A DNA stretch of 64,000 nt, from contig NZ_FNJD01000002.1 of assembly GCF_900103185.1 (NCBI RefSeq), positions 186,001 through 250,000 on the forward strand. The letters run 5' to 3'. Position numbers and translations under genes: made by a program. Positions within the stretch are counted from its first letter, which is position 1. Every line of letters begins with the position of its first letter. This DNA is from Sulfitobacter litoralis. GTDB taxonomy: Bacteria; Pseudomonadota; Alphaproteobacteria; Rhodobacterales; Rhodobacteraceae. Of the stretch, positions 1 through 64,000 are shown in pieces. The notes beneath the pieces are model-generated. The model was not told where the DNA came from and ran no database searches. It was given only the letters and a program-made list of their open reading frames with translations.

Positions 1-126
1 TGGGCATTCTTCGGATCGGCAGATGTACCAATTGTGACCAGCTTGTTTGCCATTGCAGGCTTTACGGCGCTGTGTTTGGCGGTGATTGGCTGGATTTTCC
101 GGACCGGCTGGCGGATTAGGCAGTAA
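1..126 (+). CDS. C-terminal end of a membrane protein (partial)
   Basis: The reading frame is open from the first base and stops at TAA 124-126, leaving 41 residues. These hold one strongly hydrophobic segment (FAIAGFTALCLAVIGWIF) followed by a short basic tail (RTGWRIRQ). This is how the last membrane helix of a multi-pass inner-membrane protein ends, with a positively charged cytoplasmic C-terminus. A transporter such as an MFS family member is possible, but too little is present to name it. The next gene begins about 50 nt downstream on the same strand. Confidence 0.55.
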   Translation, partial: WAFFGSADVPIVTSLFAIAGFTALCLAVIGWIFRTGWRIRQ

Positions 127-178
127 GTCTCGCGTGGCCTCCTTGTTTGCCGGTATGGTGCACTCTACATGGGAAGGT

Positions 179-976
179 ATGAGAAAATACCTTCCCTTTT
201 TGGCCTCCCGCCCGACGGTTTCCGTGGTGCGGTTGTCTGGTGTGATTGGTGGCCGCACACGCGGTGGCCTGAACGACAGCGGTATCGGCCCTGCCATCGA
301 TAAAGCCTTCAATCGCGGTAAGCCCGCTGCTGTCGTGCTTGAGATCAGCAGCCCCGGTGGCAGCCCTGTCCAATCTTCGTTGATCGGCGCGCGTATCCGT
401 CGCTTGGCCGAGGAAAAGAACATCCCTGTCATCGCCTTTGTCGAAGATGTCGCGGCATCTGGCGGATATTGGTTGGCTGCGGCGGCAGATGAAATCTATG
501 CCGATCCCAGCTCTGTTTTGGGGTCGATCGGTGTCATTTCGGCATCTTTTGGCGCGGACGAGTTGATCCAGCGCCATGGGGTTGAACGGCGGGTTTATAC
601 CGCTGGTCAGTCGAAATCGATGCTGGACCCTTTCCGCCCCGAAAAGCCCGAGGACGTCGCGCGGCTGAAACAACTGCTGGACGACATCCACGAGAATTTC
701 ATCGACCACGTAAAATCACGTCGCGGCGCAAAACTGGCCCCTGATACGGATCTTTTTACTGGCGAGGTATGGCTGGCGAAGCGTGCAACCGAACTGGGCT
801 TGATCGATGGCATCGGTCATCTTCGGCCGATGATAAAACAACGTTTTGGCGACAAGGTGAAATTCAACCGCTACGGCACGAAGAAGGGGCTGTTGTCCCG
901 CTTTGGCGCGCAGGTCATCGGCGACGCGGTAGACAGTATCGAAGAACGCGCGGCCTATGCGCGGTTTGGGCTCTGA
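179..976 (+). CDS. S49 family (SppA-like) peptidase
   Basis: A 265-residue member of peptidase family S49, the signal-peptide/protease IV family that degrades cleaved signal peptides or membrane proteins. The Ser/Lys dyad is visible: Ser94 in VAASGGYWLAAAAD and Lys146 in YTAGQSKSMLDPFRP. The substrate-cleft sequence EISSPGGSPVQSS precedes them, and the ClpP-like fold continues to the end. It is the short form lacking an N-terminal membrane helix. The frame stays open upstream to 86, but ATG 179 gives the length usual for short roseobacter homologues and follows GGGAAGG, though very closely. ATG 155 is an alternative with no visible ribosome site. Soluble or peripheral location is inferred. 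Confidence 0.85.
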   Translation: MRKYLPFLASRPTVSVVRLSGVIGGRTRGGLNDSGIGPAIDKAFNRGKPAAVVLEISSPGGSPVQSSLIGARIRRLAEEKNIPVIAFVEDVAASGGYWLAAAADEIYADPSSVLGSIGVISASFGADELIQRHGVERRVYTAGQSKSMLDPFRPEKPEDVARLKQLLDDIHENFIDHVKSRRGAKLAPDTDLFTGEVWLAKRATELGLIDGIGHLRPMIKQRFGDKVKFNRYGTKKGLLSRFGAQVIGDAVDSIEERAAYARFGL

Positions 977-979
977 CGC

Positions 980-1147
980 ATGATCTTTAAAATTGTCTTA
1001 TTGTTTCTGGTCGCCATGGGCACGCTTGCATGGTTCGGAAAAATGCACTGGCTAGGCAGCAAGCGTCTGAGCCAGACGAAATGTAACAATTGTGGACGCT
1101 ATCGCATTGGGAAATCTCCGTGCGGATGCGGGGGTAAACGCGGATGA
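980..1147 (+). CDS. Small membrane protein with zinc-ribbon motif, 55 aa
   Basis: A 55-codon gene starting ATG 980, three bases after the S49 peptidase stop. Residues 3-20 form a hydrophobic helix (FKIVLLFLVAMGTLAWF). The C-terminal half carries CNNC and CGCGG, a CxxC/CxC arrangement suited to binding one zinc ion, within a basic tail. The stop TGA overlaps the ATG of the antiporter (ATGA at 1144-1147), so the two are probably translationally coupled. Short proteins of this build are known in alphaproteobacteria without an assigned function. What I see is one helix plus a probable zinc knuckle; any role with the antiporter is inference from overlap. Confidence 0.7.
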   Translation: MIFKIVLLFLVAMGTLAWFGKMHWLGSKRLSQTKCNNCGRYRIGKSPCGCGGKRG

Positions 1148-2103
1148 TTATGCCTTGGGTTCTAAGTGTTTTGGGGCTGGTGATTTTGTTGCTGGCCGGG
1201 GATGCGCTGGTAAAAGGGGCGGTGAACCTGTCCCTGCGCCTTGGCGTGCCCGCTTTGATCGTCAGCCTGACGATTGTCGCTTTCGGGACGTCTGCGCCTG
1301 AACTGCTGGTGTCGATTAAAGCGGTGTTGGATAATGCTCCGGGGATCGCTCTGGGCAACGTTGTGGGGTCGAACACGGCGAACATTCTATTGGTGTTGGG
1401 CGTGCCGGCCTTGTTAGCCACGATGCACACATCTGAATGCAACACCCGTAAAACCTTCAACATGATGATCATCGCCTCGCTTTTGTTTATCGCGCTTGCC
1501 ATGCGCGGTGTGTTTGATCTGTGGGCCGGTTTCATCCTGTTGGGGGCGTTGGCCTTTGTTCTGTTCGATATGTACCGTGACAGCAGAAAGCACCGCCACG
1601 CTTGCAAGGGCGCTGACGTCGGTGATCTGGACGAGCCCGAGGGGGCAGACCCTGATATGCCGGGCTGGCGTATCGCTGTGTTTCTGGTGCTCGGGCTTGT
1701 GGGGCTGCCGCTTGGTGCAGGACTGCTGGTCGACAATGCGTCGATCATCGCACGGGCGTATGGTGTGAGCGATACGGTCATCGGTCTGACGCTCGTGGCC
1801 ATCGGCACCTCGATGCCAGAGCTTGCGACGACCGTGATGGCCGCGCTCCGGCGTCAGGCTGATATCGCTTTGGGGAACGTGATCGGGTCGAACCTTTTCA
1901 ATCTTCTCGGCATCATCGGGGTGGCGAGCCTTGTGGGACCGATCACTGTTGATCCGGAATTCTTGCGGATTGATCTGTGGGTGATGTTGGGTGCGTCCCT
2001 TATGTTGATCCCCTTTGTTTATCTGCGGCGTGATATCACCCGCCTCTGGGGCATCCTGCTTTGCGCTATTTATGCAGGGTATATGGCGGCGATTTTGCTC
2101 TAA
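1144..2103 (+). CDS. Calcium/sodium antiporter, CaCA family (YrbG-like)
   Basis: A 319-residue cation exchanger of the inner membrane, predicted to move Ca2+ against Na+ or K+. The two inverted alpha-repeats that define the family are clear: GTSAPELLVSIKAVL followed by ALGNVVGSNTANILLVLG near residues 40-95, and AIGTSMPELATTV followed by ALGNVIGSNLFNLLGIIG near residues 219-265. Each carries the conserved acidic (PEL) and GSN residues of the ion site. About ten hydrophobic segments are split by a polar cytoplasmic loop rich in Asp/Glu (KGADVGDLDEPEGADPDMP). The start overlaps the stop of the preceding zinc-ribbon peptide. ATG 1150 is an alternative start. Confidence 0.9.
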   Translation: MIMPWVLSVLGLVILLLAGDALVKGAVNLSLRLGVPALIVSLTIVAFGTSAPELLVSIKAVLDNAPGIALGNVVGSNTANILLVLGVPALLATMHTSECNTRKTFNMMIIASLLFIALAMRGVFDLWAGFILLGALAFVLFDMYRDSRKHRHACKGADVGDLDEPEGADPDMPGWRIAVFLVLGLVGLPLGAGLLVDNASIIARAYGVSDTVIGLTLVAIGTSMPELATTVMAALRRQADIALGNVIGSNLFNLLGIIGVASLVGPITVDPEFLRIDLWVMLGASLMLIPFVYLRRDITRLWGILLCAIYAGYMAAILL

Positions 2104-2114
2104 AGAGGTGCGAT

Positions 2115-2894
2115 ATGAAACATGCGTTGGTAACCGGAGCAGGGGCGCGCCTTGGACGTGCGATGGCGCTGTATCTGGGCGATCGCGGATATGATGTCGC
2201 GGTGCACTACAACAGTTCATCCGTAGCGGCTGATGAGGTCGTAGCTGCGCTGAAAGCCAAAGGTCAACGCGCCGTGGCCTTGCAGGCTGATCTGCTGGAT
2301 GAAGCCGCCACGCAGGCGCTGCTTACCCGTGCAGCAGAGGCGCTTGGCGGACCGATTACCTGCCTTGTGAATAACGCGTCGATCTTTGAATATGACAATA
2401 TCTCAACCGCGACCGAGGAGAGTTGGCATCGACATATCGGGAGCAACCTGCGCGCGCCTTTTGTCCTGACCCAAGCCATGGCCGCCCAGAACCTAGAGGC
2501 CAAGACCGACGCGCAGGGCGAACCTTTCGCGGCGGGCTTGATCGTAAATATGTTGGACCAACGTGTGCGCAAGCTCACGCCAGAGTTCATGACCTATACC
2601 ATCGGCAAGATGGGGCTGTGGGCGTTGACGCAGACATCTGCGCAAGCGTTGGCACCAGTGATACGGGTGAACGCGATTGGGCCAGGGCCAACCCTGAAAG
2701 GGGCCAAGCAGACGGACGCTCATTTCGCCGGTCAGCGCGCGAAGGTGATTCTTGAGCGCGGGGCGAATCCCGCGGATATCACTGCTGCATTGGGCTATTT
2801 CCTTGATGCACCGTCGGTAACGGGGCAGTTGATTTGTACCGACGGGGGGCAGCACCTAGGCTGGAAAACACCCGACGTGCAAGGGCTCGAATAG
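2115..2894 (+). CDS. SDR family oxidoreductase (FolM/pteridine-reductase-like)
   Basis: A 259-residue short-chain dehydrogenase/reductase using NAD(P)H. Visible signatures are the nucleotide-binding TGAGARLGRA at residues 7-16, LVNNASIFEYD for the NNAS motif, and the catalytic YTIGK with a Ser-poor stretch in front. The IGPGP segment after the active site and the absence of an obvious substrate helix insertion resemble dihydromonapterin or pteridine reductases (FolM/PTR1), but a substrate cannot be assigned. The start at 2115 is chosen because AAAGAGGTG lies just upstream, 11 nt after the antiporter stop. Probably cotranscribed with the antiporter. Confidence 0.85.
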   Translation: MKHALVTGAGARLGRAMALYLGDRGYDVAVHYNSSSVAADEVVAALKAKGQRAVALQADLLDEAATQALLTRAAEALGGPITCLVNNASIFEYDNISTATEESWHRHIGSNLRAPFVLTQAMAAQNLEAKTDAQGEPFAAGLIVNMLDQRVRKLTPEFMTYTIGKMGLWALTQTSAQALAPVIRVNAIGPGPTLKGAKQTDAHFAGQRAKVILERGANPADITAALGYFLDAPSVTGQLICTDGGQHLGWKTPDVQGLE

Positions 2895-3178
2895 GCTTTC
2901 CAGTAAAGTTTTGCACTGCCGCGACAGCCGAAGCGAAACTGTTACAAAAAGGATCGCATTATCAGTGGGTTGCAAGGTGTTAATTAAAATTATGATATAT
3001 TTCAATGACTTAAAAGCGTGCCTAAATTTTAGGCAAACACCGAAAGGCCCAATGTTACATGGGGATTTTGTATTTCCATGAAAGTTATCTGCAAGGTTAT
3101 CCACAAGAGTCGTGGGTATGTTTAACCTTGTTTCGCCATTAACACTGTTGCAGCCAAAAGTTCCGGACGCTCGAATCA
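2895..3178. promoter_or_regulatory. AT-rich intergenic region ahead of uvrC with palindrome and DnaA box
   Basis: This 284-nt gap is clearly richer in A/T than the flanking genes. It holds a perfect 8-bp inverted repeat with a one-base centre at 3019-3035 (TGCCTAAA-T-TTTAGGCA) and a consensus DnaA box TTATCCACA at 3097-3105, with a weaker TTATCTGCA at 3085-3093. No alphaproteobacterial LexA site (GTTC-N7-GTTC) was found close to uvrC. A promoter for uvrC is expected here, but I cannot place its -35/-10 with confidence. Confidence 0.5.
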
Positions 3179-5044
3179 ATGTCAGACGCTAACAAAAACC
3201 CGAAGACCGGCCATCAGGTGATTCATTCGTACCTCAAAACGATTGACGGCTCGCCCGGCGTGTACCGCATGCTAGATTCGGAAAGCCGTGTTCTTTACGT
3301 GGGGAAGGCGCGGAACCTGCGCGCACGCGTCAGCAATTACGCGCGCCCGTCAGGGCATTCGGGGCGGATCGCGCGGATGATTTCGAACACCGCGTCGATG
3401 ATGTTTCTAACCACGAAAACAGAAACCGAAGCGCTGCTGCTCGAACAGAATTTGATCAAGCAGCTCAAGCCGAAGTTCAACGTGCTGCTGCGCGACGACA
3501 AAAGCTTTCCCAATATTCTGGTAACAGCCACCCATGATTATCCGCAGATCAAAAAGCACCGCGGGGCCAAGAAGGAAAAGGGCAATTACTATGGCCCCTT
3601 TGCCAGTGCCGGTGCCGTCAACCGGACGCTGAACCAGCTGCAACGGGTGTTTCTGCTGCGCGATTGTTCCGATGCTATGTTCGAAAGCCGTTCGCGCCCT
3701 TGTCTGCAGCATCAGATCAAACGCTGTTCTGCCCCTTGTGTGGGTAAGATTTCGCCCGACGAATATCGCAAAACCGTGCAGGACGCCGAGAAATTCCTGA
3801 ACGGCAAATCGACTGATATTCAAGGGCGGCTTGCTTCCGAGATGGCGCAGGCTTCTGAAGCGATGGAGTTTGAACGCGCCGCTGCATTGCGGGATCGCAT
3901 CAAAGCCTTGACGCAAGTACAAACAGCCCAAGGTATCAACCCGCAAGGGGTGGCCGAAGCCGACATAATCGCGCTGCATCTGGATCAGGGGCAGGCCTGC
4001 GTGCAGGTCTTCTTTATCCGTGCCAATCAGAACTGGGGGAATCGCGACTACTACCCCCGTGTCGGACCCGACGTGGATGCCGCCGAAGTGCTGGAGGCCT
4101 TTATTGGCCAGTTCTATGACACCCGTGAGCCGCCGCGTCAGCTGATCTTGTCGAATGAGATCGAAAGCCCTGACCTGATGGTCGAAGCGCTGTCGGGCAA
4201 ACTGGGGCGCAAGGTTGATATCGTGGTGCCCCAACGCGGCGAGAAGGCGGAACTGGTGGATGGGGCACTGCGCAATGCCCGCGAATCCCTTGCGCGCAAA
4301 TTGGCAGAGACTGCGACCCAGACGAACCTTCTGAAAGGCATCGCCGACGCCTTTGGTCTGCCGGGACCGCCCCAACGGATAGAGGTCTACGATAACTCGC
4401 ACATTCAGGGCACAAACGCCGTCGGGGGAATGATCGTCGCCGGCCCCGAAGGGATGATGAAAAACCAGTATCGCAAGTTTAATATCCGCGGCGATGACCT
4501 GACGCCGGGGGACGATTTCGGCATGATGAAAGAGGTACTGACGCGCCGATTCAAGCGGCTGTTAAAAGAGGATCCAGACCGCAGCCTTGGCATGTGGCCA
4601 GACCTGCTGCTGATCGACGGCGGGGCAGGGCAGGTGAGCGCTGTCGCATCGATCATGCGCGAATACGGGGTCGAAGATATTCCGATGGTGGGCGTCGCCA
4701 AGGGCGTGGACCGCGATGCGGGCAAAGAGGAATTCTACCGTGTGGGACAGCGGCCCATGGCGCTGCGGCACAACGATCCGGTGCTGTATTTCATTCAACG
4801 TTTGCGCGATGAGGCCCACCGGTTCGCCATCGGCACGCACCGCGCGAAACGCGCGAAAGCCGTTGGGGCAACGCCACTGGACGATGTGCCTGGTGTCGGT
4901 GCGGCGCGCAAGCGGGCCTTGCTGGCACATTTCGGATCTGCCAAGGCGGTGGGGCGCGCCAACCTGAGCGACTTGAAGGCTGTCGATGGCGTGTCAGTAG
5001 CTTTGGCTGAACGAATTTATGCGTTTTTCCATGAACGCGGGTAG
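3179..5044 (+). CDS. uvrC: Excinuclease ABC subunit C
   Basis: A 621-residue UvrC, the nuclease that makes both incisions in UvrABC nucleotide-excision repair. The N-terminal GIY-YIG nuclease shows GSPGVYRML and [13 protein letters not shown] (residues about 22-50). A UvrB-binding UVR motif ([16 protein letters not shown]) lies near residues 225-242. The central and C-terminal RNase-H-like endonuclease includes [18 protein letters not shown] and [12 protein letters not shown]. Two helix-hairpin-helix motifs close the protein ([19 protein letters not shown], then [16 protein letters not shown]). Length and domain order are normal. It stands alone behind an AT-rich leader. Confidence 0.97.
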
Positions 5045-5165
5045 TTTGGGGTTTCGGCCTTCGGGTGGCGGTAAGGGCGGGACGCTCCGCGGGGAGTTTA
5101 CTTTGCAAAATGAAGGCGATGTCTTGGCACTTTCCCCTGTCGTCTTGGCGCTGTAGGGTGACAGA
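5045..5165 (+). repeat. GC-rich intergenic element with GGAGTTTA-N4-GCAAAATGAAG tail
   Basis: Between uvrC and pgsA lies a GC-rich stretch with short stem potential (GCGG...CCGC near 5077-5090), followed by GGAGTTTA (5093-5100) and GCAAAATGAAG (5105-5115). The same two blocks with the same 4-nt spacing recur at 10602-10624 after rsmE. I take both to be copies of a dispersed 3'-end element common in Rhodobacteraceae. Its function, possibly transcript ending, is inferred. Confidence 0.45.
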
Positions 5166-5831
5166 ATGAAGTGGAATATCCCAAATATCCTGACGCTGAT
5201 GCGTCTTGTCGCAGCCCCGAGCGTGGCTGTGATGTTCTTGTATTTTACGCGACCCTATGCGGACGCTCTGGCGATGTTCCTGTTCATTGCCGCAGCGGTG
5301 ACCGATTGGTTTGACGGCTATCTGGCGCGCGCCTGGGGGCAAGAGACCAAGCTTGGTACCATGCTTGATCCGATTGCCGACAAAGCGATGGTGGTGATCG
5401 CGCTGATGGTGATCGTCGCCTTCTCAAGCTGGTCGCCGTGGTTGGTTTTGCCCGCCACCGTGATCCTGTTCCGCGAAGTTTTCGTTTCCGGCCTGCGCGA
5501 GTTTCTAGGCGATGTGTCGGGCACATTGAAGGTGACAGCCTTGGCCAAGTGGAAGACCACAGCACAGATGGTTGCGATTGCGGTTTTGTTTGGTCAGGGA
5601 TTATTCGAACACTATTTCGGCATGTCGATCTTCGGCATGGATAACGCGATGGTCAGCGCTATTCTTTCGGGCGAGGAAGAAGACGTTCTGGGACTGACAT
5701 GGAAGTTCCACGGAATGATCTGGGCCGGCCGTGTCGGGCTTGTTCTGCTGTGGATTGCAGCGGCGCTGACGGCAATCACCGGCTATGATTACCTTCGCAA
5801 ATCCCTGCCCCATTTGGTGGAGCCACGCTGA
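5166..5831 (+). CDS. pgsA: CDP-diacylglycerol--glycerol-3-phosphate 3-phosphatidyltransferase
   Basis: A 221-residue integral membrane enzyme that transfers a phosphatidyl group from CDP-diacylglycerol to glycerol-3-phosphate, the committed step to phosphatidylglycerol. The CDP-alcohol phosphotransferase signature D-G-x2-A-R-x8-G-x3-D-x3-D is complete as DWFDGYLARAWGQE followed by TKLGTMLDPIADK, about residues 41-67. Four or more hydrophobic segments flank it. It is somewhat longer than many PgsA proteins because of an insertion near residues 150-180 (FGMDNAMVSAILSGEEEDVL). The stop overlaps the moaD start by one base, so it probably heads a pgsA-moaD-moaE transcript. Confidence 0.93.
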   Translation: MKWNIPNILTLMRLVAAPSVAVMFLYFTRPYADALAMFLFIAAAVTDWFDGYLARAWGQETKLGTMLDPIADKAMVVIALMVIVAFSSWSPWLVLPATVILFREVFVSGLREFLGDVSGTLKVTALAKWKTTAQMVAIAVLFGQGLFEHYFGMSIFGMDNAMVSAILSGEEEDVLGLTWKFHGMIWAGRVGLVLLWIAAALTAITGYDYLRKSLPHLVEPR

Positions 5832-6076
5832 TGAATATTTTGTACTTTGCATGGGTGCGCGAACGCATCGGTCTTCCCCGCGAGAAGGTAGAGACAACTG
5901 CCCGCAATGTCGCGGAGTTGGTCGACGAATTGCGCGCCCGCGAGGAACGCTATGCTGTCGCGTTTTCCGATCTTGCTGGCCTTCGGGTGGCAGTGGATCA
6001 GCAGCTGACCGATTTTGACGCGTCGTTGGAAGGTGTTCGCGAAGTGGCATTTTTCCCGCCGATGACAGGGGGCTAG
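5831..6076 (+). CDS. moaD: Molybdopterin synthase sulfur carrier subunit MoaD
   Basis: An 81-residue ubiquitin-fold sulfur carrier. It ends in the required Gly-Gly (FFPPMTGG), whose C-terminus is adenylated and thiocarboxylated before donating sulfur to precursor Z in molybdopterin synthesis. The N-terminal strand ILYFAWVRERIGLPREK is typical of MoaD. ATG 5831 overlaps the pgsA stop, and moaE follows one base after the stop, giving the usual moaDE pair. Confidence 0.95.
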   Translation: MNILYFAWVRERIGLPREKVETTARNVAELVDELRAREERYAVAFSDLAGLRVAVDQQLTDFDASLEGVREVAFFPPMTGG

Positions 6077-6077
6077 G

Positions 6078-6521
6078 ATGAAAATCTCGGTTCAGGACGC
6101 CCCGTTCGATCTGGGACAAGAAACGCAGGCGTTCGCCGCCGGTCACCGTGATATGGGCGCGATTGTGACGTTTACGGGAATCGTGCGGGATCTGCCCGAT
6201 GATCCGTTAAAAGCGATGGAGATCGAACATTACCCCGGCATGACTGAAGCGGCCCTGACCGAGATGGCAGAGACCGCGATGGCCCGTTTTTCGCTAGGGG
6301 ATGCACTGGTCATTCATCGGTTCGGTCGGTTGCTGCCCGGCGAGATGATCATGATGGTCGCCACTGCTGCGCGGCACCGCAAGGATGCGTTTGAGGCAGC
6401 AGAGTTTCTGATGGACTACCTGAAATCGCGCGCTCCGTTCTGGAAGCGCGAGATTACTGAAAAGGGTGCGGATTGGGTGGCGTCCAAATCAGAGGACGAA
6501 GACGCGCTGGCACGTTGGTAG
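6078..6521 (+). CDS. moaE: Molybdopterin synthase catalytic subunit MoaE
   Basis: A 147-residue catalytic subunit that, with MoaD, converts precursor Z (cPMP) into molybdopterin in the cytoplasm. Family features seen are GAIVTFTGIVRD near residue 30, the LEIEHY-like block (AMEIEHYPGMTE), the HRFGRLLPGE segment and the C-terminal KSRAPFWKRE, which carries the catalytic lysine region. Length is normal. It is the last gene of the pgsA-moaD-moaE run and faces the OmpA-associated gene on the other strand with a 16-nt gap. Confidence 0.95.
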   Translation: MKISVQDAPFDLGQETQAFAAGHRDMGAIVTFTGIVRDLPDDPLKAMEIEHYPGMTEAALTEMAETAMARFSLGDALVIHRFGRLLPGEMIMMVATAARHRKDAFEAAEFLMDYLKSRAPFWKREITEKGADWVASKSEDEDALARW

Positions 6522-6537
6522 CGGACCAGCCGGGCCC

Positions 6538-6864
6538 TTAGCTGGCCTGCTGGCGATCGATATAAGCGCGCATTTCTTCCGCCTCGTGGCGTGCATCACG
6601 TAGCCCGTCCATCGCGGCACGCAATTCTGCTTCGGTCTGGTTAAGCTGGTTGGTCAGCTCGGCCTCGCGCTGTTGCAGATAGGTGATTGCCTGATCGCGG
6701 GTTTCTTCCGCTTCGTGCAATTCCTGGCTCATCCGATCAAGCTGCGCGACATCGTCTGCGGCAACGCGGGTGAACCGGTGCAGTAGCCAGTTGGCGAACC
6801 ATCCAAGACAGAAGGCGACGAATAGGATAATCGCTGTCGCGATGACAAATTCGGTTCTGCTCAT
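6538..6864 (-). CDS. Membrane-anchored coiled-coil protein downstream of OmpA-like gene
   Basis: A 108-residue protein of unknown function. An N-terminal hydrophobic helix (FVIATAIILFVAFCLGWFANWLL, residues 5-27) is followed by a charged, heptad-like stretch rich in Glu, Gln and Ala up to the end, which should form a coiled coil. It starts one base after the stop of the OmpA-like gene, with AAGG 12 nt upstream, so the two form one transcript. A longer in-frame extension into the upstream gene exists but has no ribosome site. A scaffold or partner role for the OmpA protein is only suggested by the tight linkage. Confidence 0.7.
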   Translation of the reverse strand: MSRTEFVIATAIILFVAFCLGWFANWLLHRFTRVAADDVAQLDRMSQELHEAEETRDQAITYLQQREAELTNQLNQTEAELRAAMDGLRDARHEAEEMRAYIDRQQAS

Positions 6865-6865
6865 G

Positions 6866-8773
6866 TTAGTTGCCTTCTTGGGTCTGGTCGGATGGTGTGC
6901 CTGTATCGCCTGTATCGCCTGTATCCGCGCCGTTTTCCAGCGCTGTTTCATCAGAATCCGCAGTCGTTTGTTCACTGATCAATTTAAATTCGATGCGGCG
7001 GTTCGCTTCGCGGCCATCCTCGCTATCGTTAGAGGCGACAGGGGAGTCTTCGCCATAGCCTTTGGCAACGAATGAACCGGTAATCACGCGACGGGCACGC
7101 AGTTCGTTTAACACCGATTGCGCGCGCGACTGGCTGAGCGCAAGGTTCATTTCCTCGCGGCCCTGACTGTCGGTATAGCCCTGCACCTCAAGTGCAATGT
7201 CGCGGCAATCCTTCAGGATTTCAGCGATCTTATCCATCGTCCCAAGGGCCGACGAATCAATCGTGGCACTGCCGGGTTCAAAGTTAATCTTGCCTTGGGC
7301 GACGACCTTGGCGATCTCGGCTTCGCATTCCTGTGGCGTGGGCAGTCCCAAAACGGGGTCCAGCTTTTCCTGGTAGGTAACTTTGACCTCGTAGTCCTTG
7401 CCTTCGCCCAGTTTGCCCGCCAGCAGGGTTGCAATTTGTGTGCTGGCATCAGGGTTTCCGGTGTTGCCGGTGACGCTGACACTGTCGGGGGTGGCGATCA
7501 CGGTGCCGTTCGCCAGCTTGGACAGCGCATCCAGTGAGGACAGGACCCGGGTCGGCCAATCGGCTGGGAGGTCGTCGACGATGCGCGCGGCGGTATAGAC
7601 CTTGTCAGAGCCAAAGCTTGCCTTGGCGTAGCTGTCGGCCAGTTCGCGCAGCGCGTCGTCGCTGAGGCGACCGCGCAGCTGCACCTGACCTTCGGGCGAC
7701 AAGGTGGCGACGAATTCAGGCGGTCCCGCATCGGGGTCTACGGCCTTGGGCAGGCTTGCTTTCAGCGCGAAGACGTCTGGCAGGGCGTTCTCCAGCTCTC
7801 CGACTTCACGGTCGAACACGGCGCGTTCGGTGCCTTCGGCGGCAATCAGGCTAATGTCGGCATCGGCAAAGCTGACCGATCCGCCGCCGATTTTGGCAAG
7901 GCTGCCGATCGCTTTCTCTACCGCTTCGGCCCAACGCGGGCTTGGGACACCAAGCCCCACGGTGCAACGGGCAGAACCGGGGGCCCCGGCTGCGACGGCT
8001 GCTTTGAGGATGCGGGCGCTGGCCTGTTCGGTGTCCGCGCTGCAGGCGTCAAACCCGATGCTGCCTTCCTCGATCTGGAAGCGTAGCGTGAAGGGCGTGA
8101 TCACCGGGCGGGGGGCAGCAATATCCAGTGTGACCACGAGCCCCGAAGGGGCCGCGCGTTTGAGCTGGTTTTCAAGACGCGCCTTGGCCTCTGCGCTGTC
8201 GGAGATGGCGGTGATCGACACACGACCTGCCGCGGCAGAGACTTTGGCGCGGGGCAGCTTTCCGATCGCCGAGATGGCAAATCCAAAGGCGTCCTCCCAG
8301 CCGTCGGGGGCCGGGTAGTTCGCGGATTCCAGCAGGTCAGCCACATGGTCCTGACCCGCGATGGATTTGAAACGGTCAATGGCAGCGTCGCGGTCCGTGG
8401 TGGTGGGAATCAGCCCGATGATGGACACGCCAGAATCATTGCGCAGAATCTCGACCGAGAATTTTGGCGCGGCGATGGCGGCCTGCGCCGTCACCTCCAT
8501 CTGGTCAATGACACGCGCAGCATCAACGATCGTGCCGGCCGTGCTGAGCGCATTAAAGCGGGCGACCTCGTTCGGTGCCGTGCCCGACAGCGTGACCTGA
8601 AGCCCGTCTGCCTCAACCTCCGCCCATGTCATCTCTTTTACATCAAGGGCATCGCGAACGCCGATCTCGGAGTTCTCCTCGATCAATGTGACTGAAAAGC
8701 TTGCCGCCACCAAAGAGACGGATGCTGCAGCGGTAAAGGTCATCGCGATGATCAGAAGTACAGATAGGCGCAT
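6866..8773 (-). CDS. OmpA family protein with BON-like repeats
   Basis: A 635-residue envelope protein. The start at 8773 gives a signal-anchor or signal peptide (MRLSVLLIIAMTFTAAASVS). The middle part, roughly residues 40-460, is a series of modules that look like BON domains (for example VTLSGTAPNEVARFNAL and VQLRGRLSDDALRELA), typical of lipid- or envelope-binding proteins. A C-terminal OmpA/MotB peptidoglycan-binding domain spans about 495-599 (INFEPGSATIDSSALG, VQGYTDSQGREEMNLALSQ, NRRIEFKL). An acidic tail with DTGDTGDTG follows. The probable role is linking outer or inner membrane to peptidoglycan. It is cotranscribed with the coiled-coil gene at 6538. Confidence 0.85.
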   Translation of the reverse strand: MRLSVLLIIAMTFTAAASVSLVAASFSVTLIEENSEIGVRDALDVKEMTWAEVEADGLQVTLSGTAPNEVARFNALSTAGTIVDAARVIDQMEVTAQAAIAAPKFSVEILRNDSGVSIIGLIPTTTDRDAAIDRFKSIAGQDHVADLLESANYPAPDGWEDAFGFAISAIGKLPRAKVSAAAGRVSITAISDSAEAKARLENQLKRAAPSGLVVTLDIAAPRPVITPFTLRFQIEEGSIGFDACSADTEQASARILKAAVAAGAPGSARCTVGLGVPSPRWAEAVEKAIGSLAKIGGGSVSFADADISLIAAEGTERAVFDREVGELENALPDVFALKASLPKAVDPDAGPPEFVATLSPEGQVQLRGRLSDDALRELADSYAKASFGSDKVYTAARIVDDLPADWPTRVLSSLDALSKLANGTVIATPDSVSVTGNTGNPDASTQIATLLAGKLGEGKDYEVKVTYQEKLDPVLGLPTPQECEAEIAKVVAQGKINFEPGSATIDSSALGTMDKIAEILKDCRDIALEVQGYTDSQGREEMNLALSQSRAQSVLNELRARRVITGSFVAKGYGEDSPVASNDSEDGREANRRIEFKLISEQTTADSDETALENGADTGDTGDTGTPSDQTQEGN

Positions 8774-8836
8774 AAACTCGTTTCTGAGACCGTTGATATT
8801 GGAGGCTTTGATACGCCTGCGGGGGCAGGGGTGCAA

Positions 8837-9811
8837 TCAGGCCAAAAGGGCGGCGGCGAAAAATACCAGCGGGATCATGCCGGTATCGCGGTTAACGCGA
8901 AACAACCGTAGAAGTTTATCATTGTCGTTGATGTCGACGCTACGCAGCTGCCATGCCATATGCCAGCCCATTGCCCACGGACCTGACAGCGCGATGATCA
9001 ACGCCAGAAACGATGCAGAATCACGCAAGGCAAAGATCACGGCCAGCCCCATCAGGCCCACGGTGCCCATCAAAAACCGGCGCAGCCATTGGGCGGTGTT
9101 GTCACCGAACAGGCGAGCGGTCGATTTCACACCGATCAGCGCGTCGTCTTCTGTGTCCTGATGGGCATAGATCGTGTCGTAGAACAGTGTCCACGCGATC
9201 CCAGCAGCATAAAGCACAACCGCAGGCGCGCCGAGGCTGCCGGTATGGGCGGTCCAGGCCAGCAAAGCCCCCCAGTTAAAAGCGATGCCCAAAAAGACCT
9301 GGGGCCACCACGTAAAGCGCTTGGCGAAGGGATAGATTGCGACTGGCAGCAAGGCCAACACACCAAGTGCAATCGCTGCTCCGTTAAAGGACAGCAGGAT
9401 ACACAGCGCGATCAGCATCTGCGCGATCATCCAGCCCAAGGCGCCTTTGACGCTGACCTGTCCCGACGGGATCGGCCGCGACCGGGTGCGTGCAACCTTG
9501 TCATCGATATGGCGGTCGGTGATGTCGTTCCATGTGCAACCTGCGCCGCGCATCAACCATGCACCCGCACCGCAGCCGATAAATATCCACAGATCGAACC
9601 AGCGCGGCTGCTGGTCAAACAGCATCGCAAGCGTCAATCCCCACCAACACGGCAGCAGCAAAAGCCACGTCCCGATGGGGCGATCCGCGCGGCTGAGCCG
9701 CAAAAAAGGTCGGGTGAAACGCGGGGCAGAACGGTCGACCCAATTGTCCGCAGGGGCATCGACGACGCGCGCCGCATCATTGCCATCTGGTGTCGGCGAG
9801 GTGTCGTGCAT
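8837..9811 (-). CDS. ubiA: 4-hydroxybenzoate polyprenyltransferase
   Basis: A 324-residue integral membrane prenyltransferase that attaches the polyprenyl tail to 4-hydroxybenzoate in ubiquinone synthesis. Both Asp-rich Mg-diphosphate motifs are present: NDITDRHIDDKVARTRSRP and YDTIYAHQDTEDD. Eight or nine hydrophobic segments surround them. The preceding RPIGTWLLLLPCWWGL is a family hallmark. The start at 9811 leaves only 12 nt to the divergent rsmE start, so the two promoters must overlap or lie within the neighbouring genes. Confidence 0.95.
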   Translation of the reverse strand: MHDTSPTPDGNDAARVVDAPADNWVDRSAPRFTRPFLRLSRADRPIGTWLLLLPCWWGLTLAMLFDQQPRWFDLWIFIGCGAGAWLMRGAGCTWNDITDRHIDDKVARTRSRPIPSGQVSVKGALGWMIAQMLIALCILLSFNGAAIALGVLALLPVAIYPFAKRFTWWPQVFLGIAFNWGALLAWTAHTGSLGAPAVVLYAAGIAWTLFYDTIYAHQDTEDDALIGVKSTARLFGDNTAQWLRRFLMGTVGLMGLAVIFALRDSASFLALIIALSGPWAMGWHMAWQLRSVDINDNDKLLRLFRVNRDTGMIPLVFFAAALLA

Positions 9812-9823
9812 ATATCTGTGCCC

Positions 9824-10546
9824 ATGAACGCTAAAATCAGACTTTATGTAGATCATCCACTGGGGCAGGGGCAATCCGTTCCTTTGGATAAGGCGCAGGC
9901 GCATTACCTCTTTGGCGTGATGCGCCAGGCGGTCGGGGCGTCTATCTTGCTGTTTAACGGCATCGATGACGAATGGCGTGCCGAGGTCGCCGAGGCAGGC
10001 AAGCGCGGTGGCGTGATGGTCTGTGCCGAGCAGACCAAACCGCTGCAAATGCCGCCCGACCTGTGGCTGATCTTTGCGCCGATCAAAAAGGCGCGCACGG
10101 ATTTCATTGTCGAGAAAGCTGCTGAAATGGGCGCACGTCGTATTGTGCCGGTGCAAAGTGAATTTACCAATGCGGGCCGCGTGCAACGCGACCGGTTGCA
10201 GGCCCATGCGATAGAAGCGGCAGAGCAATGCGGGGGTACTTTCGTACCCGAAGTTGCTGAAATGGTCCGTTTGGATCGGTTGATCGACAGCTGGGAGCCT
10301 GAGCGATCCTTGATGTTCTGCGACGAAGCACTGGCCGGCGAAGAGGGCGATCTGACATCCGCACAGCCTGGTCCCTGGGCCATTCTGATCGGGCCGGAGG
10401 GCGGATTTTCTGTCACTGAACGCAAACGGTTGAACGGATTGGAGTGGACCCGCCCCGTGGCGTTGGGCCCTCGGATCCTACGGGCGGATACCGCTGCGGT
10501 GGCGGCGATGACGTTGTGGCAGAAGACCTTGGGGGATTGGACGTGA
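9824..10546 (+). CDS. rsmE: 16S rRNA (uracil(1498)-N(3))-methyltransferase
   Basis: A 240-residue SPOUT-class methyltransferase that methylates U1498 of 16S rRNA. The N-terminal PUA-like part (KIRLYVDHPLGQGQSV) is followed by the knotted SAM-binding domain with AILIGPEGGFSVTE and ALGPRILRADTAAVAAM, both diagnostic. The LIFAPIKKARTDFIVEKAAE block is also characteristic of RsmE. The start at 9824 fits the family length; the frame remains open far upstream across ubiA but that part is antisense. Divergent from ubiA. Confidence 0.95.
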   Translation: MNAKIRLYVDHPLGQGQSVPLDKAQAHYLFGVMRQAVGASILLFNGIDDEWRAEVAEAGKRGGVMVCAEQTKPLQMPPDLWLIFAPIKKARTDFIVEKAAEMGARRIVPVQSEFTNAGRVQRDRLQAHAIEAAEQCGGTFVPEVAEMVRLDRLIDSWEPERSLMFCDEALAGEEGDLTSAQPGPWAILIGPEGGFSVTERKRLNGLEWTRPVALGPRILRADTAAVAAMTLWQKTLGDWT

Positions 10547-10572
10547 GCGCCGTGTGTGTGTCGCCTGTCGAA

Positions 10573-10624
10573 GTGGGGGTTTCACACCCCCACGCCCCCG
10601 TGGAGTTTAACGGGCAAAATGAAG
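10573..10624 (+). repeat. Hairpin plus GGAGTTTA-N4-GCAAAATGAAG element after rsmE
   Basis: A perfect 7-bp stem GTGGGGG (10573-10579) / CCCCCAC (10587-10593) with a 7-nt loop is followed by GGAGTTTA (10602-10609) and GCAAAATGAAG (10614-10624). The two last blocks match those after uvrC at 5093-5115 with identical spacing. There is no U tract after the stem. I read it as a copy of a dispersed intergenic element; a role in transcript termination or 3'-end protection is inferred. Confidence 0.5.
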
Positions 10625-10643
10625 CCGGTATCGGGAGAGGGCG

Positions 10644-11171
10644 ATGAGTTTTTTGCGACCTGAGGCAAAGGCCGAACTGTGGCGCTGGCGTGAGGTTCTG
10701 GGCGGCATTGCGGTGGCGCTGGTCGGGCTTTGGCTCGTGATGGGGCCAGGGCTGCTGCTGGCGATACCGGGGTATGCGTTGATCCTTGCGGGGGTGGTCT
10801 TTGTCTGGATCGGCGGCCAGCGGGTCAGGTTTCGCAAGACCAGCCTTGGCGCAGGCGCAGTGCAGGTGGATGAGGGGCAGATCGCCTATTTTGGACCGCT
10901 GACAGGCGGGGTCATCGCCCTGCGCGAGATGGAGCGGCTGAGCCTTGAACGCGGTGCCTATCCAGCCCATTGGAAACTGGAACAACCCGGACAAAATCCC
11001 GTGATGATCCCCGTGGATGCGGCTGGCGCAGACGCGCTGTTTGACGCTTTTGCCGCGCTGCCGGGACTTCGCACCGAACGCATGTTGGCGGAATTGGCAG
11101 ACGACAAGACCCTGTCGGTCGTGATCTGGGAGCGTCGGTCGATGCGCCCGGTTTCGACCCTGTTGCATTGA
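10644..11171 (+). CDS. Conserved hypothetical membrane protein
   Basis: A 175-residue protein not recognised as a named family. After a polar N-terminus (MSFLRPEAKAELWRWRE) two closely spaced hydrophobic segments, VLGGIAVALVGLWLVMG and LLLAIPGYALILAGVVFVWIG, form a membrane hairpin near residues 18-57. The remaining soluble part alternates beta-like stretches and resembles the small PH-like cytoplasmic domains found in other two-helix proteins, although no motif proves this. It lies 60 nt ahead of gshA and may share its transcript. Confidence 0.6.
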   Translation: MSFLRPEAKAELWRWREVLGGIAVALVGLWLVMGPGLLLAIPGYALILAGVVFVWIGGQRVRFRKTSLGAGAVQVDEGQIAYFGPLTGGVIALREMERLSLERGAYPAHWKLEQPGQNPVMIPVDAAGADALFDAFAALPGLRTERMLAELADDKTLSVVIWERRSMRPVSTLLH

Positions 11172-11231
11172 CACCCCGCAGAAATCGCACCATCCCTAAG
11201 ACCACAGAAATTGAATTCGGAGCCACCCCAC

Positions 11232-12602
11232 ATGTCCATCCCTCAATCCGGCGGCGGCCCGATCGAAAGTTACGACCAACTGGTCAATTACCTGGCAGAC
11301 GGGTGCAAGCCGAAAGAAGATTGGCGCATCGGTACCGAGCACGAGAAATTCGGCTATAACAAAGAGACGCTGTTGCCGTTGCCCTATGAGGGCGACTGTT
11401 CCATCCGCGCCATGCTCGAAGGCCTGCGCGACGGTCACGGCTGGGACCCTGTCGAAGAAGGCGGCAAGCTGATTGGTTTGGTCAAGGACGGGGCCAATGT
11501 CTCGCTTGAGCCGGGCGGCCAGCTGGAACTGTCGGGTGCCCCTGTCGAAACCATCCACGAGACGTGCGACGAGGTGAATGCGCACCTGCGCGAAGTGCGC
11601 GATGTAGCAGACCGCATCGGGGCCGGTTTCATTGGTCTGGGCGCTGCGCCGGAATGGTCACATGACCAGATGGATCTGATGCCCAAGGGGCGTTATAAAC
11701 TGATGAACGAATACATGACCAAAGTCGGCACGATGGGCCGGGTCATGATGCGTCGGACCTGCACCGTGCAGGTGAACCTCGACTTCGGGTCAGAGGCCGA
11801 CATGGTCAAGAAACTACGTGTGGCGCTGGCGTTGCAGCCCGTAGCGACGGCCTTGTTTGCGAACTCCCCCTTCTTCGAGGGCAAGCCCAATGGTCATAAA
11901 TCCTGGCGTAGCCGTGTGTGGCGCGACCTGGATGCGGCGCGTACTGGCACGTTGCCATGGGTATTCGAAGACGGCATGGGATTCGAGCGTTGGGTGGAAT
12001 ATGCGCTCGATGTGCCGATGTATTTTGTCTACCGCGACGGCAAATACATTGATGCTTTGGGGCAATCATTCCGTGATTTCATGAAGGGCAAGCTGCCCGC
12101 ACTGCCGGGTGAGATCCCGACCTTGAGCGATTGGGCGGACCACTTGACCACGGCCTTCCCCGAGGCGCGGATCAAGAAGTTTATCGAAATGCGCGGTGCC
12201 GATGGTGGCCCGTGGCGCCGGCTTTGCGCGCTGCCCGCGTTTTGGGTGGGTCTGACCTATGACCAGCAGGCGCTGGACGGTGCTTGGGATCTGGTCAAAG
12301 GCTGGGATGCTGAAACCCGCGAAGCATTACGCGTGGCGGCGTCTGTTGACGGGTTGCAGGCCAAGGTTGGCGGCGTGAACATGCACGATATCGCGCGCGA
12401 GGCCGTGGCCTTGTCAGAGCACGGCCTGAAAGCACGCGCACGCAGCGGCGCAGGTGGCATGGTTCCGGACGAAACCCATTTCCTGAACGCCCTGAAGGAA
12501 AGCATCGAGACGGGCAAAGTACCTGCCGACGAGCTTTTGGATGACTATAACGGCAAATGGAATGGCGATCTCAGCCGGATCTACGCCGACTATTCGTACT
12601 AA
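11232..12602 (+). CDS. gshA: Glutamate--cysteine ligase
   Basis: A 456-residue gamma-glutamylcysteine synthetase, the ATP-dependent first step of glutathione synthesis. It belongs to the GCS2 (plant/alphaproteobacterial) type: WRIGTEHEKFGYN at about residue 36, LEPGGQLELSGAP, MRRTCTVQVNLDFGSEADM and LFANSPFFEGKPNG are all characteristic. ATG 11232 is preferred over TTG 11211 because GGAG lies 9 nt upstream. The stop overlaps the stop of the convergent small gene at 12599 by a few bases. A ChaC glutathione-degrading enzyme and GloB are encoded elsewhere in the window. Confidence 0.95.
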   Translation: MSIPQSGGGPIESYDQLVNYLADGCKPKEDWRIGTEHEKFGYNKETLLPLPYEGDCSIRAMLEGLRDGHGWDPVEEGGKLIGLVKDGANVSLEPGGQLELSGAPVETIHETCDEVNAHLREVRDVADRIGAGFIGLGAAPEWSHDQMDLMPKGRYKLMNEYMTKVGTMGRVMMRRTCTVQVNLDFGSEADMVKKLRVALALQPVATALFANSPFFEGKPNGHKSWRSRVWRDLDAARTGTLPWVFEDGMGFERWVEYALDVPMYFVYRDGKYIDALGQSFRDFMKGKLPALPGEIPTLSDWADHLTTAFPEARIKKFIEMRGADGGPWRRLCALPAFWVGLTYDQQALDGAWDLVKGWDAETREALRVAASVDGLQAKVGGVNMHDIAREAVALSEHGLKARARSGAGGMVPDETHFLNALKESIETGKVPADELLDDYNGKWNGDLSRIYADYSY

Positions 12603-12871
12603 TTTTCGATGACCAGCCCGCGGATAAAGGCAGTAACCTTGGCCGCGGGCATCTCGCACGGGTAAAGCCGTGTACCGCTGGCGAGGGCATAAAGGTTCAG
12701 ACTGATATAGTCCGAACCGCCCAACTCCTCGGCAACCAGTTTCCAGCTTTTACCTGTGTTGAAGGTGCTTTTTGACCAGACATAGCGGCGGGTTTGATAT
12801 CTGCCGGTGTGGGTGCCGTCGGGCAGCGCGTGGAACGCGGCCAAAAAGCGCGCGTCTACGGTGGCCGTCAC
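12599..12871 (-). CDS. Conserved hypothetical protein downstream of plsY
   Basis: A small soluble protein of about 90 residues with no recognised motif. Its core reads SDYISLNLYALASGTRLYPCEMPAAK after a basic, aromatic N-terminal part (GRYQTRRYVWSKSTF). GTG 12871 is taken as start because it lies 4 nt after the plsY stop; GTG 12892 and ATG 12937, both overlapping plsY, are alternatives. It ends overlapping the gshA stop codon. Position suggests it is the last gene of the pyrB-to-plsY transcript. Confidence 0.6.
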   Translation of the reverse strand: MTATVDARFLAAFHALPDGTHTGRYQTRRYVWSKSTFNTGKSWKLVAEELGGSDYISLNLYALASGTRLYPCEMPAAKVTAFIRGLVIEN

Positions 12872-12875
12872 CGGG

Positions 12876-13487
12876 TCAGTCTTTCTGGGCACCGATCTTG
12901 GGCTCTGTGCCCGCACGGATGCGTTTGATGTTTTCACGGTGCCGCCAGAATACCAGCAGGGTGAGCACGATGCCCAACAGCAGGGCGCTGCCGTACCCCA
13001 GGAATATCATAAAGAAGGTCGATGCCGCCGCCGAGGCAAGCCCGCCGATGGAGGACGTACGTGTCACGGCCATGGCGATCAGCCATGCCAGACAGCTCGC
13101 GATGCCGACGGGCCATGCCAATGCCAGCAGCACGCCAAGGAAGGTCGCTACGCCTTTGCCACCCTTGAACCCCAGCCATACCGGGTAGCAATGCCCCAGC
13201 ATCGCGGCCAGTGCTGCGATCTGTGCGGCGTCTTCGCCTGCAAAGAGCCGCGCCAGCAATACCGCGACGGCCCCTTTGCCACCATCCAGTATCAGGGTCA
13301 GCGCGGCCGCTTTCTTGGAGCCCGTGCGCAGTACGTTCGTGGCACCGATATTGCCCGACCCGATACTGCGCAGATCCCCTAGATTCATCGCGCGGGTCAG
13401 CACCATGCCAAAGGGGATAGACCCGACCAGATAGGCCGCAATAGCCCAGAACAAGAGCACGAATAGGGTGGAATCGATCAGGGGCAT
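12876..13487 (-). CDS. plsY: Glycerol-3-phosphate acyltransferase PlsY
   Basis: A 203-residue multi-pass membrane enzyme that transfers an acyl group from acyl-phosphate to glycerol-3-phosphate, starting phospholipid synthesis. The three conserved PlsY motifs are present: YLVGSIPFGMVL, GSGNIGATNVLR and FKGGKGVATFLGVLLA. The segment GHCYPVWLGFKGGKG holds the conserved His and the phosphate-binding glycines. Five hydrophobic segments are visible. It starts 2 nt after the dihydroorotase-like gene ends, so it belongs to the same operon. Confidence 0.95.
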   Translation of the reverse strand: MPLIDSTLFVLLFWAIAAYLVGSIPFGMVLTRAMNLGDLRSIGSGNIGATNVLRTGSKKAAALTLILDGGKGAVAVLLARLFAGEDAAQIAALAAMLGHCYPVWLGFKGGKGVATFLGVLLALAWPVGIASCLAWLIAMAVTRTSSIGGLASAAASTFFMIFLGYGSALLLGIVLTLLVFWRHRENIKRIRAGTEPKIGAQKD

Positions 13488-13489
13488 AA

Positions 13490-14770
13490 TCAGGAGGCCT
13501 TATAGATGCAGGTGCCAGAAACGTAAGTTTCCAAAACCTTACCTTGCATGCGCATCCCATCAAAGGGGGTGTTGCGCGATTTCGACTGCAATGTCTCGCG
13601 GTTCATGACAAAGGGCGCACCGTCGTCGAACAGCACCAGATCGGCGGGGGCGCCCACCGACATGCGCCCACCGGGCAGGCCCAGACGTTTCGCCGGATTG
13701 AACGACAGCGCCCGCCATAGCGTCGCGATGTCGATCATCTCTGAGTGGACCAGTCGCAGGGCCGCAGGCAGCAGCGTTTCCAGTGCGACGGCCCCCGACG
13801 CGGCTTCTTCGAACGGCAGACGTTTGGATTCCTCATCCTGCGGCGTGTGCATAGAGCAGATGATGTCGATCAACCCCGAGGCCACGGCCTCTACCACGGC
13901 GATGCGGTCCTCTTCGTCGCGCAACGGTGGCTTGAGCTTGAAGAAGGTGCGGTAGTCGGCCACATCCAGCGCGTTCAGCGTCAGGTGGTGAATGCCGACA
14001 CCTGCGGTGATATCCAACCCGTTGTTCTTGGCGCGTTCAAGTGCGGGCAGGGCGCGGGCGGTGGTGATCTGGTCGGCGTGATAGCGAGCACCTGTCATTT
14101 CGACCAGCGCGATGTCACGGTCCAGCCCCATGCGCTCGGCCATGGGCGACACGGCGGGCAGCCCGCGCAACGACGCGAATTTGCCAGAGGTCACCGCCGC
14201 TCCTTTGCTCAGGATCGGTTCTTGCGGGTGGGCGATGACCAGCGCACCAAGGCTGCGGGCATAGGTCAGCGCACGGGAAAACACCTTGGTGTCCGTCACA
14301 ACACGGTCGCAATCGGTAAAGCCCACGGCACCCGCATCCATCAGAAACCCGATCTCGGTCATCTCGCGGCCTTCGCGACCTTTGGTCAGGGCGGCCATGG
14401 GCACGACGTTGACCGGCGCGGCCTCGTTGGCGCGACGGGTGACAAATTCCAGCACTTCGGGGCTGTCGATGGTGGGGTTGGTGTCAGGGCGCGTGACCAT
14501 GGTCGTGACCCCACCTGCTGCCGCCGCCAATCCCGCGGACCGAAAGCTTTCCTTGTGCCGTTCGCCGGGTTCGCAGACCTTGACCCCAAGATCGACGATC
14601 CCGGGGGCGAGGTACTTGCCACGACAATCCACAATCTGCGCATCGCTCGGTATCGACGCGGTCGCGTCCAGTATCGCCGCGATCTTGCCATTCTCGACCT
14701 TGATCGTGCCGTGCGTGACGGTGCCTGCTTCGGGGTCGATCAGCTGCGCGTTGATAAAATGCAGGGTCAT
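13490..14770 (-). CDS. Dihydroorotase-like protein lacking metal ligands (PyrC-type pseudoenzyme)
   Basis: A 426-residue amidohydrolase-fold protein aligned along its length with dihydroorotases. The metal-binding DxHxHxREPG is replaced by DLGVKVCEPG (residues 60-69): both histidines and the substrate arginine are lost. The catalytic TDHAPH is replaced by CSMHTPQ, losing the Asp. This matches the inactive pDHO type that assembles with aspartate carbamoyltransferase in pseudomonads. PyrB is encoded about 1.6 kb upstream in the same operon, so a structural role in an ATCase complex is likely. A true dihydroorotase must be elsewhere in the genome. It may be annotated as pyrC by automatic tools. 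Confidence 0.85.
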   Translation of the reverse strand: MTLHFINAQLIDPEAGTVTHGTIKVENGKIAAILDATASIPSDAQIVDCRGKYLAPGIVDLGVKVCEPGERHKESFRSAGLAAAAGGVTTMVTRPDTNPTIDSPEVLEFVTRRANEAAPVNVVPMAALTKGREGREMTEIGFLMDAGAVGFTDCDRVVTDTKVFSRALTYARSLGALVIAHPQEPILSKGAAVTSGKFASLRGLPAVSPMAERMGLDRDIALVEMTGARYHADQITTARALPALERAKNNGLDITAGVGIHHLTLNALDVADYRTFFKLKPPLRDEEDRIAVVEAVASGLIDIICSMHTPQDEESKRLPFEEAASGAVALETLLPAALRLVHSEMIDIATLWRALSFNPAKRLGLPGGRMSVGAPADLVLFDDGAPFVMNRETLQSKSRNTPFDGMRMQGKVLETYVSGTCIYKAS

Positions 14771-14824
14771 GGAGAGGCTTTCATAGTTAAGGAAACAGAG
14801 GCGCAGCAGCGGCGGCAGGTTGGA

Positions 14825-14941
14825 TCAGGACCCGATCCGCACCATCATGCCTGCCACACCAAAGGCGACAAGCAGGGCGATCATGGCGACGCGGCCCGAC
14901 ATTTTGGGATCAGGTTTGGGTTCTTTCACAGCAGCCACCAT
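14825..14941 (-). CDS. Possible 38-aa membrane peptide overlapping the tail-anchored protein gene
   Basis: A short frame from ATG 14941 to TGA 14825 encodes about 38 residues: a Lys/Pro-rich start (MVAAVKEPKPDPKMSGR) and one hydrophobic helix (VAMIALLVAFGVAGMMV). It overlaps the last 16 nt of the preceding gene; an internal GTG at 14929 would give a GTGA start/stop overlap, and ATG 14902 gives a 25-residue form. Compact organisation of this operon makes a real gene plausible, but there is no strong ribosome site and no recognised family. Confidence 0.4.
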   Translation of the reverse strand: MVAAVKEPKPDPKMSGRVAMIALLVAFGVAGMMVRIGS

Positions 14942-15462
14942 AAAATAAGACCGATCAGCACGATGACTGCCAGCAGCACCATCATACCACCAGCCCCGCC
15001 CTTGGGCGGCGATTTCGGAGTCATGTCCGCAGCACCGGTGTAGGGTTGCGCGGATTCAGCCTCGAGCGGGATAACGGACATATCCGGTTGGGTCTCGCCG
15101 TATGTGCCGATCATGGTCAGGTCGGGACCAAGCTTTAGCGTCGTCTCTTGCCCCTCAAAGGCCGAGGAAAACAGCAACAGCACATAGCCGTCCAGCGCAT
15201 CCAAACGGGCGCGGTCGCGGCTGATCTGGTCAGGGGGCACGGCGTAGCCATCATTCAGATAGCGCGCCAGCCCCACGCCCGTTAGGTCGGAGACGGGAAA
15301 AAGCTCGGCCGAGCCTTCGGGTACTGAACGGCCAAGCAGATCGGCGATCAACGCTTCCTTGCTGCCATCGCGCAGATCGCGGGCCAGTTTGTCAATCGGG
15401 CGGTTTACGGCAAACAGACGGATCTGGCCGATTTCGCCTTTGGGGATCTCAAGTTGTGTCAT
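14926..15462 (-). CDS. Tail-anchored hypothetical protein in the pyrB operon
   Basis: A 178-residue protein that is soluble for about 155 residues and ends with one hydrophobic helix followed directly by the stop (MMVLLAVIVLIGLILWWLL), a tail-anchor arrangement. A Gly/Pro/Lys linker precedes the helix (MTPKSPPKGGAGG). The soluble part begins IPKGEIGQIRLFAVNRP and has no motif I recognise. It overlaps the preceding PH-like gene by 4 nt (14 residues of shared context, stop 15459). I infer only that it displays a cytoplasmic domain on the inner membrane. Confidence 0.65.
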   Translation of the reverse strand: MTQLEIPKGEIGQIRLFAVNRPIDKLARDLRDGSKEALIADLLGRSVPEGSAELFPVSDLTGVGLARYLNDGYAVPPDQISRDRARLDALDGYVLLLFSSAFEGQETTLKLGPDLTMIGTYGETQPDMSVIPLEAESAQPYTGAADMTPKSPPKGGAGGMMVLLAVIVLIGLILWWLL

Positions 15463-15974
15463 CGGGGTGCACCTTTGTACGCAGTTACCATCAATGCACT
15501 TAATCTGTCGCTGTCTTCGATATATTCAAACCCTAGATGCGCGGTGCGGGCGGGATTGTCGGCTTGTTCATGCCGGATAAAGAAAACGGAGGGCGGGCTG
15601 GTCGGACGCAGATCGGGCTTCGTCTCGGCGCTGCGGGGGAAAGCTTTGGCGCGGGTGCCATCGCGGGTCAGCTTGAAAAACAGGGCGCGGTGGTTGGTCA
15701 GCGCATAGCGGGTGCGGCGCAGATCGGTCAGGCGGGTCATCCCGCGATAAAGCGACAGGGCCACCAGGGCGACGATCACCGCGACGACCACCGATTGAGA
15801 CACAGGCAAGCTGTTGCCTTGCAGCAAAAAAGCGCCAGCGATCACGGTACCGATTGCGCCGACAAAGGGACCGAGCAACTGAAAATTGCGCAGTGACAGC
15901 TTTGGCTTGGGGCGACCTGTCCACAATAGATCTTCGTCCGGCTCTAGCAGGTCTTGCCAAAATCTGTCGGTCAT
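15459..15974 (-). CDS. Membrane protein with bacterial PH-like domain (second of pair)
   Basis: A 171-residue protein. The N-terminal segment EPDEDLLWTGRPKPKLSLR is the usual entry to bacterial PH-like (bPH, YdbT/DUF304-type) proteins. Two hydrophobic helices follow (about 33-52 and 58-76). The soluble part begins TRYALTNHRALFF, the first strand-turn of the PH-like fold. Its start overlaps the stop of the related gene upstream by 4 nt, and its stop overlaps the next gene. Likely cytoplasmic domain at the inner membrane; partner or ligand unknown. Confidence 0.75.
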   Translation of the reverse strand: MTDRFWQDLLEPDEDLLWTGRPKPKLSLRNFQLLGPFVGAIGTVIAGAFLLQGNSLPVSQSVVVAVIVALVALSLYRGMTRLTDLRRTRYALTNHRALFFKLTRDGTRAKAFPRSAETKPDLRPTSPPSVFFIRHEQADNPARTAHLGFEYIEDSDRLSALMVTAYKGAPR

Positions 15975-16411
15975 CGCGTGGCCTCTATCGCTTGGGCAAG
16001 ACGCGCCTTGGTCTCGCGCAGCTGCGGCACCAGCGGCAGGGTGACGCGCTGGCCGTCCGGCAAGCCAAGGGTGATCGACCACAGCGACAGTTTCCCGATT
16101 GACCGGATATCGGTCAGCGGCAGGACAAGCGGCTCTGCGGTATCGGGGGAGTTTATGTAGAGCGCACGGTTGGTCAGCCGCCAGGCGGTATTGCGGTTTC
16201 TGTACCAGATCTGGAATTCGTCAAAGACCCACATGTAGAAAACCGCGATCAGAACCGAGGCGAGCAGCCATGTAATCGGGTCCAGCCAGATCAGCAGCGG
16301 CAGACAGAACAGCATGGTCAGCACAGCCAATGCCATGCACCGCCAAAAGAACGCCCGCGGCGAAATACGCCAGTGTAGCAGGTCGTGTTCTTCGGGCGGG
16401 CGTGCGGTCAT
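15971..16411 (-). CDS. Membrane protein with bacterial PH-like domain (first of pair)
   Basis: A 146-residue protein built like the next gene: two hydrophobic helices ([19 protein letters not shown] and [16 protein letters not shown]), then a soluble domain opening with [12 protein letters not shown] and [11 protein letters not shown], the typical bPH2-like pattern. ATG overlaps the pyrB stop (ATGA, 16408-16411) and its own stop overlaps the next start, so pyrB and both PH-like genes are translationally coupled. The pair looks like an old duplication. No function can be read from the sequence beyond a membrane-tethered PH-like fold. Confidence 0.75.
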
Positions 16412-17355
16412 GCGTTTGCCTTGCGGCTGTCCACAAGGTTGCGCGCGAGCAGGTCCATCGCGGCCATGCGCACAGCCACGCCCATCTCTACCTGGTCCTG
16501 AATAACGCTGCGATTGATGTCATCTGCCAACGTTCCGTCAATTTCTACGCCGCGGTTCATCGGGCCGGGGTGCATGACAATCGCGTCGGGCTTGGCGTGG
16601 GCCAGTTTCTCAGCATCCAGACCATATCTGTGATAATATTCACGTTCGCTGGGGATAAAGCCGCCGTCCATGCGTTCTTTTTGCAAGCGGAGCATCATTA
16701 CGACATCGACGTCTTTCAGCCCTTCTTTCATATCGTCGAACACCTCGACGCCAAATTCGCCGATCTGCGCCGGCATCAGGGTCGGGGGGGCGATCAGGCG
16801 AATGCGGTTTTCCATCTTGCCAAGAAGCATGATGTTGGACCGTGCCACGCGGCTGTGTGCGATGTCGCCGCAGATGGCAATGGAAAGGCGGTGCAGGCGC
16901 CCCTTGGCGCGGCGGATCGTCAACGCGTCCAGTAGGGCTTGGGTTGGGTGTTCATGCCGCCCGTCTCCCGCGTTCAACACGGCGCAGTTCACCTTTTGCG
17001 CCAGCAGATCGACCGCACCGGACTGGGGGTGGCGCACAACCAGCAGATCGGGATGCATCGCGTTCAGCGTCATCGCCGTATCAATGAGCGTTTCGCCCTT
17101 TTTGATCGACGACGCCTGCATCGCCATGTTCATGACATCCGCGCCAAGCCGCTTGCCCGCGATCTCAAAGCTCGCCTGCGTGCGGGTCGAGTTTTCGAAG
17201 AACATGTTGATCTGCGTCAGCCCGTTCAGCGCATCACTGTGTTTATGAGGCTGGCGGTTCAAATCGGCGTATGTGTCCGCCAGATCAAGAAGGGTGGTAA
17301 TGTCGTCTTGGGACAGGTGTTCAATGCCCAGAAGATGGCGGTGTGCGAAACTCAT
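16408..17355 (-). CDS. pyrB: Aspartate carbamoyltransferase catalytic subunit
   Basis: A 315-residue ATCase that condenses carbamoyl phosphate with aspartate in pyrimidine synthesis. The carbamoyl-phosphate motif [13 protein letters not shown] (about residue 56), the aspartate-site [11 protein letters not shown] and the C-terminal [11 protein letters not shown] are intact. The start at 17355 gives the standard length and N-terminus ([15 protein letters not shown]); a longer in-frame extension to 17511 has no support. No pyrI is seen. The dead dihydroorotase in the same operon suggests a class A-like dodecameric complex. It heads the operon, divergent from the UDG-like gene. Confidence 0.95.
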
Positions 17356-17511
17356 GACGGCGGACCCCACGTTATTTTTGGCGTTATAGGCGGCGGCGCT
17401 GGGCGGGGCAAGTCGTCGGGCGGCGTCATCCCGAGGCGGGGGTGGAATTGGATTTAAGGCCATTTGGAACTTGGCATTTTTATTGCCCGCATCAGCGCGT
17501 AAGTTGGGCAC

Positions 17512-18285
17512 ATGGAATCAGTGGATTATCATCAGGCGCTTGCACTTTTGCACTGGCAGATTGAACTTGGCGCGACCGAGGCGATTTGTGACGCGCCGGT
17601 GAACCGCTACGAAGTGCCCGCAGCGGTCGAGAAACCGAAGGCGAAAAAGGGCAAGACGGGGCCTGTGCCGCTTGCGTCCTCTGGCCCTGATGTGGTGGCG
17701 GAAGCTACACGTGCCGCCGCGGCAGCAACCACGCTTGATGAATTGCGCGCCGCGATGACCGCGTTCGAGCATTGCGAGCTCAAGCGTGGGGCCCGCAATC
17801 TGGTATTTTCCGATGGCACGCCGGGGGCCCGCGTCATGATTGTTGGCGAGGCTCCGGGCCGCGACGAAGACCGCGAGGGGCGACCCTTTGTCGGGCGTGC
17901 CGGCGGGCTGTTGGACAAGATGTTGGCGACGATCGATATGGGCCGGCATCATGAGACCGCGCCTGTCTATATCACAAATGTGCTGCCTTGGCGGCCACCG
18001 CAGAACCGCGACCCTAAGCCCGATGAAATCGCGATGATGAAGCCGTTTCTTGCACGGCATATCGCCTTGGCCAAGCCAGAGGTTCTGGTGATCGTTGGTA
18101 ATTGGTCCGCACAGGCGTTGCTGGGCAAACGTGGAATCACCCGATTGCGCGGGCAGTGGACCCAGGCGGAGGGGCTGCCCGCACTGCCCATGTTCCACCC
18201 CGCCTATCTGTTGCGCAGCCCCGAGTTCAAACGCGAGGCATGGGCCGATTTGCTGTCATTGAAAGCGAAATTAAAGAATGGTTGA
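17512..18285 (+). CDS. Uracil-DNA glycosylase family protein (family 4/5-like, no Fe-S cysteines)
   Basis: A 257-residue UDG-superfamily protein. Motif A is seen as [20 protein letters not shown] (about 111-130), [15 protein letters not shown] fits the second core block, and MFHPAYLLR gives the leucine/His-Pro motif (His229). Family 4 enzymes bind a 4Fe-4S cluster by four cysteines; here only Cys26 and Cys88 exist, the second Cys of the first pair is Lys (CELKRG) and the later two are absent. The basic Lys/Pro region at 40-54 is a low-complexity linker. Base-excision repair of uracil is likely; the cluster has been lost. It starts divergently from pyrB. Confidence 0.85.
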
Positions 18286-18886
18286 TCCGATTACGGTGCT
18301 GGCCTTTGTACCCGCTGCGCTGGCGCTGAACCTCACGCCCGGTGCGGATATGATGTTCTGTCTGGGGCAGGGCATGCGCTTTGGTCCGCGGGCGTCGGTC
18401 GCGGCCAGTGCCGGGGTCGCGCTTGGCGGGATGGTACATGTCACGCTGGCCGGTCTGGGCTTGGGTGCGGTGGTCGCTGCGCTGCCTTGGGCCTTTGACG
18501 TGATCCGCTGGATCGGGGTCGGCTATCTGCTGTGGCTGGCTGTGCAGACCTGGCGTAGCAGCGGAGCGGCACCTGCGGTCTTGCCCGCGCCGAAATCGGC
18601 GTTTCGCAGCGGTTTGATCGTGAACCTGACCAACCCCAAGGTGATCTTGTTCGTATTGGCCTTTGTGCCGCAATTCGTGGTCCCAGAGGCGGGGCCAGTG
18701 CTGCTACAGTTCTTGATGCTCGGCTCGGTGCTGTCGCTGGGCGGGTTTATCATCAACGCTTTGGTCGGTGTGTTTGCCAGCGGTTTAGGCCGCCGGATGG
18801 TCGGGGGCGGGCAAGCTCTGCGCTGGATCAGCAGCGGTATTTTCATAGCCCTCGCCGCACGGCTAGCAATATTGGAGCGGACATGA
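18278..18886 (+). CDS. LysE family translocator
   Basis: A 202-residue multi-pass membrane exporter of the LysE/RhtB superfamily, whose members expel amino acids or small derivatives. The N-terminal AFVPAALALNLTPGADMMF contains the family TPGP-like signature (here TPGAD). Later KSAFRSGLIVNLTNPKVILF holds the conserved NPK block. Six hydrophobic segments fit the family topology. The start overlaps the UDG gene by 8 nt and the stop overlaps moaB by 4 nt. The substrate cannot be told. Confidence 0.88.
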   Translation: MVDPITVLAFVPAALALNLTPGADMMFCLGQGMRFGPRASVAASAGVALGGMVHVTLAGLGLGAVVAALPWAFDVIRWIGVGYLLWLAVQTWRSSGAAPAVLPAPKSAFRSGLIVNLTNPKVILFVLAFVPQFVVPEAGPVLLQFLMLGSVLSLGGFIINALVGVFASGLGRRMVGGGQALRWISSGIFIALAARLAILERT

Positions 18887-19425
18887 GCCGGATCGACGAC
18901 ACGCTTGATTTTATTCCTGTGCGCATTGCCGTGCTGACGGTGTCAGACACGCGCAGCCTGGCAGATGATCGGTCAGGCGATGTGCTGGTTGCGCGCATTG
19001 CCGATGCAGGTCACGCGCTTGCCGCACGCACCATCATACGGGACGAACAGGCCGAGATAGCAGCGCAATTGCGCATTTGGTGTGCCGACCCCGAGATTGA
19101 TGTGGTGATCAGTACCGGTGGCACGGGGCTGACAGGCCGCGATGTCACCGTAGAGGCGCATCGTGATGTCTACGAGAAAGAGATCGACGCCTTCGGTACG
19201 GTATTCACCATCGTCTCGATGCAAAAGATCGGCACCTCTGCGGTGCAAAGCCGCGCCACTGCCGGGGTCGCGCAAGGCACCTATCTGTTCGCGCTGCCCG
19301 GATCGCCGGGTGCCTGCAAGGATGCGTGGGACGAGATTTTGGTCAAGCAGCTCGATTACCGCCATAGGCCCTGTAATTTTGTCGAAATCATGCCCCGCCT
19401 AGACGAGCACCAGCGCCGGAAGTAG
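18883..19425 (+). CDS. moaB: Molybdenum cofactor biosynthesis protein B
   Basis: A 180-residue MoaB/Mog-fold protein that adenylylates molybdopterin or has a related role before molybdate insertion. Clear blocks are IAVLTVSDTRSLADDRSGD, the VISTGGTGLTGRDVT molybdopterin-binding loop, and LFALPGSPGACKDAWDEIL. Length is typical. It overlaps the LysE gene (ATGA), an unusual partner for a Moco gene. It is one of three Moco loci in the window. Confidence 0.93.
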   Translation: MSRIDDTLDFIPVRIAVLTVSDTRSLADDRSGDVLVARIADAGHALAARTIIRDEQAEIAAQLRIWCADPEIDVVISTGGTGLTGRDVTVEAHRDVYEKEIDAFGTVFTIVSMQKIGTSAVQSRATAGVAQGTYLFALPGSPGACKDAWDEILVKQLDYRHRPCNFVEIMPRLDEHQRRK

Positions 19426-19572
19426 CGGCCTTTGCGATTTTTGGGACGAAGAACGATGGAAACCGCCTGGGCCTGCGTATGATAGGCCGTGCGTGGCTGT
19501 CTCAACTGTGATTTTGTTCTTTGTGGGCGTGCGGGGTAAACTGCTGCCACAGATGGATAAGATCGGGGCAAG
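19426..19572 (+). other. Gap between moaB and the RND adaptor gene
   Basis: 147 nt without a recognisable gene, repeat or hairpin. It should carry the promoter of the RND adaptor/permease pair, but I cannot identify its boxes. Confidence 0.3.
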
Positions 19573-21033
19573 ATGCGATTTTTACGGCAAAGCATGATTG
19601 GGCTGTTTCTGGCGGCCGCGACGGTGGGGTTCTTGCTGCTGGCAGCGGACCTTATCGGCGGGGCTGTGCAGCAACGGCTGACCGACGCGCCGCCTGACCG
19701 CGCCCCGCGTGAACGGGTGTTTTCTGTCAATGTCGTGCGCGCCGTGTCAGGCACCGAAGTGCCTATCTTGCAAAGCTTTGGGGCCGTGCAAAGCCGCCGG
19801 ACACTTGAGCTGCGCGCCGCCGTCGGGGGGCGCGTGGTCGAGCTTGCGCCTGAATTCGAGGCCGGCGGTCGGGTTGTCGCGGGGCAGGTTCTCGTCCGTC
19901 TTGATCGATCGGACGCTTTGGCTGAAGTCGCGCGGGCACAAAGCGCTGTGCGCAATGCAGAGGCAGAGGGGCGTGATGCCGACCGTGCGCTGGCCTTGGG
20001 GCGGGACGAATTGGCCGCCGCCGAAGAACAGGCCGCCTTGCGCATCGGTGCCTTTGAACGTCAACGCGATTTGGGTGAACGGGGTGTCGGGACCGCGACG
20101 GCAACAGAGACAGCAGAGCTTGCGGCATCAAGCGCCCGCCAAGCGGTTCTGGCGCGACGTCAGGTGGTGACCCAAACCGAGGCCCGCGTGGATCAGGCCG
20201 TGCGCTTGTTGTCCAATGCGCAGATCGCGTTGGCCGATGCACAGCGCGCATTAAAGGAAACCACGATCACCGCGCCTTTCCATGGGGCGCTGAGCGAGAC
20301 TTCGGTTGTTGAGGGGCGGCTTGTTTCACCGAACGAACGGCTGGCGGAGTTGATTGCCCCGGATGATCTCGAGATTTCTTTTCGTATTTCCACCACACAA
20401 TTCGCGCGCCTGCTGGATGCGCAGGGCCGGATGATCAAAGCGGATGTTACGGCAAGCCTCGACGTTGCGGGGGCCGACCTTGAGGCACATGGACAGATTA
20501 CCCGTGCAGGTGCTGCGGCGGGTGAGGGGGCCAGTGGCCGGTTGATCTTTGCCACGCTGCCGCAAGCACCGGGGTTCAAGCCCGGGGATTTCGCGACGGT
20601 ACGGGTGAGCGAACCGGCATTGGACGACGTCATTCGGATCCCCAGCTCGGCGCTGGATGCGCAGGGGGCAGTGTTGGTACTGGATCCGGAAAACCGGCTT
20701 GAAAGCGTTCAGGTCTCTGTGTTGCGTCGCGTGGGGGATGAGGTCTTGGTGCGGGGACCAATCGAGGGCCGCGATGTCGTCGAGGCCCGCTCGCCACTGC
20801 TGGGGGCCGGTATTGCGGTAAAGCCGTTGCGCTCGGGGGCTCGGGACACGGCGCAGGTAGATGCGCCCGCAATGATCGCGCTGACAAAGGAACGTCGGGC
20901 AAAGCTTGTCGCCTTTGTCGAAGGCAACACGCGGATGCCGCAGGATGCTAAGGCACGGGTTCTGGCGCAACTGGCCGAGCCACAGGTCCCTGCGCGGGTG
21001 ATCGAACGCATCGAAAGCCGGATGGGGGGCTGA
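19573..21033 (+). CDS. RND efflux periplasmic adaptor subunit
   Basis: A 486-residue membrane-fusion protein. An N-terminal anchor (MIGLFLAAATVGFLLLAADLIG) is followed by the lipoyl half-motif RTLELRAAVGGRVVELAPEF, a long helical hairpin rich in Ala/Glu/Arg (about 115-215), the second lipoyl half (LKETTITAPFHGALSE) and a beta-barrel. It links an inner-membrane RND pump to an outer-membrane channel. The C-terminus is extended by an extra helical region (MIALTKERRAKLVAFVEG). The permease starts 3 nt after the stop. No TolC-type gene is nearby. Confidence 0.88.
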   Translation: MRFLRQSMIGLFLAAATVGFLLLAADLIGGAVQQRLTDAPPDRAPRERVFSVNVVRAVSGTEVPILQSFGAVQSRRTLELRAAVGGRVVELAPEFEAGGRVVAGQVLVRLDRSDALAEVARAQSAVRNAEAEGRDADRALALGRDELAAAEEQAALRIGAFERQRDLGERGVGTATATETAELAASSARQAVLARRQVVTQTEARVDQAVRLLSNAQIALADAQRALKETTITAPFHGALSETSVVEGRLVSPNERLAELIAPDDLEISFRISTTQFARLLDAQGRMIKADVTASLDVAGADLEAHGQITRAGAAAGEGASGRLIFATLPQAPGFKPGDFATVRVSEPALDDVIRIPSSALDAQGAVLVLDPENRLESVQVSVLRRVGDEVLVRGPIEGRDVVEARSPLLGAGIAVKPLRSGARDTAQVDAPAMIALTKERRAKLVAFVEGNTRMPQDAKARVLAQLAEPQVPARVIERIESRMGG

Positions 21034-21036
21034 TCT

Positions 21037-24000
21037 ATGGCCCGTAGCATGTCCGGCCCAGCAGGCGGAATCCTGTCGTATTTCACGGGTCACCGGACGG
21101 CGGCGAACCTGTTGCTCGTGGTGCTGCTTGTGTGCGGGGCGGCTGCTGCGCCCAACATGCGGGCGCAGTTCTTTCCCGATGTGGTCATCGACAGTGTCTC
21201 GGTTTCGACCGTCTGGGAGGGGGCCGGCGCGGATGACGTCGACAACGCCATCGTTCAGGTGCTTGAACCTGTCTTGCTGGCTGTGGAAGGGGTGGAGAGT
21301 TCTACCGCCGCGTCGCGTGAGGGCAGCGGCACCATTTCGCTGGAGTTCGAGCCGAACTGGGATATGGCCCGCGCCGCGACCGATGTGCAAACCGCCGTAG
21401 ATACCGTCGCCACACTGCCCGAAGATGCCGAAGACCCTGTGGTGCGCCGTGGCATCTGGCGTGACCGCGTCACCGATGTCGTGATCACAGGCCCGATCAG
21501 TGCGGAACAGCTAGGCCGTTTCGCAGATGAATTTGTCACGCGTCTTTTCGCGGCGGGGGTCACCCGCAGCACCATTCAGGGGGTCGCCGCGCCGCAAACC
21601 TTGATCGAGGTCCCCTCTCTCCGTTTGATCCGCTATAATATCACGATGGCCGAGATCGCGGCGGCGATCGCTGCTGAGGTCGATGCCAGCCCCGCCGGGG
21701 ATGTGACCGGTGCCAATGCCCGCGTGCGCACCGGGACCGCCAAGCGCAGTGCCGACGCCTTGTCGCGTGTCGTCTTGCGCAGCAATGCCGACGGGTCTTC
21801 ACTGTTGGTGGGCGATGTGGCGCGGGTGATCGAACAAGGCTCTGACCGCGAGGTGGGGTATTTTGTCGGCGACGATCCGGCAATATCGGTGCGCATTGAC
21901 CGCTCTGACGGGGGGGATGCCATTGGTATTCAGCAAAGCGTCGAAGGGGTCGCTGCCGATATGGCAGTGATGCTGCCCAAGGGGGTGGCGATCAACCTGA
22001 TCCGCACGCGCGCCGAGGCAATTACCGGTAGGTTGGATTTGCTGATTGATAACGGTTTGATGGGCCTCGCGCTTGTGGTGGGGTTGCTGTTCCTGTTCCT
22101 GAACGCGCGCACGGCCTTTTGGGTGGCCGCGGGTATTCCGGCGTCGATGGCCGCGGCAATTGCACTAATGTATGCGGGTGGGATCACGATCAACATGATC
22201 TCGTTGTTCGGTCTGATTATCACGCTTGGGATCGTTGTAGATGACGCGATCGTTGTGGGGGAACATGCCGACTACCGGCATAACGAACTGGGCGAGCCCC
22301 CGATGCAAGCGGCAGAGAACGCCGCGCGGCGCATGGCAATGCCGGTTTTTGCCGCAACCCTGACGACGATCATCGCGTTCTTCGGCCTGCTGGCCGTTGG
22401 CGGGCGCTTTGGCAGCCTGATCGGGGATATCCCCCTGACCGTCATTGCAGTGCTGGCGGCGTCACTGGTCGAATGCTTTTTGATCCTGCCGAACCATATG
22501 GCGCATGCGATGGCAGCGGGGGCCAAGCAACGGTGGTATGACCTGCCCAGCCGTGTGGTCAATCGCGGGTTTCTCTGGGTGCGCGAACGGCTGTTCCGCC
22601 CTTTCATGGCAGGAGTTATCCGCGCGCGTTATGTGGTGCTGGCGGGCGTTGTCGCAGTGCTGGCGTCTCAGGCGGCGCTTTTCATTCAAGGCGACGTTCA
22701 ATGGCGATTTTTCAACGCGCCCGAACGTGGGTCGGTAACCGGTAACTTTGCCATGGTCGATGGGGCCACCCGTGCCGATACGCTGGCGATGATGCACGAA
22801 ATGCAACGCGCGACAGAAGCGCTGGGCGCGGAATATGCCGAGGAATATGGCACCAATCCGATCGATTATGTCATTGCGCAGGTCGGGGGCAACGCGGGTC
22901 GCGGGCTCGACGGGGCTGACAGCAAGGACGGTGATTTGCTGGGCGGCATCTCGATCGAGCTGATCGACGCGGACCTGCGGCCCTATTCCAGCTTTGCCTT
23001 CGTCGCGGCTTTGCAGGATGCCGTGGTCCACCATCCGCTTGCAGAAACCGTAAGCTTTCGCGGCTGGCGTTCCGGTCCTGGCGGCGATGCACTGGATGTG
23101 CAGTTCTATGGGGCCGACACACAGGTGTTGAAAGCCGCCTCGCAGGATTTGCAGGATGCGCTACGGCAATATCCCGAAGTCAGCGCCGTGCAGGACAATC
23201 TGGCTTACGACAAAGAAGAGCTGATCCTCGATCTGACGCCTCAGGGCCAAGCGCTCGGGTTCACGATTGATATGTTGGGGCGGGTCTTGCGTCACCGTCT
23301 TGGCGGGATCGAGGCCGCGACCTATCCAGATGGCCCCCGATCGGCCACCATTCGCGTGGAACTGCCCGAGGGCGAGCTGACCGCGGATTTCCTTGAGCGT
23401 ACCCAGATGCGTACGCCGGGCGGGCAATATGTGCCGCTGGCAGATATCGTCAGCGTGGACCGGCGTACGGGGTTCAGCACGGTACGGCGCGAGAACGGTA
23501 TCCGGCTGATATCAGTCACTGGCGATATCTCAGAGGATGACCCCGCCCGCGCGACCGAAATCACGACGACCCTGCGTGACGAAATTCTGCCGCGTATCGC
23601 CTCTGAACGTCAGGTGGATTTCCGCATCGGCGGGCTGAGCGAGCAGGAGGATACCTTCCTGTCGGATGCGTTGACCGGGCTAATCCTTGTGCTGACGGGC
23701 ATTTATCTTGTGCTGGCTTGGGTGTTCGGCAGCTGGACACGCCCCATGGTGGTGATGGCGGTGATCCCATTCGGCTTGGTGGGCACGATCTATGGCCACG
23801 CCCTGTGGGAGGTCCCATTGAGCATGTTCACAGTTGTTGGCCTGCTAGGGATGACGGGGATCATCATCAACGATTCCATCGTGTTGGTTGGGACAATCGA
23901 CGAATATGGTGCCACGCGCGGGGTAATCCCGTCGATCATCGACGGCGCAGCGGATCGGTTGCGTCCGGTGATGTTGACCACGTTGACGACGGTCCTTGGG

Positions 24001-24438
24001 ATGGCACCGCTGCTTTATGAACAAAGCCAGCAGGCGCAATTTTTGAAACCCACTGTGATCACGCTGGTCTATGGTCTGGGCTTTGGCATGTTCCTAGTGC
24101 TGCTGGTCGTGCCTGCGCTGGTCGCGGCACAGCATGATATCGGCCGTCAAATCCGTGCGATGCGCCGCGCCATGCGGGCGCGGGCTGGGGGGCTGCGGAC
24201 CGGTATTTTGGGGCTATGGCTGCTGATGCTTCTATGGGGCGGGGCGACGCTGGGGTGGGTCGCGGTGACTGGCGGCTTGCATCCGGCGCTGGCTGAAATA
24301 GTGCCCACCCTAGGGGTGCTCTCACCACGAAGCGCGGCGCTGCTGCTGTTCTTGGCAGGTGCCGCAGCGATCGCGCTGGCGGGCTATGTCGTGGGGGCCG
24401 TGATCTATGCCTCGTCGCGCAAGAAAGCAGCGGGCTGA
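21037..24438 (+). CDS. RND family efflux permease
   Basis: A 1133-residue proton-driven exporter of the AcrB/MdtB-like (HAE1) superfamily. N-terminal helix 1 ends in APNMRAQFFPDVVIDSVSV; the helix-4 proton-relay pair is present in LGIVVDDAIVVGEHAD; two large periplasmic loops carry the porter domains; and GLLGMTGIIINDSIVLVGTI with PVMLTTLTTVLGMAPLL mark the second half. Unusually the protein continues past helix 12 with about 80 residues holding two more hydrophobic helices (GLWLLMLLWGGATLGWVAV and AALLLFLAGAAAIALAGYVV). Substrate unknown. It is coupled to the adaptor gene. Confidence 0.92.
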   Translation: MARSMSGPAGGILSYFTGHRTAANLLLVVLLVCGAAAAPNMRAQFFPDVVIDSVSVSTVWEGAGADDVDNAIVQVLEPVLLAVEGVESSTAASREGSGTISLEFEPNWDMARAATDVQTAVDTVATLPEDAEDPVVRRGIWRDRVTDVVITGPISAEQLGRFADEFVTRLFAAGVTRSTIQGVAAPQTLIEVPSLRLIRYNITMAEIAAAIAAEVDASPAGDVTGANARVRTGTAKRSADALSRVVLRSNADGSSLLVGDVARVIEQGSDREVGYFVGDDPAISVRIDRSDGGDAIGIQQSVEGVAADMAVMLPKGVAINLIRTRAEAITGRLDLLIDNGLMGLALVVGLLFLFLNARTAFWVAAGIPASMAAAIALMYAGGITINMISLFGLIITLGIVVDDAIVVGEHADYRHNELGEPPMQAAENAARRMAMPVFAATLTTIIAFFGLLAVGGRFGSLIGDIPLTVIAVLAASLVECFLILPNHMAHAMAAGAKQRWYDLPSRVVNRGFLWVRERLFRPFMAGVIRARYVVLAGVVAVLASQAALFIQGDVQWRFFNAPERGSVTGNFAMVDGATRADTLAMMHEMQRATEALGAEYAEEYGTNPIDYVIAQVGGNAGRGLDGADSKDGDLLGGISIELIDADLRPYSSFAFVAALQDAVVHHPLAETVSFRGWRSGPGGDALDVQFYGADTQVLKAASQDLQDALRQYPEVSAVQDNLAYDKEELILDLTPQGQALGFTIDMLGRVLRHRLGGIEAATYPDGPRSATIRVELPEGELTADFLERTQMRTPGGQYVPLADIVSVDRRTGFSTVRRENGIRLISVTGDISEDDPARATEITTTLRDEILPRIASERQVDFRIGGLSEQEDTFLSDALTGLILVLTGIYLVLAWVFGSWTRPMVVMAVIPFGLVGTIYGHALWEVPLSMFTVVGLLGMTGIIINDSIVLVGTIDEYGATRGVIPSIIDGAADRLRPVMLTTLTTVLGMAPLLYEQSQQAQFLKPTVITLVYGLGFGMFLVLLVVPALVAAQHDIGRQIRAMRRAMRARAGGLRTGILGLWLLMLLWGGATLGWVAVTGGLHPALAEIVPTLGVLSPRSAALLLFLAGAAAIALAGYVVGAVIYASSRKKAAG

Positions 24439-25236
24439 TCAGCCTGCGTTGCATCCGACAATATCGACGGCCTGATTGCTGCCTAAAACCGTCATTCGGA
24501 TATGCGACCGGTTCAGCGCCACAGGGCCGCCGCTGACATGGCCTACATCCACGCGCGCGTGCAGTGTATTGCCTTTGCGCGTCGTGTCGGCCTCGCTGAC
24601 CCATAGATCGGGGTTGCCGGTTTCAATCACCACCAGCTCTTGTCCACCCGAGGGCGGAACCGTGATAGCAGCGTCCAGTGTCAGGTCTTCGCCGGTCCGG
24701 CCAATGGTGCAGGTGACATCCGATACGCGGGCCTCTTTCGCTGAATACGGGCGCTGCGCGAGCGAGGCCGCGATGGCAGGATCGGCGCGGGTCGTGGTTG
24801 TGTTGATAACGCCGCTGAGCTCTAGCGAGGCGGGCACGCAGATGTCGCTGCACACGCCCAGATCAATCGTGGTGTTCATGGTCACAGGGGCGCCTTTTTC
24901 CGGCACCGTAATCCGCAACGGCAATACCACCTGATCCTTGTACCCGATGGTCGTCAGGTTGGTTTCGCGAAAAACCGTAGGTGCCGGCCATTCAACGGCC
25001 ACCGCCGACAGGTTGCGTGAACCGGACCAGTCAAAGCTGGGCGGGATGCCCATATCTCCGGGCGCACGCCAATAGGTCTTCCACCCCGGTTTAACTGTCA
25101 TGCGGATCGCGGCCATGCGGTTGCCATCGGGCAGCACCCAACCTTGAAGGATCTCCCCGTGGATCACCTCCATCGCAAAAGCAGGCATCGGGGCGAGAAG
25201 GGCAGCGGCCATCAGGCCAAGGAGTTTTCTGGTCAT
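24439..25236 (-). CDS. DsbD N-terminal-type (DsbD-alpha) periplasmic protein
   Basis: A 265-residue exported protein. A signal peptide (MTRKLLGLMAAALLAPMPAFA) is followed by a domain matching the thiol-disulfide interchange DsbD N-terminal family: WKTYWRAPGDMGIPPSFDW and, further on, DLGVCSDICVPAS with a CxxxC pair that could be redox active. The DsbD membrane and C-terminal thioredoxin parts are absent, so it is a stand-alone alpha domain. It may accept electrons from a CcdA/DsbD-like protein encoded elsewhere. It converges on the RND permease with no gap and is divergent from yqgE. Confidence 0.82.
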   Translation of the reverse strand: MTRKLLGLMAAALLAPMPAFAMEVIHGEILQGWVLPDGNRMAAIRMTVKPGWKTYWRAPGDMGIPPSFDWSGSRNLSAVAVEWPAPTVFRETNLTTIGYKDQVVLPLRITVPEKGAPVTMNTTIDLGVCSDICVPASLELSGVINTTTTRADPAIAASLAQRPYSAKEARVSDVTCTIGRTGEDLTLDAAITVPPSGGQELVVIETGNPDLWVSEADTTRKGNTLHARVDVGHVSGGPVALNRSHIRMTVLGSNQAVDIVGCNAG

Positions 25237-25344
25237 GGTGCTTTCATGGGCCAACTGCCCCCCGTTTGCCAAGTCACGTTTGCATTATGAAACGTTGCAG
25301 CCGTAGGGGTTGTAAGCAGCAGGGGCGCACGCCATGCTAGGGGG

Positions 25345-25926
25345 ATGACGCAAAAGAACGACAGCATGACAATGGATCTTACCGGCCAGCTTTTGGTGGC
25401 CATGCCCGGCATGGGGGATCCTCGGTTCGATCATTCGGTGATCTTTATCTGTGCGCATGACGACGAGGGCGCGATGGGGTTGATCGTCAACAAACCTGCC
25501 GCTGATCTCAAGCTGGGCGACGTGCTTGACCGGCTTAGTGATGTGGACATGGACGACATCACCGGTCTGGGGGTGCATGTCGGTGGTCCCGTCGAGACAG
25601 AGCGTGGCTTCGTACTGCACAGCGCCGAATACCGGTCGGTGATGAAGACGACCGATATCGCGCAGGGCGTGGCGGTGACTGTGACGCTTGATATTCTCGA
25701 AGACATCGCCCGCGGCAAGGGCCCGCGACAGGCGATGTTGATGCTGGGCTATGCCGGTTGGGATGCAGGCCAGCTGGAAGGCGAAATCGCGCAGAATGGC
25801 TGGCTGACCTGCCCCTGCGACACTGACATCCTGTTTACCCTGCCTGATGCACGCAAATGGGAAGCGGCGCTGACCTCTATCGGGGTGGACCCATTGGGGC
25901 TGAGCGCGACAGCGGGGCGCGCCTAA
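25345..25926 (+). CDS. YqgE/AlgH family protein
   Basis: A 193-residue member of the UPF0301 (YqgE/AlgH) family, a widespread cytoplasmic protein of uncertain role. Characteristic blocks are LLVAMPGMGDPRFDHSVIFI, DEGAMGLIVNKPA, VHVGGPVETERGFVLHS and LMLGYAGWDAGQLEGEI. ATG 25345 is taken as start; ATG 25366 and 25372 inside the first ten residues are close alternatives and the last gives the commonest N-terminus (MDLTGQLL). Confidence 0.92.
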   Translation: MTQKNDSMTMDLTGQLLVAMPGMGDPRFDHSVIFICAHDDEGAMGLIVNKPAADLKLGDVLDRLSDVDMDDITGLGVHVGGPVETERGFVLHSAEYRSVMKTTDIAQGVAVTVTLDILEDIARGKGPRQAMLMLGYAGWDAGQLEGEIAQNGWLTCPCDTDILFTLPDARKWEAALTSIGVDPLGLSATAGRA

Positions 25927-25941
25927 CAAACGCAAGGTGGA

Positions 25942-26886
25942 TCAACGCGGAGCAGCCGCGCGACGCAGACGGTCGTTGATGGCACGGCCCAGACCGGTTT
26001 CAGGGATCGGGGCCACTGCGATGGGTTTGCGCAGCCGGTCAAGCGCGTGCAGCCGGTCAAACAGATACGCCGCCGCTTCCACCAGATCGCCGCTGGCCGA
26101 CAGGGTTAGATCATCCGCGCCAGTCCCCTTCGCTGCGCCAAAGCCAAGATAGACCTCGTCTTCTTTTGCGTCATGCGCGTTCAACCGCACGCTGGCATGG
26201 GGCGCATAGTGGGACGCCAATTGGCCGGGGGCGATAATTTCTGCGCCGTCGGCCACATCCAGCGTCCCCCCAAGCGCCGCCTCTATCGCTTCGGACGGCA
26301 GACCGCCTGCGCGCAGGAGGGTAGGGCGTGGCTGGTTCAGCCCGATGATCGTGCTTTCCAGCCCGACCGTGCAGGGGCCATCATCGACCACAGCGGCGAT
26401 CCGACCCTCCAGCCCCGACAGGACATGCTGCGCCGTGGTGGCGCTGATCTTGCCCGAGGGGTTGGCAGACGGGGCCGCCACCGGCCCGCCAAACGCCCGC
26501 AATATGGCGCGGGCCGTAGGATGTGCGGGGATGCGGATGGCGATGCTGTCCAGCCCCGCTGTCACCAGTGACGATAGCCCGTGCCCGTCGGCTAGAGGCA
26601 GCACGAGGGTCATTGGCCCCGGCCAGAATGCGCTGGCCAGAACCTCTGCTGTGTCGGACCAGCGCCCATATTGGCGTGCCTGATCCACATCGGCGACATG
26701 GATAATGAGCGGGTTAAAGCTGGGCCGTCCCTTGGCCGTGTAAATCCCTGCCACTGCCGTCCCGTTGCGCGCATCCGCGCCCAAGCCATAGACCGTTTCA
26801 GTTGGCAAAGCGACCAGTGCACCTTGTTGCAAAAGGGCGGCGGCGCGGGAAATGCCTGAGGGGTCGGGAAGTAGAATGTCGGTCAT
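25942..26886 (-). CDS. L-threonylcarbamoyladenylate synthase (Sua5 type)
   Basis: A 314-residue Sua5/YwlC/YrdC enzyme making threonylcarbamoyl-AMP for the t6A37 modification of ANN-decoding tRNAs. The YrdC domain (residues 1-200) shows VALPTETVYGLGADA, KGRPSFNPLIIH and SANPSGKISATTAQHVL. The extra C-terminal Sua5 domain (about 230-314) includes PGQLASHYAPHA. The longer, two-domain form distinguishes it from the E. coli TsaC type. Convergent with yqgE, 15 nt apart. Confidence 0.93.
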   Translation of the reverse strand: MTDILLPDPSGISRAAALLQQGALVALPTETVYGLGADARNGTAVAGIYTAKGRPSFNPLIIHVADVDQARQYGRWSDTAEVLASAFWPGPMTLVLPLADGHGLSSLVTAGLDSIAIRIPAHPTARAILRAFGGPVAAPSANPSGKISATTAQHVLSGLEGRIAAVVDDGPCTVGLESTIIGLNQPRPTLLRAGGLPSEAIEAALGGTLDVADGAEIIAPGQLASHYAPHASVRLNAHDAKEDEVYLGFGAAKGTGADDLTLSASGDLVEAAAYLFDRLHALDRLRKPIAVAPIPETGLGRAINDRLRRAAAPR

Positions 26887-27037
26887 GGGCTTCTCTTATG
26901 GGGATGACGCCGCGTTTTGGGTTGCGGTACGCAGACTTGAGCGACATTCTCGCCGCAACAGCCCGAAGTATCGTCTTGGGCTTATCAGGTCGCTGTTCGG
27001 TTTGCCAAGCAGACGAACGCGTTAACGGAGGAAAACT

Positions 27038-28753
27038 ATGCCCTATCGCGCCCCTGTCGAAGATTTTGCCTTTCTGTTTGATCATGTCGTAGGTTTGGAC
27101 GCTGTGCGTCAGACCGAACGTTTTGAAGATGCCAGCGAAGACGTCACCCGCGCGATCCTCGAAGAAGCGGGCAAGATGACCAATGACGTTCTGGCCCCGC
27201 TGCAACGCGCAGGTGACCAGACGCCCGCCAAGCTTGAGAACGGTGTCGTGCGCACGTCGCCCGGTTTCGCTGACGGGTTCAAGGCCGTGGCCGAAGGCGG
27301 CTGGATCGGCATGTCCGCCGACCCTGAATACGGTGGCATGGGCCTGCCGATGACCCTGACGACTGCCGTGAATGAAATGATGAGCGGGGCTTGCCTGTCC
27401 TTGCAGCTTGCCCCGTTGATGAGCCAAGGCCAGATCGAAGCGCTTGAACATCACGCCAGCGACGCGATCAAGGAACTGTACCTGCCCAAGCTGATCAGCG
27501 GCGAATGGACCGGCACGATGAACCTGACCGAACCGCAAGCGGGCTCGGACGTGGGTGCGCTGGCAAGCAAGGCCGAAGACAACGGCGACGGCACCTATGC
27601 GATCTCAGGCCAGAAGGTCTATATCACATGGGGTGACAATGATTTTGGCGGCAATGTCTGCCATCTGGTTCTCGCGCGTCTGCCCAGTGCGCCTGCGGGC
27701 ACGAAAGGCATTAGCCTGTTCCTCGTGCCGAAATACCTGCCCAATGAGGACGGCAGCCTTGGGAATGCCAATACGCTGAACGTCGTTAGTCTGGAACACA
27801 AACTCGGGATTCATGGGTCTCCCACGTGTGTGATGCAGTATGACAAGGCGACGGGCTGGCTGGTTGGGGCCGAACAGGGCGGTATGGCAGCCATGTTCAC
27901 AATGATGAACAACGCACGGCTTGGTGTGGGCGGGCAGGGCATCGGCATCGCCGAAGCGGCCTATCAACACGCGCTGGCCTATGCGCTGGACCGCAAACAG
28001 GGCAAGACATCACGCCCCGACGGCACCGGCACCATCGTGGATCATGCTGATGTACGCCGCATGCTGATGACGATGAAGGCGGAAACCTTTGCCGCCCGCG
28101 CCATTGCGCTGTGCTGCGCCAAGGCCATCGACATGACGAACGCGACCGGACAGGCCGAATGGAAAGCCCGCGCAGCCTTCCTGACCCCGATCGCCAAGGC
28201 CTTTGGCACCGACACCGGCATGGCCGTCGCTGAAATGGGCGTTCAGGTCCACGGTGGCATGGGCTTTATCGAAGAAACAGGGGCCGCGCAGTACAGCCGT
28301 GACGTACGTGTGACAGCCATCTACGAAGGCACCAATGGCATTCAGGCGATGGATCTGGTGGCGCGCAAGATGATGGACGGCGGCGAGGCGGCGAACCGTC
28401 TGCTAGATGAAATCGAAGCCGATGCCGAAGCGGCCCGCGAGACATTCCCGAATATGGCGGATGCCCTCTGGCAGGCCTCGGAAACGCTGCGCGAAGCGAC
28501 CGATTGGCTGACAGAGCAATCGAATATGGACACGCGCTTTGCCGGTGCTGTGCCGTACCTGCGGGCCTTTGCGCGGGTGCTTGGGGCGCATCTGCACCTC
28601 AAGGCGGCGCTGGCTGACAAGGGCGGCGCACGTGAAAAGCTGGCGCGGTTCTACATCCTGCGCTTGCTGCCGGAACACGTCGGACTGCTGGCCCATGCCC
28701 AGGCGGGCGAGGCCGATCTTTTCGCGCTTTCCGCTGACGAACTGGCCGCCTGA
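27038..28753 (+). CDS. Acyl-CoA dehydrogenase, DmdC-like
   Basis: A 571-residue FAD acyl-CoA dehydrogenase of the long form that includes the DmdC subfamily (3-methylmercaptopropionyl-CoA dehydrogenase of DMSP demethylation). The opening MPYRAPVEDFAFLFDHVVG is typical of that subfamily. Core blocks are GEWTGTMNLTEPQAGSDVGA, KLGIHGSPTCVM and the catalytic-base region IYEGTNGIQAMDLVARK. An extra C-terminal domain runs from about 450. Several paralogues exist in roseobacters, so acting on MMPA-CoA rather than another acyl-CoA is not proven. GGAGG sits 7 nt before the start. The stop overlaps the next start. Confidence 0.88.
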   Translation: MPYRAPVEDFAFLFDHVVGLDAVRQTERFEDASEDVTRAILEEAGKMTNDVLAPLQRAGDQTPAKLENGVVRTSPGFADGFKAVAEGGWIGMSADPEYGGMGLPMTLTTAVNEMMSGACLSLQLAPLMSQGQIEALEHHASDAIKELYLPKLISGEWTGTMNLTEPQAGSDVGALASKAEDNGDGTYAISGQKVYITWGDNDFGGNVCHLVLARLPSAPAGTKGISLFLVPKYLPNEDGSLGNANTLNVVSLEHKLGIHGSPTCVMQYDKATGWLVGAEQGGMAAMFTMMNNARLGVGGQGIGIAEAAYQHALAYALDRKQGKTSRPDGTGTIVDHADVRRMLMTMKAETFAARAIALCCAKAIDMTNATGQAEWKARAAFLTPIAKAFGTDTGMAVAEMGVQVHGGMGFIEETGAAQYSRDVRVTAIYEGTNGIQAMDLVARKMMDGGEAANRLLDEIEADAEAARETFPNMADALWQASETLREATDWLTEQSNMDTRFAGAVPYLRAFARVLGAHLHLKAALADKGGAREKLARFYILRLLPEHVGLLAHAQAGEADLFALSADELAA

Positions 28754-29802
28754 TGCCTGATACAGCGCCCACCGGTTTGCGTTTCCCCTGGGAGACGCCA
28801 CCCGCCCATGATGCCGCGATAGAGGTCGCACCCGGCATTCTTTGGCTGCGTTTGCCGCTGCCGATGAAGCTGGATCACGTCAACGTCTATGCCTTCGATG
28901 AAGGCGACAGCTGGACGATCATCGACACCGGCTTTGCGTCGAAAAAATCCAAGGCGCTGTGGACCGACCTGATCGCGGGGCCATTGGGCGGCAAGCCGGT
29001 GTCGCGGGTGGTCGTGACCCACCATCATCCCGATCACATCGGGTTGGCGGGCTGGTTCCAGACCGAACACGGGGCAGAGCTGGTGACAACGCGCACCGCA
29101 TGGCTGACCGCGCGAATGCTGACGCTGGACCCGCAAGAGACACCCCCGGCCGAAACGCTGGCGTTCTACAAGCTGTCGGGTATGGACGCCGCGCTATATG
29201 AGAAACGCGCCTCCGAGCGGCCGTTCAACTTTGCCGATATTGTGTCGCCGCTGCCTTTGGGTTTCACGCGGATCAAGCAAGGCGACGAGATCACCATCGG
29301 GGGACGCGTGTTTGACGTGCATATGGGTAGTGGCCACGCCCCCGAACACGCCACCTTCTGGAGCCGGGACGACAATCTGGTGATTGCGGGCGATCAGATC
29401 CTGTCCTCGATCAGCCCCAATGTCGGGGTCTATGCCACCGAGCCGATGGCCGACCCCATTGGCGAATGGATCGAAGCCTGTGACCGTCTGTCACTGCTCG
29501 CGCGCGAGGATCATTTGGTGCTTGGCGGGCACAAGCTGCCGTTCACGGGTCTGCCTACCCGCATGCGCCAGTTGATCGAAAACCACCACAGCGCCCTGCG
29601 CCGTCTGGAAAAGGCGATTGCAGAGCCCAAGTCTGCGTCGGAATGCTTCTCTACCCTGTTCAAACGCAACATCGGCGAGGGCGAATACGGTCTGGCGTTG
29701 GTCGAAGCGGTGGCGCATCTTAGCCATCTGTACCAGACGGGCCGCGCCACGCGCAGCTTGCGTGCGCAGGACGGGGCGTGGGTATATCAGTCAAAGGGTT
29801 GA
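28753..29802 (+). CDS. MBL fold metallo-hydrolase
   Basis: A 349-residue metallo-beta-lactamase-fold hydrolase. The metal motif THHHPDHIG (HxHxDH) lies at about residues 92-100, a further ligand in SGHAPEHATFW and DDNLVIAGDQILSSI, and the last His in LGGHKLPF. An extra C-terminal helical region (about 260-349) resembles the winged-helix tail of LACTB2-like members. It overlaps the acyl-CoA dehydrogenase stop by one base and is presumably coexpressed; a thioester- or nucleic-acid-hydrolysing role cannot be chosen from sequence. Confidence 0.87.
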   Translation: MPDTAPTGLRFPWETPPAHDAAIEVAPGILWLRLPLPMKLDHVNVYAFDEGDSWTIIDTGFASKKSKALWTDLIAGPLGGKPVSRVVVTHHHPDHIGLAGWFQTEHGAELVTTRTAWLTARMLTLDPQETPPAETLAFYKLSGMDAALYEKRASERPFNFADIVSPLPLGFTRIKQGDEITIGGRVFDVHMGSGHAPEHATFWSRDDNLVIAGDQILSSISPNVGVYATEPMADPIGEWIEACDRLSLLAREDHLVLGGHKLPFTGLPTRMRQLIENHHSALRRLEKAIAEPKSASECFSTLFKRNIGEGEYGLALVEAVAHLSHLYQTGRATRSLRAQDGAWVYQSKG

Positions 29803-29805
29803 ACG

Positions 29806-30291
29806 ATGGATAACGAGATCAAGACTGCTGCCGAAGCCATCGAAGCAGACGCGTTGCCACGGCTTTACGAAGTGCATTCGGACCCCTCCAGCCGCAACGC
29901 CTCGGATCAGCCTGTGCCCAAGGGGATGACCCAAAAGCCTGCCGCGCAGAAATCAGCTGCGCAATGGGCCTATGAGCGTGTTGTGCTGTACCTCAAGAAT
30001 TTCGAAGAGCAGCTTGACGGCGATCACGAGGTCGCCATGGGGTTTGCAGGCGGTGACGCCGGCGTGTTGCGGATCGAGGGGATGGGCTATTTCGATCCCG
30101 ATATCGTGACCTTTTATGGCAAGGACAATACCGGCGCGCGGATGCAGCTTGTGCAGCATGTCACACAGTTGAACGTGGCCCTACGTGCGCTGCCCAAAGC
30201 GGTGCAGGAAGCCCCCGCGAATCGCATCGGTTTTCGTCTGGTCGAAGGCCTCGAGACGCAAGACGAGCCCCCCGCAGGCGAAAACACCTGA
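29806..30291 (+). CDS. Conserved hypothetical protein, DUF6173-like
   Basis: A 161-residue soluble protein starting 3 nt after the MBL gene. After a variable acidic N-terminus it contains a well-structured core, SAAQWAYERVVLYLKNFEEQ and EVAMGFAGGDAGVLRIEGMG with FDPDIVTFYGKD, which I associate from memory with the roseobacter DUF6173 family. No catalytic motif is evident. Function unknown; it shares the transcript of the dehydrogenase and hydrolase. Confidence 0.7.
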   Translation: MDNEIKTAAEAIEADALPRLYEVHSDPSSRNASDQPVPKGMTQKPAAQKSAAQWAYERVVLYLKNFEEQLDGDHEVAMGFAGGDAGVLRIEGMGYFDPDIVTFYGKDNTGARMQLVQHVTQLNVALRALPKAVQEAPANRIGFRLVEGLETQDEPPAGENT

Positions 30292-30380
30292 GCTCGCGCA
30301 TTTTGATGCCGTGACATAGGCAAATGAATACAGTATTCCCCAGACCAAATCATACGCACGTTAAGACAAGGATCGCGCAA

Positions 30381-30515
30381 ATGGCCAAACATGAACACGG
30401 CTCGATGGACACCAGCACGCACGAGAAGACTTTTGACAGCTTCATGAACTTCGTCAAATGGTCGTGCATCGTGATTATTGCCATTCTGGTCTTTATGGCG
30501 ATCTTCGCGCGCTAA
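30381..30515 (+). CDS. aa3-type cytochrome c oxidase subunit IV
   Basis: A 44-residue protein matching the small bacterial subunit IV of aa3-type oxidases: a polar start (MAKHEHGSMDTSTHEKTF), then one membrane helix (KWSCIVIIAILVFMAIFA). AAGGA lies just upstream of ATG 30381; a longer frame from 30324 has no such site. The other oxidase subunits are not in this window, as is usual for this gene. Accessory, often dispensable, role in the terminal oxidase is known from Paracoccus. Confidence 0.85.
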   Translation: MAKHEHGSMDTSTHEKTFDSFMNFVKWSCIVIIAILVFMAIFAR

Positions 30516-30546
30516 GGCGGGCAAACCTAACCGACAGGATATTTCT

Positions 30547-31149
30547 ATGCGTGTTTGGATGGCTTTGGCCTGCGTCGGGCTGCTTGCGGCCTGTGCGAAT
30601 GATACCGGGATCGACAACACCCCCGCAGAAGTCGCAGCGGCTGCTTATGTGGCACCGGGACCAAAATCCATTACGTTGATGACGATGATCAACAACCGTA
30701 CCGGCAGCGGAGGCCATACGGCACTGGTGGTCAACGGGTCGCAGCAGGTGATATTTGACCCTGCCGGTTCCTTCCGTGATCCGCGTGTGATCGAACGCGG
30801 CGACGTGCTGTACGGCATGACGCCTAAGTGGATACAGGGGTACAAATCCTCTCATGCGCGCAGCACCTACCATGTCGTCAGCCAGGAGCTGCAGGTCAGC
30901 AACGCACAGGCAGAACAGATCTTGCAGCTTGTGATGTCAAACGGTCAGGTGGCGGGGGCGTTCTGCGCCAATGCGACCTCTGATATCCTGACGCAGGTTC
31001 AGGGATTCGAGAGTATTTCAAAGACGTTCTACCCTGCCAAGCTCAGCGAACAATTTGCCAGCCTGCCCGGCGTGAAGACGACGAAATATTATGAAGACGA
31101 CGAAGGCGACGTAATTGATGCCGTACAGGCGTCGCTTCTAGCCCAGTAA
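30547..31149 (+). CDS. Lipoprotein with possible permuted NlpC/P60-like fold
   Basis: A 200-residue lipoprotein: signal MRVWMALACVGLLAAC with lipobox LLAAC (Cys16). The mature part contains GGHTALVVNGSQQVIFDPAG (His57) and later GAFCANATSDIL (Cys140). A His in an early strand and a Cys at the head of a later helix is the order expected in circularly permuted NlpC/P60 (papain-like) hydrolases. Only the order and local sequence support this. The protein would sit on a membrane face in the envelope. Its last 12 nt overlap the convergent azlD gene. Confidence 0.65.
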   Translation: MRVWMALACVGLLAACANDTGIDNTPAEVAAAAYVAPGPKSITLMTMINNRTGSGGHTALVVNGSQQVIFDPAGSFRDPRVIERGDVLYGMTPKWIQGYKSSHARSTYHVVSQELQVSNAQAEQILQLVMSNGQVAGAFCANATSDILTQVQGFESISKTFYPAKLSEQFASLPGVKTTKYYEDDEGDVIDAVQASLLAQ

Positions 31150-31470
31150 CCAAAGCAAACCATAAAGCGTGGCTGCGCCGCTGATAATGGCGAGCAGCAC
31201 GTTTTTGGTGAGCACCCCCACAGTCAGCGCCGCCGCCGCCGCCGCCATACGCGGGAGATCAAGCTGCCCGTCCGTGGCCGCGGGCCAGATCACTTGCGGG
31301 GCCACAAGAGCGGGCAGGATCGCCACCGCCGTATAGCGCAGGTGTCGCAACAGCCACGCGGGCATTTCGCGGTCCCCCACCAGTCCGGTAAAGACAAAGC
31401 GCAGCCCAAAGCTGCCAAGACCAAGGGCGATGATCACGAACCAAAGCGTGCCGGTGTCGATATCAGTCAT
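31138..31470 (-). CDS. AzlD domain-containing protein
   Basis: A 110-residue hydrophobic protein with four membrane segments, the small partner of the AzlCD branched-chain amino-acid exporter. Family features are RHLRYTAVAILPALVAPQV and the C-terminal KNVLLAIISGAATLYGL. It begins one base inside the azlC stop (overlap at 31470), the usual azlC-azlD arrangement, and its end overlaps the convergent lipoprotein gene. Confidence 0.9.
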   Translation of the reverse strand: MTDIDTGTLWFVIIALGLGSFGLRFVFTGLVGDREMPAWLLRHLRYTAVAILPALVAPQVIWPAATDGQLDLPRMAAAAAALTVGVLTKNVLLAIISGAATLYGLLWLLG

Positions 31471-32204
31471 TATACCGCGTCCTGTTCAGGGTGGTGGGGC
31501 TGGCGTCTTTCCAGCCAAAGTTCGGTTTGGGCACCGGCGATCATGCCCGCCAGCCCTGCCAGGATCAGGCCCAGCGAATAGGGCACACCCGCCGTCAACA
31601 GCGCCGCGAGGGATGCCACCAGCGCCGCGACGATATGTGCCGAGGTGCGGAACATCGGAGCGATCATGGCGAGAAAGGTGATGGGTAGGGCGAAATCCAA
31701 CGCCCAGCTGTCAGGGATTTGTGCCCCGACCATCGCGCCGACCAGGGTGAAAAGATACCACAACGGCACGATGGGGGTCACACAACCGAAGAAATACGCC
31801 ATCCGCTGCGGGATGGTCATATCCGGCTCTTTCTCATATTGCGCCATCGCGCAGACATAGGATTGGTCAACGGTCAGATAAGCGGCCAGCGCGCGCTGCC
31901 ACAAAGGCGCGGACCCGATGTAGGGCGTCAGCGACGCCGAATACATCGCCATCCGCAGGTTCACCGCCAGCGCAGAGGCCAGCACGATCGCTGTCGGGGC
32001 ATGTTCCTGCATCAGTTGCAACGCGGTGAACTGTGCTGCCCCCGCAATGACCACGACCGAAAAGGCGAGCGTTTCGAACACGTTCAGCCCTGCTTCGGTG
32101 GCAAGGATGCCAAACAGCGAGGCAAACGGGATCATCACCAGAATAAAGGGCGCTGCGTCGGCAAGACCTTTGCGAAAGGCCGATTTCGTGGTGGTGATGG
32201 CCAT
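31470..32204 (-). CDS. AzlC family branched-chain amino-acid exporter subunit
   Basis: A 244-residue inner-membrane protein of the AzlC/YgaZ family. It opens FRKGLADAAPFILVMIPFAS and contains the highly conserved AGAAQFTALQLM and LRMAMYSASLTPYI blocks. With AzlD it forms a two-component exporter for leucine-type amino acids or analogues. Its start is 49 nt from the divergent fdhD start, so the promoters are close together. Confidence 0.92.
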   Translation of the reverse strand: MAITTTKSAFRKGLADAAPFILVMIPFASLFGILATEAGLNVFETLAFSVVVIAGAAQFTALQLMQEHAPTAIVLASALAVNLRMAMYSASLTPYIGSAPLWQRALAAYLTVDQSYVCAMAQYEKEPDMTIPQRMAYFFGCVTPIVPLWYLFTLVGAMVGAQIPDSWALDFALPITFLAMIAPMFRTSAHIVAALVASLAALLTAGVPYSLGLILAGLAGMIAGAQTELWLERRQPHHPEQDAV

Positions 32205-32252
32205 GCGTTCCCCCTAGATTGCCGGGACATGCTTAACTGCCGCTTTGGGGGG

Positions 32253-33140
32253 ATGCAATTGTCCGTCAAGACAGACACCGATGCTTATTTGATCGCACCG
32301 CAGCCAGGATTGGCGCGGCTGACACGTGCCGTCGTCGGGCGGGATCATTTGGGGACCGAGACAACGATCAACGTCGTCGAGGAACGCCCGCTGACGATTT
32401 TTTTGAACGCGCAGGAAATCGTCACCGCGATGACGATTGGCGATTACCCCGAATACCTCGCGCTCGGGTTCTTGCGCAATCAGGGTATGCTGCGCGACGG
32501 CGAGGATATCACCAGCGTCGACTATGACGAAGAGCTTGAAGTCGTCATCGTCCGCACCGCCCGCAAAACCGACTACGAAGACAAAATGCGCAAGAAGACC
32601 CGCACCAGTGGCTGCGCTGTGGGCACTGTCTTTGGCGATATGATGGAGGGTCTGGAGGGCGTTTCCCTGCCGTCGACCCCGCTGCGAACCTCGTGGATCT
32701 ATGACCTTAGCGCGCAGATCAACCGCACGCCGAGCCTGTACCTGGAAGCCGGGGCGATCCACGGCACGGTGCTGTGTCAGGGCAATCGCCCGCTGGTCTA
32801 TATGGAGGACGTGGGGCGTCACAACGCGGTCGACAAGATCGCGGGCTGGATGCTCTCTGAAAAAGTCTCGGCCGAGGATAAGATACTCTATACCACGGGG
32901 CGGCTGACGTCGGAAATGGTGATCAAGACCGCGATGATGGGCATCCCCGCGCTGGTGTCACGTTCCGGCTTTACCGCCTGGGGGGTAGAGATCGCGCAGC
33001 AGGTCGGGCTGACGTTGATCGGGCGGATGAAGGGAAAACGCTTTATTTGCCTTGCGGGCGAGGACCGGCTGATCCGCGATGCAGACCCCGACCAGATTAG
33101 GGATGAACCTAAACGATCAGGCCGAAAGGGCAGCGCATGA
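32253..33140 (+). CDS. fdhD: Formate dehydrogenase accessory sulfurtransferase FdhD
   Basis: A 295-residue sulfurtransferase that delivers persulfide sulfur from a cysteine desulfurase to the molybdenum cofactor of formate dehydrogenase. The catalytic region TRTSGCAVGTVFGD holds the sulfur-carrying Cys (only one Cys of the usual CxxC). EDVGRHNAVDKIAGW and LYTTGRLTSEMVIKTA are diagnostic. ATG 32253 is chosen (N-terminus MQLSVKTDTDA); ATG 32229 would add eight residues. The stop overlaps the mobA start, making an fdhD-mobA-mobB-moeA transcript. Confidence 0.93.
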   Translation: MQLSVKTDTDAYLIAPQPGLARLTRAVVGRDHLGTETTINVVEERPLTIFLNAQEIVTAMTIGDYPEYLALGFLRNQGMLRDGEDITSVDYDEELEVVIVRTARKTDYEDKMRKKTRTSGCAVGTVFGDMMEGLEGVSLPSTPLRTSWIYDLSAQINRTPSLYLEAGAIHGTVLCQGNRPLVYMEDVGRHNAVDKIAGWMLSEKVSAEDKILYTTGRLTSEMVIKTAMMGIPALVSRSGFTAWGVEIAQQVGLTLIGRMKGKRFICLAGEDRLIRDADPDQIRDEPKRSGRKGSA

Positions 33141-33739
33141 AACAGCCATTTGGGGTGATCCTTGCAGGAGGGCAGGCGACGCGGATGGGCGGCGGCGACA
33201 AGGGGCTGCTGCAACTTGGCGGTCAAAGCGTGCTGGACCATGTGATCGAACGGCTGACGCCGCAGGTGGCGCGTGTGGCGTTGAATGCCAATGGCGATGC
33301 CGCGCGGTTTGCGGGGCTGAAACTGCCGGTGTTGCCCGACAGTATTGACGGCTTTGCCGGACCGCTGGCGGGGGTGTTGGCAGGGCTGGATTGGGCTGCC
33401 GCACATGGCGCTGATACGATTGTGACTGCTGCCGCCGATACGCCGTTCTTCCCCGGTGATCTGGTCCCGCAACTGTTGCTGGCAAGCGAGGGGATGACCC
33501 ACCCGCTGGTGCTCGCCGCCACGCCGGACGCTAAACGCGGCACGGCGCGGCACCCGACCTTTGGCCTGTGGCCTGTGGCCTTGCGCGACGATCTGCGTGC
33601 TGCCTTGCAGGGTGGCCTGCGCAAGGTCGTAATGTGGACGCAAACGCACGATGGCCGCGAGGCGTTGTTCCCCGATGAGGACGCGTTCTTTAACATCAAC
33701 ACCCCCGAGGATCTGGCCCGCGCACAGGAGATGCTATGA
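33137..33739 (+). CDS. mobA: Molybdenum cofactor guanylyltransferase
   Basis: A 200-residue nucleotidyltransferase that joins GMP to Mo-molybdopterin to give the guanine dinucleotide cofactor used by formate dehydrogenases and DMSO reductase-type enzymes. The GTP-binding signature LAGGQATRMGGGDKGLL is at residues 9-25. DGFAGPLAGVLAGL and VTAAADTPFFPGDL follow in normal order. It overlaps fdhD and mobB by 4 nt each, so expression is coupled. Confidence 0.95.
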   Translation: MKQPFGVILAGGQATRMGGGDKGLLQLGGQSVLDHVIERLTPQVARVALNANGDAARFAGLKLPVLPDSIDGFAGPLAGVLAGLDWAAAHGADTIVTAAADTPFFPGDLVPQLLLASEGMTHPLVLAATPDAKRGTARHPTFGLWPVALRDDLRAALQGGLRKVVMWTQTHDGREALFPDEDAFFNINTPEDLARAQEML

Positions 33740-34227
33740 GAGTTTACGGCGTTGTCGGCTGGAAGAACGCCGGCAAAACAGGGTTGATGGAACGCCTTGT
33801 GACCGAAATCACGGGGCGCGGCTTTTCAGTGTCTACCGTGAAACATGCGCATCACAGTTTCGACGTCGATCATCCGGGCAAGGACAGCCACCGCCACCGC
33901 GTCGCGGGTGCCCGCGAAGTTTTGTTGGCCTCGCGCAACCGCTTTGCCCTGATGCATGAGTTGCACGGCGAGGATGAACCGACGCTCGACGCGCTGCTGG
34001 CCAAGCTTGCGCCCGTCGATCTGGTGCTGGTCGAAGGCTACAAGCGTGACGGTCACGCCAAAGTCGAAGCGCATCGGGCGGAAACGGGCAACGCGTTGAT
34101 CGCGCCGCAGGATCCGACGATCAAGGCCATTGCCAGTGATACACCAATGACATCGGATCGCCCCGTGTTCGATCTGAATGACACAGGCACCATCGCCGAT
34201 TTCATCCTGTCCGAGGTCGGGTTGTGA
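33736..34227 (+). CDS. mobB: Molybdopterin-guanine dinucleotide biosynthesis adapter MobB
   Basis: A 163-residue P-loop GTPase that assists MobA. The Walker A loop is GWKNAGKTGL at residues 8-17. HAHHSFDVDHPGKDSHRHR and LVLVEGYKRDGHAKVE are characteristic of MobB. Standard length. The stop overlaps the GTG start of the fused moeA gene. Confidence 0.95.
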   Translation: MRVYGVVGWKNAGKTGLMERLVTEITGRGFSVSTVKHAHHSFDVDHPGKDSHRHRVAGAREVLLASRNRFALMHELHGEDEPTLDALLAKLAPVDLVLVEGYKRDGHAKVEAHRAETGNALIAPQDPTIKAIASDTPMTSDRPVFDLNDTGTIADFILSEVGL

Positions 34228-36299
34228 GCGCATTTGACACCATCGTCATGGTCGATTGGTCCGGCGGCAACGACACCGGCCCGACCCCGCGCAAGGACGC
34301 GATCTGGGCGGGGGTGTCGCGGGGGGGCGTATCAGATGCCCCCGTTTATCTGCGTAACCGGTCAGAGGCAGAGCTTTGGATCGCCACGCTGATCGACGCA
34401 GAGCTGGCGCAGGGCCATCGCGTGATGGTCGGGTTCGATTTCCCTTTTGGCTACCCCGCAGACTTTGCCGGAGCGCTGACGGGCAGCTCCGATCCGTTCG
34501 CTGTGTGGGACTGGTTCGAGGCGCGGGTCGAAGACGCGCCAAAGGCCAACAACCGTTTCGATCTGGCCGGAGAGATCAATCTGGGTCTGGGCGGCGGTCA
34601 GGGGCCGTTTTGGGCCAACGGCCTGCCGAACCGTGACATCACGGGGCTGCCGCGTACCAAGTCCGATTATACAAATCCCTTTGCCGAGAAACGTGCAGCT
34701 GAACTGCTGGCCAAGGGCAGCTTTACCTGCTGGCAACTGGCGGGGGCAGGGGCTGTCGGGTCGCAGGTGGTCATGGGGCTGCCTGTCCTTTCGCGCCTGC
34801 GTGCCCGCTTTGCAGGGCGCGTCGCGGTCTGGCCGTTCGAGACGCCCGATGCCCCCGTTGCGTTTGTTGAAGTCTGGCCATCACTGACCGTCGGACCTGC
34901 ACCAGATGACATGATCAAGGATGCGTGGCAGGTGCAGGAACTTGCGCGGCAGGTCTCGGTCTTGACCCCTGCCGAACTGGCGCAGGTATTTGACGTGCAG
35001 GCACCGGAAGAAGGGTGGATCTTGGGGCTGGGGGTTGAACACCTGCTCAAGGCACCACCACCCCTGCGCAATGATTGCTTTGCCCTGCCGCCCGGCGTGC
35101 ATTGGACGCCCGTAGACGACGCGCTGGAACGGTTACGCGCACGTTTGCATCCGGTGCTGCCTGCCGAAGAGGTGGGCCTTGGCGAGGCGTTGGGGCGGAT
35201 TGCAGCAGCCGACGTGCGGGCGCAGCGTGCGAACCCGCCACTGCCGAACACGGCAGTAGACGGCTACGGGTTCGCGGGCGGACGTGCTGCCGGTGCCCAT
35301 GCGCTGCCGCTCGCCGAAGGCCGCGCAGCCGCGGGGGATGCGCCGGGGAGCTTACCCGCCGGTCATGCGATACGTGTGCTGACGGGGGCCGCGCTGCCCG
35401 CCGGTGTCGATACCGTGGTGCTGCAAGAGGACGTGACGATTGTTGGTGACACGCTGCGGTTCAATGGACCGGTCAAACAAGGCGCGAACACACGCAAGGC
35501 AGGCGAGGACGTCACGGCAGGCGCGGTGACGCTTGCCGCAGGGCGGCGGATCACGGCGGCGGATATTGCCTTGTTGGCGGCCACCGGCACCGCATCTGTG
35601 TTGGTTCATAAACAGTTGCGGGTTGGCGTGCTGTCGACAGGCGACGAGATCGTCGAGGCGGGGCAAATCGCGGCGGAGGGGCAGATATTCGATGCAAACC
35701 GCCCGATGCTGTTGGGTTTGCTGGCGCAGTTCGGGCATCGGGGCGTCGATCTGGGCCATGTGGGCGACGACCGTGAGGCGCTGCGCACCCGGCTTGATGC
35801 GGCGCAAGGCGAGGTCGATGCGATCCTGACCAGCGGCGGTGCGTCGGCGGGCGACGAGGACCACGTGTCCGCACTTTTATCCGAGGCAGGAGCGTTGGAT
35901 CTGTGGCGTATCGCGGTCAAACCGGGGCGGCCCTTGGCGCTTGGCATGTGGCAGGGCGCGCCGGTTTTTGGCCTGCCGGGTAACCCCGTGGCCGCCATGG
36001 TCTGCACATTGATATTCGCGCGCCCTGCGTTGGCGCGGTTGGCGGGGCAGGACTGGCCTGTGCCGCAAGGCTTTGACGTGCCCGCAGATTTCAGCAAACG
36101 CAAGAAACCGGGCCGACGCGAGTATCTGCGCGCGCGGATGCGCGACGGTCGGGTGCAGGTGTTTGCCTCTGAAGGGTCGGGCCGGATCAGCGGGCTGTCT
36201 TGGGCCGAGGGTCTGGTAGAACTACCAGATGCCGCAGCCGACGTTCAGCCGGGCGATCTGGTGCGCTATATCCCCTATGGATCCTTCGGGGTCACCTAG
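34224..36299 (+). CDS. Fusion of an RNase-H-like (DUF429-like) domain to molybdopterin molybdenumtransferase MoeA
   Basis: A 691-residue two-domain protein. Residues 1 to about 300 begin MVDWSGGNDTGPTPRKDAIW with an acidic residue in a strand, then VMVGFDFPFGYP and VAVWPFETPD; this pattern resembles DUF429/RNase-H-fold proteins but is not proven. Residues about 305-691 are a full MoeA: NTAVDGYGFAGG, GVLSTGDEIVEAGQ, ILTSGGASAGDEDHV and KPGRPLALGMW, the enzyme that inserts molybdate into adenylyl-molybdopterin. GTG start overlaps mobB. The fusion within a Moco operon suggests the N-terminal part also serves the cofactor, for example in handling the nucleotide intermediate; this is inference. 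Confidence 0.85.
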   Translation: MSAFDTIVMVDWSGGNDTGPTPRKDAIWAGVSRGGVSDAPVYLRNRSEAELWIATLIDAELAQGHRVMVGFDFPFGYPADFAGALTGSSDPFAVWDWFEARVEDAPKANNRFDLAGEINLGLGGGQGPFWANGLPNRDITGLPRTKSDYTNPFAEKRAAELLAKGSFTCWQLAGAGAVGSQVVMGLPVLSRLRARFAGRVAVWPFETPDAPVAFVEVWPSLTVGPAPDDMIKDAWQVQELARQVSVLTPAELAQVFDVQAPEEGWILGLGVEHLLKAPPPLRNDCFALPPGVHWTPVDDALERLRARLHPVLPAEEVGLGEALGRIAAADVRAQRANPPLPNTAVDGYGFAGGRAAGAHALPLAEGRAAAGDAPGSLPAGHAIRVLTGAALPAGVDTVVLQEDVTIVGDTLRFNGPVKQGANTRKAGEDVTAGAVTLAAGRRITAADIALLAATGTASVLVHKQLRVGVLSTGDEIVEAGQIAAEGQIFDANRPMLLGLLAQFGHRGVDLGHVGDDREALRTRLDAAQGEVDAILTSGGASAGDEDHVSALLSEAGALDLWRIAVKPGRPLALGMWQGAPVFGLPGNPVAAMVCTLIFARPALARLAGQDWPVPQGFDVPADFSKRKKPGRREYLRARMRDGRVQVFASEGSGRISGLSWAEGLVELPDAAADVQPGDLVRYIPYGSFGVT

Positions 36300-36302
36300 G
36301 CC

Positions 36303-37334
36303 CTAGTCGAACGTCCCTGCCACACGCCCGAGCAACATAAAGGCCCGCACTGTGCGTGTGTCTGTCAGCGCAGAGATATCCGCGTCAGATGCCTCTGCTT
36401 CAAAGGCGGCAAAGGCGCGGTCAAAGCGCCGCAAGAAGTGATGCGCGACATCGCGAAAGATCGGGTCTTGTTTCATACGCGCACTTGTCAGCGCTAGCGA
36501 AGATCGGTCACGGATGCCCCCCAACGCCGCAATCGGACGGCCGCGTGCGCCTTGGGCAAACTGACGCCAGATTTCGGGACGGGCGCGGTCGGGGACGAGG
36601 TCATCCATATAGATGCCGTCCTGGCTCAGCAGCGTCAGCACATCTTGGGACGCCTGAACCAGCTGGGACGCATTGCGGTCCTTCAATGCCTTGCGCAACG
36701 CTGAAAAGCCTTCGGTATCCTCTGCCGTTTCGGGAAAATTCAACGCACGGATGAAATCTTCGTGCGAAAGCGGCTGCGTCATATCCGCAGCCGACGTGCC
36801 AAGCGCCAAAGCTGGCTGATCGTCAACCACGACCGGCTTGAGAGGCGCAAGACGGGTCGGTGCGTCACGGCGGCTGTGGAAGGTGGCCAGCGTGCTTTCA
36901 GTCTTGCGCGCGGCGGCGGCGATTTCATCGAGCTTGCGCGCGACTGTCGCATCGGCACCTGGGCTTTGCCCCTGCTGCTGCGCAATATAGGCCTGTCGGA
37001 TCGCATCAATCGCAGTCTGCAACCGTTTGCTTTCCTCGCGCATGGCACTGCTGGAGCGGGCGGCGATGGCGGCAACCCAGATCATGCCCACGGGCATGAC
37101 AACCGCAAGCATGGTCATCAATACACGCACACCGGCCCCACTGTCAGAAGCCTCGTCGGACGGCAGCACCATAAAAAAGATCACGGAGCCCAGCAGCCAG
37201 ACGACGGTGAGCGCGGCTGCAATGACCTCTATGCTAAAGCCTCCGCCGTCGCTGGGGCGCGAGTAAACGCCGGTCGGGGTCGACCGCGCGGATTGGCGCG
37301 GTGCGTTCGGGTTCAGCTGCAGTTTTTCGGTCAT
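36303..37334 (-). CDS. Conserved hypothetical membrane protein
   Basis: A 343-residue protein with a disordered, Ser/Pro/Arg-rich N-terminus (about 1-32), two membrane helices (VIAAALTVVWLLGSVIFFMVL and VLMTMLAVVMPVGMIWVAAI, about 34-90), a coiled-coil stretch (about 95-150, EESKRLQTAIDAIRQAYIAQ) and a helical C-terminal domain ending KQDPIFRDVAHHFLRRFDRA. No family is recognised. Both termini should be cytoplasmic. It lies 15 nt after greA on the same strand and may be read with it. Confidence 0.7.
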   Translation of the reverse strand: MTEKLQLNPNAPRQSARSTPTGVYSRPSDGGGFSIEVIAAALTVVWLLGSVIFFMVLPSDEASDSGAGVRVLMTMLAVVMPVGMIWVAAIAARSSSAMREESKRLQTAIDAIRQAYIAQQQGQSPGADATVARKLDEIAAAARKTESTLATFHSRRDAPTRLAPLKPVVVDDQPALALGTSAADMTQPLSHEDFIRALNFPETAEDTEGFSALRKALKDRNASQLVQASQDVLTLLSQDGIYMDDLVPDRARPEIWRQFAQGARGRPIAALGGIRDRSSLALTSARMKQDPIFRDVAHHFLRRFDRAFAAFEAEASDADISALTDTRTVRAFMLLGRVAGTFD

Positions 37335-37349
37335 CAGTTTGTCCCCGAC

Positions 37350-37820
37350 TTAGACGTAGACGATTTTGAGAACCTCATAGGATTTGTCCCCCCCCGGCGT
37401 CCGCACTTCGACGCTGTCGCCTTCTTCCTTGCCGATCAGGGCACGGGCGATAGGGGATTTGATGTTCAGCATACCTTTTTCGATGTTGGCCTCGTATTCA
37501 CCGACAATCTGATAGGTTTTCTCTTCGTCGGTATCTTCGTCAACCAACGTCACCGTCGCGCCGAATTTGATCGCGCCGGACATCTTTTTGGGGTCGATCA
37601 CATCAGCCAGGGAAATCGCACCCTCAAGCTCTTTGATGCGGCCTTCGATGAACGACTGCTTTTCTTTGGCAGAGTGGTATTCTGCGTTTTCGGACAGATC
37701 GCCGTGCTCGCGGGCTTCGGCGATGGCCTTGATGATGGCAGGGCGTTCAACCGACTTCAGGTGCTTCAGCTCGGTTTCCAAAGCCGTGTGACCGGCGCGG
37801 GTCATGGGGATTTTTTCCAT
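37350..37820 (-). CDS. greA: Transcription elongation factor GreA
   Basis: A 156-residue GreA that rescues backtracked RNA polymerase by stimulating transcript cleavage. The N-terminal coiled coil carries [19 protein letters not shown], with the acidic tip residues (D and E of GDLSENAEY) that act in the polymerase channel. The C-terminal FKBP-like part includes [18 protein letters not shown] and [13 protein letters not shown] 37820 is chosen from length; the frame continues to 37838. It is divergent from the ETF-QO gene. Confidence 0.95.
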
Positions 37821-38138
37821 CGGGGGGCATCCACGCAATGAGGGTCACAGCCCGCGAACTGATGTCCGAGAGTGCAACCGATTTGAATTGATCCTTACCT
37901 GACCCAAACTGCCGTGCGAATGCAAGGGGGTGTCTGCCAGAGCGCGACAATCCGCACGTCCATATTGGCAAGCCGCGGGGACGCGCTATTTTACGTGGCG
38001 AAACAATATTGCTGCACCTGCAATATATATGATGCAAACTGTCGTGGGTGCGCTAATTTACGCTGTGTTGCGATTGCAATACCTACTGTGCTGGTTTAGC
38101 GAAATCCAAACCGTTTTCTGCCCGAAGAGGAGCCCCAA
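37821..38138. promoter_or_regulatory. Divergent intergenic region between greA and ETF-QO with inverted repeats
   Basis: This 318-nt region has no gene. It contains a perfect 7-bp inverted repeat ATATTGC-N7-GCAATAT at 38006-38026 and a second, TTGC-GATT-GCAA, at 38068-38079, both upstream of the ETF-QO start. Shared TTGC/GCAA half-sites suggest an operator for one regulator. AGAGGAG at about 38127-38133 is the ETF-QO ribosome site. Promoter boxes for greA or ETF-QO cannot be placed reliably. Confidence 0.5.
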
Positions 38139-39788
38139 ATGGCCGAAGTTGAACGCGAAGCAATGGAATATGACGTCGTTATCGTCGGTGCGGGCCCTGC
38201 CGGGCTTTCCGCCGCGATCCGTCTGAAACAACTGGACGCCGACTGCAATGTGGTCGTGCTGGAAAAAGGCTCCGAAGTGGGTGCGCATATTCTGTCCGGC
38301 GCGGTTCTGGACCCGATTGGTCTGGACGCCTTGATGCCCGACTGGAAAGAAAAAGGCGCGCCGATCAAAACCAAGGTCGAAGAAGACAACTTTTATATGC
38401 TGGGCGAGGCGGGCAAGATCCGCGTGCCGAACTTCCCCATGCCGCCGCTGATGCAGAACCACGGCAACTACATCGTTTCCATGGGTAACGTATGTCGTTG
38501 GATGGCCGAGCAAGCTGAAGCCTTGGGCGTAGAGATCTTCCCCGGGATGGCGTGCTCTGAACTGGTGTATGGTGACAACGGCGAGATCAAAGGCGTCGTG
38601 GCCGGTGAGTTCGGCATCAGCCCCGACGGCACCAAGGGCGATGGCTATGAACCCGGTATGGAGCTGCACGGCAAGTATGTGTTCCTCTCCGAAGGCGTCC
38701 GCGGGAGCCTGTCGAAACAGGTGATCGCGAAATACGATCTGGATGCCGGAAAAGAGCCGCAAAAATACGGCCTTGGCATGAAAGAAATCTGGGAGATCGA
38801 CCCCGCCAAGCACAAAGAGGGCACCGTTACGCACACGATGGGCTGGCCTTTGGGCAAGAACGCGGGCGGCGGGTCGTTCATCTATCACATCGAAAACAAT
38901 CAGGTGTATGTCGGTTTCGTTGTTCACCTTGGCTATAAGAACCCGCATGTCTTCCCTTACATGGAATTTCAGCGGTTCAAGCATCACCCCATGGTAGCCG
39001 AGCTGCTGAAAGGCGGCAAACGTATCGCTTATGGCGCGCGTGCGATCACCGAGGGCGGCTATCAGTCCATGCCCAAGATGGTTGCACCGGGTGTAGCACT
39101 GCTGGGCTGCTCGGTTGGCATGGTCAACGTGCCGCGCATCAAGGGCAACCACAATGCGATGCTGTCGGGCAAAGCCGCTGCCGAACGCGCCTATGAAGCG
39201 ATTCAAGCAGGCCGCGCAGGCGACGAGCTGACCGCCTACGAGGACGACGTACGCAACGGTGAGATCGGCCAAGACCTGAAAAAGGTCCGTAACGTCAAAC
39301 CATTGTGGAGCAAATACGGCCTCATGACGTCGCTCGCCGTGGGTGGGTTCGACATGTGGACCAATACCTTCGGCTTCTCGCTGCTAGGGACGCTTGGGCA
39401 TGGGAAATCTGATGCCGAGGCGACCGAAAAGGCCGCCAAGCACAAAAAGATCGATTACCCCAAGCCCGATGGCAAGCTTAGCTTTGACCGTCTGACCAAC
39501 GTGGCGTTCTCGTTCACCAACCACGATGAAAACCAGCCTGCGCATTTGACGCTCAAGGACCCATCGGTGCCGGTGAACATCAACCTGCCAGAATACGCCG
39601 GCCCCTCGGCGCGGTATTGCCCAGCGGGGGTGTATGAATTCGTCGAGGAAGACGGCAAGGACCCGCGCTTTGTCATCAACTTCCAGAATTGCGTGCATTG
39701 CAAAACCTGCGACATCAAGGACCCGACACAGAATATCGTCTGGACCACGCCGCAGGGTGGGGATGGCCCGAACTACCCCAACATGTAA
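38139..39788 (+). CDS. Electron transfer flavoprotein-ubiquinone oxidoreductase
   Basis: A 549-residue membrane-associated FAD/4Fe-4S enzyme passing electrons from reduced ETF to ubiquinone, linking acyl-CoA and amino-acid dehydrogenases to respiration. The FAD-binding DVVIVGAGPAGLSAAIRLKQ is at residues about 11-30. The cluster cysteines lie near the C-terminus in ARYCPAGVYEF and NFQNCVHCKTCDIKDPTQN. The domain in between includes MAEQAEALGVEIFPGMACSE, and length is normal. It functionally fits the DmdC-like dehydrogenase in this window. An intrinsic terminator follows. Confidence 0.96.
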   Translation: MAEVEREAMEYDVVIVGAGPAGLSAAIRLKQLDADCNVVVLEKGSEVGAHILSGAVLDPIGLDALMPDWKEKGAPIKTKVEEDNFYMLGEAGKIRVPNFPMPPLMQNHGNYIVSMGNVCRWMAEQAEALGVEIFPGMACSELVYGDNGEIKGVVAGEFGISPDGTKGDGYEPGMELHGKYVFLSEGVRGSLSKQVIAKYDLDAGKEPQKYGLGMKEIWEIDPAKHKEGTVTHTMGWPLGKNAGGGSFIYHIENNQVYVGFVVHLGYKNPHVFPYMEFQRFKHHPMVAELLKGGKRIAYGARAITEGGYQSMPKMVAPGVALLGCSVGMVNVPRIKGNHNAMLSGKAAAERAYEAIQAGRAGDELTAYEDDVRNGEIGQDLKKVRNVKPLWSKYGLMTSLAVGGFDMWTNTFGFSLLGTLGHGKSDAEATEKAAKHKKIDYPKPDGKLSFDRLTNVAFSFTNHDENQPAHLTLKDPSVPVNINLPEYAGPSARYCPAGVYEFVEEDGKDPRFVINFQNCVHCKTCDIKDPTQNIVWTTPQGGDGPNYPNM

Positions 39789-39841
39789 GCGTCGCTTACG
39801 GGACGAATTCGATCAAAGGCGTGCTTCGGCGCGCCTTTTTT
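39785..39841 (+). terminator. Double hairpin and intrinsic terminator after ETF-QO
   Basis: A first hairpin GTAAGC-GTC-GCTTAC (39785-39799) includes the stop codon TAA. It is followed by a 10-bp stem with a UUCG tetraloop (AAAGGCGTGC / GCGCGCCTTT, 39815-39838) and a T run through 39841. The second is a textbook rho-independent terminator for the ETF-QO transcript. Confidence 0.85.
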
Positions 39842-39954
39842 CATGCGAGGTTCCGCCGATAGAGGGTAAGCGGTATGCTCCTTTGGATAGGCGGCATTGC
39901 GCTTGGACGCGAACCTGTTAGCCTTGCGCCTAAATATAAATGAGGCGTGCCAGT

Positions 39955-41673
39955 ATGATCCGTAACCTATTGTTGACCGCTAGCGTTTTGGCGCTGACCG
40001 GTGCTGTTTCGATGCCCGCACAGGCGCAATCGGCTGCCGGTGCCTATCTCGCGGGGAGACATGCTGCGGTCCGTAGCGATTTTGCGGAATCCGCCAAATA
40101 CTATGGCGAGGCGTTGGCGCTTGATCCCAAGAACCCTGAATTCCTTGAAAGTACGGTGCTGGCGCTTTTGTCGCTCGGAAATATCGAACGCGCCTTGCCG
40201 TTGGCGCGGGTCATGGCAGCGTCGGATCAGCCTGGGCAAATTGCCTATCTGGTAACCACCGCAGGCATGGCACAAGAAGAAGACTATGCCGGCCTGATCG
40301 CGCAGTCAGCGGACGAGGGTGGGATTGGCCCCTGGGTCGACGGGCTGGTCAAAGCTTGGGCGCAAGTAGGCGCCGGCGATATGACTGCCGCCCTTGCCCA
40401 GTTCGACGCCCTGAGCACAGAAGCTGGGATGCAGGGGTTTGTGATGTATCACAAGGCTTTGGCGTTGGCGTCTGTCGGCGATTACGAGGGGGCGGAGGCG
40501 ATCTTTGCCGCGAACCAGTCGGGGTCCGCCGGGCAAACTCGACGCGGGGTGATCGCGCGGGTCGAAATTTTGGGCCAGTTGGGGCGGAACGAACAAGCGC
40601 TCGCGCTGCTAACCGACAGTTTTGGTGCCAACAGTGACCCTGAACTAGATGATCTGGTCGCGGCCTTGCAAGGGGACGGGCAGGTCGCCTTTACCCAAAT
40701 CCCTGATGCCAAGGCGGGTATCGCCGAAGTGTTCTTTACCTTCGCGGCTGTGCTGCGCAACGAAAGCGCCGGTGACTATTATGTGCTGCTGTATTCGCGC
40801 ATCGCGCGCTACCTGCGCCCCGATCACATCGACGATCTGTTGCTGACGGCGGACCTGCTGGAAAACATCGGCCAGTACGAGCTGGCAATTCAGGAACTGC
40901 AAGACGTGCCTGCCGACAACCCCGCTTACCATGCGGCTGAACTGGGACGTGCTGCGGCATTGCGACGGTCTAACAAGCCTGAACAAGCGATCGAAGTGCT
41001 GCAACAGCTGACGCGTAGCCATGGGACGCTCCCGTCGGTCCATTCCGCTTTGGGCGATGCGCTGCGGGCACAGGACGATTTCAAGGCCGCGATAAAATCC
41101 TACGACAAGGCGATTGAACTGACACCTGACAGCAACCCGCAACGCTGGGTATTGTATTATGCACGTGGCATTGCCGAAGAACGCTTGGGCAACGGCGAAG
41201 CATCCGAACGCGATTTCCGCACCGCGCTCGAGATCAATCCCGACCAACCGCAAGTACTGAACTACCTAGGGTATTCGTTGGTCGAACAAGGTCGCAATCT
41301 GGACGAGGCGCTGAATATGATTGAGCGCGCGGTCGCAGCCAGCCCGGACTCCGGGTATATCGTCGATTCTCTTGGTTGGGTGCTTTACCGGCTGGGCCGC
41401 TACGAAGAGGCCGTAGACCAGATGGAACGCGCGGTAGAGCTCGTTGCGGTGGACCCCGTACTGAACGACCACTTGGGTGATGTCTATTGGTCCGTGGGTC
41501 GCCAGCGCGAGGCCGAATTCCAATGGCGTCGCGCCCTGTCTTTCGTCGACCCTGAAGATCAGGACAGCGAGGCAGACCCGAAACGCATGCGGCGCAAGCT
41601 CGAGGTCGGACTAGATGCGGTATTGGCCGAAGAAGGGGCCGAACCGCTGAGCAAAGCCTCCGCTGAAAAATGA
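39955..41673 (+). CDS. Tetratricopeptide repeat protein, exported
   Basis: A 572-residue TPR protein. ATG 39955 has GAGG 9 nt upstream and yields a signal peptide (MIRNLLLTASVLALTGAVSM, cleavage near AQAQS). TPR units are clear, for example DFAESAKYYGEALALDPKNP near the N-terminus, then DDFKAAIKSYDKAIELTPDS, GEASERDFRTALEINPDQPQ and DEALNMIERAVAASPDSGYI. A periplasmic or envelope scaffold is expected; no enzyme domain is visible. ATG 39940 is an alternative start. The stop overlaps ispE by 4 nt, so the pair is coupled. Confidence 0.88.
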   Translation: MIRNLLLTASVLALTGAVSMPAQAQSAAGAYLAGRHAAVRSDFAESAKYYGEALALDPKNPEFLESTVLALLSLGNIERALPLARVMAASDQPGQIAYLVTTAGMAQEEDYAGLIAQSADEGGIGPWVDGLVKAWAQVGAGDMTAALAQFDALSTEAGMQGFVMYHKALALASVGDYEGAEAIFAANQSGSAGQTRRGVIARVEILGQLGRNEQALALLTDSFGANSDPELDDLVAALQGDGQVAFTQIPDAKAGIAEVFFTFAAVLRNESAGDYYVLLYSRIARYLRPDHIDDLLLTADLLENIGQYELAIQELQDVPADNPAYHAAELGRAAALRRSNKPEQAIEVLQQLTRSHGTLPSVHSALGDALRAQDDFKAAIKSYDKAIELTPDSNPQRWVLYYARGIAEERLGNGEASERDFRTALEINPDQPQVLNYLGYSLVEQGRNLDEALNMIERAVAASPDSGYIVDSLGWVLYRLGRYEEAVDQMERAVELVAVDPVLNDHLGDVYWSVGRQREAEFQWRRALSFVDPEDQDSEADPKRMRRKLEVGLDAVLAEEGAEPLSKASAEK

Positions 41674-42527
41674 CCGCCAAGGCCGCATCCCTCGGGGTTG
41701 CCAGCAACCGGAGCGCTTGGGCCAAGGTGAACCTAACGCTACACGTCACAGGGCAGCGCAGCGACGGGTATCACTTGCTCGACAGCCTTGTGGTACGGGC
41801 CGGCGTCGGTGATCAGATCGCGGTAACGCCGTCTGACCAGCTTGAGCTGTTCATCGACGGCCCATATGGTTCGGCTGCCCCCAATGATGACCGCAACCTC
41901 GTTGTGCGTGCTGCGCGCCTGCTCGACGCTGGCGCTGGAAGAGGGGCGCGGCTGCACCTGACGAAAAATCTGCCTGCTGCGGCAGGGATCGGCGGTGGAT
42001 CAGCAGACGCCGCCGCAACGCTCCATTTGCTATCGGCCCACTGGGGCCTGCCCGTACCCGATGACATCGCCCGGCTTGGGGCGGATGTGCCGGTCTGCCT
42101 GTCTGACATACCCCAGCGAATGCAGGGGATCGGCGAGGTACTGACGCCCGCGCCCAAGTTGCCGCCCTGTTGGCTGGTGTTGATCAACCCGAATAAATCT
42201 GCCGCCACACCCGAAGTATTTTCGCGACTGGAAGCCCGCGCCAATGCACCCATGCCGAAAGAGCTGCCCGAGTTTACCAGCGCCACCGCATTCGCCGCAT
42301 GGCTGGCGACGCAGCGCAATGACCTCGAGGCTCCAGCTGTTCAAGTGGTGCCAGAGGTGGCGACCTGTCTACAAAGCCTTCAGGATGCATTGCTAGCCCG
42401 TATGTCGGGATCCGGTGCCACCTGCTTCGGCCTGTACGAGACCCAAGCGTTTGCACAACGCGCCGCTGCCCGTGTCGCGGACAAGCACCCCGGTTGGTGG
42501 GTGGTCGCCGCGCCGGTGCTTGGCTAG
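41670..42527 (+). CDS. ispE: 4-diphosphocytidyl-2-C-methyl-D-erythritol kinase
   Basis: A 285-residue GHMP kinase of the MEP isoprenoid pathway, phosphorylating CDP-methylerythritol at the 2-hydroxyl. Seen are AWAKVNLTLHVTGQRSDGYH (catalytic Lys and substrate region), the ATP loop LPAAAGIGGGSADAAATL and the C-terminal RMSGSGATCFGLYE. Length is typical. Its product feeds the polyprenyl synthase encoded convergently next door, with a 4-nt overlap of the two 3' ends. Confidence 0.95.
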   Translation: MTAKAASLGVASNRSAWAKVNLTLHVTGQRSDGYHLLDSLVVRAGVGDQIAVTPSDQLELFIDGPYGSAAPNDDRNLVVRAARLLDAGAGRGARLHLTKNLPAAAGIGGGSADAAATLHLLSAHWGLPVPDDIARLGADVPVCLSDIPQRMQGIGEVLTPAPKLPPCWLVLINPNKSAATPEVFSRLEARANAPMPKELPEFTSATAFAAWLATQRNDLEAPAVQVVPEVATCLQSLQDALLARMSGSGATCFGLYETQAFAQRAAARVADKHPGWWVVAAPVLG

Positions 42528-43522
42528 TTGATCCGCGCCACGACGTAATCGGCCATATCGCGCAGCATCCGGGTCAGGTCGTGATCGGGCAGGGTGTCGA
42601 GCGCGGTTTTGGCTTTCTCCGCCCACGCCAGCGCCTCTGCCTTAGTCTCGTCCAGCGTGCCATGTTTGTGCAGCAGCGACAGGGCGTGGTCCAGATCGCC
42701 TTCCTCCTGCCGCCCCTTTTCGATGGTGCGGGCCCAGAAGGCGCGTTCTTCGGCATCACTTTTAGCAATCGCTTTGATCACCGGCAGGGTCAACTTGCGC
42801 TCGCGGAAATCGTCACCGATGTTTTTGCCGGTCGCACTCGGATCGCCTTGGTAATCCAGCAAATCGTCGACAATCTGGAACGCGATGCCCAAGGCGTCAC
42901 CGTAATTGAACAGCGCTTGGACCTGCGCGTCGGGGGCTGAGGCGATGACCCCGCCCACCTGCGTCGCCGCCGAGAACAGCGCCGCGGTTTTTCCACGCAC
43001 GACCTGCAGGTAGATACCTTCGTCCGTCGCCAAATTCTGCGCCGCCGTCAGTTGCAGCACTTCGCCTTCGGCAATCGTGGCAGAGGCGTTCGAAAGGATC
43101 GCCAGCACGCGCATATTGTCGGTTTCGGTCATCAGCTGGAAACTGCGTGCAAACAGGTAGTCGCCCACCAGCACCGAAGATTTGTTATCCCAAAGCAGGT
43201 TCGCAGTCGGTCGTCCGCGCCGCTGCGCGCTTTCATCGACCACGTCATCGTGCAGCAACGTCGCCGTGTGAATAAACTCTACCGTGGCTGCCAGATGCAC
43301 ATGGTAAGGGCCGTCATAGCCACACAGACGCGCCGCCGCGAGGGTAAGCATCGGGCGCAACCGTTTGCCGCCCGCTTCGACCAGGTGGGCGGTGACCTCC
43401 GGGATGCGCGGCGCATGTTCAGACGCCATGCGGTCGCGGATCAGGTCATTCACGGCAGTCATATCTGCGCTCAGATAGGCCGCCATCTGATCATGCGGTT
43501 TCTGGGTGTTTTCGCTCGTCAT
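42524..43522 (-). CDS. Polyprenyl diphosphate synthase (long-chain, ubiquinone side chain)
   Basis: A 332-residue trans-isoprenyl diphosphate synthase. Both Asp-rich Mg motifs are present: LLHDDVVDESAQRRGRPTAN and FQIVDDLLDYQGD. ATVEFIHTATLLHDD with small residues before the first motif is typical of octaprenyl/decaprenyl synthases (IspB/DdsA) rather than FPP synthases. In Rhodobacteraceae the decaprenyl (Q10) tail is usual, so decaprenyl diphosphate is the likely product, by inference. The start is 59 nt from the divergent DUF2007 gene. Confidence 0.92.
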   Translation of the reverse strand: MTSENTQKPHDQMAAYLSADMTAVNDLIRDRMASEHAPRIPEVTAHLVEAGGKRLRPMLTLAAARLCGYDGPYHVHLAATVEFIHTATLLHDDVVDESAQRRGRPTANLLWDNKSSVLVGDYLFARSFQLMTETDNMRVLAILSNASATIAEGEVLQLTAAQNLATDEGIYLQVVRGKTAALFSAATQVGGVIASAPDAQVQALFNYGDALGIAFQIVDDLLDYQGDPSATGKNIGDDFRERKLTLPVIKAIAKSDAEERAFWARTIEKGRQEEGDLDHALSLLHKHGTLDETKAEALAWAEKAKTALDTLPDHDLTRMLRDMADYVVARIN

Positions 43523-43581
43523 CTACACGACCCTAATTGGAAGGCTCGACAATCAATGTCGATTGCCCTTACATCTCTGTT

Positions 43582-43803
43582 ATGAAGGAACTTTTACGCA
43601 CAACCGATCCGACAATAATCGCCTTTGCCAGCGCCCTTCTTCAGGGCGAGGATATAGACTGCTTTCCGCTCGACGTAAACATGAGCGTGCTTGAGGGCGG
43701 GATCGGTATTTTCCCCCGTCGTTTGATGGTGCATGACGATGATCACGGTGCCGCGACACGGGTGCTGCGCGACAATGACATCCCCACCGGACTGCCCGAC
43801 TAA
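43582..43803 (+). CDS. DUF2007 domain-containing protein
   Basis: A 73-residue protein of the putative signal-transducing DUF2007 family. The core MKELLRTTDPTIIAFASALL, then GEDIDCFPLDVNMSVLEGGI and RRLMVHDDDHGAATRVL, matches the family pattern of a small alpha/beta domain. ATG 43582 gives the usual N-terminus; the frame extends to 43537 without support. It is followed after 5 nt by a tRNA methylase-like gene. Biochemical role unknown. Confidence 0.85.
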   Translation: MKELLRTTDPTIIAFASALLQGEDIDCFPLDVNMSVLEGGIGIFPRRLMVHDDDHGAATRVLRDNDIPTGLPD

Positions 43804-43808
43804 CGACG

Positions 43809-44558
43809 ATGGACAGCTTCGGCCCAGACACGCTGACGCAGGATGCTTTCCTTGGCGGGAAGCTGCACTTGTGGCAGCCACGCAAAGGCTATCGCGCGGG
43901 TGTGGACCCTGTTTTATTGGCTGCAACCATCCCTGCGCGGGCAGGCCAGCGCGTGCTGGAGCTTGGGTGCGGGGTAGGGGCTGCGTCGCTTTGTTTGGGC
44001 GCGCGTGTATCGGGGTTGCAGCTAACAGGAGTCGAGATCCAGCCTGCCTATGCCGCGCTCGCAAGGCTGAACGATCCGACATTCGAAGTGGTCGAAGCCG
44101 ACATCGACGCCATGCCCTTGGCGCTGCGGCAGCGACAATTTGACCATGTGCTTGCCAACCCGCCGTATTTCGACCGTCATGCCTCTATTGCTGCAACGAA
44201 CTCAGGACGCGAGACGGCATTGGGCGAGGCGACACCGCTGGAAACATGGGTCAAGGTTGCGGCCAAACGACTGGCCCCCAAGGGGCAGGCACATTTCATC
44301 CATCGCGCCGAACGGCTGCCCGATCTTATCCGCGCGCTGCCTCATGATATGGGCAGTATCGAAGTGCTGCCAATCGCGCCGCGCATCGGTCGGCTGGCCG
44401 AGCTGGTGATCCTGCGGGCTCGTAAAAGCGGGCGGGGGGCATTTCGGCTGAACGCGCCGCTCGTGATGCACGAAGGGCCACGACATATGGTAGATGGCGA
44501 CAGCTATGTGCCGCAAATCCGGGCGGCCCTGCGCGAGGGCGCGGCGTTGCCATTCTAA
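43809..44558 (+). CDS. tRNA1(Val) (adenine(37)-N6)-methyltransferase-like protein
   Basis: A 249-residue SAM-dependent N6-adenine methyltransferase. Motif I is VLELGCGVGAASLCLGAR at about residues 48-65, followed by LTGVEIQPAYAALA, and the catalytic NPPY motif is VLANPPYFDRHAS. The opening GKLHLWQPRKGYRAGVDPVL is typical of the TrmN6/YfiC group, which modifies A37 of tRNA-Val. Target specificity is inferred from that similarity. Confidence 0.88.
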   Translation: MDSFGPDTLTQDAFLGGKLHLWQPRKGYRAGVDPVLLAATIPARAGQRVLELGCGVGAASLCLGARVSGLQLTGVEIQPAYAALARLNDPTFEVVEADIDAMPLALRQRQFDHVLANPPYFDRHASIAATNSGRETALGEATPLETWVKVAAKRLAPKGQAHFIHRAERLPDLIRALPHDMGSIEVLPIAPRIGRLAELVILRARKSGRGAFRLNAPLVMHEGPRHMVDGDSYVPQIRAALREGAALPF

Positions 44559-44670
44559 GCAACCTCTCGCCGATATCTCAACTTGTCGATAGTTTTGCTG
44601 CGGTGCCGCGTGACAGGTGAAATATTTCGTGCTTCACTCCTCCTACGCAACATAACCTAAGGAGAGTTAC

Positions 44671-44835
44671 ATGTCTTTTGACGCACATCTGGATGCTCTG
44701 AAACGCAAGCATTTGGCCATGAGTGACGCTGTAGAACAGGCTCAACGATCACCGAGTATCGACGGGCTGAAAGTTGCGAATATGAAAAAAGAGAAGCTGC
44801 GTTTGAAAGAGGAAATTACCCGGCTTTCCACCTGA
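44671..44835 (+). CDS. DUF465 (YdcH-like) small protein
   Basis: A 54-residue protein starting ATG 44671 with AAGGAGAG immediately upstream. The sequence MSFDAHLDALKRKHLAMSDA, later MKKEKLRLKEEITRL, is a helical hairpin of the DUF465/YdcH family, common in alphaproteobacteria and of unknown function. It is set apart by a 112-nt gap containing its own promoter region and ends before a strong hairpin terminator. Confidence 0.88.
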   Translation: MSFDAHLDALKRKHLAMSDAVEQAQRSPSIDGLKVANMKKEKLRLKEEITRLST

Positions 44836-44878
44836 TATCATTATATGTTTGACCGGCGTGCCCAATGTGCCGACGGCA

Positions 44879-44909
44879 GAAAGGCCAGTGCGGAATGCAC
44901 TGGCCTTTC
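44879..44909. terminator. Perfect 13-bp hairpin between DUF465 and phaB
   Basis: GAAAGGCCAGTGC (44879-44891) and GCACTGGCCTTTC (44897-44909) form a perfect stem with a 5-nt loop. The stem ends in AAA/TTT on each strand, so it can serve both convergent genes as a bidirectional terminator, though the T run is only three long. Confidence 0.75.
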
Positions 44910-44928
44910 GCAGTTCTACGACAGATGC

Positions 44929-45651
44929 CTAGACCAGATGCTGGGCTCCATTCGCGGTGATCGTCGACCCGTTGATAAAACCCGCGTCATCGCTGACTAG
45001 GAATACAACCGCGCGTGCGATCTCCTCCGGCTCGCCCAAACGGCCTGTCGGAATTTGCGCCACAATGGAATCGCGCACTTTTTCCGGCACAGCCATCACC
45101 ATATCTGTTGCAATATAGCCGGGGCAGATTGCGTTCGCAGTGATGTTGGCGCGCGCACCTTCCTGAGCCAAGGATTTTACAATCCCGAGGTCACCCGCCT
45201 TGGTCGCCGCGTAGTTTACCTGTGCGAATTGGCCTTTTTGCCCGTTGATCGAACTAATGACCACAATCCGACCGAACTTCCGGTCGCGCATACCAGGCCA
45301 AACGGGGTGAATGGTATTGAAAACGCCGGTCAAATTCGTGCCAACGACTTCATTCCATTGGTCGGGTGTCATTTTGTGGAAAGGCGCGTCGCGTGTGATG
45401 CCCGCGTTCGCAACAACCACCTCAACAGGGCCTAGTTCTTCTTCGACTTTGGCGATTCCGGCTTTGGAATCCTCGTAGTCTGCAACGTTCCACTTATAGG
45501 TTTTGATCCCAGTTGATTCTGTGAATTGCGCGGCAGCATCGTCGTTGCCGGCATAAGTCGCCGCGACAGTATATCCGGCGTCTTTCAATGCTGTGGAAAT
45601 AGCCGCCCCGATCCCGCGGCTCCCTCCGGTTACAAGTGCAACACGTGACAT
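44929..45651 (-). CDS. phaB: Acetoacetyl-CoA reductase
   Basis: A 240-residue SDR that reduces acetoacetyl-CoA to (R)-3-hydroxybutyryl-CoA with NADPH for polyhydroxybutyrate synthesis. Seen are VTGGSRGIGAAISTAL, VVANAGITRDAPFHKM, the Ser/Tyr/Lys set in VVISSINGQKGQFAQVNYAATK and the CPGYIATDM block typical of PhbB/FabG types. QVNYAATKAG and INGQKGQFGQ-like sequence favour PhaB over FabG. It lies downstream of phaA with a 182-nt gap holding a palindrome. Confidence 0.93.
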   Translation of the reverse strand: MSRVALVTGGSRGIGAAISTALKDAGYTVAATYAGNDDAAAQFTESTGIKTYKWNVADYEDSKAGIAKVEEELGPVEVVVANAGITRDAPFHKMTPDQWNEVVGTNLTGVFNTIHPVWPGMRDRKFGRIVVISSINGQKGQFAQVNYAATKAGDLGIVKSLAQEGARANITANAICPGYIATDMVMAVPEKVRDSIVAQIPTGRLGEPEEIARAVVFLVSDDAGFINGSTITANGAQHLV

Positions 45652-45833
45652 AAAACTCTCCCTAGTGGCAATGTTGTTTCGTTTGCCGTAGTAATTTCGT
45701 AATTAAATTACGTGAAGAATTTGTAGTCACGCTTTAATTCCTTTGCAACAGTTTACGCAAGGAAAGAGCATTTGTTTTTCTCGTGGCGCGCGAAATCGTC
45801 GAGAGCACGCCACGAGAGCTTGGTTATGTGGCG
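45652..45833 (-). promoter_or_regulatory. phaA-phaB intergenic region with palindrome and stem
   Basis: A perfect palindrome CGTAATT-A-AATTACG lies at 45698-45712, 46 nt before the phaB start, within an AT-rich stretch. Nearer phaA, TCTCGTGGCG (45779-45788) pairs with CGCCACGAGA (45808-45817) as a 10-bp stem with a 19-nt loop but no T run on the transcribed strand. The first resembles an operator; the second may shape or stabilise the phaA 3' end. Both functions are inferred. Confidence 0.5.
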
Positions 45834-47009
45834 TTACGGGCGCTCTAAGCACATCGCGACGCCCATGCCGCCACCAATGCACAAAGTTGCGAGCCCTTTT
45901 TTAGCACCGCGACGCTGCATTTCAAACAATAGCGTATTGAGAATGCGCGCGCCGGATGCACCGATCGGGTGACCGATCGCAATTGCGCCGCCGTTAACGT
46001 TTACGATCGAAGGATCCCAGCCCATGTCTTTGTTAACGGCACAGGCCTGGGCGGCAAAAGCTTCGTTTGCTTCGACAAGGTCCAGATCTTCGGCCTTCCA
46101 GCCGGCTTTTTCCAATGCTTTGCGCGACGCGTAAATCGGACCGGCCCCCATGATCGTTGGGTCAAGGCCGACGGTGGCATAGGATGCGATGCGCGCCAAC
46201 GGGGTGATACCCCGTTTTTCAGCGTTATCTGCCGACATCAGCAATGCGCCTGCCGCCCCATCGTTTAGACCCGACGCGTTGGCCGCTGTGACAGAGCCGT
46301 CTTTGGCGAAAGCGGGGCGCAGCTTTTGCATGGCCTCCATTGTGGCACCATGGCGGATGTATTCGTCTTGATCGACGATAATCTCGCCTTTACGGGTTTT
46401 GACGGTGAAAGGCACGATCTCGTCTTGGAACTTACCGGCTTTTTGCGCGGCCTCGGCCTTGTTTTGCGAGGCGACCGCAAATTCGTCTTGAGCGTCGCGA
46501 CTGATTTCCCATTTTGCCGCAACGTTTTCAGCGGTTTGCCCCATATGGTAACCATGGAACGCATCCCACAGACCATCGCGGATCATCGTATCAATCAGCT
46601 GCATGTCGCCCATCTTTTGACCCGGACGCAGGTTCTGCGCGTGGGGGCTCATCGACATGTTTTCTTGTCCGCCTGCGGCCACGATATCAGCATCGCCCAG
46701 TTGAATATGCTGGGCCGCCAGCGCCACGGCACGCAAGCCCGATCCGCACACTTGGTTAATCGACCATGCCGCGCTTTCGATGGGTAGGCCCGCGTTGATA
46801 TGTGCTTGGCGTGCAGGGTTTTGTCCCTGGGCCGCGGTCAGAACTTGGCCCAAAATAGTTTCGTTCACCTCGGAAGGGTCAATACCCGCGCGTGTGACAA
46901 TCTCTTTCAGAACTGCGGCACCTAGATCATGTGCAGGCGTGTTTGCAAAAGATCCGCTGAAACTGCCTACGGCCGTGCGGGCTGCGGATGCGATGACGAC
47001 GTTGGTCAT
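45834..47009 (-). CDS. phaA: Acetyl-CoA C-acetyltransferase
   Basis: A 391-residue thiolase condensing two acetyl-CoA into acetoacetyl-CoA. The nucleophilic Cys is in [20 protein letters not shown] (about residue 88), the His in [17 protein letters not shown] and the second Cys in [17 protein letters not shown]. The start at 47009 gives the standard N-terminus ([19 protein letters not shown]); the frame extends to 47090 without a ribosome site. With phaB it makes hydroxybutyryl-CoA; no polymerase gene (phaC) is in the window. Confidence 0.95.
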
Positions 47010-47129
47010 ATGTGTTCTTCCCCTGAACTGCTGACGTAGGGTATTGACGCGGTGGTTGCCCGCTCCCCAGTCTTCTATGCTTTGGGACATATCCTATCGC
47101 TACAGATGCGGCAATCACGCCCTGCGGGC

Positions 47130-47972
47130 CTACGCATTTTTACGCAATTCGGTCGACTTATGCCAGAAAGGTTGGGTGGTTGGTGCGCCGTATAAGAACC
47201 CCTGTTGGCAGTCGACGCCAAGAGAGTGCAAAAGCGATGAATCCTCCTGATTTTCGACCTGTTCGGCAACGCATACCATGTCAAAGTTACGCGCGATTGA
47301 GACCATGATCGATACAATTGCACGGTTATCAGGGTTGGTGGTGATGCCACTCGTAAATTGCCCGTCAATTTTCAAAATATCAAAAAACATATCTTTCAGA
47401 TAGCGGATTGCAATGTAATCGGCCCCGAAGTTGTCTAGGGCAAAGCAGACGCCCCGTGTCTGCACTTGGTCCATAAAGCTGGCGACAAGCTCTGGCATTT
47501 GCATCGCGGATTTTTCGCTAATTTCCAGAATCAGTCGTTCGCCTATGGTGCCGTCGCGCGCGAGCCAACGATTCAGCAAGTTCGTCCATCCCGCATAGCC
47601 GATAGAGCGGGCTGACATGTTGATAGATAGCCGCAAGTTTTTGTTATCGCTCAGCGCCGTTAGCCCCGCCTGAAGCGACAGCACGTCTATCTCGCGGCCA
47701 AGCTGCGTCTTTTCGATGAGATGCATAAATTCACGAGCAGGGAGGACCCGCCCCGTTGGGTCCAAAATCCGGATAAAGCCCTCGTAAAAGGCAACTTTCG
47801 GATCTTCTTCATCGCGCATGACGGGCTGGTAGGCCATCAAGGTTTGATTGTGCGCGATTGCGTCTTTGACCATCGAGATTGTGCTGCTGTCGCGTTGGTT
47901 GACGGCATAATCCAGTGGATTTCGTGTGCCTTCGGGCAAATCAGCGAGCGGGTGTTGCGACATTTCTTCCAA
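47130..47972 (-). CDS. EAL domain protein, degenerate active site
   Basis: A 280-residue single-domain EAL protein of the c-di-GMP phosphodiesterase family. Several metal and substrate ligands remain: Glu64 (YEGFIRI in place of EALxR), Asn118 (SINMSARS), Glu150 (LEISEKSA), Lys201 (LKIDGQF), Glu237/Glu240 (AEQVEN) and Gln257. The DDFGTG loop, however, reads DNFGAD (180-185), losing the second Asp and the conserved loop-6 glycine-threonine. Low or no hydrolysis is expected, with c-di-GMP binding still possible. There is no sensor domain or membrane helix. It is divergent from tag. Confidence 0.85.
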   Translation of the reverse strand: MEEMSQHPLADLPEGTRNPLDYAVNQRDSSTISMVKDAIAHNQTLMAYQPVMRDEEDPKVAFYEGFIRILDPTGRVLPAREFMHLIEKTQLGREIDVLSLQAGLTALSDNKNLRLSINMSARSIGYAGWTNLLNRWLARDGTIGERLILEISEKSAMQMPELVASFMDQVQTRGVCFALDNFGADYIAIRYLKDMFFDILKIDGQFTSGITTNPDNRAIVSIMVSIARNFDMVCVAEQVENQEDSSLLHSLGVDCQQGFLYGAPTTQPFWHKSTELRKNA

Positions 47973-48096
47973 GGGGTGCTTCCATCTATCGCGTTTCTTG
48001 TGCCACCTTGGCCCCGAAACTCATAACGCGGGGTTAACGCGACAATGCAGCACCAATTTTAAATATACCGCCATTTAGCGTGAAGAAGGGGAGCCG

Positions 48097-48684
48097 ATGC
48101 AGCGATGTGACTGGGCGGGGCCAGAGCAGATTTATCTGGATTATCATGACACTGACTGGGGTGTGCCCGAGTATGACAGCCGTGCTCTTTGGGAAAAGCT
48201 TATCCTTGATGGCTTTCAGGCTGGGCTCAGCTGGATCACGATACTTAAAAAGCGAGAGAATTTTCGCGAGGCATTTGCCGGTTTTGACCCTAACGTCATC
48301 GCTACATGGGGTGAGCCAGACGTTGAACGGTTGCTGGCGAACCCCGGTATCATCCGTCACCGCGGAAAGATCGCGGCGGCGATCACCAATGCCCGCGTGT
48401 GGCAGCAGATTGAGCAGAAGGAGGGATTTGACAGATATCTATGGAAGTATGTGGATTTTGAACCGCTGCAAAACCGGTTTGAGAGTCAGGCGGAGGTTCC
48501 GGCCTGGACGCCGCTTTCGAAACAAATATCGATCGATTTGAAAAAACAGGGGTTTAAGTTCTGCGGTCCAACAATAGTGTATGCGTTTATGGAGGCGGTC
48601 GGGATGGTGAATGACCATTTAACCTGCTGCCACCGCCATACCATCGTAGCACAGATGCCCAAGCACGATTGGGCGCTGCGATAA
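48097..48684 (+). CDS. tag: DNA-3-methyladenine glycosylase I
   Basis: A 195-residue Tag enzyme that removes 3-methyladenine from alkylated DNA. It starts MQRCDWAGPEQIYLDYHDTD, with the Cys and His that bind the structural zinc, completed by HLTCCHRH near residue 178. DTDWGVPEYDSRALWEKLIL and FQAGLSWITILKKRENFR are family hallmarks. Standard length. It ends 30 nt before the convergent response-regulator gene. Confidence 0.95.
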   Translation: MQRCDWAGPEQIYLDYHDTDWGVPEYDSRALWEKLILDGFQAGLSWITILKKRENFREAFAGFDPNVIATWGEPDVERLLANPGIIRHRGKIAAAITNARVWQQIEQKEGFDRYLWKYVDFEPLQNRFESQAEVPAWTPLSKQISIDLKKQGFKFCGPTIVYAFMEAVGMVNDHLTCCHRHTIVAQMPKHDWALR

Positions 48685-48714
48685 CCGGTCGGTGTCTAGT
48701 TGACCTGGGTCGCC

Positions 48715-49638
48715 TTACGCGGGGATAGCGCCAAGGGAGCTTGCCAGCTGGTCCAACACCACGATTGTGTCGCTGCTGGTCGAAAACGCTTTGGTGCGGC
48801 AATAGTCAATCTTGACCGTGATGCCGCTTGCCGAAAAGTCCTCGGTGGCCGATTGAATCGCAGCTGTGGCTACGTCCACGATGTTCAAGTTTGATTGGGT
48901 CTTGAGCGCGGGAGACAGCGCGGCAAATGCCCCGTTGGACCGATAGGTCACGATCAGGTTAAGGCTACTGAGCGCATCAGTAAGCTTGCGGGCGAGGCTG
49001 ACAGAGAAATTGACACGCTGGCCCTCGGGTATGCTGGACAGGACCTTCGCAAAATCCTGCAGCACGATAACGGCAATCTGCATGCCGCCGCCAAATTCGG
49101 ACTGCATCCGCATAATGCAATTTTCGAACGCATCCTGGGGCACAAGCCCGCTTTCCGAAAGCTCGGATGGCACCAATGCTCGATCAAGCGCGAGTTCTTT
49201 CAAAATGTCGAAATTTTCTTGGTTCGGGGATTCATGGGGGCGTCGGAGGTGACGCACATATTCTGCATTGCGCAGTTCTGCACCGTGAATGCGGGCTTCG
49301 AGATCGAAAAACTCGAACGGTTTGACAATATAGTCCCACGCGCCAGCGACAAAAGCTTTCGCTATGCTTTCATTGTTCTTAACGCCGGTGAGCATAATGA
49401 TCGGTACAAATTCGTAGCCTTCAATTTTGCGGATATGAGAGATTAGCTCGATGCCAGTCATTTCAGGCATCTGGATGTCCAGTAGCAAGCAGTCGAATAT
49501 AACCGGTGCACCATGAATGACTTCAAGGGCTTCTTTACCGGAGGCGGCCGTCCGGACATACTCGTGATCCTGCGTCCGAAGATATTCTTCCAACAAATTA
49601 CGCAGATCTTGATTGTCCTCAACGGCAAGTATCCTCAT
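48715..49638 (-). CDS. Response regulator with degenerate GGDEF-like output domain
   Basis: A 307-residue protein. The N-terminal receiver (1-122) is complete: Glu7/Asp8, phosphoacceptor Asp54 in CLLLDIQMPEMTG, Thr84 and Lys106 (YIVKPFE). After a linker, residues about 165-285 have the spacing of a GGDEF domain, with TYRSNGAFAALSP (231-243) occupying the position of the R-x-G-G-D-E-F signature; the catalytic GGDEF residues are lost. It is probably a non-enzymatic receiver-output protein. It lies one gene from the degenerate EAL protein and its start overlaps the stop of a possible 30-codon gene. Confidence 0.8.
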   Translation of the reverse strand: MRILAVEDNQDLRNLLEEYLRTQDHEYVRTAASGKEALEVIHGAPVIFDCLLLDIQMPEMTGIELISHIRKIEGYEFVPIIMLTGVKNNESIAKAFVAGAWDYIVKPFEFFDLEARIHGAELRNAEYVRHLRRPHESPNQENFDILKELALDRALVPSELSESGLVPQDAFENCIMRMQSEFGGGMQIAVIVLQDFAKVLSSIPEGQRVNFSVSLARKLTDALSSLNLIVTYRSNGAFAALSPALKTQSNLNIVDVATAAIQSATEDFSASGITVKIDYCRTKAFSTSSDTIVVLDQLASSLGAIPA

Positions 49639-49727
49639 ACCAGATACTCGGCAGTTTTGGACACCGTTTTCGGGGTCATGCGGACCAAATGCAGATTGTT
49701 CTTGCGGCGATCGTGCAGGTTTTCCAT
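49635..49727 (-). CDS. Possible 30-aa peptide coupled to the response regulator
   Basis: A short frame from ATG 49727 to TGA 49635 encodes 30 residues, basic at first (MENLHDRRKNNLHLVRMTPK) and without a hydrophobic segment. AAGGGGG lies about 9 nt upstream. Its stop overlaps the ATG of the response regulator (ATGA), which suggests translational coupling or a leader peptide. No family is recognised, and such a frame could arise by chance. Confidence 0.35.
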   Translation of the reverse strand: MENLHDRRKNNLHLVRMTPKTVSKTAEYLV

Positions 49728-49999
49728 CACACTAGCCCCCCTTGTTTACTCATCAACATACTGATGGTGAGCGACAATTTTGCTGATTTCAACTTAAAAT
49801 TAGCCGCGTTAACCATTTGTTAATGAATTAAGAGATTTTGAGGCACCGCGGGGCTCAAAAGTGCGGATGCCAAGCGGGTGAATGGATTTGATCAGCGGGC
49901 CATTTGCACCGCAATGGGGGGCTGCGGAAGTATGCGTCTTGATTTGTAGCAAATTGACCCGAGTTCCATCATTGACTCCGCGCCGCAGCGCCGTATAAG
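49728..49999. other. AT-rich gap between the response-regulator operon and rpsD leader
   Basis: No gene is apparent. The part at about 49765-49850 is A/T-rich (with several TTAA/TTAAC blocks) and probably holds the promoter for the leftward response-regulator transcript. The remaining part toward 50000 should hold the rpsD promoter. I could not place boxes with confidence. Confidence 0.3.
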
Positions 50000-50010
50000 C
50001 GCCGCTTGAT

Positions 50011-50110
50011 TGGTGTTGGTGGACCCCGCAAGGGGAACCCTGTCAGGCTTCGGCCAAAGGACAACGCCCTTTACCGCCCGCCGCAATTCTGCAGGGCCTC
50101 AAAAAGGAGA
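50011..50110 (+). promoter_or_regulatory. Structured 5' leader of rpsD
   Basis: Three stems can be drawn in the leader: CCCC-GCAA-GGGG with a GNRA loop (50024-50035); GGC-UUCG-GCC inside TGTC/GACA (50041-50063); and GCCCT/AGGGC (50066-50070 with 50093-50097). They are followed by the ribosome site AAGGAGA (50104-50110). The tetraloops and tight packing suggest a real RNA structure, perhaps for S4 autoregulation as known for rpsD in other bacteria. No known riboswitch motif was recognised. Confidence 0.5.
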
Positions 50111-50116
50111 ACAGCC

Positions 50117-50737
50117 GTGACTAAGCGTACAGCTGCCAAGCACAAAATTGACCGCCGTATGGGCGAAAACATCTGGGGCCGCCCAAAGTCCCCAGTGAAC
50201 CGTCGTGAATACGGCCCCGGCCAGCATGGTCAGCGCCGCAAGGGCAAACTGTCCGACTTTGGTATTCAGCTGCGCGCAAAGCAGAAGCTGAAAGGCTACT
50301 ACGGCGATCTGACCGAGAAGCAATTCCGCCGCATCTATGGTGAAGCTGAGCGTGTAAAAGGCGACACAGGTGAAAATTTGATCGGTCTGCTGGAACGTCG
50401 CCTGGACGCCGTTGTCTACCGTGCGAAGTTCGTAGCGACCGTTTTTGCTGCGCGCCAGTTCGTAAACCACGGCCACGTCAAAGTGAATGGCAAGAAGGTT
50501 AACATTCCTTCCTACCGCGTCAAAGAAGGCGACGTGATCGAAGTGCGTGATCGTTCCAAGCAGATGGTTGCGCTGCTCGAAGCCACTCAGCTGGCAGAGC
50601 GTGACGTGCCTGACTACATCGAAGCAGATCACTCCAAGATGACAGCGACTTTCGTGCGCACCCCCGCTTTGGGCGACGTGCCATACCCTGTCATGATGGA
50701 ACCGAACCTCGTGGTCGAATTCTACGCGAAGAACTAA
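50117..50737 (+). CDS. rpsD: 30S ribosomal protein S4
   Basis: A 206-residue primary rRNA-binding protein of the small subunit. GTG 50117 follows AAGGAGA by 6 nt and gives [20 protein letters not shown], the standard N-terminus. The S4 RNA-binding domain is [15 protein letters not shown] followed by [20 protein letters not shown]. The protein lacks the N-terminal zinc cysteines, as in other alphaproteobacteria. The frame is open back to 50006 through the leader but that is not coding. A terminator follows. Confidence 0.97.
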
Positions 50738-50759
50738 GGTTCCTCGCATATCAATGCCG

Positions 50760-50797
50760 AAGGGGCCCCGCTGGAAAGACCGGCGTGGCCCTTTTTG
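50760..50797 (+). terminator. Intrinsic terminator after rpsD
   Basis: A GC-rich stem with small internal mismatches (AAGGGGCCCCGCTGG against CCGGCGTGGCCCTTTTT, around an AAAGA loop) ends in five Ts at 50792-50796, 22 nt after the rpsD stop. A good rho-independent terminator. Confidence 0.75.
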
Positions 50798-50904
50798 CGT
50801 TTGGTGCTGCGACTTTAGCGTTGGGCAAAGTGACGCCGAGACAAGATCGTAGTGGCGTTGGTCCCGGTGCGTGTTTATGGTCCGCCGGACAGGAGATATG
50901 ACAC

Positions 50905-51987
50905 ATGACAACCGCTATTCGCCCGCAACCCGGCATTATGGACATCGCGCTGTATCAAGGCGGGGCGTCTCATGTGGCAGGGCTTGAAAATGTGATCAAG
51001 CTGAGCTCGAACGAGAACCCGCTTGGCCCGTCCGACGTCGCCATCAAAGCGTTCCGGGATGCGTCATATGACCTGCATCGGTACCCGTCATCCGATCACG
51101 CAGCACTGCGTCAAGCCATTGCGCAGGTGCACGGGCTCGACGCCGATCGCATCATTTGTGGGGCCGGTTCGGACGAGATTATTGCATTTCTGTGCCAAGC
51201 GTTTTCGGGCGAGGGCACCGAGGTGCTGCACACGGTGCACGGCTTTGGCATGTACCGGATTTCCGCGCTGGCCAATGGGGCGACCCCGGTCGAGGTGCCC
51301 GAAAATGAACGGGTGACGGATGTGGACGCATTGCTCGCGGGCTGCACCGACAAGACACGGTTGGTGTTTATCGCGAACCCGAATAACCCCACAGGCACAA
51401 TGATCGGGCTAAGTGAAATTGAACGGCTGGCCGCGGGTATCCCCGAAAAAGCCATTCTGGTTCTGGACGGGGCCTATGCTGAATATGTCGAAGGATATGA
51501 CGGCGGGGCTGCTTTGGTCGACAGCCACGATAATATTGTGATGACGCGAACCTTCTCAAAGCTGTATGGCTTGGGTGGCTTGCGCATCGGCTGGGGCTAT
51601 GCGCCGGCCCATGTCATCGACGTACTGAACCGGGTGCGGGGGCCGTTTAACCTGTCGCAAGCCGCGTTGAACGCGGCGACGGCGGCGATCAAGGACACAG
51701 GGTATGCTGCTCATTGCCGCAGCGAAAATGCGAAATGGCGCACCTGGATGGCTGATGCCTTAGCCGAAATTGGCGTTCCATCGGATGTGTCCTGCGCGAA
51801 TTTTATTCTCGCGCGGTTCAAGTCGCAGGCCGAGGCCGAGGCTTGTGATGAACACCTCAAGACCCAAGGCTTGATCGTGCGGCGCGTTGCCGGATACCAG
51901 CTGCCCAATTGCCTGCGCATTACCGTGGGCGATGAAAGCGCATGCCGCCGCGTGGTTCATGCGATCCGACAGTTTAAAGGCGACTAA
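50905..51987 (+). CDS. hisC: Histidinol-phosphate aminotransferase
   Basis: A 360-residue PLP aminotransferase of class I/II that converts imidazole acetol phosphate to histidinol phosphate and often also transaminates phenylpyruvate-type acids. The PLP lysine is in [28 protein letters not shown] at the N-terminus and [13 protein letters not shown] are typical of HisC. CAGGAGATATGAC lies before ATG 50905. Its tandem position with tyrA, one base downstream, suggests it serves tyrosine/phenylalanine synthesis as well. Confidence 0.9.
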
Positions 51988-51988
51988 T

Positions 51989-52909
51989 ATGCCCGTAATT
52001 TATGAAAAAGTAGCGTTAATCGGGTTGGGCTTGATCGCCTCTTCGATGTTCTGGGCGATGAAACGCGGCGGGCTTGCGGGCCATGTGTCGGGCTTTGCGC
52101 GCAGTGCGGACACCCGCGACACCGCACGCGAAATTGGCCTGTGCGACGAGGTCTGCGATTCCATTGCGAAAACCGTGAAAGATGCGGATCTGGTGGTTCT
52201 TTGTGTGCCCGTGGGCGTCATGGGCTCGGTTGCTGCGGAAATGGCCGGATATCTGAAGCCGGGCTGCACGGTCACGGATGTGGGATCGGTCAAGGCGGAT
52301 GTGATCGCACAGGTTGGCCCGCTCCTGCCCGAGGGCGTCCATTTTATTCCAGCGCATCCGTTGGCGGGGACCGAACATTCCGGTCCACGCAGCGGTTTCG
52401 CAGAACTGTTCGACAACCGCTGGTGCCTGCTGGTGCCCGTGCCCGACACCAACGCCAATGCGATTTCACGGTTGCGAAACCTATGGGACGGCATGGGGGC
52501 CAACGTCGAGGAAATGGACGCGGAGCATCACGATCTGGTGCTTGCGGTGACCAGCCATGCCCCGCACCTGATCGCCTATACGATGGTCGGGGTGGCAGAT
52601 GATCTGCGCCGCGTGACCGACAGCGAAGTCATCAAATACTCGGCCGCCGGCTTTCGTGACTTCACCCGTATCGCTGCCAGCGATCCGACCATGTGGCGGG
52701 ATGTTTTCCTGACCAACAAGGACGCCACACTCGAGATACTGGGTCGCTTCACCGAAGAACTTTTTGCGTTGCAGCGGGCGATCCGCATGGGTGACGGTGA
52801 TCATCTTCATGATTATTTTACCCGCACCCGTGCCATCCGCCGTGGAATTATCGAGGCGGGTCAGGACACGGATGCGCCGAACTTTGGGCGCCAACCGGGC
52901 AACAAATAA
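51989..52909 (+). CDS. tyrA: Prephenate/arogenate dehydrogenase
   Basis: A 306-residue NAD(P)-dependent dehydrogenase of tyrosine synthesis. The dinucleotide-binding VALIGLGLIASSMFWAMKRG is at residues 7-26; the substrate His region is FIPAHPLAGTEHSGP and later AVTSHAPHLIAYTMV. Length fits cyclohexadienyl dehydrogenases of alphaproteobacteria. ATG 51989 follows the hisC stop by one base. Cofactor and whether prephenate or arogenate is preferred cannot be read. Confidence 0.93.
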   Translation: MPVIYEKVALIGLGLIASSMFWAMKRGGLAGHVSGFARSADTRDTAREIGLCDEVCDSIAKTVKDADLVVLCVPVGVMGSVAAEMAGYLKPGCTVTDVGSVKADVIAQVGPLLPEGVHFIPAHPLAGTEHSGPRSGFAELFDNRWCLLVPVPDTNANAISRLRNLWDGMGANVEEMDAEHHDLVLAVTSHAPHLIAYTMVGVADDLRRVTDSEVIKYSAAGFRDFTRIAASDPTMWRDVFLTNKDATLEILGRFTEELFALQRAIRMGDGDHLHDYFTRTRAIRRGIIEAGQDTDAPNFGRQPGNK

Positions 52910-52942
52910 TCCAGGCGGCGGGGTTTGTGGCGCTGTCTCGCC

Positions 52943-53965
52943 TCAGCGCAAGATAATCTTGGGTGCGCGTCCTAAGGGGATGAACCCCATCGACATTTTC
53001 CCGTCCTTCACGCTGATGTCCAGATCCAGCCCATTCGTGTTGCCAGACATTTGAGCCAGCCCCTTGAGCATTTGTTCCGCTTGGGGGCGAAAGTTGGGCG
53101 GGATAAAACCGGCGTTTTCCGCCATGGTCAGCATCATTGGCCAATCTTGCGCTTGTACCGACAGCGTCCCTGTCGCCAGACCGTCCTCGGCAACGGCCAT
53201 CGTCCCTTTTAGCGTCAGCGCCACATCCCCCCATGCCAGTTCCGCATGTCGCAGGTCGATGACGCGCGGCTGTGGGCGGGTCCGGCCAAGCGCGCTGCGG
53301 TCCCACAGGCGGTCGAAGGTGATGGTCGCCTTGGCCGTCACCGTTTCAAAGGCATCCGTCCAGTCGTCAGGCAGGCCGAACATATTGCGCAGCGCGGTGC
53401 TTGGGGTAACGCTCTGCGCATCAAAGGCTAGGTCATAGATGGGTTGACCTACGGTCTGCTGAACGGCGCTGACGTTCAGGCCGCGCCCTTCGACGGGGCC
53501 TGTTGCCGGCAGATCAAGCAACCAGGCGCCACCGTCCAACGTTAGCCGGTCCAGTTGGCCAGAAACGCTTGGCCGCAGGCGCAAATCGGTGGTGACGTCC
53601 TCTGCGGTCAGCATGGCACGCAGTTTGGGGCCGGACAGACCGAGTTCAACGTAGGGGGTGGACACCGTCATATAGCCCGGCCAATAGGCGGGGGTGGAGA
53701 TATCGATACGCTTGGCAGCGACAGCGCTGGCGATGCCCCGCTGCGCACTTGCGGCAGGCGGTGTCAGGGACACATCGGTCAGGCGGGTCTGTAGCCGCAC
53801 CGGGAAGCCTTGTTTGTTCATTTCGCCCACGTCAGCCTGCCATCCGGCTGCACGTCGTGTTTCGATCAGTTTGGCGATGCCCCTTTGCAGCCCCGAAGAC
53901 GCAGCGAACCACCATCCGCACCAAACCGCCGCTAGGACGACAATAATCAACACGAGCTTGCCCAT
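52943..53965 (-). CDS. DUF2125 domain-containing protein
   Basis: A 340-residue protein of the DUF2125 family, restricted mainly to alphaproteobacteria. An N-terminal signal-anchor (LVLIIVVLAAVWCGWWFAA) is followed by a long beta-rich domain (ADVGEMNKQGFPVRLQTRLT near the front, GFIPPNFRPQAEQMLKGLAQ near residue 290). A membrane-tethered periplasmic location is expected. The pattern of repeating short strands resembles AsmA-like or YdgA-like envelope proteins. Function unknown. Convergent with tyrA. Confidence 0.85.
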   Translation of the reverse strand: MGKLVLIIVVLAAVWCGWWFAASSGLQRGIAKLIETRRAAGWQADVGEMNKQGFPVRLQTRLTDVSLTPPAASAQRGIASAVAAKRIDISTPAYWPGYMTVSTPYVELGLSGPKLRAMLTAEDVTTDLRLRPSVSGQLDRLTLDGGAWLLDLPATGPVEGRGLNVSAVQQTVGQPIYDLAFDAQSVTPSTALRNMFGLPDDWTDAFETVTAKATITFDRLWDRSALGRTRPQPRVIDLRHAELAWGDVALTLKGTMAVAEDGLATGTLSVQAQDWPMMLTMAENAGFIPPNFRPQAEQMLKGLAQMSGNTNGLDLDISVKDGKMSMGFIPLGRAPKIILR

Positions 53966-54035
53966 TTTTCTTAAAACCTTATTAACGCCTGCGATAGCGC
54001 AGCTTTAAACAAGCCAACGATAAAGGACCAGAGAC

Positions 54036-54566
54036 ATGGCGATGTGGGTGTTCGGTTACGGCAGCTTATTGTGGAAACCGGGGTTTGACGTGGCGGAAAG
54101 CGTGATCGGGCGGTTGCCCGGGTACGCGCGGTCGTTCTGCATGCGGTCGATCCACCATCGCGGATCGGTTGACCGTCCGGGGCTGGTGCTGGCGCTGGAT
54201 GCCGATACAGGCACGGCCTGCGATGGTATGGCGCTGCGTGTTGCGCCGGGGACCGAAGATGCCACGTTAACCTATTTGCGCGAACGCGAGCTGGTGTCAT
54301 CGGCCTATGTTGAAAAGACGCTTGAGGTACAGCTAGAGGATGGCCGCACCGTCGAGGCATTGGTCTATGTGATCGATGCCGCCCACGAGCAATATTGCGG
54401 CGGCTTGCCGCTGGAGGAGCAGGCGCAGATCATCTCGGGCGCGGTAGGCGGGATGGGGCCGAATACCGAATATCTGTTTAACACGGCATCCCATTTGACC
54501 CAGATCGGGCTGCATGATCCGTCGCTTGCATGGCTTCATGACCGTGTGAAGTCTCTTGGCGCATAA
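54036..54566 (+). CDS. Glutathione-specific gamma-glutamylcyclotransferase (ChaC-like)
   Basis: A 176-residue ChaC-family enzyme that splits glutathione to 5-oxoproline and Cys-Gly. The family signature VFGYGSLLWKPGFD at residues 4-17 forms the gamma-glutamyl pocket, and the catalytic Glu lies in the central YLRERELVSSAY region. CGGLPLEEQAQIISGA and GPNTEYLFNTASHL are typical of ChaC. Divergent from the DUF2125 gene. It complements gshA and gloB in glutathione metabolism. Confidence 0.9.
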   Translation: MAMWVFGYGSLLWKPGFDVAESVIGRLPGYARSFCMRSIHHRGSVDRPGLVLALDADTGTACDGMALRVAPGTEDATLTYLRERELVSSAYVEKTLEVQLEDGRTVEALVYVIDAAHEQYCGGLPLEEQAQIISGAVGGMGPNTEYLFNTASHLTQIGLHDPSLAWLHDRVKSLGA

Positions 54567-54640
54567 ACCCGTGGCATAACAGTCGGGATTAAGTGTAGGC
54601 TGCGGCGATAGAAGCACAAAAGTGTCGGGAGCCACGAGGC

Positions 54641-55843
54641 ATGGCGCAGTCAGACCGCGAATCCAAACCACAGTTTTCCCAGCCGGTGCGGCAGATCACG
54701 CTGATGCTGATCGCCCTTGCGCTCACCGGCATCGGGGCTTTTCTGGCGCTGCCAAGCGTTTTGCCTATTTTTGCAGCAAATCCCTATCTGAATGGCGTGA
54801 TTATCGTCGTCTTCTTTATCGGCGTTATCGCCTGTTTTTATCAGGTGTTGCAGCTGATCGGCTCTGTCAGGTGGATTGAAAACTTTGCCTCAAACGAGCC
54901 GAATGCAGATGCCGTAGCACCGCAGCTTTTGGCCCCGCTTGCATCGTTGTTGCGCACACGCGGCGCGCGCATGCAGGTGAACGCAACCTCGACCCGCTCT
55001 ATTCTGGATTCCGTGGCAACCCGCATCGACGAAGCACGCGAGATTACACGTTATATCGTCAACATGCTGATTTTTCTCGGTCTTTTGGGTACTTTCTATG
55101 GGCTTGCCACGACTGTTCCGGCAGTTGTGGAAACGATCCGCAGCCTCGCGCCCCAAGAAGGCGACGGCAGCACCGATATGTTCGCGCGGCTGATGACCGG
55201 ACTGGAATCGCAGCTTGGCGGCATGGGTGTGGCCTTTGGGTCCTCCCTTTTGGGGCTGGCGGGGTCGCTGGTTGTCGGTCTGCTTGAACTCTTTGCAGGC
55301 CATGGCCAGAACCGCTTTTATCAGGAGTTGGAAGACTGGCTCAGCTCGATCACCCGTGTTGGCTTTTCCTCGGGCGAGGACGGCGCGTCGGATCAGGTTG
55401 CTGTGGCCGGCGTGCTGGATCATATGGCAGAACAAATGGACAGCCTGCGCCAGCTGATCGGACAATCCACCGAGAGCCAGACTGTGCTCAACCGCGAGAT
55501 CGGCGCGCTTGCCACCACGATGGAGGAGCTGTCGGCACGGGCCGCCCAAACCGATACAGCGGCGGAAAGTCTGGACCGGATCGCCAAGGGGCAAGAACGC
55601 ATGGTCGCCGTACTTGAAGGGCAGGGCGACCATGAACGGGCGGATGCGGAAAGCCGGATGCGCCTGCGGTCGATCGATGTACAGATGCTGCGTATCCTCG
55701 AGGAAATATCTGCGGGGCGGCAGGAAACCATGGCTGAATTGCGCAAGGATATTTCGTTGCTGGCCAAGGCGCTTTCCGCGCCACGCGGTGCTGAACCCCG
55801 CCGTTTGCGCACCCCTGACCGTTCCGACACCGAGGAAAGCTGA
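54641..55843 (+). CDS. MotA/TolQ/ExbB-like proton channel protein
   Basis: A 400-residue membrane protein of the ExbB/TolQ/MotA type. Four hydrophobic segments are seen: about 19-45, 49-72, 137-160 (IVNMLIFLGLLGTFYGLATT, the conserved channel helix) and 192-218 (GVAFGSSLLGLAGSLVVGLL). A cytoplasmic loop between helices 2 and 3 and a C-terminal helical tail from about 245 to 400 with coiled-coil character follow. It forms a pair with the MotB-like gene 3 nt downstream, as stator units do. It is longer than ExbB because of the tail. Confidence 0.8.
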   Translation: MAQSDRESKPQFSQPVRQITLMLIALALTGIGAFLALPSVLPIFAANPYLNGVIIVVFFIGVIACFYQVLQLIGSVRWIENFASNEPNADAVAPQLLAPLASLLRTRGARMQVNATSTRSILDSVATRIDEAREITRYIVNMLIFLGLLGTFYGLATTVPAVVETIRSLAPQEGDGSTDMFARLMTGLESQLGGMGVAFGSSLLGLAGSLVVGLLELFAGHGQNRFYQELEDWLSSITRVGFSSGEDGASDQVAVAGVLDHMAEQMDSLRQLIGQSTESQTVLNREIGALATTMEELSARAAQTDTAAESLDRIAKGQERMVAVLEGQGDHERADAESRMRLRSIDVQMLRILEEISAGRQETMAELRKDISLLAKALSAPRGAEPRRLRTPDRSDTEES

Positions 55844-55845
55844 GG

Positions 55846-57594
55846 ATGGCGCTTTCCCGACGTACAGGGTCACGCTTTCAGGGTTCGATCTGGCCCGGGT
55901 TCGTGGATGCGATGACCGGCCTGTTGCTGGTTTTGATGTTCGTACTGACCATCTTCATGGTGTTGCAAGCCGTGCAGACACAACGCATCAATGGGCAGGA
56001 AAGCGAACTGAATTCTCTGTCGGGTGAAGTCGCTGCATTGGCCCAAGCACTTGGAATGGAACGACAAAATGCTGCAGATCTTGAAACCCAATTGGGGTCG
56101 CTCACCACGTCGCTGACGGCGGCACGTGATAAGGCGGCAGAACAGGCGGCGATGATTGCGTCGTTGTCGGCTACACGCGATGCCCAAGCCGTGCAGTTGA
56201 ACGCCGCCGAGGCCAAGATAACCGGTTTCGAGACACAGGTCGCTAACTTGTTGTCCCAACGTGATGCAGCCGTCGCGCGTGGTGAAACGCTCGAGGCACG
56301 TCAGAAAGAATTGTTGAGCGCGCAAGACGCGTTGAACCTCGCGTTGACGCAGGCCCGATCCGAAACAGATGCACAGGCTGAAGCTGCGCGGCTTGCGGCG
56401 GCCCGTCGCGATGCTTTGACAGCGCTTGTCGATGACCTGCGCGCCAAGAACCAAGAAACCCAGGCCGCATTGCAAAGTGCTGCCGACGCAAATGCCGCAG
56501 CGCTTTCAGACGCCGAAGCTGCCCGTCTGGCCGAAGCCGCCGCGGCAGAGCAATTGCGTGAAAAGCTGCAAAACGCGGATGCAGAGCTGACAGCGATGAC
56601 TTTGGCGCTTGAGACTCAGCGCCAAGAGGCAGAGGATACGCTGACCTTGCTGGCTGCCGCACGTGCCGCCAAGGAAACCCTGGACGCTGAGCTTGCTGCC
56701 GCCCTTACAGAGACAGAAACCCTTGAGGCCGCGCAGGCAGACCGTGCCGCGCTGCGTGCCAAGCTGGCCGACGCGCTTGCCGCAAAGTTGGCGGCAGAAA
56801 GCCGGGCCGAGGACACGCGTTCGGATGCGGAAAAACGAGCAGCCTTGCTGAATGCGGCGCGGGCCGAGCTGGCGCAGGAGGAGGCCGCCACCGCTGCGGC
56901 ACAGCGTCAGACAGAGCTATTGAACCAGCAGGTTGCAGCGCTGCGTGGCCAACTGGGGGAACTCCAGTCTTTACTGGATGATGCCGTCGCACGGGATGCC
57001 GTGAAAGAAGTGCAACTGCAATCGCTTGGCTCCGATCTGAACACCGCGCTCGCGCGCGTCGCCGCCGAAGAACGTCGCCGCGCCGAGCTAGAGGCGGCAG
57101 AGCGTGCGCGGCTTGAGGCGGAGACCAAGAACCTTGAACAATACCGCTCCGAGTTCTTCGGGCGGTTGAGAGAGCTTTTAGGGAATCAAGAGGGGGTTCG
57201 CATCGAGGGTGACCGGTTCGTCTTCTCTTCCGAAGTGCTGTTCCCACCCGGTGCCGCGACGCTCTCAGCCGAGGGCCGAAAAGAAATTGCCAAAGTCGCC
57301 GGTATTTTACGCAATATTGCGGCCGACATTCCGCCTGAAATCGACTGGGTCATTCGCGTTGACGGGCATACGGATAACCAGCCTTTGTCGGGCCTGGGTG
57401 CCTTCGCCGACAATTGGGAGCTGAGCCAAGCGCGGGCCTTGTCAGTGGTTAAGTATATGATCAGCTTCCTCGGTATCGCGCCAGAGCGCCTGGCGGCAAA
57501 TGGATTTGGCCAGTACCAACCAGTTGCCAACGGGAAAACGGAAACCGCCCGCGCCCAGAACCGCAGGATCGAATTGAAGCTGACCGAAAAGTAA
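55846..57594 (+). CDS. MotB-like protein with long coiled coil and OmpA domain
   Basis: A 582-residue partner of the channel gene. The N-terminal SIWPGFVDAMTGLLLVLMFVLT (about 14-36) is a MotB/ExbD-type transmembrane helix with a conserved Asp before it. Residues about 45-440 are an Ala/Glu/Arg-rich coiled coil. The C-terminus (about 457-582) is an OmpA/MotB peptidoglycan-binding domain (RFVFSSEVLFPPGAATLSAE, RVDGHTDNQPLSG, RAQNRRIELKL). With N-terminus inside, the coiled coil must lie in the periplasm. A proton-driven, wall-anchored motor is inferred. Confidence 0.82.
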   Translation: MALSRRTGSRFQGSIWPGFVDAMTGLLLVLMFVLTIFMVLQAVQTQRINGQESELNSLSGEVAALAQALGMERQNAADLETQLGSLTTSLTAARDKAAEQAAMIASLSATRDAQAVQLNAAEAKITGFETQVANLLSQRDAAVARGETLEARQKELLSAQDALNLALTQARSETDAQAEAARLAAARRDALTALVDDLRAKNQETQAALQSAADANAAALSDAEAARLAEAAAAEQLREKLQNADAELTAMTLALETQRQEAEDTLTLLAAARAAKETLDAELAAALTETETLEAAQADRAALRAKLADALAAKLAAESRAEDTRSDAEKRAALLNAARAELAQEEAATAAAQRQTELLNQQVAALRGQLGELQSLLDDAVARDAVKEVQLQSLGSDLNTALARVAAEERRRAELEAAERARLEAETKNLEQYRSEFFGRLRELLGNQEGVRIEGDRFVFSSEVLFPPGAATLSAEGRKEIAKVAGILRNIAADIPPEIDWVIRVDGHTDNQPLSGLGAFADNWELSQARALSVVKYMISFLGIAPERLAANGFGQYQPVANGKTETARAQNRRIELKLTEK

Positions 57595-57596
57595 CG

Positions 57597-58565
57597 CTAT
57601 CTTATTTCAATGTCGGTACTGCGCTGGCTGATGATCTGCAAACCACGGATCATCGTCACCGTGCCGGTATAGGTGCCCGCGGGCCAATCCACGCGGCCGC
57701 GTTTGCCGATCGCGCGAAAGGCCTGCGCCTGGGTTTTCGTCAGTGTCACATCATCAGAGATCACCATACCGTCAGGTCCGGTGATCGACAGATTGATAAT
57801 ATCATCGGCCCGCGTGCCGAACATATGGCCCCAGATCACCAGCGCATCGGCCTGCACCGACAAAGAGGGCGCTGCGGCGTCGCCATGCTTGATCGCGTTA
57901 TAGGCGGGCACGGCATCCGAAAAACCGATGCTGATCAATCCGCCCCCGCGATATTCAGGGCGCAGTGACCATAGGCTGCTGTCACCTGGCGTGTCGCAGG
58001 TGACAGTGCCGTCTGGATCAAAGGGGTCGATGACCGCCCCGTCTTGACGCACGGACAGATGAACATGGGGGAAAGCGGCCTTGCCCGACTGCCCGACAAA
58101 GCCAAGGGTTTCTCCCAATGCCACTTCTTGTCCCGTCTTAACGCTGATGGAGCCCTGTTTCAGGTGGCAATACTGCGTTTCCCAGCCGTTCCCGTGGTCG
58201 AGCACAACGCCATTGCCGCATTCTTTGCCGTCGATATCGTCGGCAGTTGCGCTGCTATAGCCGCTGTCGGCCATACCATCACGCATCCCGCTGACGCGGC
58301 CCGCGGCACTGGCAAGCACGGGGATATTGTCGTTGATGCGCGCACGGTCGGGGAGCGCGAAGTCGGTGCCCTTGTGACCGTCATAGCTAAGCGCGCCGCA
58401 GGTGAAATCCATCGCATCGGATGACGGGTCGCTATCGACATACTGTTGGATATCGCAGTCTTTTTCGAGGTCACATTCAAGGGGTGGGGAAATAAGAAAA
58501 CCCTCTGCCAGCACGGGGCTGGCAAAGGGCAGGGCAAGCGCAAATACGGCGCTGCGTGGTATCAT
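57597..58565 (-). CDS. M23 family metallopeptidase
   Basis: A 322-residue exported LytM-type endopeptidase. A signal peptide ([20 protein letters not shown]) precedes a short Cys-containing region. The zinc site has the first His and Asp in YDGHKGTDFALPD (HxxxD) and the later HVHLSV (HxH). A C-terminal beta domain (about 200-322) is extra. It should cut peptidoglycan cross-links or related substrates in the periplasm. Its start overlaps the clpA stop by 4 nt (58562-58565), and it converges on the MotB-like gene 2 nt away. Confidence 0.88.
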   Translation of the reverse strand: MIPRSAVFALALPFASPVLAEGFLISPPLECDLEKDCDIQQYVDSDPSSDAMDFTCGALSYDGHKGTDFALPDRARINDNIPVLASAAGRVSGMRDGMADSGYSSATADDIDGKECGNGVVLDHGNGWETQYCHLKQGSISVKTGQEVALGETLGFVGQSGKAAFPHVHLSVRQDGAVIDPFDPDGTVTCDTPGDSSLWSLRPEYRGGGLISIGFSDAVPAYNAIKHGDAAAPSLSVQADALVIWGHMFGTRADDIINLSITGPDGMVISDDVTLTKTQAQAFRAIGKRGRVDWPAGTYTGTVTMIRGLQIISQRSTDIEIR

Positions 58566-60883
58566 TCAGCTGTCAGCAACGGTGGCTTGTTGCCCGTCAG
58601 TTTGGGGTTTTCCGAGCTGAGGATCGTCAGATCCAGTTCGCCCTTCTTGACGTCGATCTTGACCACGCCGCCTTTGGCAAGCTTGCCGAACAACAGTTCT
58701 TCGGCGAGGGGCTTTTTGATGTGCTCTTGAATAACACGGCCAAGAGGTCGCGCACCCATCCGAGCGTCATAGCCTTTTTCACCCAGCCATTCGGCGGCTT
58801 TTGTCGACAATTCGATGGTCACGTTGCGGTCCATCAGTTGCGCTTCGAGCTGCAGCACAAACTTTTCGACCACGCGCAGGATCACTTCTTTCGGCAGCGG
58901 CGCAAAGCTGATCACTGCATCAAGACGGTTGCGGAATTCGGGCGTGAATGTCCGTTCAATCGCTGCGGTGTCTTCGCCGGTGCGACGGTCACGACCAAAG
59001 CCGATTGCCTCTTTCGCTTGGTCAGACGCGCCTGCGTTCGAGGTCATGATCAGCACGACATTACGGAAGTCCACCGTGCGGCCGTTATGATCAGTCAGCT
59101 TGCCGTGGTCCATCACCTGCAACAGAATGTTGTAGACGTCCGGGTGCGCTTTCTCCATCTCGTCGAGCAGCAGAACACAGTGCGGATGCTGGTCTACGCC
59201 GTCGGTCAGCATGCCGCCTTGGTCAAACCCGACATAGCCGGGAGGGGCACCGATCAGACGGGAAACAGCGTGCTTCTCCATATACTCAGACATGTCAAAG
59301 CGCAGCAATTCCACACCAAGCGTATCCGCCAGCTGTTTCGCCACCTCGGTCTTACCCACACCTGTCGGCCCTGCGAACAGGTAGTTGCCGATGGGTTTTT
59401 CAGGTTCACGCAAACCGGCACGGGCCAGTTTGATCGCCGAGGACAGCGCCTCGATCGCTTTGTCCTGACCAAAGACCACACGTTTCAGCGATGCCTCGAG
59501 ATCCTTGAGCACAATCACGTCGTCCTTCGACACGTTCTTGGGCGGAATCCGTGCGATTTTGGCGACCACGGCTTCGACTTCTTTGGTGCCGATGGTCTTG
59601 CGCCGCTTGGATGCAGACAGCAGATGCTGTGCAGCACCGGCTTCATCGATCACGTCGATCGCAGAATCCGGCAGTTTGCGGTCGTTGATATAGCGATGTG
59701 CCAATTCAACCGAGGTGCGGATCGCGTCAGATGTATATTTGACCGAGTGGTGATCCTCGAAATACGGTTTGATCCCGCGCAGAATTTTCACCGCATCTTC
59801 GACCGAAGGCTCGTTCACGTCGATCTTTTGGAAACGACGCGCAAGGGCACGGTCTTTTTCGAAATGCTGGCGGAACTCCTTGTAGGTGGTCGACCCCATG
59901 GTGCGCAGTTTGCCGCCCGCAAGGGCGGGTTTGAGCAGGTTGGACGCATCCATGGCCCCACCGGAAGTTGCACCGGCACCGATGACGGTGTGAATTTCGT
60001 CTATGAACAACACGGCGTCTTTGTGGGCTTCCAGCTCGGTCACGACGGCCTTGAGGCGCTCTTCGAAATCGCCGCGGTAGCGGGTGCCGGCCAGCAACGC
60101 GCCCATATCGAGCGAATAGATCGTGGTGTTGGCGAGTACTTCGGGTGTTTCACCGGCGACGATTTTGCGCGCGAGCCCTTCTGCGATAGCGGTTTTACCG
60201 ACACCGGGATCACCCACCAGCAGCGGGTTGTTCTTACGCCGGCGGCACAGCACCTGAATGCAACGTTCCACCTCGTCCGAGCGGCCGATCAGCGGATCGA
60301 CATCACCCTCGCGGGATTTGGCATTCAGATCGACAGTATACTTCGCCAGCGCGGATTCTTTTTTGTCACCGTCTGTGACGCCTTGGGCATCTTCCTCGTG
60401 GTCGGGGGCACCCGAAACAGAGCGTGGTTCGCCAAAAGCAGGGTCCTTGGCGACGCCATGCGCGATATAGTTCACCGCATCATAACGCGTCATGTCCTGC
60501 TCTTGCAGGAAATAGGCCGCGTTGCTTTCGCGTTCGGCAAAGATGGCGACCAGCACATTGGCACCCGTCACCTCGGTCCGGCCCGACGATTGCACGTGGA
60601 TCGCCGCGCGTTGGATCACCCGCTGGAAGGCTGCCGTGGGTACCGCTTCGGAACCGTCAACGTCGGTGACCAGATTATTCAGGTCTTCATCGACGAATTC
60701 GACCAGCGTCTCGCGCAGTTCGGTCATATCGACAGAGCAGGCTTTCATCACCTGCACGGCGTCGGGTTCGTCGATCAGGGCCAGTAAAAGATGCTCAAGC
60801 GTGGCGAATTCGTGCTTGCGAGCATTCGCAAGCGCCAACGCCGAGTGGATAGCTTGTTCTAGGGTAGACGAGAATGAAGGCAC
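58562..60883 (-). CDS. clpA: ATP-dependent Clp protease ATP-binding subunit ClpA
   Basis: A 773-residue AAA+ unfoldase that feeds substrates to ClpP. The N-domain (1-150) binds adaptors such as ClpS. AAA-1 carries [18 protein letters not shown] and the Walker [23 protein letters not shown]-2 carries [18 protein letters not shown] and [20 protein letters not shown]. The ClpP-binding IGF-type loop is in [12 protein letters not shown]. There is no coiled-coil M domain, so this is ClpA rather than ClpB. It starts with GTG 60883 behind AAAGGAG. No clpS is seen directly upstream. Confidence 0.96.
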
Positions 60884-61058
60884 AGGCGTGCTCCTTTTCG
60901 ATCTGTGTCGGAAGGGGCGTCAGAAACAAGACGCGCCACAACCAAGCATGGCCTCATAGTATTAGAGTTTGGTTGATCACGGCGCAGCTTCAAGGTTTTT
61001 CTGCAATATCGTTGTCACATTTATCGTGAACGTCGATTTTTAACCATGATTGCGGCGG

Positions 61059-61826
61059 TCAGAAACGGTCTTTGCGCGCGCGAATTTCGGCAAACACATC
61101 GGTGTCGGTGGCGTTGACCATCCCCAGTTGCGCGCGAATGCCCGGATCGGACGGGCGCAAAAACGGGTTGGTTTCAAGTTCCGTTGAGAGCGTCGAGGGA
61201 ACTGTCGGCACGCCATCTGCACGGGCCTGATCGATCTCTCTTGTACGAGATATAAGCGCCGCATTTTCGGGATCAACCGTCAGGGCGAATTTTGCGTTCG
61301 ACTGGGTGTATTCGTGGCCCGAACATACGGTAGTGTCGGCTGGCAGTTGCATCAGCTTTTGCAGGCTGTCCCACATCTGCGCCGGTGTTCCTTCGAACAG
61401 GCGGCCACAGCCAAGCGCCATCAGGCTGTCAGCAGTAAAGACGCATTTGGCGGCGGGCACGTGAAAAGCGATATGACCGACGGTATGACCCGACACGTCG
61501 ATCACATCGACAGTATGGTCACCAAAGGTGAAGGACTGCCCGTCGTCATAAGCGGCATCCAGCGGCGGCAAACGGTGTTCATCAGCTTTGGCCCCAATCA
61601 CGCGGGCGGGGTGGTCGGCAATCAGATCGGGCACGCCTTGAATGTGGTCTGGGTGGTGATGGGTCAGCCAGATTTCTGTCAGCGTCCAGCCCAGCTCGTC
61701 CAGTTTGGCGGCAATCGGCGCGGCTTCGGGCACGTCGATCAGGGCGACCTTGCCGCTGGTCTGGTCGCGCAGCAAGAAGGCATAGTTGTCGGACAGGCAG
61801 GGGATGGTCACAAGATCAAAGGGCAT
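61059..61826 (-). CDS. gloB: Hydroxyacylglutathione hydrolase (glyoxalase II)
   Basis: A 255-residue MBL-fold enzyme hydrolysing S-lactoylglutathione to lactate and glutathione. The binuclear metal motif is LTHHHPDHIQGVPDLI (about 55-70); GHTVGHIAFHVP, FTADSLMALGCGRLFEGTP and the CSGHEYTQSNAKFAL blocks complete the site and glutathione pocket. The start at 61826 is divergent from the methylase-like gene. It closes the methylglyoxal detoxification route using the glutathione made by gshA. Confidence 0.95.
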   Translation of the reverse strand: MPFDLVTIPCLSDNYAFLLRDQTSGKVALIDVPEAAPIAAKLDELGWTLTEIWLTHHHPDHIQGVPDLIADHPARVIGAKADEHRLPPLDAAYDDGQSFTFGDHTVDVIDVSGHTVGHIAFHVPAAKCVFTADSLMALGCGRLFEGTPAQMWDSLQKLMQLPADTTVCSGHEYTQSNAKFALTVDPENAALISRTREIDQARADGVPTVPSTLSTELETNPFLRPSDPGIRAQLGMVNATDTDVFAEIRARKDRF

Positions 61827-61977
61827 GGCAGCGGCTCCGGTCGGGGTTTCGGGATGCGGATCACCACGCTAGCGCGGGCAGGGCGGTGCTGCAAACGGGT
61901 TTCGCGCAGTCCGCTCTTTTGCGGCGCGTGGCTTTGGTCTAGGGTCGGGGCGATCCACCCAACAAGGCCCCTTGCCC

Positions 61978-62724
61978 ATGCACCTTGATGTCCAAGACCT
62001 GCGCAACTTTTACTATCGCAGTGCCCTTGGTCGCGCGGCGCAACACTCCTTGCGCACTCGCATGCTTGAACTTTGGCCCGAGGCCAAGGGCCAGACGGTC
62101 GTGGGTTTCGGTTTCGCCGCCCCCTTGCTGCGTCCCTATCTTGCGGATGCGCGGCGGGTGATGACCTTGATGCCGGGGCCGCAAGGGGTGATGCCGTGGC
62201 CCGCCGGGATGCCCAATACTTCTGTCCTGACCGAGGAAACACTGTGGCCGATTGAAACCGGCCATGTTGACCGGCTGGTATTGATGCACGGGCTTGAGAC
62301 CTCGGACCGGCAGGGTGATCTGCTTGAGGAATGCTGGCGCGTGTTGGGGCCGGGGGGCAGGGCACTGTTCATCGTTCCTAACCGCGCTGGCTTTTGGGCG
62401 CGCAGTGATATCACGCCGTTTGGCTATGGGCGACCGTATTCGCTGGGGCAGTTGGAAACGCAGCTTCGCAAGCACCAGTTTTTACCAGAACGCCAGTTGG
62501 GCGCGCTTTATCTGATGCCCTCGACGCGGCGCGCCTTTCGCCGCTCTGGCCCGCTGTTTGAAAAGGTTGGTCGGCACATGCCGACGATCATGGCAGGCGG
62601 TGCCTTTATGGTCGAGGTGACCAAGCTTGTGTATCCGCCCAAGGGCAAGGTCGCGCGGACGCCTGCGCGCCGGTCTATCCGCGTTCTTGAGGGGGTCGGC
62701 GCGGTAACGCCCGCAATGGTCTAA
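61978..62724 (+). CDS. Methyltransferase-like protein with atypical motif I
   Basis: A 248-residue protein resembling class I SAM methyltransferases in order: a helix-rich N-terminus ([20 protein letters not shown]), a glycine-containing loop in [16 protein letters not shown] where motif I (normally E/DxGxGxG) should be, an acidic region [20 protein letters not shown] and [20 protein letters not shown], the usual block after motif III. The glycine loop is weakened (GFGFAA), so SAM binding is uncertain. ATG 61978 is used; TTG 61972 is two codons upstream. Divergent from gloB. Confidence 0.75.
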
Positions 62725-63026
62725 GCGTTGCTGTCGCAGCCGATGTGACCACCGCGCCACGGTGGCAAGAATCGTTATCTTGCCCGAGAAAGCCGGATGT
62801 CCATTGATTTTTAGGCAGGTCGATCAGGTCAAAGCGTCGCAGCGGTGCTTTACGTTAAGAATAAGGGGCGCTTTCGTGAGGCAAGCACACTATACTGTGT
62901 TGCGGGATGCGGGTCCGTCTGCTACATCCGCCCTGATTTAGACGTCTTGGGTAATTTCAAGTCGCGCCAACACCCCGGTGACGCGATGTATTCGCTTATC
63001 CGGCCCTGACGTATGAGAGGATGGAC
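62725..63026. other. Gap before the ATP synthase operon with tandem hairpins
   Basis: About 300 nt without a gene. Close to the methylase-like stop lie two adjacent perfect hairpins that share two bases: CCACCG-CGCCA-CGGTGG (62749-62765) and GGCAAGA-ATCGTTA-TCTTGCC (62764-62784); neither has a T run. The remaining sequence should hold the atp promoter. I see no gene in it. Confidence 0.45.
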
Positions 63027-63587
63027 GTGTCCGAAACAGCATCAATCTCTACAGGTATCGCACAACGCTATGCGACCGCCGTGTACGAGCTGGCCCAAGA
63101 GGCCAAAGCCCTTCCCCAGATCGAGAAAGATCTTGATGCGCTGCAAGCCGCATTGGCCGAAAGCGAAGATTTCCGCGATCTGATCCATTCGCCGATCTAC
63201 ACGCGCGAACAGCAAGCCGCGTCGATCAGTGCCATCGCCAAAAAGATGGACCTGTCCCAAACGCTGGCAAGCACGCTGGAACTGATGGCCAACAAGCGGC
63301 GTCTGTTCGTCCTGCCGCAGCTGGTCCAGAACCTGCGCGATATTATCGCCGTCGAAAAGGGCGAAGTAACTGCTGATGTGATTTCGGCCAAGGCGTTGAC
63401 CAAGGCGCAGTCCGAAAAATTGTCCAAGTCGCTCGCCGCGACCACAGGCAAAAAAGTAACGTTGAATGCGACCGTTGATGACTCCCTCATCGGCGGTCTT
63501 ATCGTAAAAGTGGGCTCTAAGATGATCGACACGTCGATCCGCGCAAAGCTCAATTCCCTCCAGAATGTAATGAAAGAGGTCGGATAA
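63027..63587 (+). CDS. atpH: F0F1 ATP synthase subunit delta
   Basis: A 186-residue delta subunit, part of the peripheral stalk joining F1 to the b subunits. Seen are the N-terminal helical domain (SISTGIAQRYATAVYELAQE), the LELMANKRRLFVLPQLVQNL helix and the conserved C-terminal IGGLIVKVGSKMIDTSIRAK. GTG 63027 is chosen because GAGG lies 6 nt upstream and the length matches relatives; ATG 63021, right after GAGAGG, would add two residues. It is the first gene of the F1 operon, with atpA next. Confidence 0.93.
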   Translation: MSETASISTGIAQRYATAVYELAQEAKALPQIEKDLDALQAALAESEDFRDLIHSPIYTREQQAASISAIAKKMDLSQTLASTLELMANKRRLFVLPQLVQNLRDIIAVEKGEVTADVISAKALTKAQSEKLSKSLAATTGKKVTLNATVDDSLIGGLIVKVGSKMIDTSIRAKLNSLQNVMKEVG

Positions 63588-64000
63588 ATGGGTATCCAAG
63601 CTGCAGAGATTTCTGCGATCCTGAAGGACCAGATCAAGAACTTTGGTCAAGAAGCAGAAGTTGCCGAAGTCGGCCGCGTTCTGTCCGTTGGTGATGGTAT
63701 CGCTCGCGTGTATGGTCTGGACAACGTCCAGGCTGGCGAGATGGTCGAATTCCCCGGCGGCATCATGGGCATGGCCTTGAACCTCGAGACAGACAACGTC
63801 GGTGTTGTTATCTTCGGTTCCGACCGTGACATCAAAGAAGGCGACACCGTCAAGCGCACTAACTCCATCGTGGACGTGCCAATCGGCAACGGTCTGCTGG
63901 GTCGTGTTGTTGACGGTCTGGGTAACCCCATCGACGGCAAAGGCCCCATCGAATCCACCGAGCGTGGCCTCGCGGACGTCAAAGCCCCCGGCATTATCCC
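63588..64000 (+). CDS. atpA: F0F1 ATP synthase subunit alpha (5' part)
   Basis: The frame is open to the end of the window, giving the first 137 residues of the alpha subunit. It opens [20 protein letters not shown] and continues with [37 protein letters not shown] and [19 protein letters not shown], the beta-barrel crown domain and start of the nucleotide-binding domain. The Walker A loop lies beyond the window. It starts with ATG 63588 right after the atpH stop. Confidence 0.97.

Follow-up and report, generated by a model that had tools for sequence, protein, structure and literature searches.

A widespread alphaproteobacterial gene pair of motor-like build carries a coiled coil that changes length mostly in heptad steps and largely keeps its register

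The window, a stretch of 64,000 nucleotides from the Sulfitobacter litoralis genome, contains two adjacent open reading frames on the + strand that are separated by two bases. The first, gene A (54641..55843), encodes a probable 400-residue membrane protein of the MotA/ExbB/TolQ/ZorA type with a cytoplasmic tail, and the second, gene B (55846..57594), encodes a 582-residue MotB-type protein matching NCBIfam NF006542. A ChaC-type gene (54036..54566, + strand, Pfam PF04752), used here for synteny only, lies upstream of A. Pfam searches of the flanks identified a HisC-type aminotransferase, a TyrA-type dehydrogenase, DUF2125, ChaC and an M23 peptidase, and further neighbours are, as we take them to be from their sequences, ClpA-, GloB- and methyltransferase-like genes. 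The same Pfam searches of the neighbours found no flagellar, Tol or Ton gene, in agreement with the sequence-only reading, and the surroundings look like a housekeeping part of the genome rather than a defence island.

The AF2 model of A (mean pLDDT 64) contains helices at residues 16-46, 48-83, 95-107, 115-168 and 177-242, four of which we read, from the model, as probable membrane helices. The membrane core was delimited as residues 16-242 (54686..55366, + strand) from these helices and from columns invariant in 23 of 23 class sequences, which include the motif LGLLGTFxGL around T151, and S202. We take T151 and S202 to be the equivalents of the ExbB threonines, within the polar Thr/Ser ring of such motors. 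The cytoplasmic tail (residues 243-400; 55367..55840, + strand) was assigned from the AF2 model, in which only short helices of low confidence follow residue 242, together with the class alignment and tail lengths; its end is conserved in many members. Foldseek searches with this low-confidence model returned TolQ, ExbB and ZorA with probabilities up to 1.00 and MotA with 0.90, the best E value being 0.012 and none falling below 0.001. At the level of families the matches were uneven. The A protein of the window (P0001) had no match to Pfam PF01618, and among 16 genomes picked by us, 12 of which contain A, PF01618 scored above its cut-off at 8 of the 12 A loci, at three of these only after neighbouring matches were added. 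Alignment of the A profile with the single TolQ-like and MotA-like sequences of the same genome was weak (hhalign probabilities of 13% and 0.6%).

B is a full member of the family NF006542 (PRK09039.1-1, 'peptidoglycan -binding protein'), scoring 813 bits where the family cut-off is 388; NF006543-NF006546 are sibling models. Its single membrane helix spans approximately residues 17-42 (55894..55971, + strand), with the start taken from the AF2 helix and the end set by eye. Within it, D21 (codon 55906..55908, + strand), part of a WPGFVD motif, is invariant in two alignments (20 of 20 class sequences and 26 of 26 closer ones) and, by analogy with MotB, ExbD and ZorB, is presumed to be the ion-binding aspartate. 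A proline-free coiled coil of 391 residues follows (residues 43-433; 55972..57144, + strand), and the protein ends in an OmpA-like wall-binding domain (residues 465-573; 57238..57564, + strand; Pfam PF00691, 1.5e-16) whose fold resembled the C-terminal domains of MotB and OmpA in a structure search. The sequence-only reading had proposed a MotA/ExbB-type channel paired with a MotB-type partner, and this is supported; its estimate of about 400 coiled-coil residues between helix and OmpA domain was likewise accurate.

A and B are widespread in Alphaproteobacteria, are core genes in some lineages and occupy a fixed housekeeping neighbourhood. A was found in 35 of 36 genomes of the same genus, the source genome counted, and is thus core in the genus; it was also present in 13 of 24 more distant relatives, and of 385 class genomes, 246 had a B match with an E value of 1e-20 or better. 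When 398 genomes sampled from the phylum were searched with the A profile, 95 had matches, eight of them outside the class. This search returned no match in one genome of the same family (G570) and in at least nine genomes of family f13, which indicates that the pair is dispensable somewhere. Synteny was analysed in 80 loci from named records, nearly all Rhodobacterales by title and some ended by contig ends; the closest of these for A was Sulfitobacter marinus, with 86% identity. The neighbourhood contained ChaC in 78 loci, B in 75, DUF2125 in 65, ClpA in 61 and M23 in 44. In all 75 loci with both genes, B came directly after A, no more than 30 bases away and in the same orientation, and ChaC lay on A's strand within 300 bases upstream in 77 of 80. 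Twelve small genomes (0.7-1.4 Mb) were picked because B is present in them, other small genomes being without B; ten of the twelve contained A (absent from G164 and G386), and a further strong PF01618 gene was present in all twelve. Departures from the linked arrangement were seen in G138 and G040, where A and B lie on separate contigs and are not adjacent, and in G041, which has A and no B match at 1e-20.

These distributions bear on the resemblance to the Zorya phage-defence system. PADLOC models gave a partial match of ZorA1 to A (1.6e-11, residues 132-315) and a match of ZorB3 to B that covered the OmpA part only (7e-22), and ZorA was among the fold matches of A. Against this, the only NCBIfam ZorA model to match A reached 14.3 bits with a cut-off of 500, none of the eight proteins flanking A/B belonged to a Zor family, and the pair has a conserved neighbourhood, belongs to the core genes of the genus and is retained in several small genomes. 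Membership of Zorya was therefore rejected, in line with the sequence-only reading, which saw a likeness to ZorAB but no ZorC/D/E, and we consider a Zorya-related defence motor very improbable. The one type of defence match among the eight flanking proteins was to the ClpA-like protein, which we read as a reflection of shared ATPase domains.

Outside Rhodobacterales, a further gene, here called C, was usually found directly upstream of A. Clustering placed it in 8 of 13 such loci, and a profile extended this to L030 and, as a weak match, to L039; EF-P was present in seven of the same 13 loci and an inositol phosphatase in five. In 20 further loci, picked from B-bearing genomes for room on the contig, C was upstream of A in 17. 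The C protein begins with a signal-peptide-like segment, continues with a middle part that varies and is often Pro-rich, and closes with an OmpA-like domain, which in our reading of the sequence appears degenerate, with the usual motifs missing. C was not found beside A in any of the 80 named loci, one weak and distant match occurring in L100, and none of the 36 genomes of the same genus had a match better than 1e-20. At the same threshold, 12 of the 24 more distant genomes had a match; eight of these 12 had supplied sequences to the model and four (G037, G039, G051 and G056) had not. Two of the latter, G039 and G037, are genomes in which A was not found. The exported protein C is likely to be a periplasmic partner of the motor outside Rhodobacterales.

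The coiled coil of B is nearly free of proline and strongly periodic. That of the window's B contains 27% Ala, and no proline occurred in 33,599 residues from 68 orthologous coils, the count covering those of the 75 loci with B that fitted the end pattern used (seven fell outside it); elsewhere in the class, 39 coils contained two prolines in 9,163 residues. The period of 3.5 residues in LIVMF had a mean power of 4.7 across orthologous coils, compared with 0.17 (maximum 0.21) in 50 shuffles, and of 3.4 in the window's own B. A heptad period so far above shuffled sequences, together with the lack of proline, excludes a short folded domain in place of the coil. Coil lengths ranged from 272 to 954 residues among 75 orthologues and from 114 to 440 elsewhere in the class; the shortest coil of the orthologue set (272) comes from L125, a record titled Sphingomonadales.

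To compare lengths within the coil, 74 of 76 B sequences (two were dropped) were cut at eight conserved blocks and each inter-block length was compared with the commonest length for that segment; cutting by strict motifs fitted only 10 of 76 sequences, and block profiles were used instead. Every difference was a multiple of seven in segments a-b (all 26), b-c (all 38) and h-i (all 37), as were 42 of 46 in c-e; pooled, these four of the five variable segments gave 143 of 147. The four exceptions in c-e, the window's B among them, have 75 residues (64+11). Three species carry the longest insertions in c-e, of 266, 427 and 525 residues, and each of these is again a multiple of seven. Segments e-f and g-h were constant in length in all 74 sequences, and f-g was mixed, with 22 of 69 differences being multiples of seven. 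The same method applied to other sequences gave 5 of 64 for the A tail, which varies in length without steps of seven, 0 of 29 for a second part of A, 5 of 45 for DUF2125, 0 of 30 for M23 and 0 of 2 for the methyltransferase, while the third part of A showed no length variation. The length of the A tail was weakly correlated with that of the coil (Spearman 0.27, p 0.03, 65 loci, relatedness uncorrected). Among 39 sequences from elsewhere in the class (of 41; L174 and L175 were left out), 26 sequences and 19 of 27 distinct lengths shared a common remainder modulo seven, and most of the other lengths would fit putative heptads plus eleven-residue units. Tandem Repeats Finder detected few and short arrays in six long B genes, and none in L095, with some units of 21 or 84 bases. 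Recent slippage of 21 bases was thus rejected as the sole origin of the steps of seven, and slippage may be a part of their origin. Coil length has changed several-fold in evolution while the register has mostly been kept.

The arrangement of the two chains was assessed from a heptad register, in which LIVMF made up 62% and 42% of the residues at the two core positions and charged or amide residues made up 61-63% at e and g, values that come from a register learned from the same sequences to which it was applied. Runs of fitted heptads were also long in shuffled coils (median 170, compared with 313 in real coils). Residues at g and at e' (i to i+5) meet across two parallel chains. Such g-e' pairs were attractive in 621 cases and repulsive in 192, whereas shuffled sequences gave a net of -32 (SD 28). 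The excess had a z-score of 14.3, and same-lag control pairs had 0.9 and 1.7; because the coils are related, these z-scores are inflated, and they were set against same-lag pairs, other segments and other genes as controls. Attraction was likewise seen between residues at i+3 and i+4 (z 3.3 to 11.6), as is expected from salt bridges inside any helix. The g-e' excess was present in 70 of 75 coils, at about 3:1 or higher in every coil quarter, and held in coils of over 600 residues (195 attractive and 56 repulsive). It was less specific in the last quarter, where the b-g same-lag control was also attractive (116 to 49). The window's own B had eight attractive and two repulsive g-e' pairs.

A coil of this length poses a problem of space. 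With a rise of 0.1485 nm per residue, a straight coil would measure about 58 nm in the window's B and 40-142 nm in the 75-coil set. Tomography of Yersinia placed the membrane centres about 33 nm apart, within a range of 30-36 nm, and the part of that report consulted states that the average falls within reported Gram-negative values (PMC3728920). A rod of about 58 nm exceeds this height and thus could not stand upright; it must tilt, bend or follow the wall. One solution would be the same motor with its coil folded up, down and up again so as to fit within the periplasm. In its favour, AF2 models the B monomer as three helices of 155, 117 and 145 residues, with breaks in the coil at 172-176 and 294-300; close to the second break, at 290, the fitted register shifts, and f-g varies outside heptads. 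However, both breaks had pLDDT below 50 and the pTM of the model was 0.34, the register runs straight through 172-176, contradicting the first hairpin, and the parallel type of g-e' pairing occurs in every quarter, if less specifically in the last. In addition, c-e grows by 266, 427 and 525 residues without matching growth in the preceding segments. The AF2 hairpins were rejected on the low confidence of both breaks and the register at the first, and a folded-back coil is, in our judgement, unlikely. The heptad-stepped lengths and the charge pairing of a parallel dimer favour a continuous rod, and the coil is probably, as judged from these sequence patterns, two-stranded, parallel and in register throughout. 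The sequence-only reading had left two choices, folding back or spanning an unusual distance; it is the second that the steps of seven and the g-e' pairing favour.

We propose that A and B form an ion-driven housekeeping motor of the pentamer:dimer type in the inner membrane, with the continuous rod serving as a leash or shaft to the wall, a reading whose chances of being right or wrong we judge to be evenly balanced. Assignment to the motor class rests on the channel motifs, the invariant aspartate, the wall-binding domain and the linkage of A with B; we infer function and rotation. By analogy with MotAB, TolQR and ZorAB, as described in the consulted parts of published reports (PMC9389320, PMC12505986, PMC11890865, PMC12204202), five A subunits would surround two wall-anchored B subunits. 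Ion flow at D21 of B would turn A around the anchored B pair, A being the moving part because B is anchored to the wall. The cytoplasmic tails of A would then pass the motion to a partner that probably serves division or the growth of the wall. Selection may maintain the register of the rod and not its length, so that at any length both B chains would remain paired all the way between the membrane and the wall anchor. Tilted or bent along the wall, the rod could act as a long leash or a torsion shaft.

The freedom of length at a fixed pairing would also suit a leash in a tether or tension sensor, in which strain in the wall reaches A by way of the rod and is reported by A to a partner in the cytoplasm, ion-driven work being slight. 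The long tail of A, its end conserved in many members, agrees with such a relay. We nevertheless regard a sensor of this kind as improbable, for the invariance of D21, T151 and S202 is what a role for ion flow would predict. Returning to the ion-driven motor, a stronger form of the proposal is that it operates across the class, with a rod locked in register but free in length, 40-142 nm long and so up to several times as long as the periplasm is high, that lies along the wall and carries twist or tension sideways; this we offer tentatively, as possible but less likely than not. If it is true, one motor acts on the wall tens of nanometres away.

Many Alphaproteobacteria appear to carry an extra envelope motor in addition to their Tol, Ton and flagellar systems, retained in several reduced genomes. 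The coil of B constitutes a natural experiment in which length has shifted several-fold, with the register mostly kept, in a compartment where straight rods so long should not stand. A search of the open-licence literature, with supplements outside its scope, found among the papers listed no description of a role for the A/B pair, no study about PRK09039 or NF006542 by title or abstract start, and nothing on the pair in work on periplasmic coil length. Two leads, the Sinorhizobium Rgs proteins (PMC7327166) and the CenKR target RSP_1880 (PMC9275681), were set aside, as the parts of these sources consulted held no tie to the pair. The B family is already named; new here are gene C and the probable rod, which changes length mostly by heptads and keeps its register.

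Comparison with known motors places the pair beside, and not within, each of them. The host genome has three PF01618 genes besides the A/B locus, which we take to belong to a ybgC-tolQ-tolR-tolA-like locus (C21), an exbB-exbD-tonB-like locus and a MotA-like gene (C38). As genes that we take to be of those types sit elsewhere in the genome, A/B was rejected as a Tol, Ton or flagellar component. The suggestion of a distinct motor in the sequence-only reading holds in so far as the pair is separate from the Tol-, Ton- and MotA-like genes of its genome, and is not supported in so far as it implied an isolated oddity, since the pair is widespread, core in the genus and part of a named family. A shares an LGLLGT-type motif, and probably its fold, with TolQR and ExbBD, but B differs in its OmpA end, and the presumed Tol- and Ton-like loci are separate. 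With MotAB and PomAB the pair shares a single-helix B with an Asp and an OmpA-type wall anchor of similar C-domain fold, whereas its flanks are not flagellar, the MotA-like gene is elsewhere and the coil of B runs to hundreds of residues. ZorAB, as described in the part of the report consulted, has a similar combination of a tailed channel protein and a MotB-type partner with an Asp and a wall-binding domain (PMC11890865). A and B differ from it in being core genes in a fixed place with flanks free of Zor families, and in the position of the long coil, which lies here in B and not, as in the same source, in a bundled A tail (PMC11890865).

Gene C, which encodes an exported protein with a degenerate OmpA-like domain, was found downstream of EF-P and inositol-phosphatase genes at 6334–7257 of locus L172 (genome G039) and at 4974–6038 of locus L173 (genome G037). 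Because a profile search for A, the MotA/ExbB/TolQ/ZorA-type membrane protein, gave no match in either of these genomes, gene C may have a role that is independent of the motor.

A pair was observed outside the Alphaproteobacteria (locus L177 of genome G536, 6763–8574), with an A of 243 aa, in which the cytoplasmic tail is nearly absent, followed by a B (the MotB-type partner) of 355 aa. Another protein encoded in the window, 656 aa long (6866–8836, minus strand), has an OmpA-like end and an apparently B-dissimilar N-terminal part. In a 1.1 Mb genome, search matches placed the A gene beside a strong, TolQ-like match to PF01618 that lies on the other strand (G351:C3:4614–6342).
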